A stretch of 64,000 nucleotides of DNA from Methylophilus sp. 42. Lineage in GTDB: Bacteria > Pseudomonadota > Gammaproteobacteria > Burkholderiales > Methylophilaceae. A model generated the notes under the pieces. That model searched no databases, was not told the DNA's origin, and saw only the letters and a list, made by a program, of their open reading frames with translations. The DNA lies in NCBI RefSeq assembly GCF_000384155.1, contig NZ_KB913031.1:2239092-2303091 (forward strand), written 5' to 3'. Position numbers and translations under genes: made by a program. Positions 1-64,000 of this stretch are shown here, piece by piece; the first letter of the stretch is position 1, and every line of letters starts with the position of its first letter.

Positions 1-50
1 ATATTCAGCGCGATCCATCTTGGCCCCTAGCATGTAAGGAGGAAGCTGCT

Positions 51-761
51 ATGCATTTAACCTATATAGTGATTTTCTCTTCACTGCTGGCACTGGGATG
101 CACCCACCAGATCCGTGATGAAAAACAGGCCTCGTTCCAAATCAAGCCCACGACAAATATCGAACTGGTCTCTGCCAGCTCAGCCGCTGACTACGACCAG
201 ATAGGCTTGAATTACGAACGACTCAACAATACCGAGATGGCGGTGGTCGCCTATCAAAAAGCGTTGCACCTGGAGCCGCAACATATTGCCAGCCTGCAAC
301 ACCTGAGTGCCTTGCTCATGCGCCACAATCGCACCGACGAAGCGATTGCAGCGCTGGAACAACTGGTCAGCGTTGAGCCCAGCGCCAAAAATTATAACAA
401 CCTCGGCTTTGCCTATATGCAGAAACAGGATTATGCCCATGCAGAAAAGGCCCTGCATGACGCAATCGCTGTGGATGGTCAGTACCTCAAAGCCCAAAAT
501 AACCTGGCGTTATTAGAAATGTCGGTGGCCGCCGGTAAAAATGAGCCGCAGGTCATCGCACAAGCGTCTGCCGCCAACCAACCGCCACCAGCCACCTTGC
601 AGCAGAAAGGTAAATATTTATACGGTCTGGCATATCAAAGCAGCCAGCCCGCTGCACCAGCAGATGAAGTGGTCATCGTCGATGCGCAACCAGCCAAAAA
701 GCAAGGGTCTGGTGCGTTAAGTGCAATATTGAAATTTCTCTCGCTGGCGCTACTACTCTGA
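51..761 (+). CDS. TPR lipoprotein, TadD-like
   Basis: This 236-aa protein begins with a lipoprotein signal whose lipobox LALGC puts the acylated Cys at about residue 17. Three or four tetratricopeptide repeats follow (about residues 45-165, for example YDQIGLNYERL and YNNLGFAYMQKQDYAHAEKA). A Pro/Ala/Gln-rich linker and a hydrophobic C-terminus end it. TPR lipoproteins of this size usually serve as TadD in Flp/tight-adherence pilus assembly, but no other tad gene is in view, so that name is inference. The start is fixed by the AAGGAGG at 36-42. The TAA inside that motif probably ends a preceding gene on the same strand. Confidence 0.75.
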   Translation: MHLTYIVIFSSLLALGCTHQIRDEKQASFQIKPTTNIELVSASSAADYDQIGLNYERLNNTEMAVVAYQKALHLEPQHIASLQHLSALLMRHNRTDEAIAALEQLVSVEPSAKNYNNLGFAYMQKQDYAHAEKALHDAIAVDGQYLKAQNNLALLEMSVAAGKNEPQVIAQASAANQPPPATLQQKGKYLYGLAYQSSQPAAPADEVVIVDAQPAKKQGSGALSAILKFLSLALLL

Positions 762-852
762 TCGTTTGTAGCCAAACGCGTGAATGTACATCGTTTTGCA
801 GTAGGTTGTGATTGGTATCACAAATATCACTCGCAGCCCCAAGACGCTGCAA

Positions 853-890
853 ACAAAAGGCCTGTCATCAAAAGTGGCAGGCCTTTTTGT
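853..890. terminator. bidirectional intrinsic terminator
   Basis: A hairpin built on AAAGGCCTGTCA and TGGCAGGCCTTT is flanked by an A-run on the left and a T-run on the right. It lies between the convergent TPR gene and amtB, so it can end transcription from both sides. Confidence 0.8.
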
Positions 891-937
891 TGGTTCAGGC
901 GCACAGAGAATCAGGCAGCACAATGATGTGTGACTGA

Positions 938-2128
938 TCAATCCCCAGACACTGAAGGAATCTTATGAATACTCAAATCTGCGCCGTCAAATTCCGACTC
1001 GGCATCCAGTCGAATACCTACCGTTTTTTTGATCAGGCCATACACAATGGCACCGCCGACCAGTGCAATGACGACGCCTGTGAGTGTGCCGATAAGTTGA
1101 CTGATAAAGCTGACACCGCCCATGCCGCCTAAAGCAGAACAGCCAAAAATACCGGCCGCCAAACCGCCCCAGGCGCCGCATAGGCCGTGCAGCGGCCAGA
1201 CACCCAGTACATCATCAATCTTCAGGCGGTTTTGAGTCATGGTAAATGCCCACACAAACAATGTGCCGGCAACGGCGCCGGTGACTAATGCGCCTAGCGG
1301 ATGCATCACGTCAGAGCCAGCACACACGGCCACCAACCCCGCCAGAGGTCCGTTATGTACGAAACCGGGGTCATTTTTACCTAGCACCAGGGCGGCCAGC
1401 GTGCCGCCAACCAGGGCCATCAGCGAATTGACGGCCACCAGACCTGAGATGTTTTGTATGGACTGCGCAGACATGACGTTAAAACCAAACCAGCCAACCG
1501 TAAGTATCCAAGCACCTAAAGCGAGAAAAGGGATGTTTGATGGTGGGTAAGCATGCAAGCGGCCGTCTTTGGTATAGCGCCCATTACGCGCACCGAGCAG
1601 GATAACCGCCGCCAGTGCAATCCAGCCGCCCATGGCATGCACCACGACTGAACCGGCAAAGTCATGAAAGCCTGCGCCAAAATTAGCTTTTAACCAGTCT
1701 TGAAAGCCGAAGTGGTTATTCCAGGCGATGCCCTCAAAAAACGGGTAGACAAAACCGACGATGAGAAAGGTGGCGGCCATTTGCGGATTGAATTTGGCGC
1801 GTTCGGCAATGCCGCCAGAGACAATCGCCGGGATAGCCGCGGCAAAGGTTAACAGGAAAAAGAATTTAACCAGGTCATAGCCACTTTTCGCGGCCAATAC
1901 ATCGGCGCCGCTGAAAAAATTGATGCCATAGGCAATGCTGTAACCAATGAAAAAATAGGCGATGGTAGACACACAAAAATCCACCATGATTTTGACCAGG
2001 GCATTGACCTGGTTTTTTTGACGTACAGTGCCGACCTCCAAAAAGGCAAATCCGGCATGCATTGCCAGCACCATAATGGCTCCAAGCAATACAAACAAGA
2101 CGTCATTCGCTGACACTAATGCTTCCAT
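938..2128 (-). CDS. amtB: ammonium transporter Amt/MEP family
   Basis: This 396-aa polytopic inner-membrane protein should conduct ammonium/ammonia as a trimer. About 11 hydrophobic segments are visible. The family pore residues are present: the HDFAGSVVVHAMGG stretch holds the conserved Asp and first pore His, and VLGVWPLHGLCGAWGG holds the second His. There is no glnK next to it, which is unusual because the PII gene normally accompanies amtB. The start is supported by GGAGAG just upstream. Upstream lie a sigma-54 promoter and an NtrC-like palindrome (listed separately), so nitrogen-limitation control is likely. Confidence 0.95.
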   Translation of the reverse strand: MEALVSANDVLFVLLGAIMVLAMHAGFAFLEVGTVRQKNQVNALVKIMVDFCVSTIAYFFIGYSIAYGINFFSGADVLAAKSGYDLVKFFFLLTFAAAIPAIVSGGIAERAKFNPQMAATFLIVGFVYPFFEGIAWNNHFGFQDWLKANFGAGFHDFAGSVVVHAMGGWIALAAVILLGARNGRYTKDGRLHAYPPSNIPFLALGAWILTVGWFGFNVMSAQSIQNISGLVAVNSLMALVGGTLAALVLGKNDPGFVHNGPLAGLVAVCAGSDVMHPLGALVTGAVAGTLFVWAFTMTQNRLKIDDVLGVWPLHGLCGAWGGLAAGIFGCSALGGMGGVSFISQLIGTLTGVVIALVGGAIVYGLIKKTVGIRLDAESEFDGADLSIHKIPSVSGD

Positions 2129-2234
2129 TTCGCTCTCCGACTAATAGTGGTGAAAGTTGGCGTTTTGCCTGATGGCACGCCTTATATTGAATACGCACTA
2201 TTAAAATGCGCACCAATTTAATGCGCATGGCTAA

Positions 2235-2250
2235 AGCAAATATCAGACCA
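2235..2250 (-). promoter_or_regulatory. sigma-54 promoter of amtB
   Basis: On the minus strand this reads TGGTCTGATATTTGCT, with GG and GC at the exact -24/-12 spacing and a perfect TTGC downstream element. The predicted start is near 2224, about 95 bases before the amtB start codon. The match to the upstream half (TGGCAC) is partial. Confidence 0.65.
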
Positions 2251-2330
2251 TTTTTATGTGATTGATTTTAAAGGCACTTACTTTGAGGACTACGCGAAAT
2301 TGCACCAAAACAGAACCAACAAAAGTGCAT

Positions 2331-2347
2331 TGCACATTTTTGGTGCA
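2331..2347. promoter_or_regulatory. NtrC-type binding site upstream of amtB
   Basis: TGCACATTTTTGGTGCA is a 17-base palindrome with the same half-sites and spacing as the known enterobacterial glnA NtrC site (TGCAC-N7-GTGCA). Its centre is about 115 bases upstream of the predicted sigma-54 start. A second half-site, TGCACCA, lies at 2301-2307. Confidence 0.7.
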
Positions 2348-2350
2348 ATT

Positions 2351-3025
2351 TTACATAATTTCTGGTGGCTGCAACTGTTTGAGCATTTCAACCGCATCAG
2401 GATGTGCCGCCCAAAAATAATAAAACTCGCGCACAGCATTTAAAAACAGGTGACGGGTATTTTTGAGGTTAAACAACGGCAAGGTTGCATCAGCAGTGAT
2501 ACGAAAGGCATTCTTTTCAGACAAGGGAGCTTCTCGCAGGCGTAACAACATCAGTTTCGCCATCCGCGTGCGCAGTTCAATATCCATTTCCTGCTTGTGC
2601 TCCATGGACTTGAGCGCTTTGACATAGCCATTGAGCGCCCACAACTCTGAAGTCTCAAACTTTTCAGACTGCAACGCTGGCCAGACGGACTGTAAATCAA
2701 TCACGGCCGGCTGCCAGCCGATAGGATGCAACTCAAAGCCAACCGACTCTGCATATTGCATCACGGCTTTCACATCCCCGCGCCAGAATGGGTAGAACTC
2801 GCGGATAATAGTGAGCAACTCAGGCCAGCGTTGTGCCGGTTTATCGTTCAGGCAATCATCAACCGCCTGGCGATAGGCCGTGCTGGTACACTCCTGATCT
2901 GCCAGCAAAGGACTTAACTCAGCCAGCAAGGCATCGCGTTGCGCCATAATGGCGGCATCCGCCCCCTTGCCATGCAATAAATTATAATAGGCTTGAATAG
3001 CGTCTGCTTCGCGACTTGAACTCAT
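2351..3025 (-). CDS. conserved protein of unknown function
   Basis: I do not recognise this gene. Starting at the ATG at 3025 (MSSSREADAIQAYYNL) it encodes about 224 residues. An in-frame extension to 3079 is possible but less likely. The protein is soluble and mostly helical, with no signal peptide or membrane segment. It has aromatic-rich stretches such as IREFYPFW and VREFYYFWAAHPDA that look like two diverged copies of one helical motif (about residues 70-80 and 200-215). Its stop lies just beside the NtrC site of the amtB promoter, so its 3' end and amtB control sit back to back. Confidence 0.7.
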   Translation of the reverse strand: MSSSREADAIQAYYNLLHGKGADAAIMAQRDALLAELSPLLADQECTSTAYRQAVDDCLNDKPAQRWPELLTIIREFYPFWRGDVKAVMQYAESVGFELHPIGWQPAVIDLQSVWPALQSEKFETSELWALNGYVKALKSMEHKQEMDIELRTRMAKLMLLRLREAPLSEKNAFRITADATLPLFNLKNTRHLFLNAVREFYYFWAAHPDAVEMLKQLQPPEIM

Positions 3026-3104
3026 GACAGGTTGCACTGATATAGGAATATGAACTTGAAACATCATACACTGAAACATATGATCGCTTTACGGGAGAAC
3101 AACA

Positions 3105-3413
3105 ATGGCTGAATGGGCTTTATTGGCCATTTTAATTGCAGGTGCATGGTTTTGGATGGACTCTGTCGCCAAACGCGAGGCGGCTTTAAAGATTGGACGC
3201 CAACTGGCAGAACGTTGCCATTTGCAGTTTTTAGACGAAACCGTTGCCTGCTCGCGCGTGGGCTTTGCCCGGGATGGCAATGGCCGCATGCAATTGCAGC
3301 GCACTTATACTTTTGACGTCTCCAGCCAGGGCATAGAACGCATGGCCTGCCATTTGCAACTGCGCGGCGCACAGCTGGTGGCCTGGCATATTCCGCCCTA
3401 CGCTGCACAGTAA
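3105..3413 (+). CDS. DUF3301 family membrane-anchored protein
   Basis: This 102-aa protein has one N-terminal membrane helix (about residues 4-20, WALLAILIAGAWFWMDS). A small domain follows with the family features REAALKIGRQLAERC, LDETVACSRVGFARDGNGR and QRTYTFDVS. This matches DUF3301, a short proteobacterial family of unknown role. It ends 5 bases before gluQ and is probably co-transcribed with it. Confidence 0.85.
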   Translation: MAEWALLAILIAGAWFWMDSVAKREAALKIGRQLAERCHLQFLDETVACSRVGFARDGNGRMQLQRTYTFDVSSQGIERMACHLQLRGAQLVAWHIPPYAAQ

Positions 3414-3418
3414 TCAAC

Positions 3419-4291
3419 ATGGTGGTTGGCCGCTTTGCTCCCTCGCCTACCGGGCCACTGCACTTTGGTTCACTGGTGGCCGCGGTTGCCAGCTATTGCG
3501 ATGCTAAAAGTCGTGGCGGGCAATGGCTGTTGCGCATAGAGGACGTTGATCAAACCAGGCACGTGGCGGGTGCCAGTGAAGCGATTATTCATACCCTGCA
3601 ACACTACGGCTTTGTGTGGGATGGCGAGATTGTTTATCAAAGCCAACGCAATGAATATTACCAAACGGCATTGCAGCAACTGCGCCAGCGCAGCCTGGCC
3701 TATCCCTGCACCTGCTCACGCAAAGAGATTACTGATTCCAGCACGCTGCTCGGCATAGAAGGAGCCATTTATCCCGGCACTTGTTTGCAGCATCCAACCA
3801 AACCAGGTGCAGCCGCTGCCTGGCGCATTAAAACGGACGCCCAGACCATCAGCTTTCAGGACCTCATTCAGGGCCACCAGCAACACCATATGGCGAGTGA
3901 CATTGGTGATTTTGTCGTTAAGCGCGCTGATGGACTGTTTAGCTATCAATTGGCGGTGGTGATAGATGACGCCTTGCAAGGCGTGACGCATATCGTACGT
4001 GGTGCTGATTTACTCAATTCCACAACGCGGCAAATTTACCTGCAACAATTACTCGGCTACCCCACGCCAATCTACGCCCATCTTCCATTGGTATTAAATG
4101 CCGACGGACAAAAATTGAGTAAACAGACATTGGCCACGGCATTACCTGAAGACAATCTCGTGGACACACTGGTCGCCGCACTCACTTTTCTGCAACAAGC
4201 CTTGCCGAAAAATGCACAATCGCTATCGCTGGCAAATCTATGGCAATGGGCGATAACGCACTGGCAGTTGCCAAAAATTACCAGCGCTTAA
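3419..4291 (+). CDS. gluQ: glutamyl-Q tRNA(Asp) synthetase
   Basis: This 290-aa paralogue of the glutamyl-tRNA synthetase catalytic core lacks the anticodon-binding half. It attaches glutamate to queuosine at the wobble base of tRNA(Asp). Visible signatures are the class I motif PSPTGPLHFGSL (residues 8-19), the Zn-binding YPCTCSRKEI with a later YPGTC, and the KMSKS-type loop QKLSKQT (about residue 236). Length and order match GluQRS. It lies between the DUF3301 gene and hslO on the same strand. Confidence 0.95.
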   Translation: MVVGRFAPSPTGPLHFGSLVAAVASYCDAKSRGGQWLLRIEDVDQTRHVAGASEAIIHTLQHYGFVWDGEIVYQSQRNEYYQTALQQLRQRSLAYPCTCSRKEITDSSTLLGIEGAIYPGTCLQHPTKPGAAAAWRIKTDAQTISFQDLIQGHQQHHMASDIGDFVVKRADGLFSYQLAVVIDDALQGVTHIVRGADLLNSTTRQIYLQQLLGYPTPIYAHLPLVLNADGQKLSKQTLATALPEDNLVDTLVAALTFLQQALPKNAQSLSLANLWQWAITHWQLPKITSA

Positions 4292-4326
4292 CAATCAGTT
4301 TTGCCTGCAAATGGTAAAATGTCGGT

Positions 4327-5199
4327 ATGAACCAAGATCGTAACCAAGACCAATTACACCCGTTTATTTTTGAGCAGTCTGCCGTGCGTGGCAACTGTGT
4401 GCAGCTTGACCAAAGCCTGTCGACTGCGCTTGAGCATCAGTCATTACCGCCCGCCCTGAAAAAAGCCATAGGCGAATTCACCGCCGCCAGCGTGCTGCTC
4501 ACTGCGACGCTCAAAATGCAGGGCAAACTGATTTTGCAATTGCAAAGCCAGGGCGCGCTGCAATTACTGGTGGTGGAATGTACCTCAAGGCTGAATATCC
4601 GTGCCACGGCCAAAGTCGGCGCCGAACTGCATGGCGACAACTTGACCGCCTGGCTCAAACAAGGGCAATTAGTGATTACGCTGATGCCAGAAGAAGGCGA
4701 GCCCTATCAAGGCATTGTGCCGCTAGAAGGTGACAACATCGCCAGCATGCTGGAGAACTACATGTTGCGCTCACAGCAAATCGATACCCGTTTATGGTTG
4801 GCGTCAGATGGCGAGCGCGCCTCAGGCCTGCTACTGCAAAAATTGCCGCAGCAACAAGAAAGTGACCTCGATTGCTGGAACCGTGTGCAGCACCTGGCAG
4901 GCACGGTCACCGAACAGGAGTTATTAGACCTGGACACGGTCACTCTGCTGCAGCGCCTGTTTGCAGAAGAAGATGTGCGCTTGTTCAGCGGCCGTGAAGT
5001 GCAAGCATTTTGTAGTTGCTCACAAACCAGCGTCACCAATATGCTGCAAATGCTGGGCATGGCCGAAGTACGCAGTATCATTGAAGAACAAGGCAGCGTG
5101 CAGATTCAATGTGACTTCTGCAACAAGCACTACGTGGTCGACGAGCAGGAAGCGCTGGCCCTATTTGACGAAGATGATGACCACGAGGTCACGCACTAA
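4327..5199 (+). CDS. hslO: redox-regulated chaperone Hsp33
   Basis: This 290-aa cytosolic holdase is activated when its C-terminal zinc centre is oxidised. The four zinc cysteines are all present as CSC (about residues 226-228) and CDFC (about residues 260-263). The body matches the Hsp33 fold and usual length. There is no Shine-Dalgarno sequence. A -10-like TAAAAT at 4315-4320 ends six bases before the ATG, so a leaderless transcript is possible. Confidence 0.95.
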   Translation: MNQDRNQDQLHPFIFEQSAVRGNCVQLDQSLSTALEHQSLPPALKKAIGEFTAASVLLTATLKMQGKLILQLQSQGALQLLVVECTSRLNIRATAKVGAELHGDNLTAWLKQGQLVITLMPEEGEPYQGIVPLEGDNIASMLENYMLRSQQIDTRLWLASDGERASGLLLQKLPQQQESDLDCWNRVQHLAGTVTEQELLDLDTVTLLQRLFAEEDVRLFSGREVQAFCSCSQTSVTNMLQMLGMAEVRSIIEEQGSVQIQCDFCNKHYVVDEQEALALFDEDDDHEVTH

Positions 5200-5213
5200 T
5201 ACCATTTAAACCA

Positions 5214-6008
5214 TTACCCAGCGAGCAAGCGTTGGCGCTGACACTCAAACAGCGCCACCGCAGTCGCGGCTGCGGCATTCAGTGATTCCAGCGCCAATGT
5301 TCCCTGATGCGCCATCGGAATGGTGATGCAGGTACTGACGGCAGATTGCAAGGCGGCAGAAATCCCCGCGCCTTCATTACCCACCGCAAACAACACCCGC
5401 TCACGCAAGGCTTGCTCATACAGACTCTCACCCTGCATGGTCAGCGCCAGCGTGTGGCCATCAAAACTGTGCACCACCTCAACAGCATCCACGCCTTCCA
5501 CCACCGGCAACACAAACTGTGCACCCTGCCCGCCGCGTAAAGCCTTAGGCGACCAGGCATCCGTACAGCCTTTGCTCAGGTAAGCCACCTGCACCCCGGC
5601 CGCAGCTGCGGTGCGTAATATACTGCCCAAATTACCGGGATCCTGAATATCTTCAATCAACAAGGCAAAATCAACCTTTTCAGGCAGCGCGGGTTCAGGA
5701 ATATCCACCAGCGCCATCACCCCACTGCTAGACGCCACCGGCGCCAGCTCGGCAAACATCAAGGTCGGCAGCAGCATGGTATCCACATCAGACAACTGCT
5801 GAATCAAACCAGTCGCTTCCACCGTACTATGGCCTTCCGGGATAATCAGCAAGCGCGGCTCACCATAGGTCTGGCAATATGCCTCAATTAAATGCACGCC
5901 CTCGAGCAGCGTTGACGCTGTTTTCCTGCGCTCACGAGACTGATCGAGCAGTTTGCGTAGCTGTTTGAAAACGGGATTATCGCGGGAGGTGATGTGTTTG
6001 AAGGCCAT
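5214..6008 (-). CDS. SpoU/TrmH-family RNA 2'-O-methyltransferase
   Basis: This 264-aa protein is a SPOUT methyltransferase using SAM, probably on 23S rRNA. The three family motifs are clear: LLIEDIQDPGNLGSILRTA (about residues 117-135), LFAVGNEGAGIS, and IPMAHQGTLALESLNAAAA near the C-terminus. An N-terminal substrate-binding domain precedes them. The exact target base cannot be read from sequence. It converges with hslO. Its start has no Shine-Dalgarno but has TATAAT seven bases upstream, inside an 18-bp sequence that recurs inverted in front of the rsuA-type gene. Confidence 0.9.
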   Translation of the reverse strand: MAFKHITSRDNPVFKQLRKLLDQSRERRKTASTLLEGVHLIEAYCQTYGEPRLLIIPEGHSTVEATGLIQQLSDVDTMLLPTLMFAELAPVASSSGVMALVDIPEPALPEKVDFALLIEDIQDPGNLGSILRTAAAAGVQVAYLSKGCTDAWSPKALRGGQGAQFVLPVVEGVDAVEVVHSFDGHTLALTMQGESLYEQALRERVLFAVGNEGAGISAALQSAVSTCITIPMAHQGTLALESLNAAAATAVALFECQRQRLLAG

Positions 6009-6012
6009 GGTG

Positions 6013-6030
6013 GGGATTATACGTGAATTG
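6013..6030 (-). promoter_or_regulatory. leaderless-type promoter of the SpoU gene (inverted copy)
   Basis: On the minus strand this is CAATTCACGTATAATCCC, with the -10 box TATAAT ending seven bases before the ATG at 6008. The identical 18 bases occur on the plus strand at 6832-6849 in front of the pseudouridine synthase gene. Confidence 0.55.
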
Positions 6031-6101
6031 CTTGGGTGGCTGATTTTGGGATTGGGAAGAAAGGTTATTCTTTAGCCATTCACCACTTGCACACCGCCAA
6101 A

Positions 6102-6723
6102 GTTCTTTTCGCCTTATTGGCGAGTTACTTTTTTTGCTTGCCCCAAAAAAGTAACCAAAAAGAGGGCACCCAGCCATCACGGCCTTCGGCTCCCTTGCGT
6201 TGCTCAACAAAATAAGCGGTCACGAAACTCGCCCTAGCAGCTTGCACACTACGCAAGCTGCCGCGGAGCTCAGACAGTCGCTCCCTCTACTCTTATTTTG
6301 TTTCCGCTACTCAGCGTGATGGGATGGGATTTATCTCATCTAACTTGCATGGATTTAGTTTGGACGGTTTAAAAACCGGATTCTTTTGTTAAACCTGCTA
6401 AACGATGGCACTCGTAGGTTTTCGGGGTCCCCATCTGCCGCGCCGAGCAACGCAGGGTTGGCGGGAGTCTTCGGCCATCGGCTGTCCGAGTTCCGCAACA
6501 AGCCACGTTCTGTGTGGCTTGTCAGGGCGAGTTTCGATGGACGCCCGGCAAGCCGAGTAGCACAGGAATCAAGCGGAAGTTGGGGTGTCTTGTTCTTTGC
6601 CTTCTTTCTTATGGACAAGCATAAGAAAGAATGGTCGCCGGAAAGGCGAAATAGATCGATCATAGAATAGTCTTAGCTTTGGGCAAGCAAAGAAAAGTAA
6701 CTCGCCAAAAAGGCGAAAAGAAA
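6102..6723. repeat. 622-bp composite inverted-repeat element
   Basis: The intergenic region is bounded by a long imperfect inverted repeat of about 42 bases: left arm 6102-6144, right arm 6681-6723. Each arm contains GGCGAGTTACTTTT (or its complement) and a GCTTGCCC end. Nested inside are further inverted pairs: CGAAACTCGCCCT at 6223-6235 with its exact complement at 6524-6536, and TGCGTTGCTC at 6197-6206 with GAGCAACGCA at 6445-6454. There is also a local hairpin, GCAGCTTGC/GCAAGCTGC, at 6237-6261. The open frames within it look accidental and encode no recognisable protein. It resembles dispersed non-coding repeats of proteobacteria, but I cannot count copies here. Confidence 0.75.
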
Positions 6724-6831
6724 CCTTCCAATCCAATACAATCGCGAGCAAAAAAATCCCTACAAGTAGTCACCCCACGTAAGAATGACCTTCTAGCACA
6801 TAAGAAACCCAGTCACACCAAAGCCCACTTC

Positions 6832-6849
6832 CAATTCACGTATAATCCC
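6832..6849 (+). promoter_or_regulatory. leaderless-type promoter of the rsuA-type gene
   Basis: CAATTCACGTATAATCCC carries a perfect -10 box (6841-6846) that ends six bases before the ATG at 6853, with no Shine-Dalgarno between them. It is an exact inverted copy of 6013-6030. Confidence 0.55.
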
Positions 6850-6852
6850 ATC

Positions 6853-7569
6853 ATGGCAAAAACATTAGATCTAGAACGTATCCTGCACCGTCAGGGCTTT
6901 GGCACGCGCAAGATGTGCCGCATTTTAATCATCAACGAAGAAGTCACCGTCAACGGTGAACTGTGCGATGACCCGGACGCCAAATTTGCTCTGGATGGCG
7001 ACCTGCATTTCACCGTTAATGGCGAGGCCTGGCAGTATCGCGAACATAGCTACCTGCTGATGCATAAACCTGCGCATTATGAATGCACGCACAAAACCCA
7101 GTTCCACCCAACCATTTACACGCTGCTGCCTGAGCCACTGGTAGAACGTGGGATTCAATGCATAGGCCGCCTGGATGAAGACACCACCGGTTTGATTCTG
7201 CTGTCGGATGATGGGCAGTTTATCCATAAAGTCAGCTCTCCCAAGCACCACGTGCCTAAAGTGTATGAAGTCACTTGCAAGCACGCCTTGAGTGCCGCCG
7301 ACCTTGAGCATTTGCTGGCTGGTGTCAAACTGATTGATGAGGAAGAAACCATTGCAGCACTGGCGGTGACCAGCATTTCTGCAACGGTGCTACACATGAC
7401 CCTGGCGGAGGGAAAATACCACCAAGTCAAACGCATGATTGCCGCGATTGGTAATCGTGTCGAGGCATTGAAACGCATCAAAATCGGTCAACTGGTATTG
7501 CCTGAAACATTGGCGGCTGGCCAGTGGCGCTGGCTGTCCGCCGAGGACTTAATCGCTGTCCAGTCTTGA
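6853..7569 (+). CDS. rsuA: RsuA-family 16S rRNA pseudouridine synthase
   Basis: This 238-aa protein has an S4 RNA-binding domain (residues 1-60, LERILHRQGFGTRKMC). The pseudouridine synthase core carries the catalytic motif GRLDEDTTGLILLSDDG (Asp about residue 108) and the late motif EGKYHQVKRMIAAIGNRVEAL. It should isomerise U516 of 16S rRNA. The frame is open back to 6679, but those extra 58 residues come from the repeat arm and unrelated intergenic sequence. The ATG at 6853 starts exactly where the S4 domain begins. Confidence 0.9.
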   Translation: MAKTLDLERILHRQGFGTRKMCRILIINEEVTVNGELCDDPDAKFALDGDLHFTVNGEAWQYREHSYLLMHKPAHYECTHKTQFHPTIYTLLPEPLVERGIQCIGRLDEDTTGLILLSDDGQFIHKVSSPKHHVPKVYEVTCKHALSAADLEHLLAGVKLIDEEETIAALAVTSISATVLHMTLAEGKYHQVKRMIAAIGNRVEALKRIKIGQLVLPETLAAGQWRWLSAEDLIAVQS

Positions 7570-7613
7570 TTTACGCGGCAGCCTTGAATCGCATCACTTA
7601 AAAAGGAAACTTT

Positions 7614-7937
7614 ATGACGTGGCTAACCCTGGTTATTGCTGGCTTGTTTGAAACGGCCTGGGCCATAGGATTGAAATATACGGATGGCTTTACCCGCTTC
7701 TGGCCTTCATTCTGGACCATTCTCGCCATGATTATCAGTGTCTGGTTACTGGGCCTCTGCGTCAAATCGTTGCCAGTCGGCACGGCTTATGCCGTCTGGG
7801 TGGGCATCGGTGCTGTGGGGACGGTGATTGGCGGTATCTGGCTGTTTAACGAGCCGGTATCTGCCTTGCGTATCATTAGCCTGGGCTTGATTATGGCGGG
7901 CATTATTGGTTTAAAACTCGCGACCACACAAGCATAA
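7614..7937 (+). CDS. sugE: SMR family exporter SugE/Gdx
   Basis: This 107-aa protein has four membrane helices and the SMR glutamate at residue 13 ([17 protein letters not shown]). The [15 protein letters not shown] and [15 protein letters not shown] stretches are typical of the SugE/Gdx branch, which exports guanidinium and some quaternary ammonium compounds as dimers. AAAGGAAA precedes the ATG. The 44-base gap upstream is too short for a guanidine riboswitch. Confidence 0.9.
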
Positions 7938-8051
7938 GCGCAGCCTTCTGCCTGTCAAAAACTCACCTGGAAAAACAGTTGTATTTTTTTGTATAAATCA
8001 TAAAAAACGCGGTATGATCGTTACAACATCCCTGTCAAAGGATCGAGTGCT

Positions 8052-9026
8052 TTGCAAATACCAGCTATTCCTGCCAATGAAATAGAGCGCTTGCATGTAT
8101 TACGCGCGCTCGCCATCCTTGATACGCAGGCAGAAGAACGTTTTGACCGGTTAACCAGAATTGCGACGCGCATGTTTAATGTGCCGATTGCGCTGGTCAG
8201 CCTGGTCGATACCAATCGCCAATGGTTCAAGTCCTGCATGGGGCTGCAAGTCTCAGAAACCTCACGCGACATCTCCTTTTGTGGTCATGCGATTTTGGGT
8301 AATGACACCTTCGTCATCAATGATGCCTCCAAAGACCCCAGGTTTCTCGATAATCCGTTGGTGACGGCTGCACCACATATTCGCTTTTATGCTGGCAGGC
8401 CAATACGCACCACCCATGGGTTTAAAGTCGGCACCTTATGCCTGATTGACTCGCAACCACGGGAGTTTCCAGCCCGTGATATAGAAGACCTCGATGACCT
8501 GGCAACCATGGTAGAGAGCGAACTGGCGGCGATTGAACTGGCGACCATGGATGAACTGACCGACCTCAGTAATCGACGCGGCTTTATCATGCTGACGGAA
8601 AAATACCTCAATTATTTCAGCCGTCACCAATTGCATGCCTCACTGGTGTTTTTAGACCTGAATGACTTTAAGATCATCAACGACACCTATGGCCATGATG
8701 AAGGCGATCGTGCCTTGCAAACGTTTGGCAAAGCACTGAAACAAATGGGCCGCAGCTCGGATATTTTTGCGCGACTGGGTGGCGATGAATTTGTGATCTT
8801 GCTCGCCTGCACCCGTGAACAAGAAGCACATATTGTGACGCAAAGGCTATGCCATCATTTAGACATGATCCGGCAGCAACTGCGACAACCTTATAAAATA
8901 TCATTCTCACAAGGCATCGTCGAGTTTGATCCCCAGCAACCAAAATCCGTGGATCAACTGCTGCTTGAAGGGGACACCATGATGTACCAACTGAAAAAAG
9001 CCAGTGCTGCGCTGATGGGAAAATAA
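8052..9026 (+). CDS. GAF-GGDEF diguanylate cyclase
   Basis: This 324-aa soluble enzyme would make cyclic di-GMP. It has a GAF domain (about residues 20-155) and a GGDEF domain (about residues 165-320) with the intact active-site motif RLGGDEF (243-247). An inhibitory I-site, RSSD, lies exactly five residues before it, so product feedback is expected. The start appears to be TTG at 8052, because no in-frame ATG precedes the GAF domain and AAAGGA lies 10 bases upstream. The signal sensed by GAF is unknown. Confidence 0.9.
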   Translation: MQIPAIPANEIERLHVLRALAILDTQAEERFDRLTRIATRMFNVPIALVSLVDTNRQWFKSCMGLQVSETSRDISFCGHAILGNDTFVINDASKDPRFLDNPLVTAAPHIRFYAGRPIRTTHGFKVGTLCLIDSQPREFPARDIEDLDDLATMVESELAAIELATMDELTDLSNRRGFIMLTEKYLNYFSRHQLHASLVFLDLNDFKIINDTYGHDEGDRALQTFGKALKQMGRSSDIFARLGGDEFVILLACTREQEAHIVTQRLCHHLDMIRQQLRQPYKISFSQGIVEFDPQQPKSVDQLLLEGDTMMYQLKKASAALMGK

Positions 9027-9063
9027 CCTGCGATCAAGCAAGCTGGTCGCAGGCGATGGTGAA

Positions 9064-9504
9064 TTAACTGCCCAGCAACTTTTGCGCTTTGGCTGTTGCG
9101 TTATTGGCCGAACGTTTCTTTGCGCTGGCTGCATGGTGAGTTTTACCGGTCCCGGCCTGTTGTGCCACACAGGCGCCGCCTGCACTACCCAACCCTGCAC
9201 CAAGCACGGCCAATAAACGGCCGCCACCTAATCCACGCCCAAGAATCGCACCGCCAGCACCGCCCACCGCGCCACCCAGCATGGTATGAGGTTGAGTCTT
9301 GCCGCCATTGGCGACCACGCTGCCAACGGCACCGCCCACCGCCCCGCCTAATACTTCCCCGGCGGGGCCCAGCATCACTGCGCCAATGGCCGAACCAGCC
9401 AAACCACCGACACCACTGGCGCCGACGGCTTGATTGTTGCAACTTTGTGCCTGCACGACATGACTCATGCATAACAGGCCGACTGATAATATCCAGATTC
9501 TCAT
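9064..9504 (-). CDS. glycine-zipper periplasmic or outer-membrane protein
   Basis: This 146-aa protein has a signal peptide (residues 1-19, cleavage after VQA). Long Gly/Ala helices with GxxxG repeats follow (GGLAGSAIGAVMLGPAGEVLG and similar), the pattern of glycine-zipper proteins that pack in or on membranes. The tail is basic and Ala/Lys-rich. The role is unknown. It is paralogous in style to the next gene upstream, with a 44-base gap, so the two may form one transcript. A CCTGCGA/TCGCAGG hairpin at 9028-9054 separates it from the convergent cyclase gene. Confidence 0.8.
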   Translation of the reverse strand: MRIWILSVGLLCMSHVVQAQSCNNQAVGASGVGGLAGSAIGAVMLGPAGEVLGGAVGGAVGSVVANGGKTQPHTMLGGAVGGAGGAILGRGLGGGRLLAVLGAGLGSAGGACVAQQAGTGKTHHAASAKKRSANNATAKAQKLLGS

Positions 9505-9548
9505 GGCAGTGACTCTAGGATTAACGCTTCACGCGGGATGACAGGGGT

Positions 9549-9995
9549 TTAATCATGATGATGACCGCGGCCATGATGGTGGCCATGTTTTTTGCCTTTT
9601 TTACCACGGTAACTTCTCTGGTATGGATCAGGTTCATCAATCACCTTACCGACCACCGCACCACCGGCACCACCAACTCCTGCACCGACCACGGCGCCAG
9701 TCGTGGTGCCGCTGACTTTACGGCCAACCATGGCACCCGTTGCGCCGCCAGCGGCACCGCCCAGAATGGCCCCTGTACGACCAGCGCGGCCAGTTGTCGC
9801 TGCCCCACCCAGGCCACCGCCTACGGCACCGCCAATGACTTCACCCGTACTGCCACCGAGTACGCTACCAACCGCAGTGCCTGCAGCTGCGCCGACACCG
9901 CCACCGAGACCGGTTTCCAGATTATCTGCCATCGCAGTCGTCGATAACAATGCCAACACACCCCATACCTTGCACATCTTTAAAAACTTCATCAT
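9549..9995 (-). CDS. glycine-zipper protein with His-rich tail
   Basis: This 148-aa protein has a signal peptide (cleavage after TAMA, about residue 23). A glycine-zipper region follows over about residues 28-115, full of GGAVGGG and GAVVGAGVGG repeats. The extreme tail is rich in Lys, Gly and His (GKKHGHHHGRGHHHD). The tail could bind divalent metals, but that is inference. The function is unknown. It precedes the other glycine-zipper gene on the same strand. Confidence 0.8.
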   Translation of the reverse strand: MMKFLKMCKVWGVLALLSTTAMADNLETGLGGGVGAAAGTAVGSVLGGSTGEVIGGAVGGGLGGAATTGRAGRTGAILGGAAGGATGAMVGRKVSGTTTGAVVGAGVGGAGGAVVGKVIDEPDPYQRSYRGKKGKKHGHHHGRGHHHD

Positions 9996-10111
9996 CTTCC
10001 CTTATTTGAATTAACTACTTGCTTGAATGTTGCCTTGATTGAATTTATGTTATTTTAAACTGTCTTGTCAGTCATGACGGGCTTTATATCCTTCATCTAC
10101 ACACTCACATC

Positions 10112-10711
10112 ATGTTAGCTACCCGTTTATCACTACTCTGTTCACCGCTGCTTGCACTCACCTTAATCGCTTGCTCAGCGCCTTTGCCACCGCAAGCTGA
10201 ACAGGCCATTGTGCGCCGTTTTGACCCGACCCAATATGTGGGTACCTGGTATGAAATTGCCAGGCTGGACAACACATTTGAAAAAGGGCTGGAACAGGTG
10301 ACCGCCACCTATAGCCTGGAAGCAGATGGCACGCTCAAAGTAATTAACCGTGGATTTAGTCCCGAGAAAAACGACTGGAGTGAAGCCATAGGCAAAGCCA
10401 AGTTCGTCGATCCCGCCAATGCAGATGGCAGCCGGACTGGCCGCCTTAAAGTGTCTTTCTTCGGCCCATTTTATGGGGATTACAACATCCTCGAAGTAGA
10501 CCAGCCCTATTACAACTATGCACTGGTGAGTAGCGGTCGTGACTACCTATGGATACTGTCGCGCACCCCACAACTCACTTACCCGATCAAACAGCACCTG
10601 ATGGCCAAAGCCAAAGAACTGGGATTTGCCACTGATCAGCTATTGTTCATCCGCCAGTCCAACCAGGTTGAGTACGAATCCGGTCGACATGTGATGCCCC
10701 AGCATCACTAA
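10112..10711 (+). CDS. blc: outer-membrane lipocalin Blc
   Basis: This 199-aa lipoprotein has a lipobox at LIACS (acylated Cys about residue 21). The bacterial lipocalin motif YVGTWYEIARLDNTFEKGL begins the barrel at about residue 45, and DYLWILSRTPQL is the third conserved region. Blc proteins bind fatty acids or lysophospholipids at the outer membrane and are stress-induced in other bacteria. It lies among other envelope-stress genes. Confidence 0.93.
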   Translation: MLATRLSLLCSPLLALTLIACSAPLPPQAEQAIVRRFDPTQYVGTWYEIARLDNTFEKGLEQVTATYSLEADGTLKVINRGFSPEKNDWSEAIGKAKFVDPANADGSRTGRLKVSFFGPFYGDYNILEVDQPYYNYALVSSGRDYLWILSRTPQLTYPIKQHLMAKAKELGFATDQLLFIRQSNQVEYESGRHVMPQHH

Positions 10712-10744
10712 CTCCTGCCGCGTCAATCCACTGGAGATTAACGC

Positions 10745-10772
10745 GCGGGAGGGCTGCCCCTCCCGCTCTGTT
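10745..10772. terminator. terminator-like hairpin after blc
   Basis: GCGGGAGG and CCTCCCGC form a GC-rich stem between the convergent blc and BON genes. The T-tract after it is poor, so termination may be weak or factor-assisted. Confidence 0.5.
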
Positions 10773-11209
10773 CATTGCGCGTCAATCTGCTCGCTTTCGG
10801 GCCGACCGCTTTCAGGACCCGCCGCCGGCGCATCCATCACTGGATCCAGACCAGCAGGCACGGGCGCTGGCACGACTTCACCGGTGCTGTAACGTAATGC
10901 ACCTAACACCGCGTAAACACCATCCGCCTGCTTGGCTAATTGGGTCACGGTCTCCACATCCTGCTTGGAGGCCACCTCACCACTCAGCTGCACCACGCCT
11001 TGCGCATCGGCATCGACCTGAATGCTCGACACATCTACACCATGTGTTTGCAACGTATTTTTCACATTATCAACCACGGTGTCGCTAGGCAAAAAGTTAT
11101 ACATGGGCTCAGCTTTGGCCAGCACACCCGCAGCCAGCGCATTTGCGCTGCCACCCACTAATAAAGCAATCATCGTACTCATCGCCAGATATCGGTTCAT
11201 CTTATTCAT
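10772..11209 (-). CDS. periplasmic BON-domain protein
   Basis: From the ATG at 11209, which has AAAGGAAA at the right distance, this encodes 145 residues with a signal peptide (cleavage after ALAA). A single BON domain follows (about residues 40-105, IQVDADAQGVVQLSGEV). The tail is Pro/Ala/Glu-rich and acidic. BON domains, as in OsmY, bind phospholipid and support envelope integrity under osmotic stress. An upstream in-frame ATG at 11230 has no ribosome site and is less likely. Confidence 0.85.
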   Translation of the reverse strand: MNKMNRYLAMSTMIALLVGGSANALAAGVLAKAEPMYNFLPSDTVVDNVKNTLQTHGVDVSSIQVDADAQGVVQLSGEVASKQDVETVTQLAKQADGVYAVLGALRYSTGEVVPAPVPAGLDPVMDAPAAGPESGRPESEQIDAQ

Positions 11210-11299
11210 GATGTTTCCTTTCTGTTGCATAAGGTGGCGAGTTGTTCAAGTTGTACAGAGGATGAATCAGTCAACACATGAAGAACAACCCGCCGCAAG

Positions 11300-11341
11300 A
11301 AAAAAGCAAGCTACGCACTTGGGAGAGAATATGTAGCTTGC
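11300..11341 (-). terminator. intrinsic terminator after the EF-hand/BON gene
   Basis: On the minus strand GCAAGCTAC and GTAGCTTGC form a nine-pair stem followed directly by TTTTTT. It separates the EF-hand/BON gene from the BON gene, so these are independent transcripts. Confidence 0.8.
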
Positions 11342-11354
11342 GAGGGGGTGTTTA

Positions 11355-11870
11355 TTAACCTTTAACCACAATAGCGTTTTTCACAGACTTCACGCCTTCA
11401 ACGCTGGCCACCAGTTGCTCGGCTTTGGATTTCAGCGCAGCCTCAGACACAAAGCCACTAATCAGCACTTCACCTTTGTGTGTTTCCACGCTGATTTTGA
11501 GGGACTTCAATGACTCCTCTTCCAGCAAGCGGGCTTTCACTTTAGTGGTAATCCAGCTATCAGACATGGCGCCTTTAATCGCTTTTTGACCAGTTTGTGT
11601 TTTGAGCTCTGCATATTCTTCGTAGCTCAAACTACCATCTTTATCATGGTCAAACGCTTTGAAATCTTGTTGCTTAACTCCTTTGTCCTGTTGCAGCTCG
11701 GACCAATTCAGTGAGTTATTGGCATTCTTGTCCAAGGTGTTAAATTCTTCCAGGTAGGGTTTTTCACCGTTCTGGACTTCCTGCAGATCGAATGCGAAAG
11801 CATTTAATGTGATGGTTGTCGCCAACAGGCCGCCAAAGATTGTTGCTTGTGTGTATTTTGACATTAACAT
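11355..11870 (-). CDS. EF-hand and BON domain periplasmic protein
   Basis: The ATG at 11870 follows AAGGAGA by six bases and gives 171 residues. After a signal peptide (cleavage near AFA, about residue 27) come two calcium-binding EF-hand loops, DKNANNSLNWSE and DHDKDGSLSYEE (about residues 46-85). A C-terminal BON domain spans about residues 105-170 (ISVETHKGEVLISGFV). Joining EF-hands to a BON domain suggests calcium-responsive envelope binding, which is inference. Confidence 0.85.
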   Translation of the reverse strand: MLMSKYTQATIFGGLLATTITLNAFAFDLQEVQNGEKPYLEEFNTLDKNANNSLNWSELQQDKGVKQQDFKAFDHDKDGSLSYEEYAELKTQTGQKAIKGAMSDSWITTKVKARLLEEESLKSLKISVETHKGEVLISGFVSEAALKSKAEQLVASVEGVKSVKNAIVVKG

Positions 11871-11893
11871 GAGCGTCTCCTTTTTCACGCGTT

Positions 11894-11920
11894 ACACAAA
11901 ACAGTTCTGCTGTCTTGTGT
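11894..11920. promoter_or_regulatory. inverted repeat upstream of the EF-hand/BON gene
   Basis: ACACAAAACAG and CTGTCTTGTGT form an 11-base inverted repeat with one mismatch and a five-base centre. It lies 24 bases upstream of the start codon and looks like an operator. Confidence 0.4.
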
Positions 11921-11949
11921 GGCCATATTAATGAGGTGCGCGTGTCAGG

Positions 11950-11968
11950 TCAGTCGTCCAACGACTGA
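11950..11968. promoter_or_regulatory. 19-bp palindrome between the kinase gene and the EF-hand gene
   Basis: TCAGTCG-TCCAA-CGACTGA is a perfect 7-5-7 palindrome. It has no T-run on either side, so an operator is more likely than a terminator. Confidence 0.35.
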
Positions 11969-12010
11969 ATGTCATGTCAGAATAGGCCTACAGTGAGGCG
12001 GGGGCTGCAC

Positions 12011-13441
12011 TCAGGCAGCAGAAGGATCGCTCTTGAGATATGGCAACAGTACGCGCGTGCTGGCGCCTTGTTGCGGAGCGCTGGTGATTTCATAATGCCC
12101 GCCAATCGACTCCACACGGTTACACATACCGCTGATACCATGGGTGCTATTGGTGAGTTTTTCCGGATCAAAACCGATACCGTTATCCACGATCTCTAAT
12201 TTGATATGCTGATCGTCATGCATTAAATGCACGGAGACTTCGGTCGCCTTGGCATATTTGCTGCAGTTATTTAAACTCTCTTGCACCAAACGGTAAACAA
12301 TCAGGCTGACGGTCTCGTTAATCGCCATTTCCTGCTCTGGCATAATAATATCCATTTGCCACTGGTTACGTGACCTGGCTTCATCAATCAGGTTCTGCAA
12401 CGACGCAATCAGGCCAAAACTCTTAATCATGGCCGGGTGCAGGTTTTGTACGATTTCGCGTTTAAAATTAATACTGCGATCCAGGTACTGATTGGTCTTT
12501 TTGAGCTTCTCGGTCACCTGCGGCAACTGATCCTTCACATGCTTGATCGCCCAGGAAATATCCATCTTGATCGCTGTAAGCAAAGAACCCAGTTCATCAT
12601 GTAACTCTCGGGATAATTGATAGCGCTCATGTTCAATATTGGTTTGCGCCTGCAAGGCCTGGCCCTGCACAGTAGTGGTCAGGCGCTGGATATTACGCTC
12701 ATACTCCGCGTTCTCATCGGTCAGGCGTATATATAAATTAGCCTTCTCCGCCAGTTCGCGTAACAAGCGGCGTATCACCAGCACCACCAATGATACAAAG
12801 ATCAGCGGGCAGGCCATGACAAACCAGCGCATCAGTTTGCGTGTCGTATCCCGCGTATCGGCCACTTCGTCACGGTAATCCAGCACCAGCTTTTCAAACT
12901 GGCGGGACAATACTTCAATATTACGGCTTTCCTTGATCCCGGAATCCAGCTTGACTACTGCCAATGCTTTATCAAACTGGCGTTTTTTAGCAAAATCAAT
13001 GGTCACGCTCATTTCAGCAGACTTCTTCACAATACTGTTCACCAGCTCGCTCATGGTGGTTTGTATCACCGGATGTTTGACCAGGTTAGTATGGTTGAGC
13101 AATTTATTGATGTTGCGTAGATGCTGACTCATTTGCTTGGTCGCATCATCATAGGGTTTAAAGTAGTTTTCTGAGCGCGTGAGCAAATACCCGCGCTGCG
13201 CACTTTCGGCAACGGCCAGGTTGGACTGGGTTTTCCAGGTTTCGAGCAGCAACTGGTCGAGCATGGCTAATACGTCGGTTTTTTCGCGGGTGGTGACAAT
13301 AAAGCGGTCATTCACCACCAGCATGGCGGCCGCCAGCATCAGACTGACAGTGAGCAAAGCCACCGTGTTACCGCCAAAGGTATCACTGATTTTTTCCAGC
13401 CGATCAAGCAAGGCGATAAGGTAGGTTCTGAATTTTTGCAT
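12011..13441 (-). CDS. CHASE3 sensor histidine kinase, NarL/DesK class
   Basis: This 476-aa inner-membrane kinase has two membrane helices (about residues 22-42 and 207-227) flanking an extracytoplasmic CHASE3 domain. A coiled coil follows, then a HisKA_3 domain with the phospho-acceptor His in RELHDELGSLLTAI (about residue 280). The HATPase domain carries VDNGIGFDPEKL and HGISGM. Its cognate regulator is probably the NarL-type protein at 14725-15357, which is encoded divergently beyond two membrane-protein genes. Both belong to the same family class and no other partner is close. Confidence 0.9.
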   Translation of the reverse strand: MQKFRTYLIALLDRLEKISDTFGGNTVALLTVSLMLAAAMLVVNDRFIVTTREKTDVLAMLDQLLLETWKTQSNLAVAESAQRGYLLTRSENYFKPYDDATKQMSQHLRNINKLLNHTNLVKHPVIQTTMSELVNSIVKKSAEMSVTIDFAKKRQFDKALAVVKLDSGIKESRNIEVLSRQFEKLVLDYRDEVADTRDTTRKLMRWFVMACPLIFVSLVVLVIRRLLRELAEKANLYIRLTDENAEYERNIQRLTTTVQGQALQAQTNIEHERYQLSRELHDELGSLLTAIKMDISWAIKHVKDQLPQVTEKLKKTNQYLDRSINFKREIVQNLHPAMIKSFGLIASLQNLIDEARSRNQWQMDIIMPEQEMAINETVSLIVYRLVQESLNNCSKYAKATEVSVHLMHDDQHIKLEIVDNGIGFDPEKLTNSTHGISGMCNRVESIGGHYEITSAPQQGASTRVLLPYLKSDPSAA

Positions 13442-13776
13442 GGCGGTTGAGTGAAGAGATTGAAAAATCAGGCAATCCGGCGTAACGTTTTTTGCGTGTA
13501 TTGTTCACAATATATCAAACGCATCATAGCGGTGTTGCGAACTAACAGCAACGTAAAGATGTGTTGCCTTGTGAATTAATGCACTGTCAGAGAATTCTGA
13601 CTTTGATATCGGTGGCTGGCCGATAGGTAGATTGCATGCCAGTTGGATAAGATGGCCACATGTTGAAAACACTTTTCGTTTAATCAACTGTCCAATCAGT
13701 CATAACGGTTTATTTGTTATGTGAGTAAGACACTGAACTACGTATGTAAAACCACGATTTAAAAAGGAGTTTCAAA
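13442..13776. other. 335-bp intergenic region with two palindromes
   Basis: This gap separates the kinase gene from the divergent DUF883 gene and should hold both promoters. I see no gene in it. It contains GTCAGA-GAAT-TCTGAC at 13586-13601 and TATCGG-TGGCTGG-CCGATA at 13607-13625, both plausible operator sites. Clear sigma-70 boxes are not evident. Confidence 0.4.
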
Positions 13777-14193
13777 ATGTTTAATTTTTCAAAAGACAAT
13801 GTTGAGAACACGACTGATCGCTTGGCCAAACACTCTGACCAGGCCATTGAACAAATCGCTGCGCAGGTGAAATCGACTGCCAATGAGCTGCTGGATGCCG
13901 TCAATGATACTGCGGACACCACGCAGGACAAGGCAAAAGAGCTGATTCATACCCTGAAAAGTAATATTGACCGTTTAACCAGCGAAGAAAATGCGGCAGC
14001 CCTTGCCTCCAACCTGAGCTCAAAAGCGGGCCGTGTCAAAGAGCAAGTGCAACGCGAAGTGAGCGACACTTACCACTCGATCAAAGACAAGACCGCCGAT
14101 ACTGTACAGGAACATCCATTGGGCACCGTGCTGGTAGCCGCTGGTGTCGGTTTGCTGATAGGATACCTGTTAGGCACCAAACGTCGTGAATAA
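13777..14193 (+). CDS. DUF883/ElaB-YqjD family protein
   Basis: This 138-aa protein is a long amphipathic helix (about residues 1-105, many Lys/Glu/Asp/Ala heptads) followed by one C-terminal membrane helix (about residues 115-133, GTVLVAAGVGLLIGYLLGTKRR). That is the YqjD/ElaB layout. Family members are tail-anchored inner-membrane proteins that associate with ribosomes in stationary phase. AAAAAGGAG precedes the ATG. A YqjE-like gene follows 12 bases later, as in enterobacteria. Confidence 0.88.
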   Translation: MFNFSKDNVENTTDRLAKHSDQAIEQIAAQVKSTANELLDAVNDTADTTQDKAKELIHTLKSNIDRLTSEENAAALASNLSSKAGRVKEQVQREVSDTYHSIKDKTADTVQEHPLGTVLVAAGVGLLIGYLLGTKRRE

Positions 14194-14205
14194 GCAAGGA
14201 AAGCT

Positions 14206-14688
14206 ATGTGGGTAAACCTCTTGAAATTTGTCGCTGTTTTGTTTTTAAATCGCAAAGTGAGCGCATTGAAAGGTAGTTTTTTCAATTTGCGTCATCACGT
14301 CGCCGATTACACAGAAGACCGTGCACAACAATTGAAACAGGATTTTCTGGAGGAAACTGAACGCCTGGCCACCAGCATGGTAGGCATGCTGGTGGTGTTT
14401 AGCATGTTCATCTTTACCGGTTTACTCGGCTTGATGTGGCTGTTTTCACTATTGTGGCAACATCCCCACCGCTCTTTAATTCTTGGCCTGGCAATGCTGG
14501 TGCCCACAATTATCGGTATTATTGCTTTTATTTCTGTACGCGCCATTTGGCATAAGAAACCATTGTTTGCTGACTCGCTGGCCATGATCAGCCAGGACTG
14601 GCGCTTGTTTAGGAAAGAAATGGCGCCAGATGCGCAAACAGACCCGGCAGCTGCGCCAGACAATGATGGCGAAAAATCTGCAAGCTGA
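14206..14688 (+). CDS. phage-holin-like/YqjE-type membrane protein
   Basis: This 160-aa protein has an amphipathic N-terminal half and two adjacent membrane helices (about residues 60-84 and 93-115). The tail is cytoplasmic and charged. It matches the holin-superfamily III/YqjE group that accompanies YqjD-like genes. The molecular function is unknown. It is probably translated from the same mRNA as the preceding gene. Confidence 0.8.
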   Translation: MWVNLLKFVAVLFLNRKVSALKGSFFNLRHHVADYTEDRAQQLKQDFLEETERLATSMVGMLVVFSMFIFTGLLGLMWLFSLLWQHPHRSLILGLAMLVPTIIGIIAFISVRAIWHKKPLFADSLAMISQDWRLFRKEMAPDAQTDPAAAPDNDGEKSAS

Positions 14689-14724
14689 GACATAAACCCT
14701 GACTAACGAATTTAAGAGAACCGC

Positions 14725-15357
14725 ATGAAAAGAATTCTTTTGGTAGATGATCACAGCATTGTGCGTGATGGTTTGCGTAACCTGATCGAACTGGAAAATG
14801 ATCTGCAAGTGACCGGGGAAGCCTCGTCAGGGGCAGAGGCGATCCAGCTGGTGCGCAAAAATGAATATGATGCCATGGTGCTTGATATTTCCATGCCTGA
14901 CAAAAACGGGGTGGATACCTTGCATGAACTCAAACATGTGTCGCCAGACTTACCGGTACTGGTGCTCAGTGGTTATGCAGAGGATCAATACGCGTTGAAT
15001 TTAATGCGTAATGGCTGCAAAGGCTATTTATCCAAAAATGCGGATTCAGATGAAATCATCCTGGCCATTCGCACCGTGTCTGCAGGCAAGCGTTACATTT
15101 CGGCCGAACTGGCTGAGCTGATGACCAACGAACTCAGTCATCCCTCAGAGAAGCAGTTGCACGAAACCTTGTCTGACCGCGAATTCCAGGTATTCGTCAA
15201 ACTGGCAACCGGCCAAACGCCTACCGCCATTGCGGATGAGTTATTTATCAGTATCAAAACGGTCAGTACTTACCGCAGCCGTATCCTGGAAAAAATGGCC
15301 ATGAAATCGAATGCTGACTTGACCTACTATGCCATCAAATACGGTTTGCTTAATTAA
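14725..15357 (+). CDS. NarL/FixJ-type response regulator
   Basis: This 210-aa transcription regulator has a receiver domain (residues 1-120) with the acidic pair DD at 9-10, phospho-acceptor Asp in AMVLDISMPDKNG (about residue 55) and Lys in GCKGYLSKNAD. The C-terminal LuxR-type HTH (about residues 147-205) reads LSDREFQVFVKLATGQT and ISIKTVSTYRSRILEKM. It is most likely phosphorylated by the CHASE3 kinase at 12011-13441. The two YqjD/E-like genes just upstream are natural candidate targets or operon partners. Confidence 0.92.
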   Translation: MKRILLVDDHSIVRDGLRNLIELENDLQVTGEASSGAEAIQLVRKNEYDAMVLDISMPDKNGVDTLHELKHVSPDLPVLVLSGYAEDQYALNLMRNGCKGYLSKNADSDEIILAIRTVSAGKRYISAELAELMTNELSHPSEKQLHETLSDREFQVFVKLATGQTPTAIADELFISIKTVSTYRSRILEKMAMKSNADLTYYAIKYGLLN

Positions 15358-15445
15358 GCCAATACGATTGAATGTACGCATGAATATCATCGCCAAGCAG
15401 CCTGTGTTAACCCCTTATTTGACATCAGTCACTGGTTAAACCGTC

Positions 15446-15826
15446 ATGTATAGATTATTGTTAGTTGAAGACTCTGCCCTGATTCGCGATGTGATCGTCG
15501 AGATGTTGCACGACTGCGACCAGCTCGACGTCAGGGACATCGCTACCACCAGCGACGAAGCCATTGACTTGCTCAATGCCAGGCAGTACGACATGATCGT
15601 GCTGGATATTGAGCTAGCCAAAGGCACCGGTTTTGATGTGGTACGCCACACACGCCAGCAAGGCTATCCGTTTAAAGCCCCTGATATCGTCATGCTGACC
15701 AATCACGGCAACAGCTATTACCGTAACCTGGCACACAACATGGGCGTTGAGTACTTTTTCGACAAATCCCTGCAATTTGACGAGTGCATGGACGTGATCC
15801 AGCAGCACGCCAGCCACGTTTCCTAA
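15446..15826 (+). CDS. single-domain CheY-like response regulator
   Basis: This 126-aa receiver domain stands alone with no output domain. It keeps the acidic residues ED at 8-9, the phospho-acceptor Asp in MIVLDIELAKGTG (about residue 53), the Thr in VMLTNHG and the Lys in YFFDKSLQFD. It could act by protein-protein contact or as a phosphate sink for the neighbouring kinase. It is separated from the NarL-type gene by 88 bases. Confidence 0.88.
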   Translation: MYRLLLVEDSALIRDVIVEMLHDCDQLDVRDIATTSDEAIDLLNARQYDMIVLDIELAKGTGFDVVRHTRQQGYPFKAPDIVMLTNHGNSYYRNLAHNMGVEYFFDKSLQFDECMDVIQQHASHVS

Positions 15827-15838
15827 ATCATCATCCTA

Positions 15839-17317
15839 ATGGTGATGGTGGACGCCATGCCCACAACAATCCGCACACGCCCAGGCCTTTGCTGTCTTTA
15901 TCACAGCCGTTTTACTAAAGATTTTTGCCAGCGCTGGTCACGCGCTTGCTTATACCTGCTAGGCCTGTGGCTGTCTGGTTGTGCATCAATTCCCGATGCC
16001 AAGCTGGCCCTCACTGAGATCAATACGCAAACACAGCCGATTACAGTCGTCACAGCCAAACAGGCCTTGCCACCGGGCAAGGTCGAGCAGGCCTTAAAAA
16101 AACTGTCGCCCGACGAAAGCATTCGTGCAGCACTTGCTGCACACCTTCAGGTGGAGCAGGCGATTGCGGGCAATAGCTTGTATGCCGATAACAAAGTCAC
16201 CTTACTGTTTAATGGTGAACTCACCTTCAGCAATATGCGTCAGGCCCTGGCAGGGGCACAACAATATATTCATCTGGAATACTTTACGTTTGAGGATGTC
16301 GACCTCGGCGGCATCACCTTACAGGCACTGCTATTGCAAAAACTGTCACAAGGAGTCAGCGTTCACTTGATCTACGACGCAATTGGCTCAGGCGATACGC
16401 CCCCTGCACTGTTTGAGATTTTGAAAAAAGCAGGCGCCAAAATCACGGTTTTTCATCCCGTACAAGCCAGCACACTGGCGCGAATCAATCAGCGCGACCA
16501 TCGTAAAATCATGATCGTTGATGGCAAGCTGGCTATCGTCGGCGGCGTCAATTTAAGCAAAACCTATCAAAGCAAGGGCTCGCTCAGATTCTTTAGCAAA
16601 CAAAAACTGCCGGACCTCAATCAGGCGGACTGGCGAGATACTGATGTCATGATCACTGGCCCGGTGGTAGCCAATATCCAGCAAGCGTTTCTCGACCACT
16701 GGGATGCTGCGCAGCCATTGGATACAAGCAGTTTCTTCCCACCGCTGGCCAAACAGGGAGGACAGTTCGTACGCGTGATCACCACGCCTGCCAGCAAACG
16801 CAAAAATACTGATTCGCCGTACTATCTGACCCTGATCGCCGCAATACAGCATGCAGAGCACCACATCATCCTGAATTCTGCCTACTTTGTACCAACCAGC
16901 GCGCAGGAAGAGGCCCTGGTCAACGCGGCTGACCGTGGCGTCAAAGTATCGCTACTGGTGCCCAGTTTCAGTGACTCTACACTCTCCATGAATGTGCAAC
17001 GCTCGCATTACAGCCACTTGCTCAAACATGGCGTCGAGATTTACGAGATGCAGGATCAGGTATTACATGCCAAAATGGTGTCTATTGATAGTGTCTGGTC
17101 AGTGATTGGCAGCTCCAATCTGGACTATCGCAGTGCGGGCATCAATGCCGAGATTGATGTAGTGATTTTGGGCAATGAAACGGCCAGCATGCTTGAACGC
17201 CGTTTTCAGCAAGATTTGAAGAATGCTGAAAAAATTGAACTGGAACAGTGGCAACGACGCCCGCTTTGGCAAAAATTCAAACAGCAGTCATCGCGTATTT
17301 TTGAAGGTATCCTGTAA
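15839..17317 (+). CDS. phospholipase D-family cardiolipin synthase-like protein
   Basis: This 492-aa protein has two HKD active sites: HRKIMIVDGKLAIVGG (about residue 221) and HAKMVSIDSVWSVIGSSN (about residue 406). This paired layout is that of bacterial cardiolipin synthases, which condense phospholipids at the inner membrane. The N-terminus has a hydrophobic stretch ending in LSGC (Cys about residue 48), which suggests a lipoprotein-like anchor. The region before it is long, so the true start could be one of the closely spaced ATGs at 15839, 15845 or 15857. It follows the CheY-like gene by 12 bases. Confidence 0.85.
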   Translation: MVMVDAMPTTIRTRPGLCCLYHSRFTKDFCQRWSRACLYLLGLWLSGCASIPDAKLALTEINTQTQPITVVTAKQALPPGKVEQALKKLSPDESIRAALAAHLQVEQAIAGNSLYADNKVTLLFNGELTFSNMRQALAGAQQYIHLEYFTFEDVDLGGITLQALLLQKLSQGVSVHLIYDAIGSGDTPPALFEILKKAGAKITVFHPVQASTLARINQRDHRKIMIVDGKLAIVGGVNLSKTYQSKGSLRFFSKQKLPDLNQADWRDTDVMITGPVVANIQQAFLDHWDAAQPLDTSSFFPPLAKQGGQFVRVITTPASKRKNTDSPYYLTLIAAIQHAEHHIILNSAYFVPTSAQEEALVNAADRGVKVSLLVPSFSDSTLSMNVQRSHYSHLLKHGVEIYEMQDQVLHAKMVSIDSVWSVIGSSNLDYRSAGINAEIDVVILGNETASMLERRFQQDLKNAEKIELEQWQRRPLWQKFKQQSSRIFEGIL

Positions 17318-17335
17318 ACGGATAAAGACACTGAC

Positions 17336-17815
17336 ATGATAGACAAGGACACCTGGGAATTACTGAGTTATGTCGTCACCGTCGTCGGCTTGCCGCTGGC
17401 GATTGTGACCTTTATGCTTGAGCAACGCAAAGAGCGTGAGAACGAAGACGAAGAGGTCTACCAGTTACTGGCAGACAACTATACCGACTTTTTAAAACTG
17501 GTCATGGCGCATCCTGACCTGCAACTGCGCTCGCATAGCGAGCCTTTAGTGATGACAGCCGAGCAGGAAGAACGCAAACTGGTGCTATTCGAAATCCTGA
17601 TTTCACTGTTTGAACGCGCTTATTTGCTGACCTATGACCCTGATATGCGTGGCAAACGCTTGCGGCGCTGGATGTCATGGGAAGACTATATGCGCGAGTG
17701 GTGCCTGCGTGAAGACTTTCGCCAGCACTTGCCCAGGTTGCTGGTCGGTGAAGATGCGGATTTCGTCGCCCATATTTCGCGCATTGCACAAGAAACCCGC
17801 TCAAACCACGCTTAA
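17336..17815 (+). CDS. uncharacterised single-span membrane protein
   Basis: I do not recognise this family. The 159-aa product has one N-terminal membrane helix (about residues 8-27, LLSYVVTVVGLPLAIVTFML). A charged helical cytoplasmic domain follows, rich in Glu, Arg and Trp (RWMSWEDYMREWCLREDF at about residues 110-127). It follows the PLD-family gene by 18 bases and is likely co-transcribed, so a role linked to the membrane or to that enzyme is possible but unproven. Confidence 0.7.
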   Translation: MIDKDTWELLSYVVTVVGLPLAIVTFMLEQRKERENEDEEVYQLLADNYTDFLKLVMAHPDLQLRSHSEPLVMTAEQEERKLVLFEILISLFERAYLLTYDPDMRGKRLRRWMSWEDYMREWCLREDFRQHLPRLLVGEDADFVAHISRIAQETRSNHA

Positions 17816-17838
17816 CGCTACCTACGATTAAAACACGC

Positions 17839-18717
17839 CTATTTCTTTAGCGGTGTCAGCTTAAATCCTGCCTGTTTAAAGGCTTGTAACAATCCACTTT
17901 GCCCCGCCAGGTGTGCGGCGCCAACCGCAATAAATACCGGGCGCTGCCTGGCCTGATCGATACTGCGTGCAGCCATTAGCACATTGCGCTCATCCAATAA
18001 CTTTACCCGCATGCGCTGCCACAAGGCGGCAGGCAAGATCCCGCGCGTCATGGCGTCATCCATATTAGCCACCTGCTCGGCATCCCCAGCCAGGTAAGCC
18101 TTCATCAGCCTTTCAAAATCGCCCTCTTTTTGCTTCTGGCTACGTTTGAGCACAGCCCGCAACATCAACAATTGCTCGTCCTGCGTCATGCCATCCATGA
18201 CGCCAAAATGTTCCTGCGGACTTTCCAGACCAAGTACCTGCTTATCCAGTTCCTCTGCTTTGGCTTTTAGTAGAAAATCCTGCGCGAACGGTGTTTGTGG
18301 CTTGGGCAGATCAAATATCACCGCCAGCAACCACGGTTTCATTTTAAGCACCCTATCCATCGGCATCACATGCATATCGGCCAGGCTGGCCACCTTATCC
18401 AGCTCGGCTTCAGACAAATACTGTTTCAGGCTACCTTGTGGCAATTGCAACAAAGATGCGGGCGGTGCGTCTGCCACCTCCAGCATAAATGCATCCACCT
18501 GTTTCAGTGCCTGCAACACCGCAGGGGAGAAATCAGTGACGCGATTGTCATCCGTGTGCATGGTCCCAAACAGGTAACTTACTTGTCCACCTGGGGATTC
18601 CAGCTGCCAAAACAGGCTTTTTTCAGCGGCATTGACCGGCTGGCCTAACAATAAAAATACCGCCGCCCACAACCATAACCCTTGCACCACATTCTTCATA
18701 TTTTTAGTCATCCACAT
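17839..18717 (-). CDS. TraB/GumN family protein
   Basis: This 292-aa secreted protein has a signal peptide ending at about residue 30 (QPVNAA). The TraB/GumN domain follows: SLFWQLESPGGQVSYLFGTMHTDD with the characteristic GTMH, a later ESPQEHFGVMDGMTQDEQL, and the closing RQRPVFIAVGAAHLAGQSGLL. The family has conserved GxxH motifs that suggest a metallohydrolase, but its substrate is unknown. It is convergent with the unknown gene at 17336. Confidence 0.85.
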   Translation of the reverse strand: MWMTKNMKNVVQGLWLWAAVFLLLGQPVNAAEKSLFWQLESPGGQVSYLFGTMHTDDNRVTDFSPAVLQALKQVDAFMLEVADAPPASLLQLPQGSLKQYLSEAELDKVASLADMHVMPMDRVLKMKPWLLAVIFDLPKPQTPFAQDFLLKAKAEELDKQVLGLESPQEHFGVMDGMTQDEQLLMLRAVLKRSQKQKEGDFERLMKAYLAGDAEQVANMDDAMTRGILPAALWQRMRVKLLDERNVLMAARSIDQARQRPVFIAVGAAHLAGQSGLLQAFKQAGFKLTPLKK

Positions 18718-18906
18718 TGGTTACTGCCCATTGCTTGCACAGGCAATCCCTATTGCCCGCCAGCCGATATCCTCTCATAGAAATGACACATTGCATGCCC
18801 TTTTTGCGCGCCTGCGCCGTATGGTATGCGCCCAAAGGTTGTCACTTATATGATACAGAGCTACCATGTGTTAAATAATATCAACAATATGCTCAGGGAG
18901 ACTGCC

Positions 18907-21381
18907 ATGCACCCGACCGACCAGACTGAAGACACCGACCCATATAAAACGCATTCTTTTGACGCGGTACTGGATGCGGAAATTCGTGGCATGGCGCATT
19001 TGCGTCAAGATATTCATCGTGAAAACCTCATTGGCCTGGCCTTTTCTGGTGGCGGCATCCGTAGTGCCACCCTCAACCTGGGTATCCTGCAAGGCCTGGC
19101 AAAGAAAGGCCTGCTTAATCAATTTGACTATTTGTCGACAGTGTCTGGCGGTGGTTATATCGGTGCCTGGTTTTCCAGCCTGATCAAACACAGCAATCAC
19201 GTCAATACCGTGCAGGCCGAGCTGGTGTTATCCACACAGCCACAAAGCCCGGTTACACGCCAGCTCACTGCCACTGAAAAAGCGATTCTCTGGTTACGTA
19301 GCTATAGCAATTACCTGACGCCCAAAACCGGTTTATTCACCGGCGACACCCTGGCGGCACTAGCACAATGGATGGCCAATACCTTACTTAACCAGGTACT
19401 CCTGCTCTGCGTGTTAATTGTGTTGATGATGACAGTGATCTTTTTCAGTCACTCGGAAATCCATGGCACTCTGTTGCCCGCATTCACACTGGATAGCGAC
19501 CTGTTGCGGCAACTGCTTGAAAATGCAGCGCAAACGATCTCAGGCAAAACAGGCATGGCCCTGGCGCTAATCAGCTTGGCCAGCTCATTCTACTTCAGTC
19601 GTCGCGACTGCCTCAGCACAGCACATGCGCTTTACCCTGTGCTGGCATTCTTATGCGGGGTGGCAGGATTCATCTTGCTGTTGTGGGGAATTCCCCAGTC
19701 AAGCTGGCAACAATTATTCACAACCTATGCAGTCGATCATGAGGCCAGCCATATCCAGCCCAACTATTGGATAGGCCTGGGCGTCCCGGTGATTTCACTG
19801 CTGATTTCTGCAGGACTGGTGGCCGCCATGGGCATAGGTGGGCGCTTAATAGAGGTGAGTACGCGTGAATGGTGGCACCGCATTGGCGGCATCAATATTG
19901 GTTTTTGTGTCATCTGGCTGGCGCTGTTTGGTTGCGCGCTGTACATCCCGGTGCTCATTCACCACTGGCTGGGTAGCCTGGGGACCACCGAGAAAAGTCT
20001 GACCGGGATTGGCTCCTGGTTGCTGGCCTTTTTCACCGCCAGGCTAGGTAAAAGCCGCGTCACCGGCACAGAGTCACCCAATAGCCTGAAAGGCACATTC
20101 ACCACCGCACTGCCCTATATTGTGGTCGCACTGATCCTGCTGGTATCCGGCTACCTGAGTTTCAGCCTATATATTTCACCGCACCGCGGCCTGTGGTTTG
20201 CCGCAGCCTTGTTCATCGTCGTTTTAGGCAGTTGGCGCATCGATATCAATGTGTTTTCCCTGCACAACTTTTACCGCAACCGCCTCACCCGTTGCTATCT
20301 GGGCGCCACCAACAACCATCGCAAACCCAACAGTTTTACCGGCTTTGATAATAACGATGATGTCACCATGTCTGCTTTGCGCGGACAACGGCCTACCCAT
20401 ATTGTGAACACGGCGGTCAATATCAGCGATGGCTCGCAACTGGCCTGGCAACAGCGTCAGGCCGCTTCATTTATGTTCAGCCCCTATTACTGCGGCTTTA
20501 AATTACCCGATACCGAAATCTGGTATGACACCCACCATTACACCAGTGAAGGCGGGCCAGAGCTGGGCAGCCTGGTGTCTACCAGTGGTGCGGCTGCCAG
20601 CCCGAATATGGGCTATCACACCAACCCGGTCATGGGCTTTATCATGACCATTTTCAATGCGCGTCTTGGGCGCTGGTTTGGCAACCCCTTGCATGAGAAT
20701 TACTTTAACAGGCTGCTCATGCAATTTAACTGCAAATTGAGGCTGCGCAACCCGCCACAGCGGCAATCACCGTTCTGGAACCTGTTTTACCTGATCAAAG
20801 AACTGATCACCAACACTGGCCCCACCTCAGGCTATTTGTATCTATCTGATGGCGGCCACTTTGAGAACCTGGGCATTTACGAACTGGTACGCCGCCGCTG
20901 CAAATTGATCGTTGCCATCGATGCTGGTGCTGATGGCTGCTATGAATTTGAAGACCTGGGCAATGCCATCCGTAAATGCAAAGTCGATTTCGGCATCACT
21001 ATCAAGCTGGACATCAACCCATTGTTACCAGTGAATGATTGCAAATATGGCTTGTTTAAATGCGGTGCCCGCCATTTTGCGATTGGCAGCATTGACTACC
21101 TGGGCGATGGCGATCCGGCACATATGGGCTACCTGGTGTATATCAAAAGCTCGCTAACTGGTGATGAACCTAGCGACCTGATCAATTTCAAACTGCAAGA
21201 GCCCAGCTTTCCTCACCACAGTACGGTAGACCAGTTTTTCAGTGAATCGCAGTTTGAGAGTTATCGCCGCCTGGGCGAACATATTGCGCAAAACCTTAAA
21301 CTGCCTGCCAGTCATCCGGATAAAATAGTGGCCGAGCAGATACAAACGCTATTACCAGGCCTGCTGGATAGTGCGACTTAA
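18907..21381 (+). CDS. membrane-embedded patatin-like phospholipase
   Basis: The 824-aa product starts at the ATG at 18907, which AGGGAGA precedes. The patatin oxyanion loop AFSGGGIRSATLNLGIL (about residues 43-59) and nucleophile elbow STVSGGGYIG (Ser about residue 80) come first. About seven to eight membrane helices follow over roughly residues 160-460. The domain then resumes, ending with the catalytic Asp motif LSDGGHFENLGIYELVRRR (about residue 648). The split of the lipase fold by a membrane block is the striking feature. It would hydrolyse membrane lipids in place. The PhoD-like gene follows 24 bases later. Confidence 0.85.
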   Translation: MHPTDQTEDTDPYKTHSFDAVLDAEIRGMAHLRQDIHRENLIGLAFSGGGIRSATLNLGILQGLAKKGLLNQFDYLSTVSGGGYIGAWFSSLIKHSNHVNTVQAELVLSTQPQSPVTRQLTATEKAILWLRSYSNYLTPKTGLFTGDTLAALAQWMANTLLNQVLLLCVLIVLMMTVIFFSHSEIHGTLLPAFTLDSDLLRQLLENAAQTISGKTGMALALISLASSFYFSRRDCLSTAHALYPVLAFLCGVAGFILLLWGIPQSSWQQLFTTYAVDHEASHIQPNYWIGLGVPVISLLISAGLVAAMGIGGRLIEVSTREWWHRIGGINIGFCVIWLALFGCALYIPVLIHHWLGSLGTTEKSLTGIGSWLLAFFTARLGKSRVTGTESPNSLKGTFTTALPYIVVALILLVSGYLSFSLYISPHRGLWFAAALFIVVLGSWRIDINVFSLHNFYRNRLTRCYLGATNNHRKPNSFTGFDNNDDVTMSALRGQRPTHIVNTAVNISDGSQLAWQQRQAASFMFSPYYCGFKLPDTEIWYDTHHYTSEGGPELGSLVSTSGAAASPNMGYHTNPVMGFIMTIFNARLGRWFGNPLHENYFNRLLMQFNCKLRLRNPPQRQSPFWNLFYLIKELITNTGPTSGYLYLSDGGHFENLGIYELVRRRCKLIVAIDAGADGCYEFEDLGNAIRKCKVDFGITIKLDINPLLPVNDCKYGLFKCGARHFAIGSIDYLGDGDPAHMGYLVYIKSSLTGDEPSDLINFKLQEPSFPHHSTVDQFFSESQFESYRRLGEHIAQNLKLPASHPDKIVAEQIQTLLPGLLDSAT

Positions 21382-21405
21382 GCCATACAAACATACGGAG
21401 CACGC

Positions 21406-23085
21406 ATGTCATCACACAATATTGTATTAGGGCCCTTGCTAGGGCTGGAGGGTGAGCACGACCAAGCCACCATCTACAGTGTTTGCTTTCTCTCAGAAAA
21501 CGACGTCAGCGCCGCCACCCTTGCTTATCGCATCGCCAAGCAAAGCTTGCGTAGCGAATTCACCTTGATCAGCAGCCTGGGGCGCGGCAAGTTCTGGCGC
21601 GCAGAAATCGCTATTCCGCTGACACCGCTAGACCAAGTCTGTGATTACCAGATTTTAATTGATGCACAACCGGCCAGTTACACACAAACGCGCAACGACC
21701 TGGTCACTGACTGGTCATTTTTTTGCCCGGCAGCCAAGCAGCAGGTACAACTGGCATTTGCGTCATGCAATGGATTTTCATCAGACAAGGTGCGCACACA
21801 ACATCCGGCGCCGATCGACTACCTGTGGCAACGTATGCAGCAACAGCAGGCCGCACATATGGCGGCCATGCCTTATACAGAAGTCGTCGATGCGCCTTAT
21901 GCGGCCCTGATCATGGGGGGTGACCAGATTTATGCCGACGCGATTTTCAATGAAAAGCAGCCTTTGTATGCCTGGTCACAAAAGCCATTGAAAGATCAAT
22001 TGTCTGCACCAGTGTCTGACACGCTCAGGCAGCGTATCGATAATTTCTACTTCGACACTTATCTCAGAAGCTGGACGCAATCAGCGGCTTTGCGTTACTG
22101 TCTGGCAAGTATTCCCAGCATCATGATGTGGGATGACCATGACATTATCGACGGCTGGGGCTCACAACCCTATCGCCTGGAAACCAGCCCGACCTACCAG
22201 GCCATGTTTGACAGTGCAAAAAAGTATTTCACACTGTTTCAATTGCGAGGGACCAACAACCGCGCCTTGCAGCAACGCACTGCCGCACCTGCGCATTTTG
22301 GCATGACCCTAAACTTCCGTGACTACGGCTTGCTGGTCATGGATAACCGTAGCCAGCGCACTTTGCACAACATTATGGGTAGTGGCAAACAAGACTTTAT
22401 TCAGGGCTTGGCCGATTTACAGGCAGACTGGCAAGCTGGCCAGAAGTTGCTGATACTGAGTGGCGTGCCTTTTCTTTACCGGCACTTTTCCGAAAGCGAT
22501 CACAATATCCGCCTCAGCATCCAGTTTGATGCCTATGACGATATGGCGGATCACTGGCGCTTCAGTACGCATTACGATGAAATGTGCAGCATTCTGCAAC
22601 GCCTGCTGCAGTTTCAAGCCGAGCTGCAAACTCAAGCCCAGACCAAAGTATTTATTATTTCTGGAGATGTGCATGTCGCTGCCAGCGGCACCTATCGCGA
22701 GCAACCTGGGCCTAACAACCAGTCAGGTCAGGGCAACCAAGCTGGTCTAGGCAACATCGTGCAATTGATTTCCTCAGGCATTGTGCATCCGCCGCCATTG
22801 AGCATGGAGCAATCAGTGATCCGGCTGGCCTCTAGCGTCACACAGCCGGATATTGACCTCGGCGGCGGTTGCGTATTGTCAGCCACGCTACGCAAAGACG
22901 CCGCCGGCAATCGCTTTTTATTCCATCGCAACTATGCCTGCATGCATGAAGGCAGCGACCACAAGGTGTGGGTCAACTGGCATTATGAAACCATAGATTT
23001 CCCGAATGCGAACGACCTGACCGCCCGTGCACAGAAACTGGCCAGCCCGATCCTGGGCTATCAAGTGTTAGGGCTGCCTTATTAG
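21406..23085 (+). CDS. PhoD-like metallophosphoesterase
   Basis: This 559-aa protein carries the PhoD-type metal site: [11 protein letters not shown] (about residue 169), [13 protein letters not shown] (about residue 243) and [14 protein letters not shown] (about residue 421). The N-terminal 110 residues form a beta-rich domain. No signal peptide is visible, unlike classical secreted PhoD, so it may be cytoplasmic. It probably acts on phosphodiesters. Its pairing with the patatin gene suggests that the two process lipid together. Its stop overlaps the stop of the convergent ygiQ gene by four bases. Confidence 0.85.
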
Positions 23086-25307
23086 CGGCCTGCGCCAGGT
23101 TTTCTGGCTTTGTGCTTATAAGCAGGATTCTTGGTCTGGTTAAAGCCTTTAGGCATGGCCTTGGCCTGGAAACGGCTGCCGTCGGACTGCACAATTTGCT
23201 GCAATACCGCAGGCTGATACGCCGGCACCAAATGCTTTTTACCATTACCAATTAAATCGGCACGGCCCATTTTCTTGAGCGCTTCACGCAGCATGGGCCA
23301 GTTTTGCGGGTCATGGTAGCGGATAAACGCTTTTTGCAATTTGCGGATGGTACCAGTTTTGGCGACTGGCACGTTCTCAGAGTCAGGGGTGACTTTGCGT
23401 AAGGGGTTTTTGCCACTGTGATACATGGCGGTGGCCATCGCCATCGGTGTCGGAGTGAAGGTCTGCACCTGGTCAAGGCGGAAATCATTGCGCTTGAGCC
23501 ACAATGCCAGGTTAATCATATCGTCATCTGTGGTGCCAGGATGCGCAGCAATAAAGTATGGAATCAAATACTGTTTCTTGCCTGCCTCGGCACTGAATTT
23601 TTCAAACATGCGCTTGAATTCATCATAAGCGCCCATGCCCGGCTTCATCATTTTGCTCAGCACGTTTTCTTCTGAGTGCTCAGGCGCAATTTTCAAATAG
23701 CCGCCCACATGATGCTGCACCAGCTCCTTGACATATTCCGGCGATTTCACGGCGAGGTCATAACGCAAGCCTGAACCAATGAGGATTTTTTTCACGCCAC
23801 GCAAATTACGCGCCTTGCGGTAAAGCTGGATCAGCGCTGAATGGTCAGTATTGAGGTTTTCGCACACGCCAGGATAGACGCAAGACAACTTGCGGCAGTT
23901 TTTCTCGATCTCTTCAGACTTGCAAGACAAGCGGTACATATTGGCCGTTGGCCCGCCGAGGTCAGAAATCACGCCAGTAAAGCCATCCACTTTGTCACGG
24001 ATTTCCTCGATTTCGCGCAAAACAGAGTCTTCGGAGCGGCTTTGAATAATACGGCCTTCATGCTCGGTGATCGAGCAGAAAGTACAGCCGCCAAAACAAC
24101 CACGCATGATATTGACCGAAAAACGGATCATTTCCCAGGCCGGGATATTGGCGTCTTTGTAAGCCGGATGTGGTTTGCGTGCATAAGGCAAGTCGTAAAC
24201 GTAATCCATCTCTTTGGTCGTGAGTGGAATCGGCGGCGCATTCAGCCACACTTCGCGGTTGCCGTGTCTTTGCACCAGCGCCCGCGCATTGCCTGGGTTA
24301 GCTTCCAGATGCAGCACGCGCGAAGCGTGCGCATACATCACCGGGTCACTCACCACCTCTTCATACGATGGCATGCGGATGACCTGGCGGTCACGCGGCA
24401 CTTTGCTGGCTTTAAGCGGTAAGGGCAGGCTGATGGTTGGCGCAGCCGCACTCGCTTCAGCGCCTTTTTCATCGGTCGCGCAGCTGGCATCGCCCTTGCC
24501 CATTTTCATGGCATAAGGGTCTTCGTGTTTCTCAACCACGCCTGGTCTATCCAAACGGGTGGAAGGCACCTCTAAAAAGTCATCCGGCACTTGTTTGCGG
24601 ATAAATGCCGTACCACGGATATCCTGAATCTCATGCACAGGCTCACCGCGTGCAATACGATGCGACAGCTCAACAATGGCACGTTCAGCATTGCCATACA
24701 GCAGAATATCGGCTTTAGAATCGATGAGGATGGAACGGCGTACTTTGTCCGACCAGTAATCGTAATGCGCAATACGGCGCAGGCTGGCTTCGATACTGCC
24801 AATCACCAGCGGCACATCTGCATAAGCCTCTTTACAGCGCTGCGAATATACCAGCACCGCGCGGTCCGGGCGTTTGTTGGCTTCAGCATTCGGCGTATAG
24901 GCATCATCAGAGCGAATTTTACGGTCTGCCGTGTAACGGTTGACCATGCTATCCATATTGCCAGCTGTCACGCCAAAATACAGATTAGGCTTACCCAACA
25001 CTTTAAAGGCCGCCGCTGACTGCCAGTCAGGCTGCGCAATAATGCCAACGCGAAAGCCTTGCGCCTCGAGCAAACGACCAATCAACGCTGCACCAAAACT
25101 GGGGTGGTCAATATAGGCATCCCCGCTCACCAGAATAATGTCGCAACTATCCCAACCCAGCGCATCCATTTCGGCGCGGCTCATCGGCAGCACAGGCGCC
25201 GTGCCAAAGCGTTTGGCCCAATACGGACGATAGCTGTTAACAGGTTTGGCTATAAGGGAGGTGTAGATTTCCACGCGGGTGACCAGCAATGCTTGAGAGT
25301 TGCGCAT
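23082..25307 (-). CDS. ygiQ: YgiQ family radical SAM protein
   Basis: This 741-aa protein has a B12-binding-like N-terminal domain, a radical SAM core with the [4Fe-4S] motif [18 protein letters not shown] (Cys at about residues 401-408), and a basic C-terminal extension ([23 protein letters not shown]). Length and motifs match the YgiQ family, which is widespread but has no proven reaction. It stands alone between the PhoD-like gene and the divergent cyclic-di-GMP gene. Confidence 0.92.
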
Positions 25308-25526
25308 TTTACGCGTTAATTGATTGATTTGAAATCATTTTTCTTAAAAAAAATGAAGTGTTTTTGCCGTCACAATCACGCGAACGACTGAATTAGGTCT
25401 CGTCCGGAGAAAACACCACGCGCAAAACAAACTGTGTGCTGAATCAGACGCCCAACACGAAAAGACGGGCATTCGCCGTTAACAGGTGTATTTATGATTG
25501 CGGCGGCTGTTAAAGCCCTGTATAAC

Positions 25527-25553
25527 CACTCTCAAGAGTGGGGTATTTTTTTA
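25527..25553 (+). terminator. leader terminator before the GGDEF-EAL gene
   Basis: CCACTCT-CA-AGAGTGG followed by GGTATTTTTTT ends 22 bases upstream of the ATG at 25576. The upstream segment contains TTAACAG (about 25478) and CTGTTAA (about 25508), which could form a competing structure. A terminator placed inside a leader suggests attenuation. Confidence 0.55.
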
Positions 25554-25575
25554 CATAATAATTATTAAATTAACA

Positions 25576-28362
25576 ATGAAGCATTACACGCTATTCAAGA
25601 AAATCCTATTACCTTTGGCAGCCTTTGGCCTGCTGATCGGGTTCATTTCATTTGCCTTTATTTTCAACCATCACCTGAATAATATTGAAGCCAAGGCCAA
25701 CGAAGAAACACAAAAGCTCGCCAACCTGTTAGTCACGGCTAGAACACTGGTCAGTGAACATGTGCTTTCCAGCATGGCTTTGCTGAAACAATATGCCTCG
25801 GTTGAAGGTCCGCCCAATATTCATGGCGTCACCGACATGCTGGGCACGCAGGTACCCAACCTGCGTTTTGGTGACAGCCCGCAAACCGGCAGGACCATTA
25901 TGGTCGACTCTGTCACCCGCATTGGCAGCGGCACTGCCACTATTTTTGTCAAACGTGGCCAGCAGTTTTTGCGGATTGCCACCAATGTGAAAAAAGCCGA
26001 TGGCAGCAACGCCTTTGGCACCGAGCTGAACCCGTATGGCAAGGTCATTGAAAAACTGCAGAAAAATGAAACGTTCTATGGCGTGGTTGATATTCTGGGC
26101 GAAGCCTATCTTTCACGTTACGAGCCCATGCACGACAACCAGAATCGTTTGATTGGTGCCTGGTATGTCGGTTATAAACTGGACTTCAACGCCATTGACC
26201 AGGCGATCCGCCAATGGGGATTTTTAGAAAAAGGCTTCGTCGCCATCACCGATGGCCACGGCAAGATTCGCTTTCTTACCGGCGGCATCAGCAAACAGCA
26301 AGCGCTAGAGGCGATGGAAGACAGCCAGCACCGCTGGAAAAGAGTCAGCAAAGAGGTGCCTGAATGGGACTTCCAGATCAATATCCTCTACCCCGTCAAC
26401 GAAGCTTACTGGTCTGCGCTGGGCGCGCTTTCGCCTGTCATGATCATCGCCTTGATTCTGACCCTGGTGGTGTTAATGGCTGTGATCAGCGGCTTGCAGC
26501 GCTTTGTGTTGAACCCCTTGGGTGGCGAGCCGGAAACAGCAAAACTGCTGCTGATGCGCATTGAAAGCGGCGATTTCGCCGAAGACCATATTGCAGCCAC
26601 ACCAGATACCTTGATCGCCAATATGGTCAAAATGCGACGCCGCTTGCGTGAAATGGTGAGCCAGATACAGGCCAGCGCCAACCGGCTCAAAGTCTCTGCG
26701 AGCGTGTTTGACCATGCACATGATGCGATTTTCATTACCGACGAACGTGGCCTGATTGTGCAATGCAACCCCTCGTTTAGCGTGGTCACCGGCTATGCAC
26801 AGGCCGAAGCCATTGGGCAGTCCCCTGCCGCCTTAGGTATTGCCTGCCAGCAGCCAGACTTTTTCCAAGCCCTGTATGAAGGTGCACAGGCATTTCAAGA
26901 GTGGCAAGGCGAAGTGTGGAACCGCCATCATCAGGGCCACGATTACCTGGTTGAACTGGAACTGTCGCCGGTGATGAACCAGGCGGGCGAATTCCAGCAT
27001 TATGTCGGTTTATTCTCGGATATCACCCGCGCCAAAGAACAGCAAAACATGCTGGAACACCTGGCTTACCATGATGTATTAACGCAGTTGCCCAACCGCG
27101 TGCTGTTTTCCAGCCGTTTACAGCAAGCCTTGCTGGAGGCTGAGCGCCAGCAATCGCTGGTGGCGATCTGCTATATAGACCTGGATGACTTTAAAATTGT
27201 AAATGACCAGTATGGCCACGAATTTGGCGATAAATTACTGATGCAACTGGCCAGCAGGCTGACCAACATTCTTAAACCGCAAGATACGCTGGCGCGCCTC
27301 GGCGGCGATGAATTTGCCATGCTCTTGTGCGGCGGCCGTACACAAACCGAATACACGCGTTTACTCAAAAAACTGCTGGCGGCGATTGAAAAGCCGTTTG
27401 CGATTGATAAATTCAAATTCTCGATTTCGGCCAGCATTGGCTACACCCTCTACCCGATTGATCACAACCCGCCCGACACGCTGCTGCGCCATGCCGACCA
27501 TGCCATGTACCATGCCAAAACGCATGGCGGGCACCAGTTCCACCTGTTCGACTTAGCCTCCGCGCAGCAGTCGCAACAACAGCAACTGCTGTTGCGAGAT
27601 TTGTTGAACGGCATTCAAAACAGCCACATCAAACTGGTTTACCAGCCGCAAGTATGCATGCAATCAGGCAAACTGTTTTGCTTTGAGGCCTTATTGCGCT
27701 GGCAACACCCACTGCGTGGCCTGCTTTACCCGAATGACTTCCTCAACGCGGTGGAACATACCAGCCTGATTATTGATATTGGCAACTGGGTGATTGAAGA
27801 AAGCCTGCGACAACTCACGGAATGGCAAGACCATGGCCTGCACACCCAGGTCTCGGTCAATATTGCTGCACAACATTTGATGCATAAACAGTTCAGTGAC
27901 CATCTGGCCAGCCTGTTTAAAAAGTATCCAAGCATCAAACCGCAGCAGCTGCATATCGAGATCACCGAAAGCGCAGCCATCAGTGACTTCGCCCGCGTCA
28001 ACCGTGTCATTCAACAGTGCCAGTCGCTGGGCGTGGCTTTTTCGATTGATGACTTTGGCTCCGGCTACTCGTCACTGATTTATTTGCGCCGGTTGCCGGT
28101 AGATATCATCAAAATCGACCAGTCCTTTATCCACAATATGCTCAGCAATCAGGAGGACCTGGCAGTGATTCGAGGCGTAGTCACACTATGCCGCGAATTC
28201 GGGCGCAAAGTGGTAGCAGAGGGCGTGGAAAAAGCGGAGCAAGCCCAGATCCTGGCGGCATTAGGTTGCGATTATGCACAAGGCTTTGGCATTTCGCGTG
28301 GCATGCCGGGCAACAAGGTTATAGAATGGGCAGGCAAGCACGACCCTTACCAATTTAACTGA
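25576..28362 (+). CDS. Cache-PAS-GGDEF-EAL cyclic-di-GMP protein
   Basis: This 928-aa inner-membrane signalling protein starts at the ATG at 25576, directly before the first membrane helix (about residues 10-32). A periplasmic Cache-type sensor spans about residues 40-300 and a second helix about 305-330. A PAS domain (about 395-510), a GGDEF domain with intact RLGGDEF (about 575) and an EAL domain follow. The EAL domain carries FEALLRW, IEITES and IDDFGSGYSSL. The usual RxxD inhibitory site is KPQD here. Both catalytic halves look complete, so it could make or degrade c-di-GMP. The extended in-frame start at 25498 would run through the leader hairpin. Confidence 0.92.
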   Translation: MKHYTLFKKILLPLAAFGLLIGFISFAFIFNHHLNNIEAKANEETQKLANLLVTARTLVSEHVLSSMALLKQYASVEGPPNIHGVTDMLGTQVPNLRFGDSPQTGRTIMVDSVTRIGSGTATIFVKRGQQFLRIATNVKKADGSNAFGTELNPYGKVIEKLQKNETFYGVVDILGEAYLSRYEPMHDNQNRLIGAWYVGYKLDFNAIDQAIRQWGFLEKGFVAITDGHGKIRFLTGGISKQQALEAMEDSQHRWKRVSKEVPEWDFQINILYPVNEAYWSALGALSPVMIIALILTLVVLMAVISGLQRFVLNPLGGEPETAKLLLMRIESGDFAEDHIAATPDTLIANMVKMRRRLREMVSQIQASANRLKVSASVFDHAHDAIFITDERGLIVQCNPSFSVVTGYAQAEAIGQSPAALGIACQQPDFFQALYEGAQAFQEWQGEVWNRHHQGHDYLVELELSPVMNQAGEFQHYVGLFSDITRAKEQQNMLEHLAYHDVLTQLPNRVLFSSRLQQALLEAERQQSLVAICYIDLDDFKIVNDQYGHEFGDKLLMQLASRLTNILKPQDTLARLGGDEFAMLLCGGRTQTEYTRLLKKLLAAIEKPFAIDKFKFSISASIGYTLYPIDHNPPDTLLRHADHAMYHAKTHGGHQFHLFDLASAQQSQQQQLLLRDLLNGIQNSHIKLVYQPQVCMQSGKLFCFEALLRWQHPLRGLLYPNDFLNAVEHTSLIIDIGNWVIEESLRQLTEWQDHGLHTQVSVNIAAQHLMHKQFSDHLASLFKKYPSIKPQQLHIEITESAAISDFARVNRVIQQCQSLGVAFSIDDFGSGYSSLIYLRRLPVDIIKIDQSFIHNMLSNQEDLAVIRGVVTLCREFGRKVVAEGVEKAEQAQILAALGCDYAQGFGISRGMPGNKVIEWAGKHDPYQFN

Positions 28363-28367
28363 CGTTT

Positions 28368-29066
28368 ATGCACGAACACTACTACCCGCTGCCGGGCGGG
28401 CCAGTACTCATTCTGGACACAAAAACGCCTTTTCCGCCATTGCAGCAGGCATTGACCGAGCCCAATGGCCTGATTGCCATTGGCGGCGATTTGACCGCAG
28501 AGCGATTGCTAGCGGCCTATCGGCAAGGGATCTTCCCCTGGTTTAGCCCAGGCGAGCCTATCCTCTGGTGGAGTCCTGACCCACGTATGGTGTTGTTTCC
28601 CGAGGCAGTGAATATCAGCCGTTCATTACGCAAGGTCATACAACAGCAGCCTTTTGATATTCGTTTCAATACTGATTTCAAGCGCGTGATACAAGCATGT
28701 GCGGCCACCCCTCGCCCAGGTCAGCCAGGCACCTGGATTACCGACGACATGATCGCCGCCTATCATCAACTACACCTGATGGGGTATGCGCATAGCGTAG
28801 AAGCCTGGCAAGATGAGCAGCTCGTGGGTGGCTGCTATGGTGTGAAAATTGGCCGCATGTTTTATGGAGAAAGCATGTTTCATCATGCCAGCAATGCCTC
28901 TAAAGTCGCGTTTGCCCATTTAGTGCAATGGTTAAACGCGCAACAAGTCGGTATGATTGATTGTCAGATGCATACACCGCTGCTGGCAAGCTTTGGTGCA
29001 TATGAGATTCCCCGAGACCGATTTATCGCGCAATTGAACACCCTGGTGCAATATGACGCTACCTAA
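28368..29066 (+). CDS. aat: leucyl/phenylalanyl-tRNA-protein transferase
   Basis: This 232-aa enzyme adds Leu or Phe from aminoacyl-tRNA to proteins with N-terminal Arg/Lys, creating N-degrons for ClpAP. Family signatures FPWFSPGEPILWWSPDPRMVL and GCYGVKIGRMFYGESMFHH are present, and the length is standard. It begins five bases after the GGDEF-EAL gene and overlaps bpt by 14 bases. Confidence 0.95.
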   Translation: MHEHYYPLPGGPVLILDTKTPFPPLQQALTEPNGLIAIGGDLTAERLLAAYRQGIFPWFSPGEPILWWSPDPRMVLFPEAVNISRSLRKVIQQQPFDIRFNTDFKRVIQACAATPRPGQPGTWITDDMIAAYHQLHLMGYAHSVEAWQDEQLVGGCYGVKIGRMFYGESMFHHASNASKVAFAHLVQWLNAQQVGMIDCQMHTPLLASFGAYEIPRDRFIAQLNTLVQYDAT

Positions 29067-29793
29067 CGATGCTCCGCTACAAAAGCTGCAGTTTTATGTC
29101 ACCACGGCCTATCCGTGTGGCTACCTGCCAAAAAAGCTGGCACAAAGCCTGATTGCCACCCCGCAAAATCTGGTCGATGGTCCGGTATATAGCGGCCTGA
29201 TCCAGCAAGGGTTCAGACGCAGCGGTAAATTTGCCTACCGTCCGCACTGCGAACACTGCAACGCCTGCATTTCAGTGCGTTTGCCGGTCAACGCCTTTCA
29301 AATCACACGTAGCCAGCAACGCGCTTTTAAAAAACATGCTGACCTGCAAGTAACGATCGTCGAAGCCAGCTACGATGCTGAACATTTCGCGCTTTACCAG
29401 GCTTACCAGCAACAGCGCCATCACCACGGCCCGGACCATATTGCAGACCTTGAGGACGAGGCCGCGCAGTACCAGCAGTTTTTGTGTCAGAGCAATGTGG
29501 AAAGCATTATGGTTGAGTTCCGCGATGCCTACGGCGCCCTCAAAATGGTCAGTGTGATCGACATCGTGATGGATGGCTTATCTGCGGTCTATACGTTTTA
29601 CTATACCACGGATAAAGCCAGCTACGGCACGTATAGCATCCTGTGGCAAATCACCTGGGCCAAACAGCTGGGCCTGCCCTATCTGTATCTGGGCTACTGG
29701 ATCGCCGACAGCCAGAAAATGGCCTATAAACAGCAGTTCCAGCCGCAGGAAAAACTGGTGGATGGCGAATGGGTAGCCAGCCCGCAGCCATAA
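29053..29793 (+). CDS. bpt: aspartate/glutamate leucyltransferase (Bpt)
   Basis: This 246-aa enzyme of the Ate1-like Bpt family transfers Leu to proteins beginning with Asp or Glu. Motifs include YPCGYLPKKLAQSL, the cysteine-bearing FRRSGKFAYRPHCEHCNACISVR, and the C-terminal YLYLGYWIADSQKMAYKQQFQP. Aat and Bpt together give a complete bacterial N-degron branch. It overlaps aat by 14 bases and is followed, after a single base, by a small unrecognised gene. Confidence 0.95.
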   Translation: MTLPNDAPLQKLQFYVTTAYPCGYLPKKLAQSLIATPQNLVDGPVYSGLIQQGFRRSGKFAYRPHCEHCNACISVRLPVNAFQITRSQQRAFKKHADLQVTIVEASYDAEHFALYQAYQQQRHHHGPDHIADLEDEAAQYQQFLCQSNVESIMVEFRDAYGALKMVSVIDIVMDGLSAVYTFYYTTDKASYGTYSILWQITWAKQLGLPYLYLGYWIADSQKMAYKQQFQPQEKLVDGEWVASPQP

Positions 29794-29794
29794 T

Positions 29795-30289
29795 ATGAAA
29801 CACACCCCGCAATCGCTCGCCAAGCAGTTTTGTCTGGGAGTGTATGTCAATGCGGTAGATGCCGTGCTCTGGCATGACACCTTTGACTATATGGCCAGAC
29901 TCAAAGATGACACCGTGTTTCAAAAAAGCCAGATTGCAATACTGTGGGCGCAATACGGCGGTGACCTGCGTGCAAAAATAAAAGATGACGTCCTGGTGCT
30001 AAAAGTACTCAAAAAGGCACTCCCTGGTTACCACGGCGAGGGCTTTACTTTATACCGTGGTGAAAGCTGGTTTTTATTTGACAACGACCAGATCGGCTTT
30101 TGCTGGACCACCTCTGAAGACATTGCAACCACTTATGCCAAAGGTCTTAATGCAGTAGAGTCTGGTGGCGTGCTGCTCAAGTGCTATGCGCCACCGGAGG
30201 CCATTCTGGCCATAGAAAACAATGTGTTTATATGTGACCCAACATACTTATTGCGCTTGAGCACCTTGGCGTTGTTTCCCAAGTTGTAG
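29795..30289 (+). CDS. small ADP-ribosyltransferase-like protein
   Basis: I do not recognise this 164-aa gene firmly. Residues about 78-140 resemble the ADP-ribosyltransferase fold. There is an Arg motif GFTLYRGES, then a central GFCWTTSEDIATTYA (the usual S-T-S/WT position), then a strand pattern GGVLLKCYAPPEAILAIENNVFICDP near the end. The catalytic Glu expected before the final strand is not clearly present (ENN), so it may be inactive or divergent. Its ATG lies one base after the bpt stop, which implies translational coupling to the N-degron genes. Confidence 0.65.
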   Translation: MKHTPQSLAKQFCLGVYVNAVDAVLWHDTFDYMARLKDDTVFQKSQIAILWAQYGGDLRAKIKDDVLVLKVLKKALPGYHGEGFTLYRGESWFLFDNDQIGFCWTTSEDIATTYAKGLNAVESGGVLLKCYAPPEAILAIENNVFICDPTYLLRLSTLALFPKL

Positions 30290-30300
30290 ACCTACTTGCC

Positions 30301-30957
30301 CTACTTGTCCCACTGGCCATAGCCTTTAAACTGGGCGTGCACTTCACGCATCTGCTCTGGCGTTAACAGCACAGGCTCCCCAAGCTGCAATAAGCGCCAA
30401 TATTGCTCGCATAGATTCTCCACCTCAATGGCTATCGCCAGTGCCTGCGCCAGGTTTTTACCTAAAGCGATCATGCCATGGTGCGCCAGCAAACAGGCTT
30501 TACGCTCTTGTAAGGCGCTCACGGCGACATCAGATAGCGCCTGGGTGCCAAACAAGGCATAAGGCGCACAGCGGATATCGTCACCGCCTACGGTGGCGAT
30601 CATATAATGAAACGGCGGCACATCGCGTGCCATGCAGGCAATGGTGGTGGCAAACATGCTATGGCAATGCACCACCGCATTCACTTCCGGCCGTGCCTGT
30701 AAAATGTCGCGGTGAAAAAACCACTCACTAGAAGGCTTTTTACCGGCCTCCGCCTGTCCCGTCCAATCCATATACACCATGCTCTGTGTGCTGAGCTGTT
30801 CGGCAGGCACGCCTGAAGGCGTGATTAAAAAGCCGTCATCCAGCCGTATGCTGGCATTGCCAGAACTGCCTTTGTTGAGTCCGGCTAGCGCCATCTGCTG
30901 GGCAGCCTGTAATAATTGCTGTGCGGGTGGAGCTGTGGTCATTGTTGGGGTCGTCAT
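30301..30957 (-). CDS. mtnB: methylthioribulose-1-phosphate dehydratase
   Basis: This 218-aa class II aldolase-fold enzyme acts after MtnA in methionine salvage. Zinc ligands appear as VVHCHSMFATTIA (HxH, about residue 97) and HHGMIALG (about residue 159). The entry NKGSSGNASIRLDDGFLITPSG is the usual phosphate-binding start. Its ATG follows the mtnA stop by one base. No mtnC, mtnD or mtnK is in view. Confidence 0.9.
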   Translation of the reverse strand: MTTPTMTTAPPAQQLLQAAQQMALAGLNKGSSGNASIRLDDGFLITPSGVPAEQLSTQSMVYMDWTGQAEAGKKPSSEWFFHRDILQARPEVNAVVHCHSMFATTIACMARDVPPFHYMIATVGGDDIRCAPYALFGTQALSDVAVSALQERKACLLAHHGMIALGKNLAQALAIAIEVENLCEQYWRLLQLGEPVLLTPEQMREVHAQFKGYGQWDK

Positions 30958-30958
30958 T

Positions 30959-32026
30959 TTAAGCTGCCAGTGTATGTAGCTGCGCAGGCGTCAATACGCC
31001 GCGTTCAGTAATAATGCCCGTGACCAGCCTGGCGGGCGTCACATCAAACGCCGGGTTGAGCGCCGTGCTTTCGTGTGGAATCACGCGTATGCGTTGCACC
31101 TGGCCGTCTGCGCCCTGCCCTTGCATATAAGCCACCTCGTCTGCGTCGCGCATTTCAATTTCAATATCCGCACCACGTGCCAATTGCCAATCGATGGTCG
31201 GCGTAGGCACGGCTGCATAAAAAGGCACCTTCTGGTCAAAAGCAGCCAGTGCCTTTAAATAAGTGCCAATCTTGTTGCACACGTCACCCTCACGTGTCAC
31301 GCGATCAGCGCCCACAATCACCATATCCACTTGCCCGTGCTGCATCAAATGCCCGCCGGCATTATCAGCAATCACCGTATGCGGTACACCATGTTGCGCC
31401 AGTTCCCAGGCGGTTAAACTCGCGCCCTGATTGCGCGGTCGCGTTTCATCTACCCAGACATGCACCTTCAGGCCCGCATCATGTGCCGCGTAAATTGGCG
31501 CCAGTGCGGTGCCACCATCCACAGTGGCCAGCCAGCCAGCGTTGCAATGGGTGAGGATATTCACGACCTGCTGCGGATTGACTGTGCTCTTGGCGGCAAT
31601 AAGCGCCTTGCCATACTGGCCCAGCGCCAGATTTTGTGTCACATCTTCATCGGCAATCGCTTGCGCCAGCTGCCAGGCCGCCATCGCGCGGGCAGACTCA
31701 GGTAAGGCCAGCAAGGCTTGCTGCATGCGTTGTGCCGCCCACGCCAGATTCACTGCTGTTGGCCGGGTAGCACACAATTGCGTGACCACATCCTGCACCT
31801 GCGCATCACTGGCGGTTTGCTGAACGCCCAGCGCGACGCCGTAAGCAGCGGCAGCACCAATCAAAGGTGCACCCCGCACTTGCATACTGCGAATGGCATG
31901 ACACATTTGCGCCAGGGTAGTCACATTCACCGTCACAAACTCAAATGGTAAGCGGGTCTGATCAATCAGGCAGACGGCACCACTTTGTTGCCAGATGGTA
32001 CGAAAATGTTGTTGTTTGATACGCAT
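30959..32026 (-). CDS. mtnA: methylthioribose-1-phosphate isomerase
   Basis: This 355-aa aldose-ketose isomerase belongs to the eIF2B-like family. Conserved features are MQVRGAPLIGAAAAYGVALG, the catalytic Cys in THCNAGWLATVDGGTALAPIY (about residue 165) and the Asp in VIVGADRVTREGDVCNKIGTY (about residue 243). With mtnB it can handle methylthioribose-1-P, or 5-deoxyribose-1-P in the DHAP-shunt variant. Which of these cannot be decided here. Confidence 0.93.
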   Translation of the reverse strand: MRIKQQHFRTIWQQSGAVCLIDQTRLPFEFVTVNVTTLAQMCHAIRSMQVRGAPLIGAAAAYGVALGVQQTASDAQVQDVVTQLCATRPTAVNLAWAAQRMQQALLALPESARAMAAWQLAQAIADEDVTQNLALGQYGKALIAAKSTVNPQQVVNILTHCNAGWLATVDGGTALAPIYAAHDAGLKVHVWVDETRPRNQGASLTAWELAQHGVPHTVIADNAGGHLMQHGQVDMVIVGADRVTREGDVCNKIGTYLKALAAFDQKVPFYAAVPTPTIDWQLARGADIEIEMRDADEVAYMQGQGADGQVQRIRVIPHESTALNPAFDVTPARLVTGIITERGVLTPAQLHTLAA

Positions 32027-32111
32027 AAAAAGGAATCTGCTGACGAGTAGTCATTAATTGTAAAAGTTGTAAAAGGCCTTGCTTTTCCTGTAGGACAAAC
32101 ACCGTATTTTT

Positions 32112-32146
32112 CCATCCACAAAATCTGTGGATAACTTTGTGGATTG
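32112..32146. promoter_or_regulatory. DnaA-box-like cluster in the mtnA upstream region
   Basis: The 271-bp gap upstream of mtnA holds three copies of TGTGGAT or its complement. ATCCACA-AAATC-TGTGGAT is a perfect palindrome at 32114-32132, and TGTGGAT recurs at 32138-32144. TGTGGATAA at 32126-32134 is an exact DnaA consensus box in reverse. A very AT-rich stretch (about 32155-32260) follows. Confidence 0.45.
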
Positions 32147-32297
32147 CTGTGTCTTAATTCCGTAACTTACCAATTTAAAAGGACTTTTTCCAAAAGTTCA
32201 TTTTTTAATCTATTTTTTTATTCAATAAAATCAACAACTTACAACGCACCACTATAATTGAAACACTTTCGACACATTCTTAATGTGTCACTTTAAG

Positions 32298-33098
32298 TCA
32301 TGTGCATAAATGGGCTAATTTCGGTAAAACTTGCGTAGAATTTTTGCCTATCATTTCAATGAGTTGCGAAGTTTCCAAGCCACGAATTAGGCACAATTCC
32401 TCCGCTATTCTTTTTAATTGAACAGGGCTGTTTCGTCCCTGGTGACCGATCCAAACCGGGGGAATATCGGGGGCATCCGTCTCCAACACCAGCAGCTCCA
32501 GTGGCAATTCGGCAGCCAGTTGCCGGATTTTTAATGCGCGCGGCCAAGTCATGGCGCCACCAAAGCCTAACTTGAATCCTAACTGTCCAAAAATCGCCGC
32601 TTGCTGCATGCTGCCGTTAAACGCATGGGCAATGCCGCCATGTACGCGATGCTTGCGCAGGTATTTGAGTATGCTATCTATCGCGCTACGCACATGCAGG
32701 ATGACGGGTAACTCAAATTGTTTGGCAATCTGTAGCTGTCCTTCAAACAAAGCAATCTGTTTGGCTTCATTGTCACGCGTCAGGTAAAAATCAAGGCCGA
32801 TCTCACCAATCGCCAGTAATTGATGCGCCTGCGGCCCGGCCAGTACCGTCGCCACGATCTCCTGCAATTGTTGCAAGGCGTCATCCGGCGCTTGTGCCAC
32901 ATACATAGGATGCCAACCCAGCGCAAAGCCAGCCTGCGGGTATTGTGCGCACCACTGCATAATCGGTTGAAACGTTGCCTGCGTGACGGCAGGAATCACC
33001 ACCGCACGCACGCCTTGTGCTTGCGCCTCTTGCCACACTTGGTCGCGATCTGCATCGAACTCGCTGGCATCAAGATGGCAATGGGTGTCTATCAACAT
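32298..33098 (-). CDS. tatD: TatD family metal-dependent hydrolase
   Basis: This 266-aa TIM-barrel hydrolase shows the TatD metal ligands in order: DTHCHLD (residues 4-10), GEIGLDFY (about 97), ILHVRSA (about 134), IAHAFNGS (about 158) and LETDAPD (about 209). Family members are 3'-5' DNases or RNases. The ribD stop lies six bases upstream of its ATG, so ribD and tatD are probably one operon. Confidence 0.9.
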   Translation of the reverse strand: MLIDTHCHLDASEFDADRDQVWQEAQAQGVRAVVIPAVTQATFQPIMQWCAQYPQAGFALGWHPMYVAQAPDDALQQLQEIVATVLAGPQAHQLLAIGEIGLDFYLTRDNEAKQIALFEGQLQIAKQFELPVILHVRSAIDSILKYLRKHRVHGGIAHAFNGSMQQAAIFGQLGFKLGFGGAMTWPRALKIRQLAAELPLELLVLETDAPDIPPVWIGHQGRNSPVQLKRIAEELCLIRGLETSQLIEMIGKNSTQVLPKLAHLCT

Positions 33099-33104
33099 AA
33101 AATA

Positions 33105-34214
33105 TTAAGGCTGCAGTTTGGCCTGGATACGCAGATCCTGGCCAAACTGGCGCACATCGAGAATATGCAAATCGCGCACCGCGGACATCTGCGTGAGCTC
33201 AGGCAAGGCAAACATGCCACGGGCAGTGTGGCCCATCAACTTAGGCGCGTAATACAGCAACAACTCATCCACCAGGCCGCTTTGCAAAAACGCACCACTC
33301 AACGTTGCCCCGGCCTCAATCAACACCTCATTGCACGGCAATGCGGTTAAAGCCTGCATAAGTACGGCAAGATCAACCTGTGCCTGTGCTGCGTTGGGCG
33401 CCAGCGAATCCGGCGCATGCAAGGTGCGTACGCCCATCACCTGCAACACCTCCAGCTTGGCCACATCGCCTTGCGCGTAAGCCACCAGCGCATTGCCATC
33501 CTGCAACACCTTGGCATCAATCGGAATCCGTAACTGGCTATCGACAATCACGCGCAAAGGTTGCCTTGGGGTTTTGACTTCACGTACAGTCAGGGAAGAA
33601 TCATCCTTCAATATGCTGGCAATGCCGGTGATAATGGCGCAACTTTGCGCCCGCCAGTGATGCACGTCGCGGCGGGCCGCAGCCGAAGTGATCCATTGGC
33701 TGTCGCCATTGGCCAACGCAGTCCGGCCGTCCAGGCTGGCCGCCACCTTGAGACGGACATAAGGACGTTGCTGGGTCATGCGCAGGACAAAGCCAGGATT
33801 CAGTGCGAGTGCTTGCGCTTCGCATACCCCAACAGTCACCGCAATCCCTTGCGCCTGCAAGCGGGCAATGCCATTGCCTGCCACCAGCGGATTCGGATCC
33901 TGCATCGCCACCACCACCCGACTGACGCCAGCATTGACCAAGGCATCGGCACAGGGCGGAGTACGGCCAAAATGACTACACGGCTCCAGCGTCACATAGG
34001 CTGTCGCCCCACGTGCCTGCTCGCCAGCCGCGCGCAAGGCATGTACTTCGGCATGCGGTTCACCCGCTTTAAGATGTGCGCCCTCGCCGACCACCTGGCC
34101 ATTATTGACAATCACGCAACCCACACGCGGGTTGGGGGTCGTTGTATATAGCCCGCGCGCCGCCAATCGCAACGCACGCGTCATCCATTCAATATCTTGT
34201 GAGCTCACTTGCAT
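33105..34214 (-). CDS. ribD: bifunctional riboflavin deaminase/reductase
   Basis: This 369-aa enzyme carries out the second and third steps of riboflavin synthesis. The N-terminal deaminase has the zinc motif HAEVHALRAAG and PCSHFGRTPPCADALV (about residues 50-92). The C-terminal reductase opens with VRLKVAASLDGRTALANGDS and binds NADPH (WITSAAARRDVHHWRA). Other rib genes are not in this window. An A/T-rich hairpin (34227-34256) lies in its 5' leader. Confidence 0.95.
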   Translation of the reverse strand: MQVSSQDIEWMTRALRLAARGLYTTTPNPRVGCVIVNNGQVVGEGAHLKAGEPHAEVHALRAAGEQARGATAYVTLEPCSHFGRTPPCADALVNAGVSRVVVAMQDPNPLVAGNGIARLQAQGIAVTVGVCEAQALALNPGFVLRMTQQRPYVRLKVAASLDGRTALANGDSQWITSAAARRDVHHWRAQSCAIITGIASILKDDSSLTVREVKTPRQPLRVIVDSQLRIPIDAKVLQDGNALVAYAQGDVAKLEVLQVMGVRTLHAPDSLAPNAAQAQVDLAVLMQALTALPCNEVLIEAGATLSGAFLQSGLVDELLLYYAPKLMGHTARGMFALPELTQMSAVRDLHILDVRQFGQDLRIQAKLQP

Positions 34215-34378
34215 AGACTGCCATGATACAAAAAAACACGGCTCTGCGGTTTTTTGTCATCAAATTGCGCACCATCGCGCACAAACGGCTAGTAAATAAC
34301 AGGTTAACTGTTGAATACCGTGGTATTTGCCGGTTTTTTTGCCACTAATCCGCGCGCGTGATGGCGCTACACTGAGGC

Positions 34379-36526
34379 ATGATTTATATTGCCGATCCCA
34401 ATCCATGGCTGGCCATGTATGCGCAACCGCTGCATACGCGCCTGACCCCACCCACCGCAGACTTGCAGGACTTTCTGTCAGAGTATGGCCTCACGCACGG
34501 ATTACCAGAGAAGGTGAGCCTGGACGCAAGCATAGACTGGCAGGATACCCTCGCGCAGGCGCTGGCACCACTCCCGGAGAGCCTGCTGGATACACTCGAA
34601 AAATCCATACTGGGTATTTTCTTTGCAAAAGGCCTGGATGCTTCTGGCTTTACCGATATGGCCGCACTGGGGGATGGCAGTAACAATATCGGCTTTGTGA
34701 TTGTGCTCGACAGCCAGGCATTTAGCCAACCATCGGCAAACGCCTGGGCCAGCTGGAAAGAAAATTCAGCCTTCATTGCAGACCCGCAGGTGCAAATCAA
34801 CGTAGAGATCGCAACGCCGGAAAACGACCATCGCATACAGGCACTGCGTTTTCTGCTATTGCATGAATTCGGCCACATCCTGGCAACCATGACTGACCTC
34901 TGTCCCCAGGACTGGTCATTCACCTTACCCAAGCTGGCAGGTCACTTTAGCAAACTGAGCTGGCAAACCAGTGGCAGCAAGGCGATCCGGCCAGAACAGA
35001 ACTTCCCGCATCGCGAGAAGATTAGCTTCTATCGCCAGCCGACCCTGCATGCCAGCCAGGCATTAGACTTATACCGGGACTTGGCGAGAACATCGTTTCC
35101 CACCTTATACGCCAGCATGGATGTACAAGAAGACTTTGCCGAGTGCTTCGCCACCTATGTGCATACAGAATTACTGGGACAGCCTTACCACATGCAGGTG
35201 ACGATAGACGGCAATCCGGTCTATCGCAGTGATGACTTCTGGGCGTCAGCCCGTGCCAGCGAAAAAAAGCGTTATATGCGCAATCTACTTGAAGCATTGG
35301 CCCACAACAATGCAAGCCATACTTTCCAGGGGCTGGCGCCCTTTCTGCGCATGAGCCTCAATGGCGCCGACTTGCGGTCGCATGCGCAATCACTGTTGGT
35401 ACAAGCCAATCAGGACCAGGAGAATGCCATTTTGTGGATGAACCTGGCCACCGGCTTTTTATGCCTCAAAATGCGTGACATGGGCCTGGCGATCCAGGAA
35501 CAGGCTTTGTCCTTGCAACGGCTCTATCGCCGCCCGGCAAACTGTCAGCCGCCACGCTTCCGCCTGCTCATGATCATGACACCAGGCGATTTATCTGAAA
35601 ACACACCGATTGATTGCCTGCTCGAAAACAGCCCGGTAGAACTCCTGTATTACTACGCATCCGTCGAGCAGCCTTTGCCATCCCCCATGCCGGAACACGA
35701 CGCGGTGATGGTCGCACTCTCAGATAGCCAGGCCAACCGCGCCTTGCTACTGGCAGTACAAGCCAGCCTGCTTGACCACGCGCGGCCAGTGATTAATCCG
35801 CCACACCTGCTGCCCAACGTCAACCGTGACCAGTTAAGTGAGCTGCTACAAGGCATCTCCGGCCTGGATATGCCACGCACACACCGGCTGACCCGTAGTC
35901 AGGTTGTCACGCGTTTAAGCATGCAACGTCCCGCAGAGGCAACCGACCACGATGCGCTACCCAGCTTGCCCTTGATTATCCGTCCGGTCGGCTCACAAGC
36001 CGGTAACGACCTGGCCAGAATCACACAGACAGCCGAGCTGGCAGACTATTTAAAACAGGTGCAAAGCACCGCGTTTTTTGTATCGCGCTTTGTTGATTAC
36101 AGCAGCCAGGATGGCCAGTTCCGCAAATACCGCATTGCCATGCTGCGCGGCCAGCCGTTTATCTGTCATATGGCAATATCCAGCGACTGGATGGTGCATT
36201 ACGTCAATGCAGGCATGTATGACTCTGCCGACAAACGGGCCGAAGAAGGCGCGTTTATGCAGAACTTTGCCAGCTTTGCTGCACGCCACCAGTCAGCACT
36301 GGCGGCGATTTACCAGCGCTTGCAACTAGACTATTTGTGTATCGATTGCGCAGAAACCAAAGACGGCAAATTGCTGGTGTTTGAAATCGACCACATCATG
36401 GCAGTCCATGCCATGGACTCTGCCAGCCTGTTCCCCTTTAAAGCCGGGCAAATCGCCAAGCTACAACAGGCCTTTGAGCAATATTTATATGCATTACAGC
36501 CGCAACCTTTACTGGAGAGCGCATGA
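34379..36526 (+). CDS. metalloprotease/ATP-grasp fusion protein
   Basis: This 715-aa protein has an unusual architecture. An N-terminal domain (about residues 1-320) carries a zincin motif, LLHEFGHIL (about residue 161), with a downstream EDFAECFATYVHTE that could supply the third ligand. A middle helical region (about 320-400) is TPR-like. The C-terminal 300 residues look like ATP-grasp: LPLIIRPVGSQAGNDLARI (about 530), FRKYRIAMLRGQPFICHM, and the Mg-binding end YLCIDCAETKDGKLLVFEIDH (about 655-675). There is no signal peptide. It overlaps serC by four bases. The function is unknown; peptide or protein modification with proteolysis is conjecture. Confidence 0.8.
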   Translation: MIYIADPNPWLAMYAQPLHTRLTPPTADLQDFLSEYGLTHGLPEKVSLDASIDWQDTLAQALAPLPESLLDTLEKSILGIFFAKGLDASGFTDMAALGDGSNNIGFVIVLDSQAFSQPSANAWASWKENSAFIADPQVQINVEIATPENDHRIQALRFLLLHEFGHILATMTDLCPQDWSFTLPKLAGHFSKLSWQTSGSKAIRPEQNFPHREKISFYRQPTLHASQALDLYRDLARTSFPTLYASMDVQEDFAECFATYVHTELLGQPYHMQVTIDGNPVYRSDDFWASARASEKKRYMRNLLEALAHNNASHTFQGLAPFLRMSLNGADLRSHAQSLLVQANQDQENAILWMNLATGFLCLKMRDMGLAIQEQALSLQRLYRRPANCQPPRFRLLMIMTPGDLSENTPIDCLLENSPVELLYYYASVEQPLPSPMPEHDAVMVALSDSQANRALLLAVQASLLDHARPVINPPHLLPNVNRDQLSELLQGISGLDMPRTHRLTRSQVVTRLSMQRPAEATDHDALPSLPLIIRPVGSQAGNDLARITQTAELADYLKQVQSTAFFVSRFVDYSSQDGQFRKYRIAMLRGQPFICHMAISSDWMVHYVNAGMYDSADKRAEEGAFMQNFASFAARHQSALAAIYQRLQLDYLCIDCAETKDGKLLVFEIDHIMAVHAMDSASLFPFKAGQIAKLQQAFEQYLYALQPQPLLESA

Positions 36527-37662
36527 TGAAACTGAGTGCCAATCAACTGAATTTTTCTGGCGGCCCGGGTGCCTTGCCTGAGAGCGTATTGCAACAACTG
36601 CATACTGCCATGCTCTGTGTACCAGAAGTCGGCCTGTCGATTCTGGGCATCAGCCACCGCTCCGAATGGTTTGCGCAAGTGGTGCATGAGCTGGAAGATA
36701 ATATGCGCCAACTCATGGGCTTGCCAGCATCCACGCGCGTGCTGATGATGCAAGGCGGTGCCACGCAGCAGTTTTCCATGTTGCCAATGAATCTGCTGCG
36801 AAATGGGCAATCTGCCGATTATATTCACAGCGGTTACTGGAGCGGTAAGGCCATTCATGAGGCGGAGAAATCCGGCCAACTACAACTGGCCTGGAGTGGT
36901 AAAGCGGACCAGTTTGGCCGCCTGCCCAGCGATGCCGAATTACAGTTATCTAAAGACGCTGCGTATTTTCACTACATTTCCAACGAAACGGTAGAGGGGC
37001 TGCAATTTCATCGCGTGCCTGGCCGTGACGATGTGCCGCGCATCTGTGATATGTCCTCAGACCTGCTGTCTGCGCCTGGGGACTTTAACCGCTACGCCAT
37101 GATCTATGCTCATGCACAGAAAAACATCGGTCCGGCCGGGGTCACCATGGTGATTTTGCGGGATGACTTTATGAATAGCCTGCCAGATGACCTGCCTGGC
37201 TTTATCAACTATCACGCGCAAGCCGATGCGCACTCGATCTACAACACGCCCCCCGTGTTTGCGATTTATAGCGTCTTGCTGGTCACGCGCTGGTTACGGG
37301 ACGAAATCGGTGGCTTGCCCAACATCGCCAAACGCAACCAGCAAAAAGCGGACTATTTGTATCAGGTACTGGATGACCACGCCGACTTTTACCGCGGTCG
37401 TGCCGCCGTTGCAGACCGCTCGAAGATGAATGTGGTGTTTAACTTACCCAACGCAGAGATTGAGCAAGCCTTTTTGCAGGCCGCACAACAGGCAGGCTTT
37501 TCAGGTTTGAATGGTCACCGTAGCATAGGCGGCATCCGTGCATCAATTTATAACGGCCTGGAGATGGCCGCCGCTGAACAATTGGCTGACTTTATGCAGA
37601 CATTTCGTAAGCGTTATAAAGCGACAACACAAACTACAGTCCTGTCGCCTGCTTACGCTTAA
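36523..37662 (+). CDS. serC: phosphoserine aminotransferase
   Basis: This 379-aa PLP enzyme of serine (and pyridoxine) synthesis shows LNFSGGPGALPESVL at the start, SHRSEWF, LMMQGGATQQFSMLPMN, NETVEGLQF and the PLP-lysine motif HAQKNIGPAGVTMVIL (about residue 197). Serine supply matters in serine-cycle or C1 metabolism, and glyA lies nearby. The ATG at 36523 overlaps the preceding stop (ATGA). A second ATG follows immediately. Confidence 0.93.
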   Translation: MMKLSANQLNFSGGPGALPESVLQQLHTAMLCVPEVGLSILGISHRSEWFAQVVHELEDNMRQLMGLPASTRVLMMQGGATQQFSMLPMNLLRNGQSADYIHSGYWSGKAIHEAEKSGQLQLAWSGKADQFGRLPSDAELQLSKDAAYFHYISNETVEGLQFHRVPGRDDVPRICDMSSDLLSAPGDFNRYAMIYAHAQKNIGPAGVTMVILRDDFMNSLPDDLPGFINYHAQADAHSIYNTPPVFAIYSVLLVTRWLRDEIGGLPNIAKRNQQKADYLYQVLDDHADFYRGRAAVADRSKMNVVFNLPNAEIEQAFLQAAQQAGFSGLNGHRSIGGIRASIYNGLEMAAAEQLADFMQTFRKRYKATTQTTVLSPAYA

Positions 37663-37668
37663 CAGCGT

Positions 37669-38046
37669 TTAGTGGGAAGAAATCTGGCTATGGGTTAAGC
37701 GCCCATCCTGGTCAAAATAAATGCGCAAGGCATGGTAGACATACATGCACTTACCGAGGTCGTACTCCAGCGCATTGGCATCTTCTAAACTGGGGCGACC
37801 CAGCAAGGCCATCACCGCTTCTTTTTTGGCGCCACGAATGAGGATATGATTTTTCAGGTCGTAGGCCATGTCACCACGTCTACACTCTTTTTGTACCGTG
37901 TTAGCCAGTTCCATCCAGCGCGTCTGGTCAAACTTGTCGCTGCCAAACACCGCCTGGTCTTTAAATGCCCACCAGGTAAAAAACACAATGGTGAGAATGA
38001 CCGTAAATACCGCTAACGCAATTGCAGACAACTTGATCAGTTTCAT
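37669..38046 (-). CDS. small membrane-anchored BamE-like protein
   Basis: This 125-aa protein has one N-terminal membrane helix (about residues 7-27). A compact domain follows with an SmpA/BamE-like pattern: ILIRGAKKEAVMALLGRPSLEDANALEYDLGK, a helix, then paired strands ending in LRIYFDQDGRLTHSQI. It lacks a lipobox, so it is not BamE itself. The role is unknown. It converges with serC six bases away. Confidence 0.7.
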   Translation of the reverse strand: MKLIKLSAIALAVFTVILTIVFFTWWAFKDQAVFGSDKFDQTRWMELANTVQKECRRGDMAYDLKNHILIRGAKKEAVMALLGRPSLEDANALEYDLGKCMYVYHALRIYFDQDGRLTHSQISSH

Positions 38047-38128
38047 ACGCCCCCGCCTTCAAATGCAAACAACATATGAGAAACAAGCGCGCCGGATGAA
38101 GTATCATTCATCCGCGTAGCCGCTTCTG

Positions 38129-38578
38129 TTAATTATCCAGGTCACGGATGGCGTTATGGAAATCATCCACATCCGAAAAGCTTCTATACACAGAAGCAAA
38201 ACGGATATACGCCACCTGATCCATTTGTTTCAACTCTTGCATCACGGTTTCGCCCAGCAGGCGCGCAGGCACTTCACGCACGCCCAAACCAAGCACTTTT
38301 TGAATAATGCGGTCCAGCGCCTTATCGACATACTCAGTCGGCACCGGACGCTTGTGTAACGCACGTGTGAAAGACACGCGCAGTTTTTCACGCTTGAACT
38401 CTTCGCGGTTACCATTTTGCTTCACCACCTGCGGCAGATGCAACTCGGCCGTTTCATAGGTCGTAAAACGCTTATCGCAAGCCTGGCAGCGACGACGCCT
38501 GCGGATAGAATTTCCCTCCTCATTGAGTCGGGAATCCACCACCTGCGTATCGTCAGCACCGCAAAAAGGACATTTCAT
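38129..38578 (-). CDS. nrdR: transcriptional repressor NrdR
   Basis: This 149-aa nucleotide-sensing repressor of ribonucleotide reductase genes has an N-terminal zinc ribbon ([15 protein letters not shown] and [12 protein letters not shown]) and an ATP-cone domain (about residues 49-139). Length and sequence are standard. It follows glyA by 21 bases, a pairing common in betaproteobacteria. Confidence 0.96.
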
Positions 38579-38599
38579 GGCTAAAAATGGCCGTAAAGA

Positions 38600-39847
38600 T
38601 TATTTGCCGTAGACCGGGAATTTGTCGGCCAAAGCATGTACTTTGGCTTTGACTGCTACAATCACTTCTGCATTTTCCGGATTATCCAGTACGTCAGCGA
38701 TCAGGTTGGCCACTTGCTCGGCTTCAGCCTCTTTAAAGCCACGGGTGGTAATCGCTGGCGAACCGATACGGATACCGGAGGTCACGAATGGGCTCTCTGG
38801 GTCATTAGGAATCGCATTCTTGTTCACAGTAATGTGCGCCTGGCCCAGGAAGGCGTCAGCCGCTTTACCGGTCAAGCCTTTAGGACGCAGGTCTACCAGG
38901 AACACGTGTGACTCAGTGCGGCCAGAAATAATGCGCAAGCCACGTGCCGCCAGGGTTTTAGCCATGGCGCTGGCGTTTTTCAATACTTGCTCCTGATATA
39001 CCTTGAACTCAGGTTGTGCAGCCTCCAGGAAGGCGGTTGCTTTACCAGCGATGACATGCATCAACGGACCACCTTGCAAGCTTGGGAATACGTTGGAGTT
39101 GATTGATTTTTCAAACTCGGCTTTGGCCATGATGATGCCGCCACGTGGACCACGCAATGTTTTGTGTGTAGTAGAAGTGACGAAATCAGCATGCGGCACC
39201 GGGTTCGGGTACACACCGGCCGCGATCAGGCCAGAGTAATGCGCCATATCGACCATGAAATAAGCACCGACTTTTTTAGCGATTTCGGCCATGCGTGCCC
39301 AGTCAAAACGCAGGGCGTACGCAGAGGCACCACCAATCAGCAGTTTTGGTTTGCACTCAATGGCAATGCGCTCCATTTCATCGTAGTCAATTTCTTCTTT
39401 GTCGTTCAAGCCATAAGGCACGATATTGAACAATTTACCGGACAAGTTGGCCGGGGAACCGTGGGTCAGGTGACCACCGTGGCCCAGGTTCATCCCCATC
39501 ACGGTATCGCCTGGTTTCAGGATGGAGAAATACACCGCCTGGTTGGCCTGTGAACCAGAGTGCGGTTGCACGTTAGCATACTCAGCGCCGTACAGTGCTT
39601 TCAGGCGGTCAATCGCCAATTGTTCTACTTGATCAACAAACTCACAGCCACCGTAAAAACGCTTGCCCGGATAACCTTCCGCATACTTGTTAGTCAGTTG
39701 CGAGCCCTGCGCTTCCATCACGGCCGGGCTGGTGTAGTTCTCTGAGGCAATCAGTTCAATATGCTGATGTTGACGTTCGACTTCGGAAGAAATCATTGTG
39801 GCTAATGCCGGGTCTGCAGCGCTTAAGTTTCTTGAAAAGCTAAACAT
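38600..39847 (-). CDS. glyA: serine hydroxymethyltransferase
   Basis: This 415-aa PLP enzyme interconverts serine and glycine with tetrahydrofolate and is central to C1 metabolism. The PLP-lysine motif [17 protein letters not shown] (about residue 225) and [16 protein letters not shown] are clear. The ATG at 39847 ([10 protein letters not shown]) is preferred over one three codons upstream. A -10-like TAAAAT lies near 39890 on the minus strand. It is upstream of nrdR in the same unit. Confidence 0.97.
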
Positions 39848-40022
39848 GACGATCAAGTTTCCGTATCAATAACAATAAAGCGTAATTTTACCATGAGGCG
39901 ACCATGGCATGCACCTTTAGCGTCAGGCTCGCCAAGTCGGCCTGTTTTTCTGGGCTGATACGTGTGTTAGATGTGCATAGGGCCGATGCAAGAAGGTAAC
40001 TGGTATTTATGTCAGGGATGGA

Positions 40023-40059
40023 TGCGCCAGCATTGCACGCACTGCACCAAATCAGTGCA
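40023..40059. promoter_or_regulatory. tandem NtrC-type sites
   Basis: TGCACCAAATCAGTGCA at 40043-40059 has the TGCAC-N7-GTGCA form of a strong NtrC site. A weaker second copy, TGCGCCAGCATTGCACG, begins 20 bases upstream at 40023, two helical turns away. They lie about 120 and 140 bases before the predicted sigma-54 start at 40172. Confidence 0.65.
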
Positions 40060-40145
40060 CACAATCAAACAGTTGCTGATCGTGCAGCAGGCAATAAAAT
40101 CCTAAAATGAGACTATCTTATTGATTTAAATGTAATTATCAAACC

Positions 40146-40161
40146 TGGCACAGCTTATGCT
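40146..40161 (+). promoter_or_regulatory. strong sigma-54 promoter
   Basis: TGGCACAGCTTATGCT matches the sigma-54 consensus (TGGCAC-N5-TTGCW) at all positions but one within the two boxes, with exact -24/-12 spacing. No coding region lies downstream on this strand, only a short segment and a terminator. Confidence 0.75.
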
Positions 40162-40171
40162 TAGTAGTAAC

Positions 40172-40230
40172 TGTAAGCGTATATCTCCAAAATCGCTCCC
40201 TAAACCCAACTTCGGTTGGGTTCTTTTTTT
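40172..40230 (+). ncRNA. candidate NtrC/sigma-54-dependent small RNA
   Basis: From the predicted start at about 40172 the transcript would run about 59 nt to the T-tract of an intrinsic terminator. It has a 30-nt unpaired 5' part containing UCUCCAAAAUCGCUCCC, which is complementary to Shine-Dalgarno-like GGAG sequences. A UUCG-capped terminator stem follows. There is no open frame. It lies in a gap between glyA and an AsmA gene that are both on the opposite strand, so the promoter and terminator have no other evident purpose. Confidence 0.6.
40203..40230 (+). terminator. intrinsic terminator with UUCG tetraloop
   Basis: AACCCAAC-TTCG-GTTGGGTT followed by CTTTTTTT gives an eight-pair stem with an extra-stable C(UUCG)G loop. 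The T-tract is only on the plus-strand side, so it serves the small transcript and not the minus-strand AsmA gene. Confidence 0.9.
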
Positions 40231-40251
40231 GTGGTCGCCCGCAACCGCCCA

Positions 40252-42297
40252 TTAATGCTTGCGTGCTTTAAGTTGTTGCAGCGTCTGCTCGCAACCTGCA
40301 TCCGTCACTTCCGGCGTACTGCCCGGGTCAAGAAAAGGCAGAATCGCCGCAAATGGATTGATCAGCGCCAATAGCACACCTCCCGCAACGCGTGCAGCAA
40401 TCGGCCCGGGACTCAGTGACACTTTCGGGTCGACAAACGGCCCGGTGACAAGGATGGGTGAACGCACCGTCAACGGTGAGAAGTTTTTCGGGCTGGCTTG
40501 CAACTTGAGGTTGAGTTGCTCCTGGCCCAGATTAATATCGCCAAGAATGTTCACGGTGGTCACCGGTGTATCTATGATGGCGGCTTCTGGCGTTAGCACG
40601 CCCTGCTTGGCATGCCACCCCATGGCCGCACATTGCATGGGTAAGGGTTGATCGCCTTTAATCAACACACCCACGGCTTGCGCAATATCCAGGCCTGCAG
40701 CTTCCACCACCAGGTGTGAGATTTCACCCTGGCGCACCATTAGCGCCAGCTGACCATCCAACGATTTAAGTAACGCGGCCGTAGAGCGGCCACGGCCTTG
40801 TAACTTGGCTTTACCGTTTAACTTACCTGAGATATAGGCTGGTGCCGGACTCGACGACTGTTTGGCTGACGGTGGTTGCTTACCTGGTGCCTTGTTATCG
40901 GCAGGCGTCACTTTCAACCATTGCTCCAGCCGAATATCGCGCACGGCCAACTGTATATCCCATTCAGGCGCAGGCGGTGGCGATAAATCGGCATTGCTGG
41001 AGTCATGTGCATCAATACTCAGTGCACCTGTCAGTGTGCCTTGTGCGGTATTGGCCTCTAGTTCAGCCAGGCTTAATTTGTGTTTAATCAAGGTCAAACG
41101 CAATTTCAAAGGTGAAATCCGTTGCTTAAATGCATGACCTAAATCAACCGCATCCAGATGTACATCAATATCTGCATTCATCCGCCCGTAAGTCGTAAAA
41201 TCCAGTGACTCGTCCGGGAACAGCTTGCCGGGATGCGTTTTGGCGGCCGGATTATCTTGTGTCGCCCCGAATGCGGGGGCCAAATCGGCCAGCATGAGTA
41301 GTGAGCCTTGCAACTTGCCACGCAGCATAGGCGTTTCAGGCGCAAAGTCATAGACAAACTGCCCGGATAAACGGCTATGCCCAATATGTGCCGAGGGAAT
41401 ACTCACCTGCCATTGGTCTATGCCTTTTTCAATATCGGCACTGACTTTAAACGAAGCGGTCCGTGGAAAAGTCAGGTCAAGCAAATCGCCTACGTCAGCC
41501 AACGATGCGCCTTTGACTTCAACGTTGCCTTTCACGCGTTGCGTACCGAACAAGTCATACACCGCGCCACGAAATTGTGCGTTAACCGCGCCATATTTCA
41601 ACCAGCCTTGAGAATTAATAGGCGGAGACTTACTATCTTGGGTCGCCACTGGCAAGAAACCTTGTGTCACTAGCTCCCCTTGTATGGGCAGCTTGCGAAA
41701 TTGACCATTCACCTTAACCCTGGATTCCGGCGTGGCCAGATGCTCCCCCTCCTCGGTAAAAAATGTCACGGCCAGTTGTGCATTGGTCACAGCATCGGCG
41801 ACTTTTGCCTGGCCCTGATTCACCGCCAGTTGCTCAATCAGTGGAAAAGGCCGTGGCGGGCCGCTATCATCCAGCTCAAACTCCCAACTCGCATGCCTGT
41901 CTGCACGGCGAAGCAGATAGGCATTCAGTTGATCCGCACGAATTGCTTCAATACGGTAAGGATCGGTTTCCTTGAGCGACCATAAATCACGATAACGCAA
42001 CGCCAGGTCCAGCCCGTGTGCATCGACAAAGTAAGGCGCATCAAAGCCTTCTGGTGCCGCGAGCTTTAAGCCACCCACTTGCAGGCGGATGCCGCCCAGC
42101 AATTGCAAACGAAACGGGCGCTCAATCTCGACAGATCGGTGCAATTTATCTTGCAGCAATTGTTGTAACGGTTGGCGCAAAAACGGCCAGCCGGCGACTT
42201 CACACACGATCACGGCTAACACCAGCGCAAGCAAGCTTCCGATTAGCCATCTGGTGATAGGTGCAGATTTTTTTGTTGTTATTTCGGTCTCATTCAT
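40252..42297 (-). CDS. AsmA family protein
   Basis: This 681-aa protein has one N-terminal membrane anchor (about residues 17-38) and a large periplasmic region. AsmA-like segments appear at both ends: RPFRLQLLGGIRLQVGGLKL near the start and KLNGKAKLQGRGRSTAALLKSLDGQLALMVRQG in the C-terminal third. A Pro/Ser/Lys-rich linker lies at about residues 465-490. AsmA-type proteins are thought to bridge membranes in phospholipid transport to the outer membrane. This one stands alone. Confidence 0.85.
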   Translation of the reverse strand: MNETEITTKKSAPITRWLIGSLLALVLAVIVCEVAGWPFLRQPLQQLLQDKLHRSVEIERPFRLQLLGGIRLQVGGLKLAAPEGFDAPYFVDAHGLDLALRYRDLWSLKETDPYRIEAIRADQLNAYLLRRADRHASWEFELDDSGPPRPFPLIEQLAVNQGQAKVADAVTNAQLAVTFFTEEGEHLATPESRVKVNGQFRKLPIQGELVTQGFLPVATQDSKSPPINSQGWLKYGAVNAQFRGAVYDLFGTQRVKGNVEVKGASLADVGDLLDLTFPRTASFKVSADIEKGIDQWQVSIPSAHIGHSRLSGQFVYDFAPETPMLRGKLQGSLLMLADLAPAFGATQDNPAAKTHPGKLFPDESLDFTTYGRMNADIDVHLDAVDLGHAFKQRISPLKLRLTLIKHKLSLAELEANTAQGTLTGALSIDAHDSSNADLSPPPAPEWDIQLAVRDIRLEQWLKVTPADNKAPGKQPPSAKQSSSPAPAYISGKLNGKAKLQGRGRSTAALLKSLDGQLALMVRQGEISHLVVEAAGLDIAQAVGVLIKGDQPLPMQCAAMGWHAKQGVLTPEAAIIDTPVTTVNILGDINLGQEQLNLKLQASPKNFSPLTVRSPILVTGPFVDPKVSLSPGPIAARVAGGVLLALINPFAAILPFLDPGSTPEVTDAGCEQTLQQLKARKH

Positions 42298-42443
42298 AGC
42301 TTGTTATGATGACAATGATAGGCTGGACTGGCTAGTCCTACATGGCTGACACGCGTGTAGGCCGATTCTGTCAAACCGGATGCAAGCTGTCAGTTATAAT
42401 GAGAGTAAAGATATCCTCAACTTAAACACTGGAGCCGATTGTA

Positions 42444-42638
42444 ATGAAATGGACCGACAGTCAGCGGATCGCTGAAGAACTGTACGACAAACATCCTGAC
42501 ATAGACCCCAAAACCATCCGCTTTACTGACCTGATGCAATGGGTACTGGCGTTGGACGGCTTTGATGATGAGCCTGCCCATTGCGGCGAAAAAATCCTCG
42601 AAGCCATTCAGCTGGCCTGGATAGAAGAAGCTGAGTAA
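42444..42638 (+). CDS. iscX: Fe-S cluster assembly protein IscX
   Basis: This 64-aa acidic protein matches IscX/Yfh[29 protein letters not shown] and a C-terminal [12 protein letters not shown]. It binds IscS and iron and modulates cluster assembly. No isc operon is next to it. TATAAT at 42395-42400 is a good -10 box. Its stop touches the ATG of the phosphomannomutase gene with no gap. Confidence 0.93.
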
Positions 42639-44045
42639 ATGACCACTTTTCTGCCAGCGTCCATTTTCAAGGCCTATGATATTCGCGGCATTGTCGGTGA
42701 GTCGCTGACGGAAGACATCGTGCGCCAGATCGGACTGGCGCTGGGCACACTGGCACAAGAGCGCGGCGAGCACAGCCTCTGCGTGGGCTACGATGGACGC
42801 TTGTCGAGCCCAACTCTGGCCGCAGCATTGACGGCGGGCATCGCAGACACAGGCACCAACGTGATTGCCCTGGGCATGGTCACCACCCCCATGCTGTATT
42901 TTGCGGCGCACTACCTGGCCCAGACCAGTAGCGGCGTCATGATCACAGGCAGCCACAATCCTCCACCCTATAATGGCCTTAAAATGGTGATTGCAGGTGA
43001 AACGCTCAGTAGCGAAGCCATTCAGGCACTCAAGCAACGCATTCTCCAGCAGCAGTTTGCCCAGCCACCAGAGCCCGGCAAACAATCGTTTTATGATATT
43101 TATCCGGCTTACCAGGCGGCGATTGTGTCTGATATTCAGCTGGCACGCCCGATGCGGGTGGTCATCGACTGCGGCAATGGCGTCGCCGGCGCTTATGCAC
43201 CGGCCTTGTTTAAAGCCCTTGGCTGCGAGGTTGAACCCTTATTTTGCGAAGTCGATGGGCATTTTCCCAATCACCACCCGGACCCGGTTGAAGCGAAAAA
43301 CCTGCAAGATGTGATACGCACATTACAGACTGGTGAGGCTGAAATCGGTATTGCCTTTGATGGCGATGGCGACCGCCTGGGCGTAGTCACCAAATCCGGC
43401 CAGATTATCCGCAGCGACCGCCAGCTCATGCTATTTGTTGAAGATGTGCTGATAGAGCAGCCAGGCAGCAAAGTCGTATTTGACGTCAAATCGACGCGCC
43501 ACTTATCCCCTTTTATACGCGAGCATGGCGGCAAACCGGTGATCTGGAAAACCGGCCACTCACTGATGAAAGCCAAAATCAAGGAAACCGGTGCCGCCAT
43601 GGGCGGCGAGCTCTCAGGCCACCTGTTTTTTAACGATGCCAAAGCAGGCAAGCCACGCTGGTTTGGCTTTGATGACGGCCTCTACAGCGCCGCCAGATTA
43701 CTCGAAATCGTCAGCCGCAGCCCTGATGCCAGCGCGGTGCTAGAAGCCCTGCCCGATAGCGTCAACACGCCCGAACTGCAAATCGCCATGCAAGAAGGTG
43801 AGCCGCATGCCTTTATTGCCAGCCTGCAACAGTCCGCACCATTTCCAGATGCACTTGAGGTGATCACGATTGATGGCCTGCGGGTGGAATATGCCGACGG
43901 TTTTGGCCTGATTCGCGCCTCCAACACAACGCCCGTCCTCACGCTACGCTTTGAAGCTGAGGATGAAACCGCGCTTATCCGCATTCAACAGGCGTTCAAA
44001 CAGGTGTTAAGCAATACCAGGCCAGACTTGAAAATCCCGTTTTAA
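42639..44045 (+). CDS. phosphomannomutase/phosphoglucomutase
   Basis: This 468-aa enzyme of the alpha-D-phosphohexomutase family is most like AlgC/ManB. It has the phosphoserine loop SGVMITGSHNPPPYNGLKM (about residue 107), the metal loop FDGDGDRLGVV (about 243), the sugar loop GGELSGHLFF (about 326) and the phosphate loop RASNTTPVLTLRFEA. It supplies mannose-1-P or glucose-1-P for surface polysaccharide. It is translationally adjacent to iscX, with no obvious functional link. Confidence 0.93.
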   Translation: MTTFLPASIFKAYDIRGIVGESLTEDIVRQIGLALGTLAQERGEHSLCVGYDGRLSSPTLAAALTAGIADTGTNVIALGMVTTPMLYFAAHYLAQTSSGVMITGSHNPPPYNGLKMVIAGETLSSEAIQALKQRILQQQFAQPPEPGKQSFYDIYPAYQAAIVSDIQLARPMRVVIDCGNGVAGAYAPALFKALGCEVEPLFCEVDGHFPNHHPDPVEAKNLQDVIRTLQTGEAEIGIAFDGDGDRLGVVTKSGQIIRSDRQLMLFVEDVLIEQPGSKVVFDVKSTRHLSPFIREHGGKPVIWKTGHSLMKAKIKETGAAMGGELSGHLFFNDAKAGKPRWFGFDDGLYSAARLLEIVSRSPDASAVLEALPDSVNTPELQIAMQEGEPHAFIASLQQSAPFPDALEVITIDGLRVEYADGFGLIRASNTTPVLTLRFEAEDETALIRIQQAFKQVLSNTRPDLKIPF

Positions 44046-44056
44046 GCCACCATTGA

Positions 44057-44572
44057 ATGAGCATGCACAATGCCACTCAAAAACGTTATTCACGCGGGCG
44101 CGGCCTGCTCTACACCCTCACTTGGCTGGCACTCGCCGCACTGGTGTGGGTGTTAGTCGATCGCGTACAACACCCCAACACCCTGGAGCAGATCGGCCAG
44201 CCAGAAGTCGTCAGCCTTAAACGCGGCCCTGACGGTCACTACAGTGCCGAAGCCCTGATTAACGGCGAACGTGTGCGCGTGCTGGTGGATACCGGCGCCA
44301 CCGGCGTCGCCATCTCACAACATGTTGCAGACCGTTTGGGGCTAGCCAGTCGGGATGCGATTAATACACACACTGCCAACGGCAATGCCGTGTCTTACCT
44401 GGTGCGTTTGAAAACCGTGCAATTAGGCGGCGTGATCGCGCATGATGTGGCGGCGACGATTTCACCTGGACTGGAAGGCGACGCCCTGCTCGGTATGAGT
44501 TTTCTGGGGAGGATGGATGTCAGGTTGTATCGGGGAGTGATGACGATACGGGATGGTGAGGCACCACAATAA
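44057..44572 (+). CDS. retropepsin-like clan AA aspartic protease
   Basis: This 171-aa protein has a membrane helix (about residues 15-35). A single-lobe retroviral-type aspartic protease domain follows, with active site VLVDTGATGVAISQHVADRLGL (Asp about residue 78) and a later GDALLGMSFLGRMDVRL. It matches the TIGR02281 type of periplasmic-facing proteins, which should dimerise to form the active site. It follows the phosphomannomutase gene by 11 bases. Confidence 0.88.
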   Translation: MSMHNATQKRYSRGRGLLYTLTWLALAALVWVLVDRVQHPNTLEQIGQPEVVSLKRGPDGHYSAEALINGERVRVLVDTGATGVAISQHVADRLGLASRDAINTHTANGNAVSYLVRLKTVQLGGVIAHDVAATISPGLEGDALLGMSFLGRMDVRLYRGVMTIRDGEAPQ

Positions 44573-44582
44573 GCTTGAATGA

Positions 44583-44613
44583 TTTGCGTGGACAAGCCAC
44601 TTGTCCACGCAAA
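44583..44613. terminator. perfect hairpin between convergent genes
   Basis: TTTGCGTGGACAAG and CTTGTCCACGCAAA form a perfect 14-pair stem with a CCA loop, placed between convergent genes. T-tracts are weak on both sides. Confidence 0.65.
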
Positions 44614-44620
44614 ATAAATA

Positions 44621-45064
44621 CTAGGGTGCTTCAGCAGGGAGTGGCTTGCCTTGTTTGACGATATTCACGGCCTGTGCAAAGCGCTTATGAAAGGTCGTTT
44701 CAGTTAAGGTCGTTGCCACGTTCACCGTTACACGGCGCTTGGTCACCACGGTGACCTTGGTGTCGTCATCTTTCACAGGCTCAACCCACGCGCCCATCAC
44801 AGCACCCCATGAAACCAAATTGACGCCACTACTCGTGAGCATATAGTGCTGATCTCTATGCTCCTCAATTGCGTCGGCCCCTTCCCATCTGAATACTGTT
44901 TTAGCAATTTCCCAGGCTTGTGCTTCGGTGACTGCATAATTCTTCGTCGTCCCCTCTGCACCACTTTGTTTAACTTTGACAACATCTTGCATGGTCGAGC
45001 AACCAGAGACAGCAATCGCTAATGCCACCAAGGTGGTGCTGGCGATTTTTCTTGTGATATTCAT
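44621..45064 (-). CDS. uncharacterised lipoprotein
   Basis: This 147-aa protein has a clear lipoprotein signal (lipobox AVSGC, Cys about residue 22). The mature domain is mixed alpha/beta: EAQAWEIAKTVFRWEGADAIEE, then strands GVNLVSWGAVMGAWVEPV and TKVTVVTKRRVTVNVA. I do not recognise a family with certainty. No Asp follows the Cys, so outer-membrane sorting is likely. Confidence 0.75.
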   Translation of the reverse strand: MNITRKIASTTLVALAIAVSGCSTMQDVVKVKQSGAEGTTKNYAVTEAQAWEIAKTVFRWEGADAIEEHRDQHYMLTSSGVNLVSWGAVMGAWVEPVKDDDTKVTVVTKRRVTVNVATTLTETTFHKRFAQAVNIVKQGKPLPAEAP

Positions 45065-45158
45065 TTTTATTCTTCCAAGTGGTTAAGTAAAGATCGGTTA
45101 ATCCAATCCGGCGAAACATTAGCAGATTTCAAGCAGCAAAGCCATGTTGCGCACACCT

Positions 45159-45521
45159 CTACTTTCTCACACCATATTCCAGTACAAAATACTGCGGACT
45201 GAGCCCAGCCAGCGGCATGCGCAGCTTGGCCAATTCAGCGTCCGGGCCATGCACCTCAATACGCACCAGTGTAGACACCTCACCCATTTCATGCAGAATC
45301 GGGCGCAGATTGTCGAGGTGAGCCAGCAGTGCCTCCGCGTTCTCAAAGCCTTCCCGGCAATGTGCGAGGTCACCGTCAAAACTAAAGCCATAATACAAAC
45401 AGCCAGGCTCACGCGATGACCACTCGACATACTTTTCACAGATGGCGCGAAAAACAGCAGTTTTGCCAGCATGGATTTCGAAGTAAGGAGAAACAGAACA
45501 GCAGGTATCTTGGGTGGCCAT
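45159..45521 (-). CDS. ABM-fold putative monooxygenase
   Basis: This 120-aa protein matches the antibiotic-biosynthesis-monooxygenase/YgiN-like dimeric ferredoxin fold: YFEIHAGKTAVFRAICEKYVEWSSREPGCLYYGFSFDGD, then CREGFENAEALLAHLDNL. Substrates of this family are often quinols or are unknown. It lies 23 bases after the M48 protease gene. Confidence 0.75.
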   Translation of the reverse strand: MATQDTCCSVSPYFEIHAGKTAVFRAICEKYVEWSSREPGCLYYGFSFDGDLAHCREGFENAEALLAHLDNLRPILHEMGEVSTLVRIEVHGPDAELAKLRMPLAGLSPQYFVLEYGVRK

Positions 45522-45544
45522 AACGTGATTATTATTGTTTAAAA

Positions 45545-47104
45545 TTAATTCGCCAGCTCTGCACCCTCAACCACGACGCGGAAAAACTGTAACGCAGCCT
45601 GGTCTTGAATCCGGATACCAGTCGCTACCGAACCGCGCTTGCCTGGCGCAATGCCGCCGGTAATCAGCATAGAGCGGGTCTGGTCCACCAAACGTCCACG
45701 GTTGTCGTATTGCAGCATGCGCACTTGCACACGCCCGACTGGCACGCTGCTATTGTTTTGTACCGCAGCGTAAACCATGCCGGTGTTATCTGCCAGCGGG
45801 CCAGAAGGCAGGTAGCGCGCCGGGTTGCGCGGCAAGTCTATGCGCATGGCGCGGCCAGCGGCTTCTTTGCCGATTTCGGAGTCTGAACTGGCGGCTAACT
45901 GGTAGTGTTGCAAGGCAAGTGCAGTTTCACCACGCCCTTCGGCAATCTGGCCGAGCAAGGCATAGCCAGGCGCGGTCGGCAGCAAGGCATTGGCTTTTTT
46001 CAAAAAAGGTTCGGCTTGCGCTTTTTTGCCATCATTAAACAAGGCAATACCGCTTTGCACATAGGGCTTGAAATAATCCGGCTGCATTTGAATCGCCTTG
46101 TCGTAAAACGCCAGCGCTTCCGTGGTGTTTTTCTTGGTCAGGGCAATATCGCCTAACAGCTCCTGAAAGCGTGCTTCGTGCGGCTCAATACTAATGGCTT
46201 TTTTGGCCAGGGTTTTGGCTTTTTCGGCATCGCCTTTTTGCAATGCCTCTTTACCTTCATCATAGGCTTTATAGGCCTCACGCGTGGCCATCAACTTGGC
46301 GACCTTTTGCGCATAGACATCTTTACCCATGTCACCACCAGCGCCCAGCTCTGCCAACGTTTTTTTGTTGTCATCCACCCGCTCTTGTGAAGGCGGATGG
46401 CTGGCAAACAGGCCACCGATAAAGTCCTGCCGTTTGCCTTCACTCAGGCGCACAAACGTCTCTTGCAAGGTCACGGCTGCGGCCGGATCATAGCCTGCCA
46501 GTTTCATGTACTTCATGCCATAGTGGTCAGACTCTGATTCAGCATCGCGGCCATATTTGCTGGTAATCAGCTGACCACCCAGTTGCGCGCCACCAACAAC
46601 CAGGTTGGCGTAATTAGAGTCCCTCGTGGCCAGGCCGATTGCCAGCATGGCCCCTTGCATAAACATGCCACGCTCCATGCCTTTGGCACCATGTCGCGCC
46701 GCTGCATGTACAATCTCATGGCCCAGCACGGCAGCCAGCTCTGCTTCGCTATGCAGTTCATAAAGCAAGCCACGGTTAAACGCGATTTTGCCGCCCGGCA
46801 TCGCCCAGGCATTAGGCACCGAGTCATTGAGCACCACAAACTCATAGGGCAAATCGGGACGGTCTGATACGGCCGCCAGCTTTTGTCCCACCTGCTGCAC
46901 ATAGCGCGTCAGTTCGGCATCCAGCGTGTAATCACCACCTTGTGACTGGCGGGCAGGACTATAGTTTTGCTGACCCAGCTGAATCTCTTTATCCTGCGAG
47001 ACAAACTGGAACTCGCGCTCTTTGGTCACCGGATTGACGCCGCAGGCCAGTAGACCCACAGAGAGCAACACCGGGCAAAAAATACTTTTTTTAATCATTG
47101 TCAT
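45545..47104 (-). CDS. M48 family metalloprotease with TPRs (BepA-like)
   Basis: The product of about 519 residues is a lipoprotein (LLACG lipobox). The zinc protease motif LGHEIVHAAARH (about residue 130) has a third ligand in DAESESDHYGMKYMKLAGYDP. C-terminal TPRs span about residues 280-420. The layout is that of BepA/YfgC-type periplasmic proteases that survey outer-membrane protein assembly, with an added C-terminal beta domain (about 430-519). The ATG at 47104 is preferred. It is likely co-transcribed with pgm, 36 bases upstream. Confidence 0.88.
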   Translation of the reverse strand: MTMIKKSIFCPVLLSVGLLACGVNPVTKEREFQFVSQDKEIQLGQQNYSPARQSQGGDYTLDAELTRYVQQVGQKLAAVSDRPDLPYEFVVLNDSVPNAWAMPGGKIAFNRGLLYELHSEAELAAVLGHEIVHAAARHGAKGMERGMFMQGAMLAIGLATRDSNYANLVVGGAQLGGQLITSKYGRDAESESDHYGMKYMKLAGYDPAAAVTLQETFVRLSEGKRQDFIGGLFASHPPSQERVDDNKKTLAELGAGGDMGKDVYAQKVAKLMATREAYKAYDEGKEALQKGDAEKAKTLAKKAISIEPHEARFQELLGDIALTKKNTTEALAFYDKAIQMQPDYFKPYVQSGIALFNDGKKAQAEPFLKKANALLPTAPGYALLGQIAEGRGETALALQHYQLAASSDSEIGKEAAGRAMRIDLPRNPARYLPSGPLADNTGMVYAAVQNNSSVPVGRVQVRMLQYDNRGRLVDQTRSMLITGGIAPGKRGSVATGIRIQDQAALQFFRVVVEGAELAN

Positions 47105-47140
47105 TCTGCTGTTTCCCCATCCAGCCGCAGCCATTCAGCC

Positions 47141-48826
<1,686 letters not shown>

Positions 48827-48966
48827 TCAGTTTTTTTGCTACACAGACGATTTCCTCACACTTTTTATCATTTCCAGCCTCTGCAAACTACGTAAAATCA
48901 TGAGCTGCTTTTACGGATTCGCTTCAGGGTGGTTTTGAAACACCGGCGTATAGTGACAGTCATACA

Positions 48967-48988
48967 AGTACATCAAGCACGATGTACT
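48967..48988. promoter_or_regulatory. inverted repeat upstream of first pqqA
   Basis: AGTACATC-AAGCAC-GATGTACT is a perfect eight-base inverted repeat that ends 24 bases before the pqqA start. It could be an operator or a 5' leader hairpin. The second pqqA copy lacks it. Confidence 0.4.
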
Positions 48989-49012
48989 ACCAAACAACCA
49001 AAGGAGACTATC

Positions 49013-49084
49013 ATGTGGACTAAACCAGCTGCTACTGAAATGCGTTTTGGCTTTGAAGTGACGATGTACGTTATGAACAAATAA
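49013..49084 (+). CDS. pqqA: PQQ precursor peptide PqqA (copy 1)
   Basis: This complete 23-residue gene starts MWTKPAATEMRF and ends MYVMNK. It contains the conserved Glu15 and Tyr19 (FEVTMY) that PqqE cross-links to form pyrroloquinoline quinone, the cofactor of methanol dehydrogenase. A strong AAGGAG ribosome site precedes it and an intrinsic terminator follows, so it is a free-standing transcript. No pqqBCDE is nearby. The peptide is identical to that of copy 2 at 50795-50866. Confidence 0.95.
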   Translation: MWTKPAATEMRFGFEVTMYVMNK

Positions 49085-49121
49085 TCAGCACTTAATCTTA
49101 AGTATCAAGATTGCGCTGAAC

Positions 49122-49151
49122 AAAAAACCGCCGGAATACGGCGGTTTTTTT
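49122..49151 (+). terminator. intrinsic terminator after first pqqA
   Basis: AAAAAACCGCC-GGAATAC-GGCGGTTTTTT is a textbook intrinsic terminator. It also faces the convergent TSUP gene and may serve both. Confidence 0.9.
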
Positions 49152-49170
49152 ATTGTCTGCCGCTGTGAGC

Positions 49171-49986
49171 TTACGCAAGCTGCGACCACAACAGGTTGAT
49201 ACTCACTGCCATCAAGAAAACAGCAAAGATACGTTTTAACACCTTGACCGGTAAGCGCTTGGTCAACGCCACGCCTGCCGGGGCAAATAACACGCTAAGC
49301 GGTGTAATCAGCATAATGGCAGGCAAATAGAGCAGGCCAAATGTGTCTGGCGCATGTGTCGCCTGTCGGGCAGCGTCTTGCAGATAACTCACTGTGCTCG
49401 CCAATGCAATCGGGAAGCCTAGTACTGCCGACGTACCAATCGCCTGTTTCACAGACACATTACGCATGGCCAGATAAGGCACCGTCAACGTGCCGCCACC
49501 GATAGACACCAGCGCAGAGATCACACCGATCAACAATGACACCAGGCTGATTTCCACCTTGCCCGGTATTTTGTGCTGGGTGGGTTTGCGATCCAGGAAT
49601 AACTGGATCGCCGCAAAAAAAGTAAACGTGGCAAAAAACAGCGTCAAGTAAAACGCATCAAGGTGAATCGCCACCAGGGTTGCCAGCAAAGAGCCAATAA
49701 ACGCCATCGGCACCATGGCCCAGACATACGGCCAGACGATATTCTGGTTTTTATGATGCGCCAGAATACTGGAAAGGGAAGTAAACACGATGCAGGCCAT
49801 CGAGGTCGCCAGCGCCATATGGAAAGCCGCATCAGCCGAAAAGCCCTTGGCCACCAGCATGGCATGCAACATAGGCACCAGCACAATGCCGCCGCCTATT
49901 CCCAGCAAACCAGACAGCACACCAACCACCACGCCGATCAGGCAAAACAGCGCATATTGCTCAATAAATAATTGTATCCAGTCCAT
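49171..49986 (-). CDS. TauE/SafE (TSUP) family transporter
   Basis: This 271-aa inner-membrane protein has about eight helices and the two inverted TSUP repeats: GVLSGLLGIGGGIVLVPML (residues 22-40) and LVSIGGGTLTVPYLAMRNV (about 160-178). Family members export sulfite, sulfonates or related organic anions. It converges with the first pqqA. Confidence 0.88.
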   Translation of the reverse strand: MDWIQLFIEQYALFCLIGVVVGVLSGLLGIGGGIVLVPMLHAMLVAKGFSADAAFHMALATSMACIVFTSLSSILAHHKNQNIVWPYVWAMVPMAFIGSLLATLVAIHLDAFYLTLFFATFTFFAAIQLFLDRKPTQHKIPGKVEISLVSLLIGVISALVSIGGGTLTVPYLAMRNVSVKQAIGTSAVLGFPIALASTVSYLQDAARQATHAPDTFGLLYLPAIMLITPLSVLFAPAGVALTKRLPVKVLKRIFAVFLMAVSINLLWSQLA

Positions 49987-50090
49987 GCGACACTCATCCG
50001 TTGAAAGCGCAACAGTATAACGGCTGACTCAGCACCATTTGCATCTTTTTCTTTACGCTGACCGGCAATAATTTTTGTTACAATAATCAA

Positions 50091-50717
50091 ATGAGTGATC
50101 AATGTGTGAAAAAGGCAGGTGGCAGACGGGCGGGTGCGGGCCGTAAACCGGGCTCTGGTTTATACCAGGAAAGCACCACCGTGATGCGCGTGCCTGTCAG
50201 CCAAAAAACCGCGATTGGTGACTTGCTGGCGGTCTATGCCAAACAACAGCAACAACGGCAAAACAGGGAGAGTCTGGACAGTCCGCAAGTTTTCGCGTTT
50301 CCTGACAGTGCAGCACAACCGATGGCAGTGCCGCTCTATGCATCCAAGGTACCCGCCGGATTTCCCTCCCCGGCCGATGACCATGTTGAGCAGCGCCTGG
50401 ATCCTAGCGCATATTTGATTGACCAGGCCGACACCACTTTTTTTGTCACCATACAAGGTGAGTCGATGATAGAGGCCGGTTTGATGCCGGGCGATAAGGC
50501 GGTCGTAGATAAAGGTAAATCAGCCGTGGTCGGCGATATTGTGCTGGCAATGATAGATGGCGAGTTCACCATTAAAACGCTGGCCAAACAACAAGATGGC
50601 ACACCAAAATTGTTGCCGGCAAACTCGTCTGGCCGCTATACACCTATCCTGATTCAAGCGCCCATGCAGTTTGAAGTCTGGGGTGTAGTAATAGGCTCAT
50701 TCAGGCGCTTCAGGTAA
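50091..50717 (+). CDS. UmuD-like S24 autoprotease with N-terminal extension
   Basis: The C-terminal 140 residues of this 208-aa protein match UmuD. There is a cleavage-site equivalent Ala89-Gly90 in VPAGFPSPADDHVEQRLD, nucleophile Ser125 in GESMIEAG and Lys162 in DGEFTIKTL. The 36 and 37 residue spacings equal those of E. coli UmuD. About 65 extra N-terminal residues include a GRRAGAGRKPGSG stretch (AT-hook-like) and TTVMRVPVSQKTAIGDLLAVY (ribbon-helix-like). No umuC follows and no SOS box is evident. It may be a DNA-binding, self-cleaving repressor. TACAAT lies six bases before the ATG, so the transcript may be leaderless. Confidence 0.8.
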   Translation: MSDQCVKKAGGRRAGAGRKPGSGLYQESTTVMRVPVSQKTAIGDLLAVYAKQQQQRQNRESLDSPQVFAFPDSAAQPMAVPLYASKVPAGFPSPADDHVEQRLDPSAYLIDQADTTFFVTIQGESMIEAGLMPGDKAVVDKGKSAVVGDIVLAMIDGEFTIKTLAKQQDGTPKLLPANSSGRYTPILIQAPMQFEVWGVVIGSFRRFR

Positions 50718-50738
50718 TAAAACAGTGCTGCGGGCAAT

Positions 50739-50777
50739 AAAAAACCCGGCGCCTATTGAGCATGGGCAACCGGGTTT
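50739..50777 (-). terminator. intrinsic terminator after second pqqA
   Basis: On the minus strand AACCCGG and CCGGGTT flank a 20-base loop, and TTTTTT follows. It ends the second pqqA transcript and faces the convergent UmuD-like gene. Confidence 0.75.
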
Positions 50778-50794
50778 CCTGAACGCAGATGAAC

Positions 50795-50866
50795 TTATTT
50801 GTTCATCACGTACATGGTTACTTCGAAGCCGAAACGCATTTCGGTAGCAGCTGGTTTAGTCCACAT
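50795..50866 (-). CDS. pqqA: PQQ precursor peptide PqqA (copy 2)
   Basis: This second complete 23-residue gene encodes exactly the same peptide as the copy at 49013 but differs at six synonymous positions, so the copies are not a recent exact duplication. AAAAAAGGAGATC gives a strong ribosome site. Possible -10 GATAAT lies about 65 bases upstream on the minus strand. It has its own terminator and is convergent with the UmuD-like gene. The rest of the 50718-51031 gap shows nothing more. Confidence 0.95.
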   Translation of the reverse strand: MWTKPAATEMRFGFEVTMYVMNK

Positions 50867-51031
50867 AATGATCTCCTTTTTTGATTCCCCGAACCGACCC
50901 CATGTCTGGCTCGTGTGAATGTATTATCGGCCCATGCCCCAACAATCCTGCTATTGCGGATCATGAACAGCGTTTAGGGAATTTCATGAAACAACCCTCA
51001 TACAAATGAATATGCCCACATTAAAACACAA

Positions 51032-51769
51032 TCACATTTGATGCATTGAATCGATCGCCTGCAGTCTTTGCCTGACATAGTTAGCATTGTCTTTATTCAT
51101 GAAATAATCAGAGATTATTTCCATTCCCTTTTCATTAATATCTAACCGATCAAAGCAATATGCCAAATGTGCCTTGTCCTTTTGCAGCAAATTAAAAACC
51201 TTTTCATAGTAATCAGGAATAGCTGATTTATAGGCTTTTCTAGCGGTGAGCAAAGCGCTATCTGGTATCTCACCCCACTTGTGCTGCATCATAATCAAGT
51301 CTAAAAAGTCTTTGCTCAACCCAGACTTATCCATTCCCCGGTCCACATTAGCCATTAACTTTTCTACAAACAAACACGCTTTTGAGAGCGTTGGCAATGG
51401 AAGATCTGATGCTTCACCTGTTAGGTCAACTCTTCCCTCTGAAACAATTTCAAATTTTATTGGTTGGCCTTCAACTTCAAATACAGTTCGAATGCCCTCT
51501 TTATCTATTCGAGGGCTACGCAACTGCACTGGAGTGTCTCGAATGAACAAACCCTCTATGCCCCTTTGATGGACTAACTCTCGAAGATCGGAGTATCCCT
51601 CCCGGCTTGAACACAAAAAATCGATATCCACGGATGTCCGATACTCATCAATCATGAGTGCAATTGCAGTGCCTCCACCAAAGTAGCATTCTGTAGCGCG
51701 CATGATTTCAGTATTGAAATTCTGCAGCACAGACATGATTCTTATATGATGATGTCGCACGAGCTTCAT
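51032..51769 (-). CDS. AbiEii-type nucleotidyltransferase toxin
   Basis: This 245-aa protein carries the AbiEii/AbiGii nucleotidyltransferase motif: YFGGGTAIALMIDEYRTSVDIDFL (about residues 30-53), with the GG and DxD metal pair. SKDFLDLIMM and a helical C-terminal half follow. Related toxins add nucleotides to tRNA or other targets. Its ATG overlaps the antitoxin stop (ATGA). Both genes are visibly more AT-rich than their neighbours, which suggests acquisition by transfer. Confidence 0.85.
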   Translation of the reverse strand: MKLVRHHHIRIMSVLQNFNTEIMRATECYFGGGTAIALMIDEYRTSVDIDFLCSSREGYSDLRELVHQRGIEGLFIRDTPVQLRSPRIDKEGIRTVFEVEGQPIKFEIVSEGRVDLTGEASDLPLPTLSKACLFVEKLMANVDRGMDKSGLSKDFLDLIMMQHKWGEIPDSALLTARKAYKSAIPDYYEKVFNLLQKDKAHLAYCFDRLDINEKGMEIISDYFMNKDNANYVRQRLQAIDSMHQM

Positions 51770-52215
51770 AACATGACTCCGCTGCCATATTTATGGGTAA
51801 GCCTATCTAAAAATTTTGCTTCTTCAGGCGTGAGCGTGTCACGCTCTAAATATCTCGCATTCTTCTCATAGATATAAAAAGCCTCCTTTTCAGTCAGGTT
51901 TTTATTACTTCTGTCCCATAGCAGTAAGCACAATTGAGGATACGTGGTGCCATCAACCTTGGGATTTCTAACCCTCTTCTTCGTGATTGCGCCCAATCTG
52001 GCTTTTTCTACGGTTTCCAGCGTACTCTTTTTAGTCAGCTCAAGATTTAAAGCCGCCATGATCTTAGCCACGATGTGAAAACCAACATTTTTGCCGGTTT
52101 CTAAATCATGCACATTCATTCTTGTGACGTGTGCATTCTCAGCCATATCCTCTTGAGTAAGGCCTGCTGCAATGCGTTGTGCTTTAAATTGATTTGCGAA
52201 ATTAATGTGCCTCAT
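51766..52215 (-). CDS. XRE-family antitoxin of the AbiEii pair
   Basis: From the ATG at 52215 this gives 149 residues. An N-terminal helix-turn-helix (about residues 5-65, FKAQRIAAGLTQEDMAENAHVTRMNVHDLETGK) is followed by a C-terminal region that would neutralise the toxin (ALLWDRSNKNLTEKEAF-like helices, about 95-149). Canonical AbiEi antitoxins have a winged-helix, so this XRE version is a variant pairing. A small palindrome just upstream suggests autorepression. Confidence 0.82.
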   Translation of the reverse strand: MRHINFANQFKAQRIAAGLTQEDMAENAHVTRMNVHDLETGKNVGFHIVAKIMAALNLELTKKSTLETVEKARLGAITKKRVRNPKVDGTTYPQLCLLLWDRSNKNLTEKEAFYIYEKNARYLERDTLTPEEAKFLDRLTHKYGSGVML

Positions 52216-52218
52216 ATG

Positions 52219-52231
52219 ATGCATTATGCAT
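52219..52231. promoter_or_regulatory. likely operator of the toxin-antitoxin operon
   Basis: ATGCAT-T-ATGCAT is a 13-base palindrome four bases upstream of the antitoxin start, positioned for autorepression by the XRE protein. The rest of the gap to 52433 contains a GC-rich imperfect hairpin (52320-52355) and short degenerate coding-like sequence that I cannot identify. Confidence 0.45.
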
Positions 52232-52433
52232 AAAAAGCAGCAAATGTAAAGATTTAATGTATTGTTTGAGGATAATTATTCTGAATATAACCAGAAAACG
52301 GACCGAGCCACTGTCAAGCTGGCGAGCGAAGGTATAGAAAGCCCGCTCGCTGGCGCATAAAGAAGGCGCAAAAGCCAAGCTGACACCAGATACTGGGAAA
52401 AGCAGCTAAAGATGGACCAAGGCCCGACCACCT

Positions 52434-53300
52434 TTAAACCTTTTTAGATAACGACACCGAGCTAAAAGTCACCGCGCTGATGACCAGCATCGCCCCCAGC
52501 AACTGGGCATGATTAGGTGGCACATGCTCAAACGCCGCAATGACCATGGTGGTGACCGGCACCAGGTTCATAAAGATTGCCGCTTTTGAGGGCCCAAGAT
52601 GTGAAATGCTGGCATTCCAGAACAGATAAGCCAGCACTCCGCCGCCTAGCGACATCGTCAGCAGCGCAGCCCCGGCATGTATCGTCGGCACCACAACATG
52701 ATCGCCATGCATGATGGCAGCAATGCTCAATGCCATCGCCCCAACGGTCATGATGCCCGCAGTATTCGCAATACCGCCCACCTGCTTAGGCATCATTTTT
52801 TTGACCAATACGTTATAGAGCGCCCAATTCAGCGAGGCAATCAGGATATAGATATCGCCGACCGCAATCGTCAGTTGCGCGCCCGCACCCAGCACCACGA
52901 TTGCCACGCCCGCAATACCAATCGGGAATGCAAGCAGTTGCTGCTTGCTTGGCCTGTCGCGCAGAATCACATAACCCAGCACGGCCGTCAGCAAGGGATT
53001 CAAGGCCATAATCAGGGCGCCATTGATGGCAGAGGACGTTTCCATGCCCAGAAAGAAAAACAGGTTAAAGCCAAATACGCCAACCACTCCTAGCGTCAGA
53101 TATGCTTTCCAATGCTGCGCGGGAATCGCCTCTTTTCGCATTTGTGCAATCAAGACCATAACAGCCGCAGCCAGCACATAGCGACTTGCGCCCGCGACAT
53201 AAGGCCCCATTTCAGCAATGACTGGGCGCGCCAGGTTGAAATTAGCGCCCCAGAAAATCGCTGCCATGGTGGCCATCAAATAAGTTTTAAAGTGATTCAT
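52434..53300 (-). CDS. EamA/DMT superfamily exporter
   Basis: This 288-aa protein has ten membrane helices in two EamA repeats (about residues 8-137 and 149-283). The entry MAAIFWGANFNLARPVIAEM and mid-repeat GMETSSAINGALIMALNPLLTAVLGYVILRDRP are typical. It probably exports amino acids or metabolites. The substrate cannot be read. Confidence 0.88.
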   Translation of the reverse strand: MNHFKTYLMATMAAIFWGANFNLARPVIAEMGPYVAGASRYVLAAAVMVLIAQMRKEAIPAQHWKAYLTLGVVGVFGFNLFFFLGMETSSAINGALIMALNPLLTAVLGYVILRDRPSKQQLLAFPIGIAGVAIVVLGAGAQLTIAVGDIYILIASLNWALYNVLVKKMMPKQVGGIANTAGIMTVGAMALSIAAIMHGDHVVVPTIHAGAALLTMSLGGGVLAYLFWNASISHLGPSKAAIFMNLVPVTTMVIAAFEHVPPNHAQLLGAMLVISAVTFSSVSLSKKV

Positions 53301-53366
53301 CCGAGTTCTCTATAACCGCTCAATATATAAAAGTGACACAACAAACCGTTATAGCCTGCGTCTGCT

Positions 53367-53660
53367 TCAGCCGTCAATCCCTTCCACAATAAACACCCGA
53401 TATTGTGCGCCCTGGTGCCTATGCTTAACGGCCTGCTGATATTGCGGACTGTGGTACCAGGCTTCGGCCGCTTTGACGGTGGGAAAGCGATGGATTAAAC
53501 ACCCCTCAAAGGACACGCCTTCGAGAATATTGAGCGCGCCATATTTCACCAGCGGCGTGACCGCATGCCCCTCCCGGGCGAGAGGGGCCAGGCTGGCATA
53601 ACTATCCATGGCGGCTTGATCCGTGGTCTGCTCACGCATCATGACCACATAGGCACTCAT
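53367..53660 (-). CDS. DUF1330 family protein
   Basis: This 97-aa dimeric ferredoxin-like protein has the DUF1330 pattern: SAYVVMMREQTTDQAAMDSY, HRFPTVKAAEAWYHSPQYQQAVKHR and VFIVEGIDG. The function is unknown. Its ATG overlaps the stop of the DJ-1/PfpI gene (ATGA), so the two are co-translated. Confidence 0.85.
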   Translation of the reverse strand: MSAYVVMMREQTTDQAAMDSYASLAPLAREGHAVTPLVKYGALNILEGVSFEGCLIHRFPTVKAAEAWYHSPQYQQAVKHRHQGAQYRVFIVEGIDG

Positions 53661-54349
53661 GATGCTTGCGCACCTTGCAGACGCTGCACAAGAGACTGTG
53701 CGGCTAAGGCAGACGACGCCGGATTTTGCCCGGTAATCAACAAACCATCCTCGACCACATAGGGTTGCCAGTCAGCGCCTTTTGAAAAAATACCGCCATG
53801 ATTGGCCAGCATATCTTCGACCAGGAAAGGGACGACATTGGTTAAGCCAACGGCCTCTTCTTCAGTATTAGTGAAACCGGTAACTTTCTTGCCAGCCACC
53901 AGCGGGCGACCATCTGGCTGTTTGGCATGGCGCAACACGCCAGGCGCATGACAAACCAGCGCGACAGGTTTACCTGCATTCAATGTCGACTCGATCAAGC
54001 TAATGGAGTCGCGGTCCTCTGCCAGGTCCCACAATGGCCCGTGCCCGCCTGGATAAAATACTGCATCAAAACCATTATGTGACACCGAACTTAAGGGCAC
54101 GGTCGTCGCCAGGGCTTTGCCTGCTTCTGCATCGGCTTCAAAACGTTTGGTGTCCGCCGTTTGAAAAGCGGGATCATTACTTTTAGGATCCAGCGGCGGC
54201 TGGCCGCCTTTAGGCGATGCCAATGTCAATTGCGCACCCGCAGCCTTAAACGCGTAATAAGGCGCAGCCAGCTCTTCGAGCCAGAAACCAGTTTTAAGGC
54301 CAGTATTACCCAGGGTGTCATGCGAGGTGAGGACGATCAGGATGTTCAT
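53657..54349 (-). CDS. DJ-1/PfpI-type protein (Hsp31/glyoxalase III-like)
   Basis: This 230-aa cytosolic protein carries the nucleophile elbow ALVCHAPGVL (Cys about residue 128) and the acidic residue in the GLKTGFWLEEL entry. FYPGGHGPLWDL lies between them. This set is typical of type 1 glutamine amidotransferase-like proteins of the Hsp31/YDR533C group, which detoxify methylglyoxal or act as chaperones. AAGGAGC precedes the ATG. A divergent LysR gene is the likely regulator. Confidence 0.88.
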   Translation of the reverse strand: MNILIVLTSHDTLGNTGLKTGFWLEELAAPYYAFKAAGAQLTLASPKGGQPPLDPKSNDPAFQTADTKRFEADAEAGKALATTVPLSSVSHNGFDAVFYPGGHGPLWDLAEDRDSISLIESTLNAGKPVALVCHAPGVLRHAKQPDGRPLVAGKKVTGFTNTEEEAVGLTNVVPFLVEDMLANHGGIFSKGADWQPYVVEDGLLITGQNPASSALAAQSLVQRLQGAQAS

Positions 54350-54429
54350 TTAAAGCTCCTTAGTGATTAAGTGATCAGGTGAGTCCATCATGAACGCTTT
54401 GATTCCATTTTTGAAATTTATTATGTATA

Positions 54430-54460
54430 TTTTAATTATTCACCACATGAATAATTAAAA
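54430..54460. promoter_or_regulatory. LysR-type operator, perfect inverted repeat
   Basis: TTTTAATTATTC and GAATAATTAAAA are perfect 12-base arms around a seven-base centre, containing a T-N11-A LysR box. The repeat reaches into the lysR start codon, so autoregulation together with control of the divergent DJ-1 gene is likely. Confidence 0.7.
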
Positions 54461-55356
54461 TGCGCTACGACCTGAATCTATTACGAGTATTTATTGCCTT
54501 GATGGAAGAGCGCAGTGTGACGCGTGCGGCTGACCGGCTTGGCATCACGCAGCCAGCATTGTCGAATGCATTGAACCGCCTGCGGGAGATACTCCAGGAT
54601 CCATTATTTATCCGCGAACGTTATGGCATGCAACCGACACAGAAAGCGGAGGCATTGGCGCCAGTGATTATGGAAGCCATTGGGCAACTGGATGAAATCG
54701 TGCTGGAACAGCAAGCTTTTGACCCGGCCAGTGCCAATTTGTTATTCACCATTGCACCTAATAGTTATGTCGAATATGTGCTGATTCCGGCAGTCGTTGC
54801 TAAGCTGCGCGTACTGGCCCCTGGCATCAAGCTGCGCATTATTCCTTACGGCAATGATCTTGCTGAAACCGGGGTGATTTCAGGCGGCACGGCGCTGGTC
54901 ATGGGCCGTTTTGTCGACCCGCCAGACAACCTGATTGTGCAGCACCTGATGGATGACAGGCTGGCGTGTGTAGTGCGCACCGATCACCCGACTGTTGGCA
55001 ATGAAATCACCAAGGCGCAATATGAACAGTTGAAGCATGTGAATGTATTGCCGCCAGGACGCATGCGCGCAGGCTTGTTTCAGGCATTAGACCGGCAGGG
55101 GTTGAAACGTGAAGTGGCGGTGTCGGTCACGCATTTTCTGTCGGTACCAGAAGTGATTTCCGTCACCGACTATTGCACCACACTGCCGATCCAGATTTGC
55201 CGCCGCCTGGCAAATGACACGCGCTTAAAAATCCTGCCAACACCAGTCGACCTGGGTACTTTTCCAGTCGATATCGCCTGGCATGTCAGGTATCGGCAAG
55301 ATCCCGCACATCGCTGGCTGCGGTCATTGATTGAAGATGTGGCGCAAACACTTTAG
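54460..55356 (+). CDS. LysR-family transcriptional regulator
   Basis: This 298-aa regulator has an N-terminal winged helix (residues 4-63, LLRVFIALMEERSVTRAADRLGITQPALSNALNRLR), then a linker helix and a substrate-binding domain (about 90-295). The sequence resembles the NodD/LinR-like branch. It is divergent from the DJ-1/PfpI-DUF1330 pair with a 110-base gap that carries its operator. Confidence 0.92.
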   Translation: MRYDLNLLRVFIALMEERSVTRAADRLGITQPALSNALNRLREILQDPLFIRERYGMQPTQKAEALAPVIMEAIGQLDEIVLEQQAFDPASANLLFTIAPNSYVEYVLIPAVVAKLRVLAPGIKLRIIPYGNDLAETGVISGGTALVMGRFVDPPDNLIVQHLMDDRLACVVRTDHPTVGNEITKAQYEQLKHVNVLPPGRMRAGLFQALDRQGLKREVAVSVTHFLSVPEVISVTDYCTTLPIQICRRLANDTRLKILPTPVDLGTFPVDIAWHVRYRQDPAHRWLRSLIEDVAQTL

Positions 55357-55362
55357 CCATGC

Positions 55363-56001
55363 TTACGCGGCATCAATCAGGCCATGCTTCATGGCTAGCC
55401 GCACCATTTCTACCGGGCTGTTCACCGAGAGTTTTTGCTTGATCAGGGTATAGTAATTGGCCACTGTTTTCTGGCTGATTTTGAGCATATCAGCCACCTC
55501 TTCCACGCGCTTGCCTTCGGCCAACAGGCGAAACACTTCGAACTCGCGTGACGTCAATTGCTGTAAGGGGTTGCTTTCGCCAATCAAGGTTTGCAAAGCG
55601 ACTTTCTGCGCCACATCCTGGCTTAAAAACGTGCGACCTTTAGCCACATCCAGCACCGCCTGCACGAGATCTTCCGCCACACCGGTTTTAGTCACATAGC
55701 CTTTCACGCCGGTTTTGAGTGCCTGCGCTGCAAACGACACAGCCTCGTGCATGGAGAAAATCACGATTCTGGCTTGCGGATAGCGCTGCAAAATACGTTT
55801 GGCGGCTTCCAGGCCGCCCATGCCAGGCATGGAAATATCCATCAGCATGACATCAGGCAAGATCTCGCCATAGACTTGGTACGCTGATTCCCCGGTATCC
55901 GCCTCGGCCACAATTTCAATTGATTTATGGCTCTCAAGCAAGCGACGTAACCCTGAACGCACCACGGTGTGATCATCCACCAAAACCACTTTAACTGTCA
56001 T
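55363..56001 (-). CDS. NarL/FixJ-type response regulator
   Basis: This 212-aa regulator has a receiver (acidic pair DD at 8-9, phospho-acceptor in VMLMDISMPGMGG at about residue 54, Lys in GVKGYVTKTG) and a LuxR-type HTH (LTSREFEVFRLLAEG and KISQKTVANYYTLIKQKL, about residues 148-205). Its ATG overlaps the stop of the kinase gene by four bases, so the pair is certain. Closeness to the methanol-oxidation genes makes those candidate targets. Confidence 0.94.
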   Translation of the reverse strand: MTVKVVLVDDHTVVRSGLRRLLESHKSIEIVAEADTGESAYQVYGEILPDVMLMDISMPGMGGLEAAKRILQRYPQARIVIFSMHEAVSFAAQALKTGVKGYVTKTGVAEDLVQAVLDVAKGRTFLSQDVAQKVALQTLIGESNPLQQLTSREFEVFRLLAEGKRVEEVADMLKISQKTVANYYTLIKQKLSVNSPVEMVRLAMKHGLIDAA

Positions 56002-57377
56002 GTCACTGCTTCCTGAAAACCTTCTGTTGTGTGAAAACGGACTTCGATGCGCGTCCCCTGGCCCGGCGCACTGCTAATTTTCATACTGCCCCTCAAGCCC
56101 TCTACCCGCTCTTGCATACCTGCCAGGCCATAGCCGCGACTTTGCACACTGGTATCAAACCCGCGGCCATCATCCTCTATCATCAGCGACAAACCTTGCT
56201 CATCTTCCGTCACTTCTATCGTCACGCGGGTAGCCGCCGCATGCTTGCTGATATTCGTCAGGCACTCCTGCAAAATACGGTAAACCGTCACCGACACCGA
56301 TTCATCATGCTGGCTCAGGTGATTTGAAATCGCATTCACTACCATAATGCCGCGATTACGATCATGCCAGTGATGAATCAACTCGGCCAACGCCAGGCTC
56401 AACCCTAGCTCATCCAGCACGCGCGGGCGCAAACGCGCCAGGATATCCTGAATAGTCACCATCATTTGCCGTGTGATCTGCGCAATCGCCTGTGCGCTTT
56501 CGCGTGCCACACTGAGCTTTTTCGCCGCCACCAGCGCACTGGCATCCACATGCACCGCGGTCAGGTATTGGCCGATTTCGTCATGCAGGTCACGCGCCAG
56601 TTTTTTACGTTCTTCTTCCTGCAGGTGAATAATCTGCTGCGTTAAACGGTGATTATTGCGTATGCTTTGCTCCAGCGTGCTGGCCATGCTGTTGAACTTG
56701 TCACTGATCTCACTCAGCTCAATCTGCTCAAACCCAGGCAAGCGGCTTTGATATTCACCGCGCTCAATCTGGTTCAAACCATAAATAATCTGCTTCACTG
56801 GCTTAAACGTCGCCCGCACCGTCCAATAAACAAACAACAATACGCTGAGACCAAACAGGCCGACAATCGCCAGCAAACCAGAGGTGTCATCCCAAATTTC
56901 GCGCAACTCAAAACTCGGGTCTGGCGTAATGACCAGCTCGCCGATAAAGCGCCCGTTTAAAATAATATTCTTGCGTTTGGGTTCATTGAGCACGCTGGAA
57001 ATATCCAGCAGGCGTACAAACCACGCCGGTGGCTCTTCACCGGTATGCTCCAATCGCGTCGAGCGGTTAGACTCACGCAAGCGGCCATTCATATCAAAAA
57101 AATCCACCTTCAAATGGCGGATGTTGGTCAGCTCATCCAGCCTGAACAGATTGGTTTGACCATTTTCACTGTTATTCAACCAGCCAAAATCTGTCATGTA
57201 ATGCGCAATTTCCGCATCCAGCAAATGAATCACCAGGTTGGTACTTGAATCTACTTCTGCCAATACGTCTTCACGTGCATTCTTCACCACGGATACTGCC
57301 CAGGTCAGCAATAAGCCGAGCAATAACAAGGTAATGATCAGATTAAGTTTGAACTGAAGACTGAGAGATTTCATCAT
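55998..57377 (-). CDS. sensor histidine kinase with HAMP, NarX/UhpB class
   Basis: This 459-aa membrane kinase has helices at about residues 12-30 and 163-185 enclosing a periplasmic sensor domain. A HAMP linker follows. The HisKA_3 domain has the phosphorylated His in ARDLHDEIGQYLTAV (about residue 262), and the HATPase domain has IEDDGRGFD (about residue 405) and GYGLAGMQERV. Partner and operon are the response regulator just downstream. The signal is unknown. Confidence 0.93.
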   Translation of the reverse strand: MMKSLSLQFKLNLIITLLLLGLLLTWAVSVVKNAREDVLAEVDSSTNLVIHLLDAEIAHYMTDFGWLNNSENGQTNLFRLDELTNIRHLKVDFFDMNGRLRESNRSTRLEHTGEEPPAWFVRLLDISSVLNEPKRKNIILNGRFIGELVITPDPSFELREIWDDTSGLLAIVGLFGLSVLLFVYWTVRATFKPVKQIIYGLNQIERGEYQSRLPGFEQIELSEISDKFNSMASTLEQSIRNNHRLTQQIIHLQEEERKKLARDLHDEIGQYLTAVHVDASALVAAKKLSVARESAQAIAQITRQMMVTIQDILARLRPRVLDELGLSLALAELIHHWHDRNRGIMVVNAISNHLSQHDESVSVTVYRILQECLTNISKHAAATRVTIEVTEDEQGLSLMIEDDGRGFDTSVQSRGYGLAGMQERVEGLRGSMKISSAPGQGTRIEVRFHTTEGFQEAVT

Positions 57378-57412
57378 GCTGTGTGGATTTTAAAGTCGAT
57401 CGCCCAAAAACT

Positions 57413-57431
57413 ATCGGGAATTTTTCCCGAT
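57413..57431 (-). terminator. hairpin between the YVTN gene and the kinase gene
   Basis: ATCGGGA-N5-TCCCGAT is a perfect palindrome, and on the minus strand AGTTTTTGGG follows. It could terminate the YVTN transcript. The same 7-5-7 palindrome occurs at 58592-58610, so a shared operator is the alternative. CATACC-CCT-GGTATG at 57433-57447 is a further palindrome. Confidence 0.5.
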
Positions 57432-57473
57432 TCATACCCCTGGTATGCAGGGATACCACGCATTATAGGCGGA

Positions 57474-58436
57474 CTAGCGAATCACCACACCCCAAGGCAA
57501 GGTGCCGACCGGAATATCCTTTAAGCGCTGATTCGTTTGGGTATCAATCACAGACACGCTATGACTACGGCCATTGGCGACATACAGTTTTTTGCCATCT
57601 GGCGTCAGTGCCATATTCCACGGCCGTTGCCCCACCGCGATAGTGGCAATCACCTGACGGCTGGCAGTATCAATCACGCTGATATTATGGTCGCCGCCGT
57701 TGCTGACATAAATACGGCTGCCATCGGCATTGACCTTGACACCATTAGAGCGCAAGCCGACTTTGATATTGGCTTGCACCTTCCAGTCACTGGTGGATAC
57801 AATTTCCAGCAAATTTGCCGCTTCGTTAGCGACATAAGCCCATTTGCCGTCCGGGCTGAAGCCCACGCCGCGCGGATGCTTGGTGGCAGCAATCAAATGT
57901 TCGGATTTGAGTGATGTCAGATTGATCACATCCACATTATTGCTTTCTTCATTGCTCGCCAATAACCACTGCTGATCAGGCGAAAATACACAGTGCTCGG
58001 GATTTCTGCCCTGGGTATGAATGGTGTGTTTGACCTTATTGACCTGCAGGTCTACCAGCGCCACCGCATTTTCCTCTTCCAGGCAGGCAGCCAGCAGTTT
58101 GCCATCCGGTGAAATATCTATTCCCTCGGGTTCGTCGCCGACCTTGATCAAAGCGACTTGCTTGCCTTGTTGGGTATCCACCACAGCTACCGCATTTTTA
58201 TCGCGCACGACGACATACAAGTTTTGATTGCCAGGGTGTACGGCGGCTGCCTGAACTTTTTTACCGAACTGGCCCTTGGCTGGCAGGCGCTTCACCACCT
58301 CATCGGTACTGGTATCAATGACCGACACCGTGCCATCTTTTTCATTGGGCACATAGGCGAAAGGTTGGGAGAACGCTGAGAAAGAGGTAGTGGCCAAAGC
58401 CGCTGTGAATAGAAGCTGTTGCAGTGCTTGTTGCAT
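57474..58436 (-). CDS. YVTN beta-propeller protein, PQQ-catabolism-associated type
   Basis: From the ATG at 58436 (GAAGGACA upstream) this gives a 320-aa secreted protein with a signal peptide ending at AFSQ (about residue 25). A seven-bladed YVTN-type propeller follows, with repeats such as GTVSVIDTSTDEVV, NAVAVVDTQQGKQV and GDHNISVIDTASRQVIATI. It resembles the propeller proteins found beside PQQ-dependent dehydrogenases (TIGR03866-like). A periplasmic scaffold or dehydrogenase-associated role is likely but unproven. Confidence 0.85.
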   Translation of the reverse strand: MQQALQQLLFTAALATTSFSAFSQPFAYVPNEKDGTVSVIDTSTDEVVKRLPAKGQFGKKVQAAAVHPGNQNLYVVVRDKNAVAVVDTQQGKQVALIKVGDEPEGIDISPDGKLLAACLEEENAVALVDLQVNKVKHTIHTQGRNPEHCVFSPDQQWLLASNEESNNVDVINLTSLKSEHLIAATKHPRGVGFSPDGKWAYVANEAANLLEIVSTSDWKVQANIKVGLRSNGVKVNADGSRIYVSNGGDHNISVIDTASRQVIATIAVGQRPWNMALTPDGKKLYVANGRSHSVSVIDTQTNQRLKDIPVGTLPWGVVIR

Positions 58437-58581
58437 AGAGTGTCCTTCAAAAAAATCGACCAGTTGCTGCAACAACTGGCCTGAACATGGAGATATACTT
58501 TATGCAAATCAATTAAATTAAGTCATTTAAATTGATAATTGCATATTAAGCATGCTACGACTGCCCCAATAGCGGCAGCCT

Positions 58582-58610
58582 TCCCGATTTCATCGGGATT
58601 TATTCCCGAT
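58582..58610. repeat. triple half-site palindrome
   Basis: TCCCGAT-TTC-ATCGGGA-TTTAT-TCCCGAT contains three copies of one heptamer in alternating orientation. The right pair is identical in half-sites and spacing to 57413-57431. It overlaps the last codons of the upstream YVTN gene. Confidence 0.5.
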
Positions 58611-59585
58611 GAACTGACCAAACGCCCGCGGCTGCGCACCGACGGCAACCGTTGCTTTAACAAGCAGGCGTTCACTGTCGATAATGGCAATAACGTTATC
58701 CATCCAGCTGGCCACCACCACCTGCTGGTGCTCAGCATCGAAAGCAATACCTTCCGGCGTGCCCGGCACACGAATCTTGCGAATGGTTTGCCGCGTTGCC
58801 AGATCAATCACACTCACACTATCGTCACCCGTATTACTGACAAACAAGCGTTGCCCGCGATGGTCCGGTGTCGCGCAATACGGGTGATCGCCCGTATTCA
58901 GTGTCGCCAGTATCTGTTGAGTGCGCGTATCCATCACGCTGACCGTATTTGAATACACATTCACCACAAATAATTGCTGGCCATCCGGACTTAAACTCAA
59001 TCCAAATGGATGCTTGCCAACGTTGACCCGATGACGCGCTTTGTTGCTGTGGGTATCAATCACACTGATATCGTCGCTGTCGCGATTGGCAACATACAAA
59101 GTGCTACCATCCAGACTCAATTGCAGGCCGCCCGGTGCTTGCCCGACCGGAATATTTGCCAGCACCTGCCCGCTATCTGCAGCCACGACCAGCAAAGTGT
59201 CGTGATACCAGTCAGCCACATACAAGCGGTCACCCGTTTTACTCACGGCCAACCCGACTGGCGCAATCGGTAAATCAATCGTACGTATCACTTGCTGATG
59301 CTGCATATCGATGACCGACAAAGAGTGGCCTTCAACATTGCTTACATACACTTTTTGCTGTTGCTGATCGACCGCCACACCAACCGGCGACTTGCCCACC
59401 ACCAGGGTATGCAGCACGGTACGCTGCTGCATCTCGACCACCGACACCGTGTGATCACCCTGGTTGGTGATATAAGCAAGCTCTGCTGCTTGCCCATGCA
59501 GAACCATACAGGCCAACCATAACCCGGCAAATCTTTGAAAGTATGGGCGTGCAGACGCCATGCTGGACGTCTTCCGAAAAAACAT
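58590..59585 (-). CDS. second YVTN beta-propeller protein
   Basis: This 331-aa secreted protein has a signal peptide ending near GQAAE (about residue 34). YVTN repeats follow (GDHTVSVVEMQQRTVLHTL, GHSLSVIDMQHQQVIRTI, SDDISVIDTHSNKA, DDSVSVIDLATRQTIRKI). GAGGAGAAGT fixes the start. It is a diverged paralogue of the propeller gene downstream. Both probably act in the periplasm with PQQ enzymes or their cytochromes. Confidence 0.85.
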   Translation of the reverse strand: MFFRKTSSMASARPYFQRFAGLWLACMVLHGQAAELAYITNQGDHTVSVVEMQQRTVLHTLVVGKSPVGVAVDQQQQKVYVSNVEGHSLSVIDMQHQQVIRTIDLPIAPVGLAVSKTGDRLYVADWYHDTLLVVAADSGQVLANIPVGQAPGGLQLSLDGSTLYVANRDSDDISVIDTHSNKARHRVNVGKHPFGLSLSPDGQQLFVVNVYSNTVSVMDTRTQQILATLNTGDHPYCATPDHRGQRLFVSNTGDDSVSVIDLATRQTIRKIRVPGTPEGIAFDAEHQQVVVASWMDNVIAIIDSERLLVKATVAVGAQPRAFGQFIGNKSR

Positions 59586-59695
59586 ACTTCTCCTCGCGTA
59601 TGGTCTTTGAGCGATGTTTAACTATAGGTGTTTATCTGTCTTAAAACGTCAGACAGTATCCTGCAACTGGCAGGGATTTTTTCACGGCAGGGAGG

Positions 59696-60076
59696 CTAGG
59701 AAGCAGATACTCTTTGCGCAAAATGGGCATTAATCGCCGCCATATCCAGCGCTTGCCACATATGCAGATGATGTTTCAGCTCGTGGGCGTGCATAGCGCC
59801 ATTGACCAGGTCAATCACCACGCGCTCGCGTACCACCATCAACGCTGGTACTTGTGCAACCTGAAAATTGGCCGCCAGGTCTGTGGCCACATCCATATCT
59901 ACCGTAGCAAACAAGATGTGGGGCGTTTGTGCGGCTACCTCGGCAAATACCGGTGCAAAGGTCTGGCAAGGCGCACACCACTTAGCGGTAAACAGTACAA
60001 CCATAAAATCATGCGCGGTTACTTGCTGGTTAAACGCGGCTTGGCTGTCTATGGGATAAATATTATTGACACTCAT
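59696..60076 (-). CDS. thioredoxin-like protein
   Basis: This 126-aa protein has a thioredoxin fold with active site AKWCAPCQTFAPVF (WCAPC, about residues 33-37) and the cis-Pro loop AQVPALMVV. There is no signal peptide, so it should be cytoplasmic. The CAPC centre differs from CGPC of housekeeping thioredoxin. Its ATG overlaps the stop of the preceding gene (ATGA), placing it at the end of the mxa operon. Confidence 0.88.
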   Translation of the reverse strand: MSVNNIYPIDSQAAFNQQVTAHDFMVVLFTAKWCAPCQTFAPVFAEVAAQTPHILFATVDMDVATDLAANFQVAQVPALMVVRERVVIDLVNGAMHAHELKHHLHMWQALDMAAINAHFAQRVSAS

Positions 60077-60480
60077 GGAGTTTCCTTGGAAGGGGCGCCT
60101 GCTGCTGGCAGGCGTTTAATCACACTCAGGGTCCAGTGTTGCGGTCCGGCTATGCTTTGCGAACAGCCGAGTTCTGCGACCGGCACCTGCGCACTCAACA
60201 CATGGCGGGTATGGTCTGCCGTTTGCACTTGCATAAACCAGCGATCCACCCACACCTCAACCTCTGCTGAGGCGTCCTGTTCAATGCTGACAGCGGACAG
60301 TTGCAGCGACACCAGTTGACCGCCATGTGCCAGACATAGACTGTCATCGGTTTCGACCAGCGTGACCTCACTGTTTTCACTAGCAGCCATGGCCGGGGTA
60401 GTGGTCAGGAATATCCAGGCACTGACAGCAACCAGCAAGCGTATGCGGGTCATCATGCTGGCTAACTGATTCAGGCGCAC
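60073..60480 (-). CDS. uncharacterised periplasmic protein in the mxa operon
   Basis: I do not recognise this 135-aa protein. It has a signal peptide (cleavage near PAMAAS; alternative starts at 60456 and 60453 keep it) and a beta-rich mature part with two cysteines (SLCLAHGG and ELGCSQS) that could form a disulfide. It overlaps the mxaD end by ten bases and the thioredoxin start by four. In other methylotrophs mxaE and mxaH occupy this position, but homology is not established here. Confidence 0.7.
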   Translation of the reverse strand: MRLNQLASMMTRIRLLVAVSAWIFLTTTPAMAASENSEVTLVETDDSLCLAHGGQLVSLQLSAVSIEQDASAEVEVWVDRWFMQVQTADHTRHVLSAQVPVAELGCSQSIAGPQHWTLSVIKRLPAAGAPSKETP

Positions 60481-61064
60481 ACGCTTGTACCCATGCGTTT
60501 AAACAAAGGGCGCAAATGTGCGCAGATCTTGTTGCGCCAGCCACTGCTATTGGCCGCTGCATTCTGGCGAGCGTCTTTCAGGCCTTGCAAGCCGTCTTTG
60601 ACAAAACTGTCGACCGCACTTTTGGCTGATTCATCATCCTGCCCGGCTGGCGGTTCATTGCCGGTAAAGGCGCGGTAATAGCGTGCTGTCCACACCACCT
60701 TGGCATTGCTGCCATCGGCCACCACCTTGATTTTGCCATTCAAGGAGCTGACAGGTAGCGCTTCCAGGTCAATGTCGCCCGACAGGCGATAAGCCACCGT
60801 CATGTCTGCGGCAGAAACCTCATCGATTTCCTGTAATAAATGCTTGCCGTTTTTGAGGGTAATTTTTTGCTGCTTGTCGTTGACTGCCTCGCAGGCCGTC
60901 ACTTGTGGATGCCATTGTACCAGTGCACAAGGCGCGCTGATACGCTTCCATACGGCATCGGCTGCCGAATTTACCTGAATGGATTCATCGGTTTTCTGCG
61001 GTGTCGGGCCATGCGCCCAGGCATTTGCACTCATTAATCCAATCAGTAATAAAGACCACTTCAT
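60471..61064 (-). CDS. mxaD: MxaD, SRPBCC periplasmic protein
   Basis: This 197-aa secreted protein has a signal peptide (cleavage after AWA, about residue 17). A SRPBCC/START-like domain follows (about residues 28-165, VNSAADAVWKRISAPCALVQWHPQVTACE). A short cysteine-bearing tail includes NKICAHLRP. MxaD aids electron transfer from methanol dehydrogenase to cytochrome cL. A good GAAGGAG site precedes the ATG. It follows mxaL by 65 bases. Confidence 0.85.
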   Translation of the reverse strand: MKWSLLLIGLMSANAWAHGPTPQKTDESIQVNSAADAVWKRISAPCALVQWHPQVTACEAVNDKQQKITLKNGKHLLQEIDEVSAADMTVAYRLSGDIDLEALPVSSLNGKIKVVADGSNAKVVWTARYYRAFTGNEPPAGQDDESAKSAVDSFVKDGLQGLKDARQNAAANSSGWRNKICAHLRPLFKRMGTSVCA

Positions 61065-61129
61065 TGTTGCTCCTTCTCTAAAAAACTAAACGTGTTGTTT
61101 ACTTAAAATCTGTTGTTTACTTAAAACTT

Positions 61130-62206
61130 TTAGTGACTGCGCAGCCTGATGCCAGACCAGCGTCGCGCCAACCACTTGACCCAGCGACTACCGGAAAATG
61201 TCAGCAGCAGGTACAGCAGCCAGCAAACTATCGCCGGCACGGCCAGCCAAGGCCTGAGGTCGGTATCGGCCCAGCGCCAGGCAGTCATGCCCAAGCCAGT
61301 CGCCCAACTGCTGCTTTGCGCTGACTGCTCCAGACGCACATAATTCAGGCCAGTGGTGTTAGCCAGGCGTTGCAGGTTCTGTTCATCCAGTGCCGAGAGG
61401 TGCGCATTATTCAGCAAATCAGTCCCCGGGCCGTGACCGGCATTGCGGTCATGCTGGCCCTGCTCCATCGCCAGTACCGACAAAGTCTCAGCCATGCCAA
61501 AGTTACCGAAACGCTGCACTTCTTCCTGTTCCCAATAGCCGGAAACCGCATTCTTTTCATCCAGCTTGGGGATTTTGCTGGCGACTGGCTTGCCCATGCC
61601 GACCAGGTATCCCTGCACATCGCCAGGTTTACCGGCATAGCCGGGCATGTATTTAGGATTGGCAGGTGGCGCCTGCTGGCCATCAGTGAAAAACATGACG
61701 CGTATCTGCTTGCCTAATTCCGGTGCCTGTTCCAGGGCGTTGTACAAACCATGCGCGATAAACGAATCCGCAGCCCAGGCCATGCGCCAGTCCATGCTGG
61801 CAACCGTTTGGTCCAGCGCGGCGAAATGGGCGCAGACCTCAACCGGCTCCACCACATTCACCACATTGCGTTCGGTAAACATCCCCAGCGCCACCCGTGA
61901 ACCACAAGGCAAGGCCGATAAGGTTTTGCGTATACTTTGCTTGGCTATTTGCAAGCGACTGATACTTTTACCAGCCACCTGGTAATCAGGCACATTCATG
62001 CTTTGCGTGATATCCACCACGAAATACCAGTCATAAACGCGATTGGGTAGCATTAGATGTGGCCGGAATAAGATGATGGTGAGCAACACAAATGTTGCGA
62101 TAAGGCACGCTTTGCGCCAGGCATACAGCCTGGACCCTTGCCCAGACCAGCCCCCCACCAGGCCTTTTACGACCGCTCGCCATGCCTCAGAAAAACGCAG
62201 ACGCAT
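61130..62206 (-). CDS. mxaL: MxaL, VWA-domain maturation protein
   Basis: This 358-aa protein has a membrane helix near residues 32-50 and another near the C-terminus (about 322-340). A von Willebrand A domain with metal site DITQSMN (about residue 66) lies between them. MxaA, C, K and L are needed to load calcium into, or mature, methanol dehydrogenase. The ATG overlaps the mxaK stop (TGATG). Confidence 0.9.
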   Translation of the reverse strand: MRLRFSEAWRAVVKGLVGGWSGQGSRLYAWRKACLIATFVLLTIILFRPHLMLPNRVYDWYFVVDITQSMNVPDYQVAGKSISRLQIAKQSIRKTLSALPCGSRVALGMFTERNVVNVVEPVEVCAHFAALDQTVASMDWRMAWAADSFIAHGLYNALEQAPELGKQIRVMFFTDGQQAPPANPKYMPGYAGKPGDVQGYLVGMGKPVASKIPKLDEKNAVSGYWEQEEVQRFGNFGMAETLSVLAMEQGQHDRNAGHGPGTDLLNNAHLSALDEQNLQRLANTTGLNYVRLEQSAQSSSWATGLGMTAWRWADTDLRPWLAVPAIVCWLLYLLLTFSGSRWVKWLARRWSGIRLRSH

Positions 62207-62808
62207 CAGGGCATGCCTCTAGGATTACCCGGCATGGCTGGCCAGCCACTTGGCTCTTCTTCTGCCTTGATCTGCTCATCTTCATATTGTTGCGGCCCGG
62301 ACATGCCATGCGTAGTCGGTGCCAGGCGTAAGGCCAGGTGGTAGTTGTATTTCACCTCAGACCAGTCAGGCTCTACGCGCAAGGCTTTTTGGTAGCTCTC
62401 TTTGGCCAGTGCGACCAGCGGACCCGCTTCATCCCAGGCAGGCAGGCCGCGCTGTTCCAGCAAGCGGATCGCTGTGCGCAGGTAAATATTGCCCGAATTA
62501 AAATAGGCCTGTTGGCGTAACGCATCACCTTCAGGCACTTTGCTGATCAGAGCGGCAAATTCCGATAATGCCTGTTCGGGCTTAACCTGGTTGTCATAAA
62601 ACACCGCATTGGCAAACAAAGCCTGGGGCGTCTGGTTAGCGCCAAGCAAGGTGTTTTCAATCAATACATGCGGTTGCAGGCTGCGACGATAGACTTCAGC
62701 CTGATAGATATCTATCGCTTGCCTGATCAGCATCACCACTGAGATTAATATCAATAGCCCAGCCCATAACATGCCACGCCGCAGGATGCCCGCCAGTTTT
62801 TTATTCAT
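62206..62808 (-). CDS. mxaK: MxaK, TPR-like maturation protein
   Basis: From the ATG at 62808, which overlaps the mxaC stop (ATGA), this gives 200 residues. One membrane helix (about residues 10-30) is followed by a periplasmic TPR-like region (QAYFNSGNIYLRTAIRLLEQR and VKYNYHLALRL). The tail is Pro/Gly-rich. It is the expected partner of the VWA proteins MxaC and MxaL. A longer frame to 62868 lies inside mxaC. Confidence 0.88.
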   Translation of the reverse strand: MNKKLAGILRRGMLWAGLLILISVVMLIRQAIDIYQAEVYRRSLQPHVLIENTLLGANQTPQALFANAVFYDNQVKPEQALSEFAALISKVPEGDALRQQAYFNSGNIYLRTAIRLLEQRGLPAWDEAGPLVALAKESYQKALRVEPDWSEVKYNYHLALRLAPTTHGMSGPQQYEDEQIKAEEEPSGWPAMPGNPRGMP

Positions 62809-63839
62809 GCCTGCCACCGTTTCAATTCCAATGCATACAAACAGATCAAACACACCGCCGCCAGCCACGCCAAGCCATAGGCATACTGGCTTAAATCCTG
62901 CCGCGACACGGGCTCCAGGTATCTGGTCGGTTTATTTTTCAGTGTGGAAATATCGCGTACTGCCGCCATCACCGCTTGCGGGTTTTCAGCTTCATACACG
63001 CGGTAAGGCACATTCAGGGTCTGGAAGTATTCATGCAGGGCATACTCAGGGTAGGCATCAATATTTTCGCCTTCTGCCAGGCTTTGCTTAAGGCTGACGC
63101 CACTCTCGGAGCGTAGATAAATCCAGTACAGTGAAGCCTTCTGGCGCATAAACATGGCGCGTAACATATCCTGCGTTTTACCATCCAGATGCGCGCCACC
63201 GTCCGACACCAGCACCATGGCGCGTGCGCCGGTGACTGGCTGGTCCGCAAAGTAATCCAGTGCCATACCCAAGCCACGCGCCACGGCGGTAAAGCCCATG
63301 CCACCGGCTTCGGTGGCATCCAGTGCCGCCTGCACAAACTCACGGTCATTGCCCAGTGGTGCCGCCAGAATTGGGGAAGTACTGAAAGTCACCATGCCCA
63401 TTAAATCATCATGCCCTTGTGCGACCAGCGTTTTAAGGACCTTGCGGGCGACTTCCATCTTGGGCACGCGTGCTTGTGCATCGTCACCTTTTTTTACAAA
63501 TGGCTCATTCATGCTGGCACTGCGGTCCAGCACGATCATGACATGCGCACCACGTCCTATCTTTTCGACATATTGCGATTTCAGGTAAGGGCCGGTGAGC
63601 GCCAGACTCAAGGCCAGTATCAATAGACTTAATGCCATCTTCCACAGGCGATCCAGCCAGGCAGATAGCGGATCTGCGGGTAACCCTTGTAACGCCGGAT
63701 GCGGGAAATTCATTTGCCCGCGCAATACCCATGGCAATACGGCCAAAGGTAACAACAGCAATGGCCAGAAATCCGTCAGCCCCCAGTGCTCATTAAAGCC
63801 TGAAGCCAGTAATACGGTTTGCGCGCCTTCTTCCCACAT
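62805..63839 (-). CDS. mxaC: MxaC, VWA-domain maturation protein
   Basis: This 344-aa protein has membrane segments near residues 20-36, 65-85 and at the C-terminus (about 320-338). A VWA domain lies between, with a complete metal-ion-dependent adhesion site DRSASMN (about residue 102) and later Asp and Thr residues. With MxaA, K and L it matures methanol dehydrogenase. Its ATG lies two bases after the stop of the upstream gene. Confidence 0.9.
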   Translation of the reverse strand: MWEEGAQTVLLASGFNEHWGLTDFWPLLLLPLAVLPWVLRGQMNFPHPALQGLPADPLSAWLDRLWKMALSLLILALSLALTGPYLKSQYVEKIGRGAHVMIVLDRSASMNEPFVKKGDDAQARVPKMEVARKVLKTLVAQGHDDLMGMVTFSTSPILAAPLGNDREFVQAALDATEAGGMGFTAVARGLGMALDYFADQPVTGARAMVLVSDGGAHLDGKTQDMLRAMFMRQKASLYWIYLRSESGVSLKQSLAEGENIDAYPEYALHEYFQTLNVPYRVYEAENPQAVMAAVRDISTLKNKPTRYLEPVSRQDLSQYAYGLAWLAAVCLICLYALELKRWQA

Positions 63840-63841
63840 GT

Positions 63842-64000
63842 TCAGGAAATCTCCACCTGGCTTAAGGTTTTGGCGAGCTGTTTCAACTCACTCAGTGACA
63901 AAGACACTGGTTGACCGGCAAAAAAAGTTTGCTGAACATTGTGGTAAAAATCCTGCAATTTGTCGCGATAAGGTGTGATGGCTGATTGACTGGCCAGCAG
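63842..64000 (-). CDS. mxaA: C-terminal end of MxaA (partial)
   Basis: Only the last 52 codons are in the window. The end reads YRDKLQDFYHNVQQTFFAG and finishes SELKQLAKTLSQVEIS before the stop. Position just upstream of mxaC in a tight operon fits MxaA. The fragment is too short to prove it by sequence. Confidence 0.6.
   Translation of the reverse strand: MLASQSAITPYRDKLQDFYHNVQQTFFAGQPVSLSLSELKQLAKTLSQVEIS

Follow-up and report, generated by a model that had tools for sequence, protein, structure and literature searches.

Does the intergenic region beside glyA in Methylophilus sp. 42 encode a small RNA of its own and, if so, which message does it act on and what switches it on? We addressed this in the 64,000-nucleotide stretch that contains the region (the window), starting from a first-pass annotation that had proposed a small transcription unit with a palindrome, a sigma-54 promoter and a UUCG-capped terminator. 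All of these elements are present at the places given for them, as judged against the known consensus sequences for sigma-54, NtrC, IHF and Shine-Dalgarno sites. In window coordinates, the locus comprises:

38600-39856, minus strand: glyA.
40043-40059, no strand assigned: NtrC-type enhancer box TGCACCAAATCAGTGCA, 12/14 against the consensus and centred about -121 from the predicted start.
40114-40126, plus strand: IHF-like site TATCTTATTGATT between enhancer and promoter, picked by eye and imperfect against YAAN4TTGATW.
40146-40161, plus strand: predicted sigma-54 promoter TGGCACAGCTTATGCT, with GG at -25/-24 and GC at -13/-12.
40172-40230, plus strand: small RNA of about 58 nt, from the predicted start to the end of the T run.
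40176-40197, plus strand: 5' hairpin AGCG-UAUAUCUCCAAAAU-CGCU, presenting the seed loop.
40183-40191, plus strand: seed AUCUCCAAA.
40203-40230, plus strand: intrinsic terminator, with stem AACCCAAC-UUCG-GUUGGGUU at 40203-40222 and then a T run.
40252-42297, minus strand: AsmA-like gene, with no NCBIfam match.
42444-42638, plus strand: iscX (TIGR03412).

The transcription start, predicted at about 40172, was placed from the promoter, 12 nt past the -12 GC. The resulting RNA is predicted to fold into a short hairpin at its 5' end, followed by a C-rich linker and then the terminator, whose stem begins at about +31, in agreement with the distance of some 30 bases first estimated. The fold of the segment is 3.4-3.8 standard deviations below that of shuffled sequences (0/200 shuffles as good). 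As had been noted, the unit appears non-coding: no plus-strand ORF of at least 40 aa lies in the body of the RNA, and the nearby plus-strand ORFs of at least that length either end before the promoter (39971-40105) or start inside the terminator (40216-40374). The proposal that UCUCCAAAAUCGCUCCC is unpaired held only in part: its CGCU pairs with AGCG at 40176-40179, while the seed loop AUCUCCAAA is indeed unpaired.

We then looked for the unit in relatives. BLAST with 231 bases gave matches in 38/187 family genomes at E<=0.01, some of them by chance (L033, L035 and L037 were dropped because they look like AT-rich chance matches), and in 20/22 genomes of the window's genus. A covariance search across Methylophilaceae, which had been put forward with the original proposal, was run with models of the transcript alone (R1 from 27 sequences, R2 from 63; the E-values of both are rough). 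R2 returned 65 clear members among the 187 genomes of the family (E<=3e-6), found in 21/22 genomes of the window's genus and, for the other genera, numbering 4 in g7, 27 in g18 and 13 in g19. The only genome of the window's genus without the RNA is G079, whose contig stops 6 bases past glyA. The exact 20-mer ATATCTCCAAAATCGCTCCC, which tests the core sequence only, occurred in 11 stretches among 84,980 genomes, ten of them titled with Methylophilaceae genera or the family name and one with a betaproteobacterial bin.

The alignment that we analysed holds 63 members, the 27 seeds and 36 found by the model (L061, L063 and L065 included); G164 and G167, in which UCUCC and the promoter are present, are counted in the 65 and lie outside the 63. 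Forty model matches had been fetched, and seven were dropped by eye before counting: L118, L123, L128 and L130 are without UCUCC, and L116, L132 and L127 have UCUCC and are without the promoter motif, L116 and L132 being second matches in genomes that already hold a true copy. UCUCC is found in 63/63 aligned members, an invariance that is partly selected because the seed-finding pattern required UCUCC and members were recognised partly by it. Changes on both sides were seen for 8/11 base pairs. The covariation score was 0.482, where shuffles gave 0.136 and sliding the partners gave no more than 0.085; the alignment had been fitted to the model, and this works in favour of the structure. The stem of the 5' hairpin is paired in 93.5% of cells, and in some g18 members the loop stem reads GCA-UGC in place of GCG-CGC. 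The terminator, UUCG-capped in the window, is variable but covarying in relatives (98.2% of cells paired; 6/7 pairs changed on both sides). At a loose threshold (E<=0.1), R1 matched 140/187 family and 195/399 order genomes, and the weak matches inspected were ordinary terminators. Among the 22 loci of the order that we inspected (L067-L088) there was no sigma-54 motif within 60 bases upstream, with one match at -159.

Because the covariance models did not contain the promoter, its recurrence is a largely independent test. A -24/-12 motif within 45 bases upstream was present in 61/63 aligned members and in 35/36 of the accepted members found by the model, or 35/43 if the seven dropped matches, none of which has it, are included. 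As controls, 5,040 random windows gave 1.3-1.6%, and 248 further windows taken from the same intergenic regions gave 0.8%. The spacing from the -12 C to UCUCC is steady, at 19-25 nt, and a motif resembling the IHF-like site recurs by eye at the same place in relatives. As for the exceptions, L030 (G120) has an intact RNA with unrelated DNA, possibly inserted, where the promoter and enhancer should be, while L103 carries a variant, GGCCC...TTGC, accepted by a slightly wider pattern. Conservation of promoter and terminator among relatives, as the first-pass annotation had expected, is thus seen for both. A transcript-only model that finds members, covariation and promoter recurrence together make it extremely improbable that the locus is a set of chance motifs or an untranscribed conserved DNA element.

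The surroundings of the RNA raise another question, namely whether it is free or part of a longer message. A glyA match lies divergently upstream in 53/63 members, and in 41/63 an iscX start is recognisable 63-182 nt past the RNA end on the same strand; iscX is the immediate downstream neighbour in most relatives outside the closest group. The absence of a downstream gene on the same strand, claimed from the window, therefore needs amending: iscX is close in many relatives, and in the window the AsmA-like gene stands in between. A cis-acting leader or attenuator of iscX would account for such an arrangement, but we regard this as very unlikely. The AsmA-like gene adjoins the RNA only in the window and its closest relatives, where 2 kb of opposite-strand gene separate the RNA from iscX; the RNA is intact at eight loci with no glyA or iscX match in the stretch examined (L061, L099, L100, L102, L122, L124, L129 and L131); and the minimum-energy folds contain no competing antiterminator.

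Beyond these members, glyA was present in 29/30 further genomes searched, and five to seven of the 29 carry diverged versions of the RNA at the glyA-iscX locus. In G174, G175, G178, G185 and G034 the sigma-54 promoter, UCUCC and terminator are there in diverged form, and in G050 and G051 a promoter-like site and a terminator are found without UCUCC; all seven are weak by model (E from 0.0003 to 0.4). No RNA version was found at the glyA locus of the remaining further genomes, small-genome genera included (G079 is not assessable), and a weak match in G143 was rejected as a member. Taken together, conservation, covariation and promoter recurrence strongly support a predicted sigma-54-dependent, trans-acting small RNA of about 58 nt, with a loop able to mask ribosome sites, much as the first-pass annotation had it.

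The kind of regulator is known: a sigma-54-driven RNA that masks a ribosome site. Rfam 15 gave no match in the 64-kb window, the top score over the segment being 19.9 bits for SdsR_RyeB (RF00111), far below the gathering score of 38. NrsZ of Pseudomonas, an orphan small RNA that answers to limiting nitrogen through sigma-54/NtrC-type control, is comparable in this respect, but by its description it is longer, processed and built of repeated hairpins, and it belongs to a different clade. Qrr of Vibrio and CrcZ/CrcY of Pseudomonas share the combination of sigma-54 and a response-regulator enhancer driving a small RNA, and Qrr RNAs also pair with ribosome sites; their regulators, seeds and targets are different, and they too have no Rfam match in the window. 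The anti-hemB RNA (RF02837) resembles ours in its C-rich stretches and matches the RNA model weakly in G054 and G048, where it scores above its gathering score (L343:1539-1626 and L344:1443-1531), but it is a separate known element located elsewhere that the window does not match. By title and the start of the abstract, open-licence PMC papers on xoxF sRNA or Methylotenera small RNA contain no description of this RNA. Within the reach of our searches, the RNA family is new, and so are its target and its switch of activator.

We sought a target for the seed, a point on which we go beyond the first-pass annotation. XoxF is a central enzyme of methanol use in these bacteria, and the control of its level in the family is poorly understood. 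The pattern TTGGAGATN3-12ATG has 20 matches in the window's genome (two pairs overlap), against 2 for a control pattern, and those before recognisable starts include xoxF (CTTTGGAGATCAATATG), a porin, guaB, rplN and a nusA-like gene (the long ORF behind one TTGGAGAT match, in L166, which we take to be nusA). The seed can form 9 contiguous pairs with the ribosome site of xoxF, UUUGGAGAU. Dehydrogenases were called XoxF through TIGR03075 plus the DYD motif, which is typical of XoxF, and a XoxF match was found in 37/38 genomes searched. In all RNA-bearing core-clade genomes with a close xoxF (20/20), the gene is preceded by UUUGGAGA. Outside the core clade, 13 of the 14 genomes inspected have UAUGGAG before xoxF and G178 has UACGGAG; as the UUUGG/UAUGG split coincides with one clade, it represents one event.

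Variation at the site follows variation in the RNA. The base after GGAGA is U in 17 genomes whose RNA has AUCUCC and A in three whose RNA has UUCUCC (17/0/0/3 of 20). Among these 20, the combination of UUCUCC in the RNA with GGAGAA in the target is found only in G042, G041 and G115, which lie in two distinct places of the glyA tree. UUCUCC is also the reading of the RNA in G077, G169, G043 and G044. Similarly, in G178 the RNA reads AUCUCCG and the target CGGAGAU. Contiguous pairing between RNA and xoxF extends over 11-12 bases in G042, G172 and G173, 8-9 in 16 genomes and 6 in G041. At the level of genera, the duplex energies of cognate pairs sum to -138.6, and only 23 of 362,880 permutations are lower (mean -117.5); the test covers 25 genomes in 9 genera, relatedness is not fully corrected for and the energies ignore accessibility. 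Genome by genome the picture is weaker: in 3/25 genomes (G128, G173 and G174) the cognate target does no better than the targets of other genera do on average, and in 7/25 the RNAs of other genera are, on average, the better partners for the target.

Where a second xoxF copy has an unrelated leader, UUUGGAGAUA is found in seven cases and CGGAGAUAUA in three, and three more copies (L307, L335 and L336) have UUGGAGAUU. Eight dehydrogenase copies in RNA-bearing genomes are without the site (L312, L316, L317, L328, L331, L333, L334 and L337); the more distant copies read GGAGG (L316 and L334) or GGGGA (L317, L328, L331 and L333). In G165 there is no close xoxF copy, and the nearest paralogue is without the site. 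G143, inside the core clade, keeps UUUGGAGAU though no RNA copy was found there.

GGAGA is itself a Shine-Dalgarno sequence, and UCUCC complements any such site. From this one could suspect a general anti-Shine-Dalgarno RNA under sigma-54 that regulates other messages (porin, guaB, rplN, nusA or many weak ones), the match to xoxF being incidental. Indeed, TTGGAGAU also precedes the porin, guaB, rplN and nusA-like genes in the window's genome. The start of the porin gene was readable in 13/20 fetched regions, plus the window's genome, and its site is TTGGAGAT in G000, G063, G066 and G078 (the four inspected members of the window's genus), in G171 and in G050, which lies outside the core clade. 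Three g18 members inspected, all of which carry the RNA, have TTAGGAGA instead. The flanks of the xoxF site, on the other hand, track the RNA outside the Shine-Dalgarno core and recur in copies with unrelated leaders. We therefore consider an incidental match rather unlikely. That the porin is an additional target is plausible for the window's genus and for G171, though not across the clade. Part of the covariation could still be mimicked by a genome-wide preference in ribosome sites, because the porin site of G042 is also GGAGAA.

Several methanol dehydrogenase copies in genera without the core RNA have UAUGGAGA / CUAUGGAGA in common, and the sharing of CUAUGGAGA there suggests that the xoxF site is probably under another constraint too. 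In such genera, dehydrogenase copies with unrelated leaders (L323, L324, L327, L329, L332 and L339) have CTATGGAGA before their start codon, a hint of another trans-acting factor. A widely shared AACC(C)TTAGT is present in the main xoxF leader as well.

What, then, would activate the RNA? Tandem NtrC-like palindromes and a role in nitrogen stress had been proposed. The box TGCACCAAATCAGTGCA at 40043-40059 is conserved in place (0/200 shuffles as good), but the others are weak. Within the window's genus, 17/20 assessable members score at least 11/14 for an NtrC-type box, with at most 5/200 shuffles as good, and the best matches all lie 123-136 bases before the model start. The nitrogen part of the proposal thus fits the window's genus. 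In most members of g18, in part of g19 and in the diverged genera, the region has, by eye, TGGTTG-N4-CAACCA palindromes, often in tandem. In four g18 members (L028, L031, L094 and L097) an NtrC-like match, partial at 11/14, is also found closer to the promoter, at -94, so that NtrC may act there too; other g18 members score lower.

In the window's genome, glnA has two NtrC-type boxes, TGCACAATTTTGGTGC and TGCACACAAATAGTGCA, before a sigma-54 promoter, and ntrC is present, making NtrC the likely activator in this genus. In G114, glnA and an ntrB-like gene (named by position) have such boxes as well. A sigma-54 regulator other than NtrC, responding for example to metals, would mean that the RNA of the window's genus is not a nitrogen-stress RNA. 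In its favour, the perfect GCACCAN3TGGTGC sites of the window's genome, three in number, have as neighbours an RND-type operon, a gene for TolC-type efflux and one of the GGDEF/EAL type, and in other genera the RNA enhancer resembles that of a response regulator linked to a TonB receptor. The boxes at glnA and the ntrB-like gene speak against it, as does the NtrC consensus, which is this very box sequence, and we consider such a regulator unlikely. NtrC remains our likely candidate in the window's genus, on the strength of these sequence matches.

The TGGTTGN4CAACCA palindrome is more frequent than its reversed control in two genomes (21 vs 9 and 17 vs 4) and is common to the RNA enhancer and a TonB-receptor/response-regulator operon. 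The regulator has an orthologue in 13/13 genomes searched, and its DNA-recognition helix is nearly identical in the window's genus. The simplest reading of these patterns is that the activator of the RNA was swapped between the TonB-linked regulator and NtrC, since many genera carry the palindrome of that operon; which of the two states is older is suggested by the wider spread of TGGTTGN4CAACCA. The pair of TonB receptor and NtrC-family response regulator is conserved across Methylophilaceae, with TGGTTGN4CAACCA sites and sigma-54 promoters in several cases (the region of L228:2555 in G114; L233, L243-L255 and L369-L377); it is probably autoregulated and possibly constitutes a lanthanide or PQQ uptake regulon. 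Other palindromes of this type lie directly upstream of genes for PQQ-associated beta-propellers (L229 and L232; TIGR03866 matches that fall short of the cut-off), for a two-PepSY-domain protein (L230) and for proteins resembling TonB receptors (L233 and L234); near one site, on the opposite strand, are a quinoprotein-associated SoxYZ carrier and a further beta-propeller.

The reading that we favour, to which we give a probability of about two in three, is that the RNA, driven by NtrC and sigma-54, represses translation of xoxF and so throttles methanol oxidation under nitrogen shortage. Sigma-54 RNA polymerase would transcribe the trans-acting RNA of about 58 nt, which in the window's genus would be expected when ammonium is scarce, judging from the enhancer. 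The loop of the 5' hairpin, AUCUCCAAA, would pair with the Shine-Dalgarno region of xoxF, UUUGGAGAU, as RNA-target covariation suggests, and in several species with a second xoxF copy too. Ribosome binding would be blocked, as the position of the site implies, and less lanthanide-dependent methanol dehydrogenase would be made. Methanol oxidation, and with it the production of formaldehyde, would be throttled whenever growth runs short of nitrogen. Other genera apparently place the RNA under a different sigma-54 activator.

Published expression data can be set beside this scheme. According to PMC5723320, the methanol dehydrogenase that is expressed depends on the nitrogen source, and in the metatranscriptome xoxF expression of Methylophilus is higher on ammonium than on nitrate, a pattern that agrees with NtrC control. 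The same study reports higher xoxF under all regimens for strains 7, 73s and 11, described as other Methylophilaceae; strain 11 (G066) has the NtrC-type box, yet this pattern does not fit. If our reading is right, a 58-nt RNA supplies a mechanism linking the nitrogen source to the choice of methanol dehydrogenase; methanol use would be tied to nitrogen or metal supply through a link that can be tested with single-base changes, and the RNA would be an example of a small RNA that changed its master and kept its target.

A different starting point, possible but on the doubtful side, is an ancestral lanthanide- or PQQ-economy RNA that was later re-wired to NtrC. The response regulator beside the TonB-dependent receptor would sense a shortage of metal or cofactor and, through tandem TGGTTGN4CAACCA sites and sigma-54, would induce uptake. 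The same sites would induce the RNA, stopping the synthesis of metal-requiring XoxF. An ancestor of the window's genus would have swapped the enhancer of the RNA for NtrC boxes, and therefore the same RNA would now couple methanol oxidation to nitrogen. Such sparing is reminiscent of RyhB/PrrF, in which an RNA induced by scarcity lowers the users of the scarce resource; these differ in being Fur-regulated and linked to iron, and have no Rfam match in the window. LanPepSY, a protein with two PepSY domains, is a lanthanide binder of Methylobacillus according to PMC12482762 and PMC11845868, and the protein in L230 likewise has two PepSY domains. A simple lanthanide reading is weakened because, according to PMC11845868, two two-component systems of M. 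flagellatus are unchanged in level with lanthanum. Should the ancestral-economy scheme hold, a conserved small RNA would have exchanged its regulator in nature and, judging by our searches, would be the first one described in lanthanide metabolism.

Other observations concern neighbouring systems. In the window's genome, perfect NtrC-type boxes stand before RND/TolC-type efflux genes at L236:2174 and L237:2141, and an ORF of 113-119 aa of no known family precedes these genes. In G114, sigma-54 promoters with TGGTTGN4CAACCA enhancers at L230:5580-6000 (plus strand) and about 2080 (minus strand) are followed by long non-coding stretches, one of which ends in a terminator-like hairpin and has no ORF of at least 90 aa on that strand. 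Finally, L071 and L072, from another family of the order (G218 and G262), contain small-RNA-like units made of GCTTATCTCCAATACACCCC and a terminator, two per genome and about 110-120 bases apart; they have a similar UCUCC but no sigma-54 promoter, and by eye their promoter is sigma-70-like.
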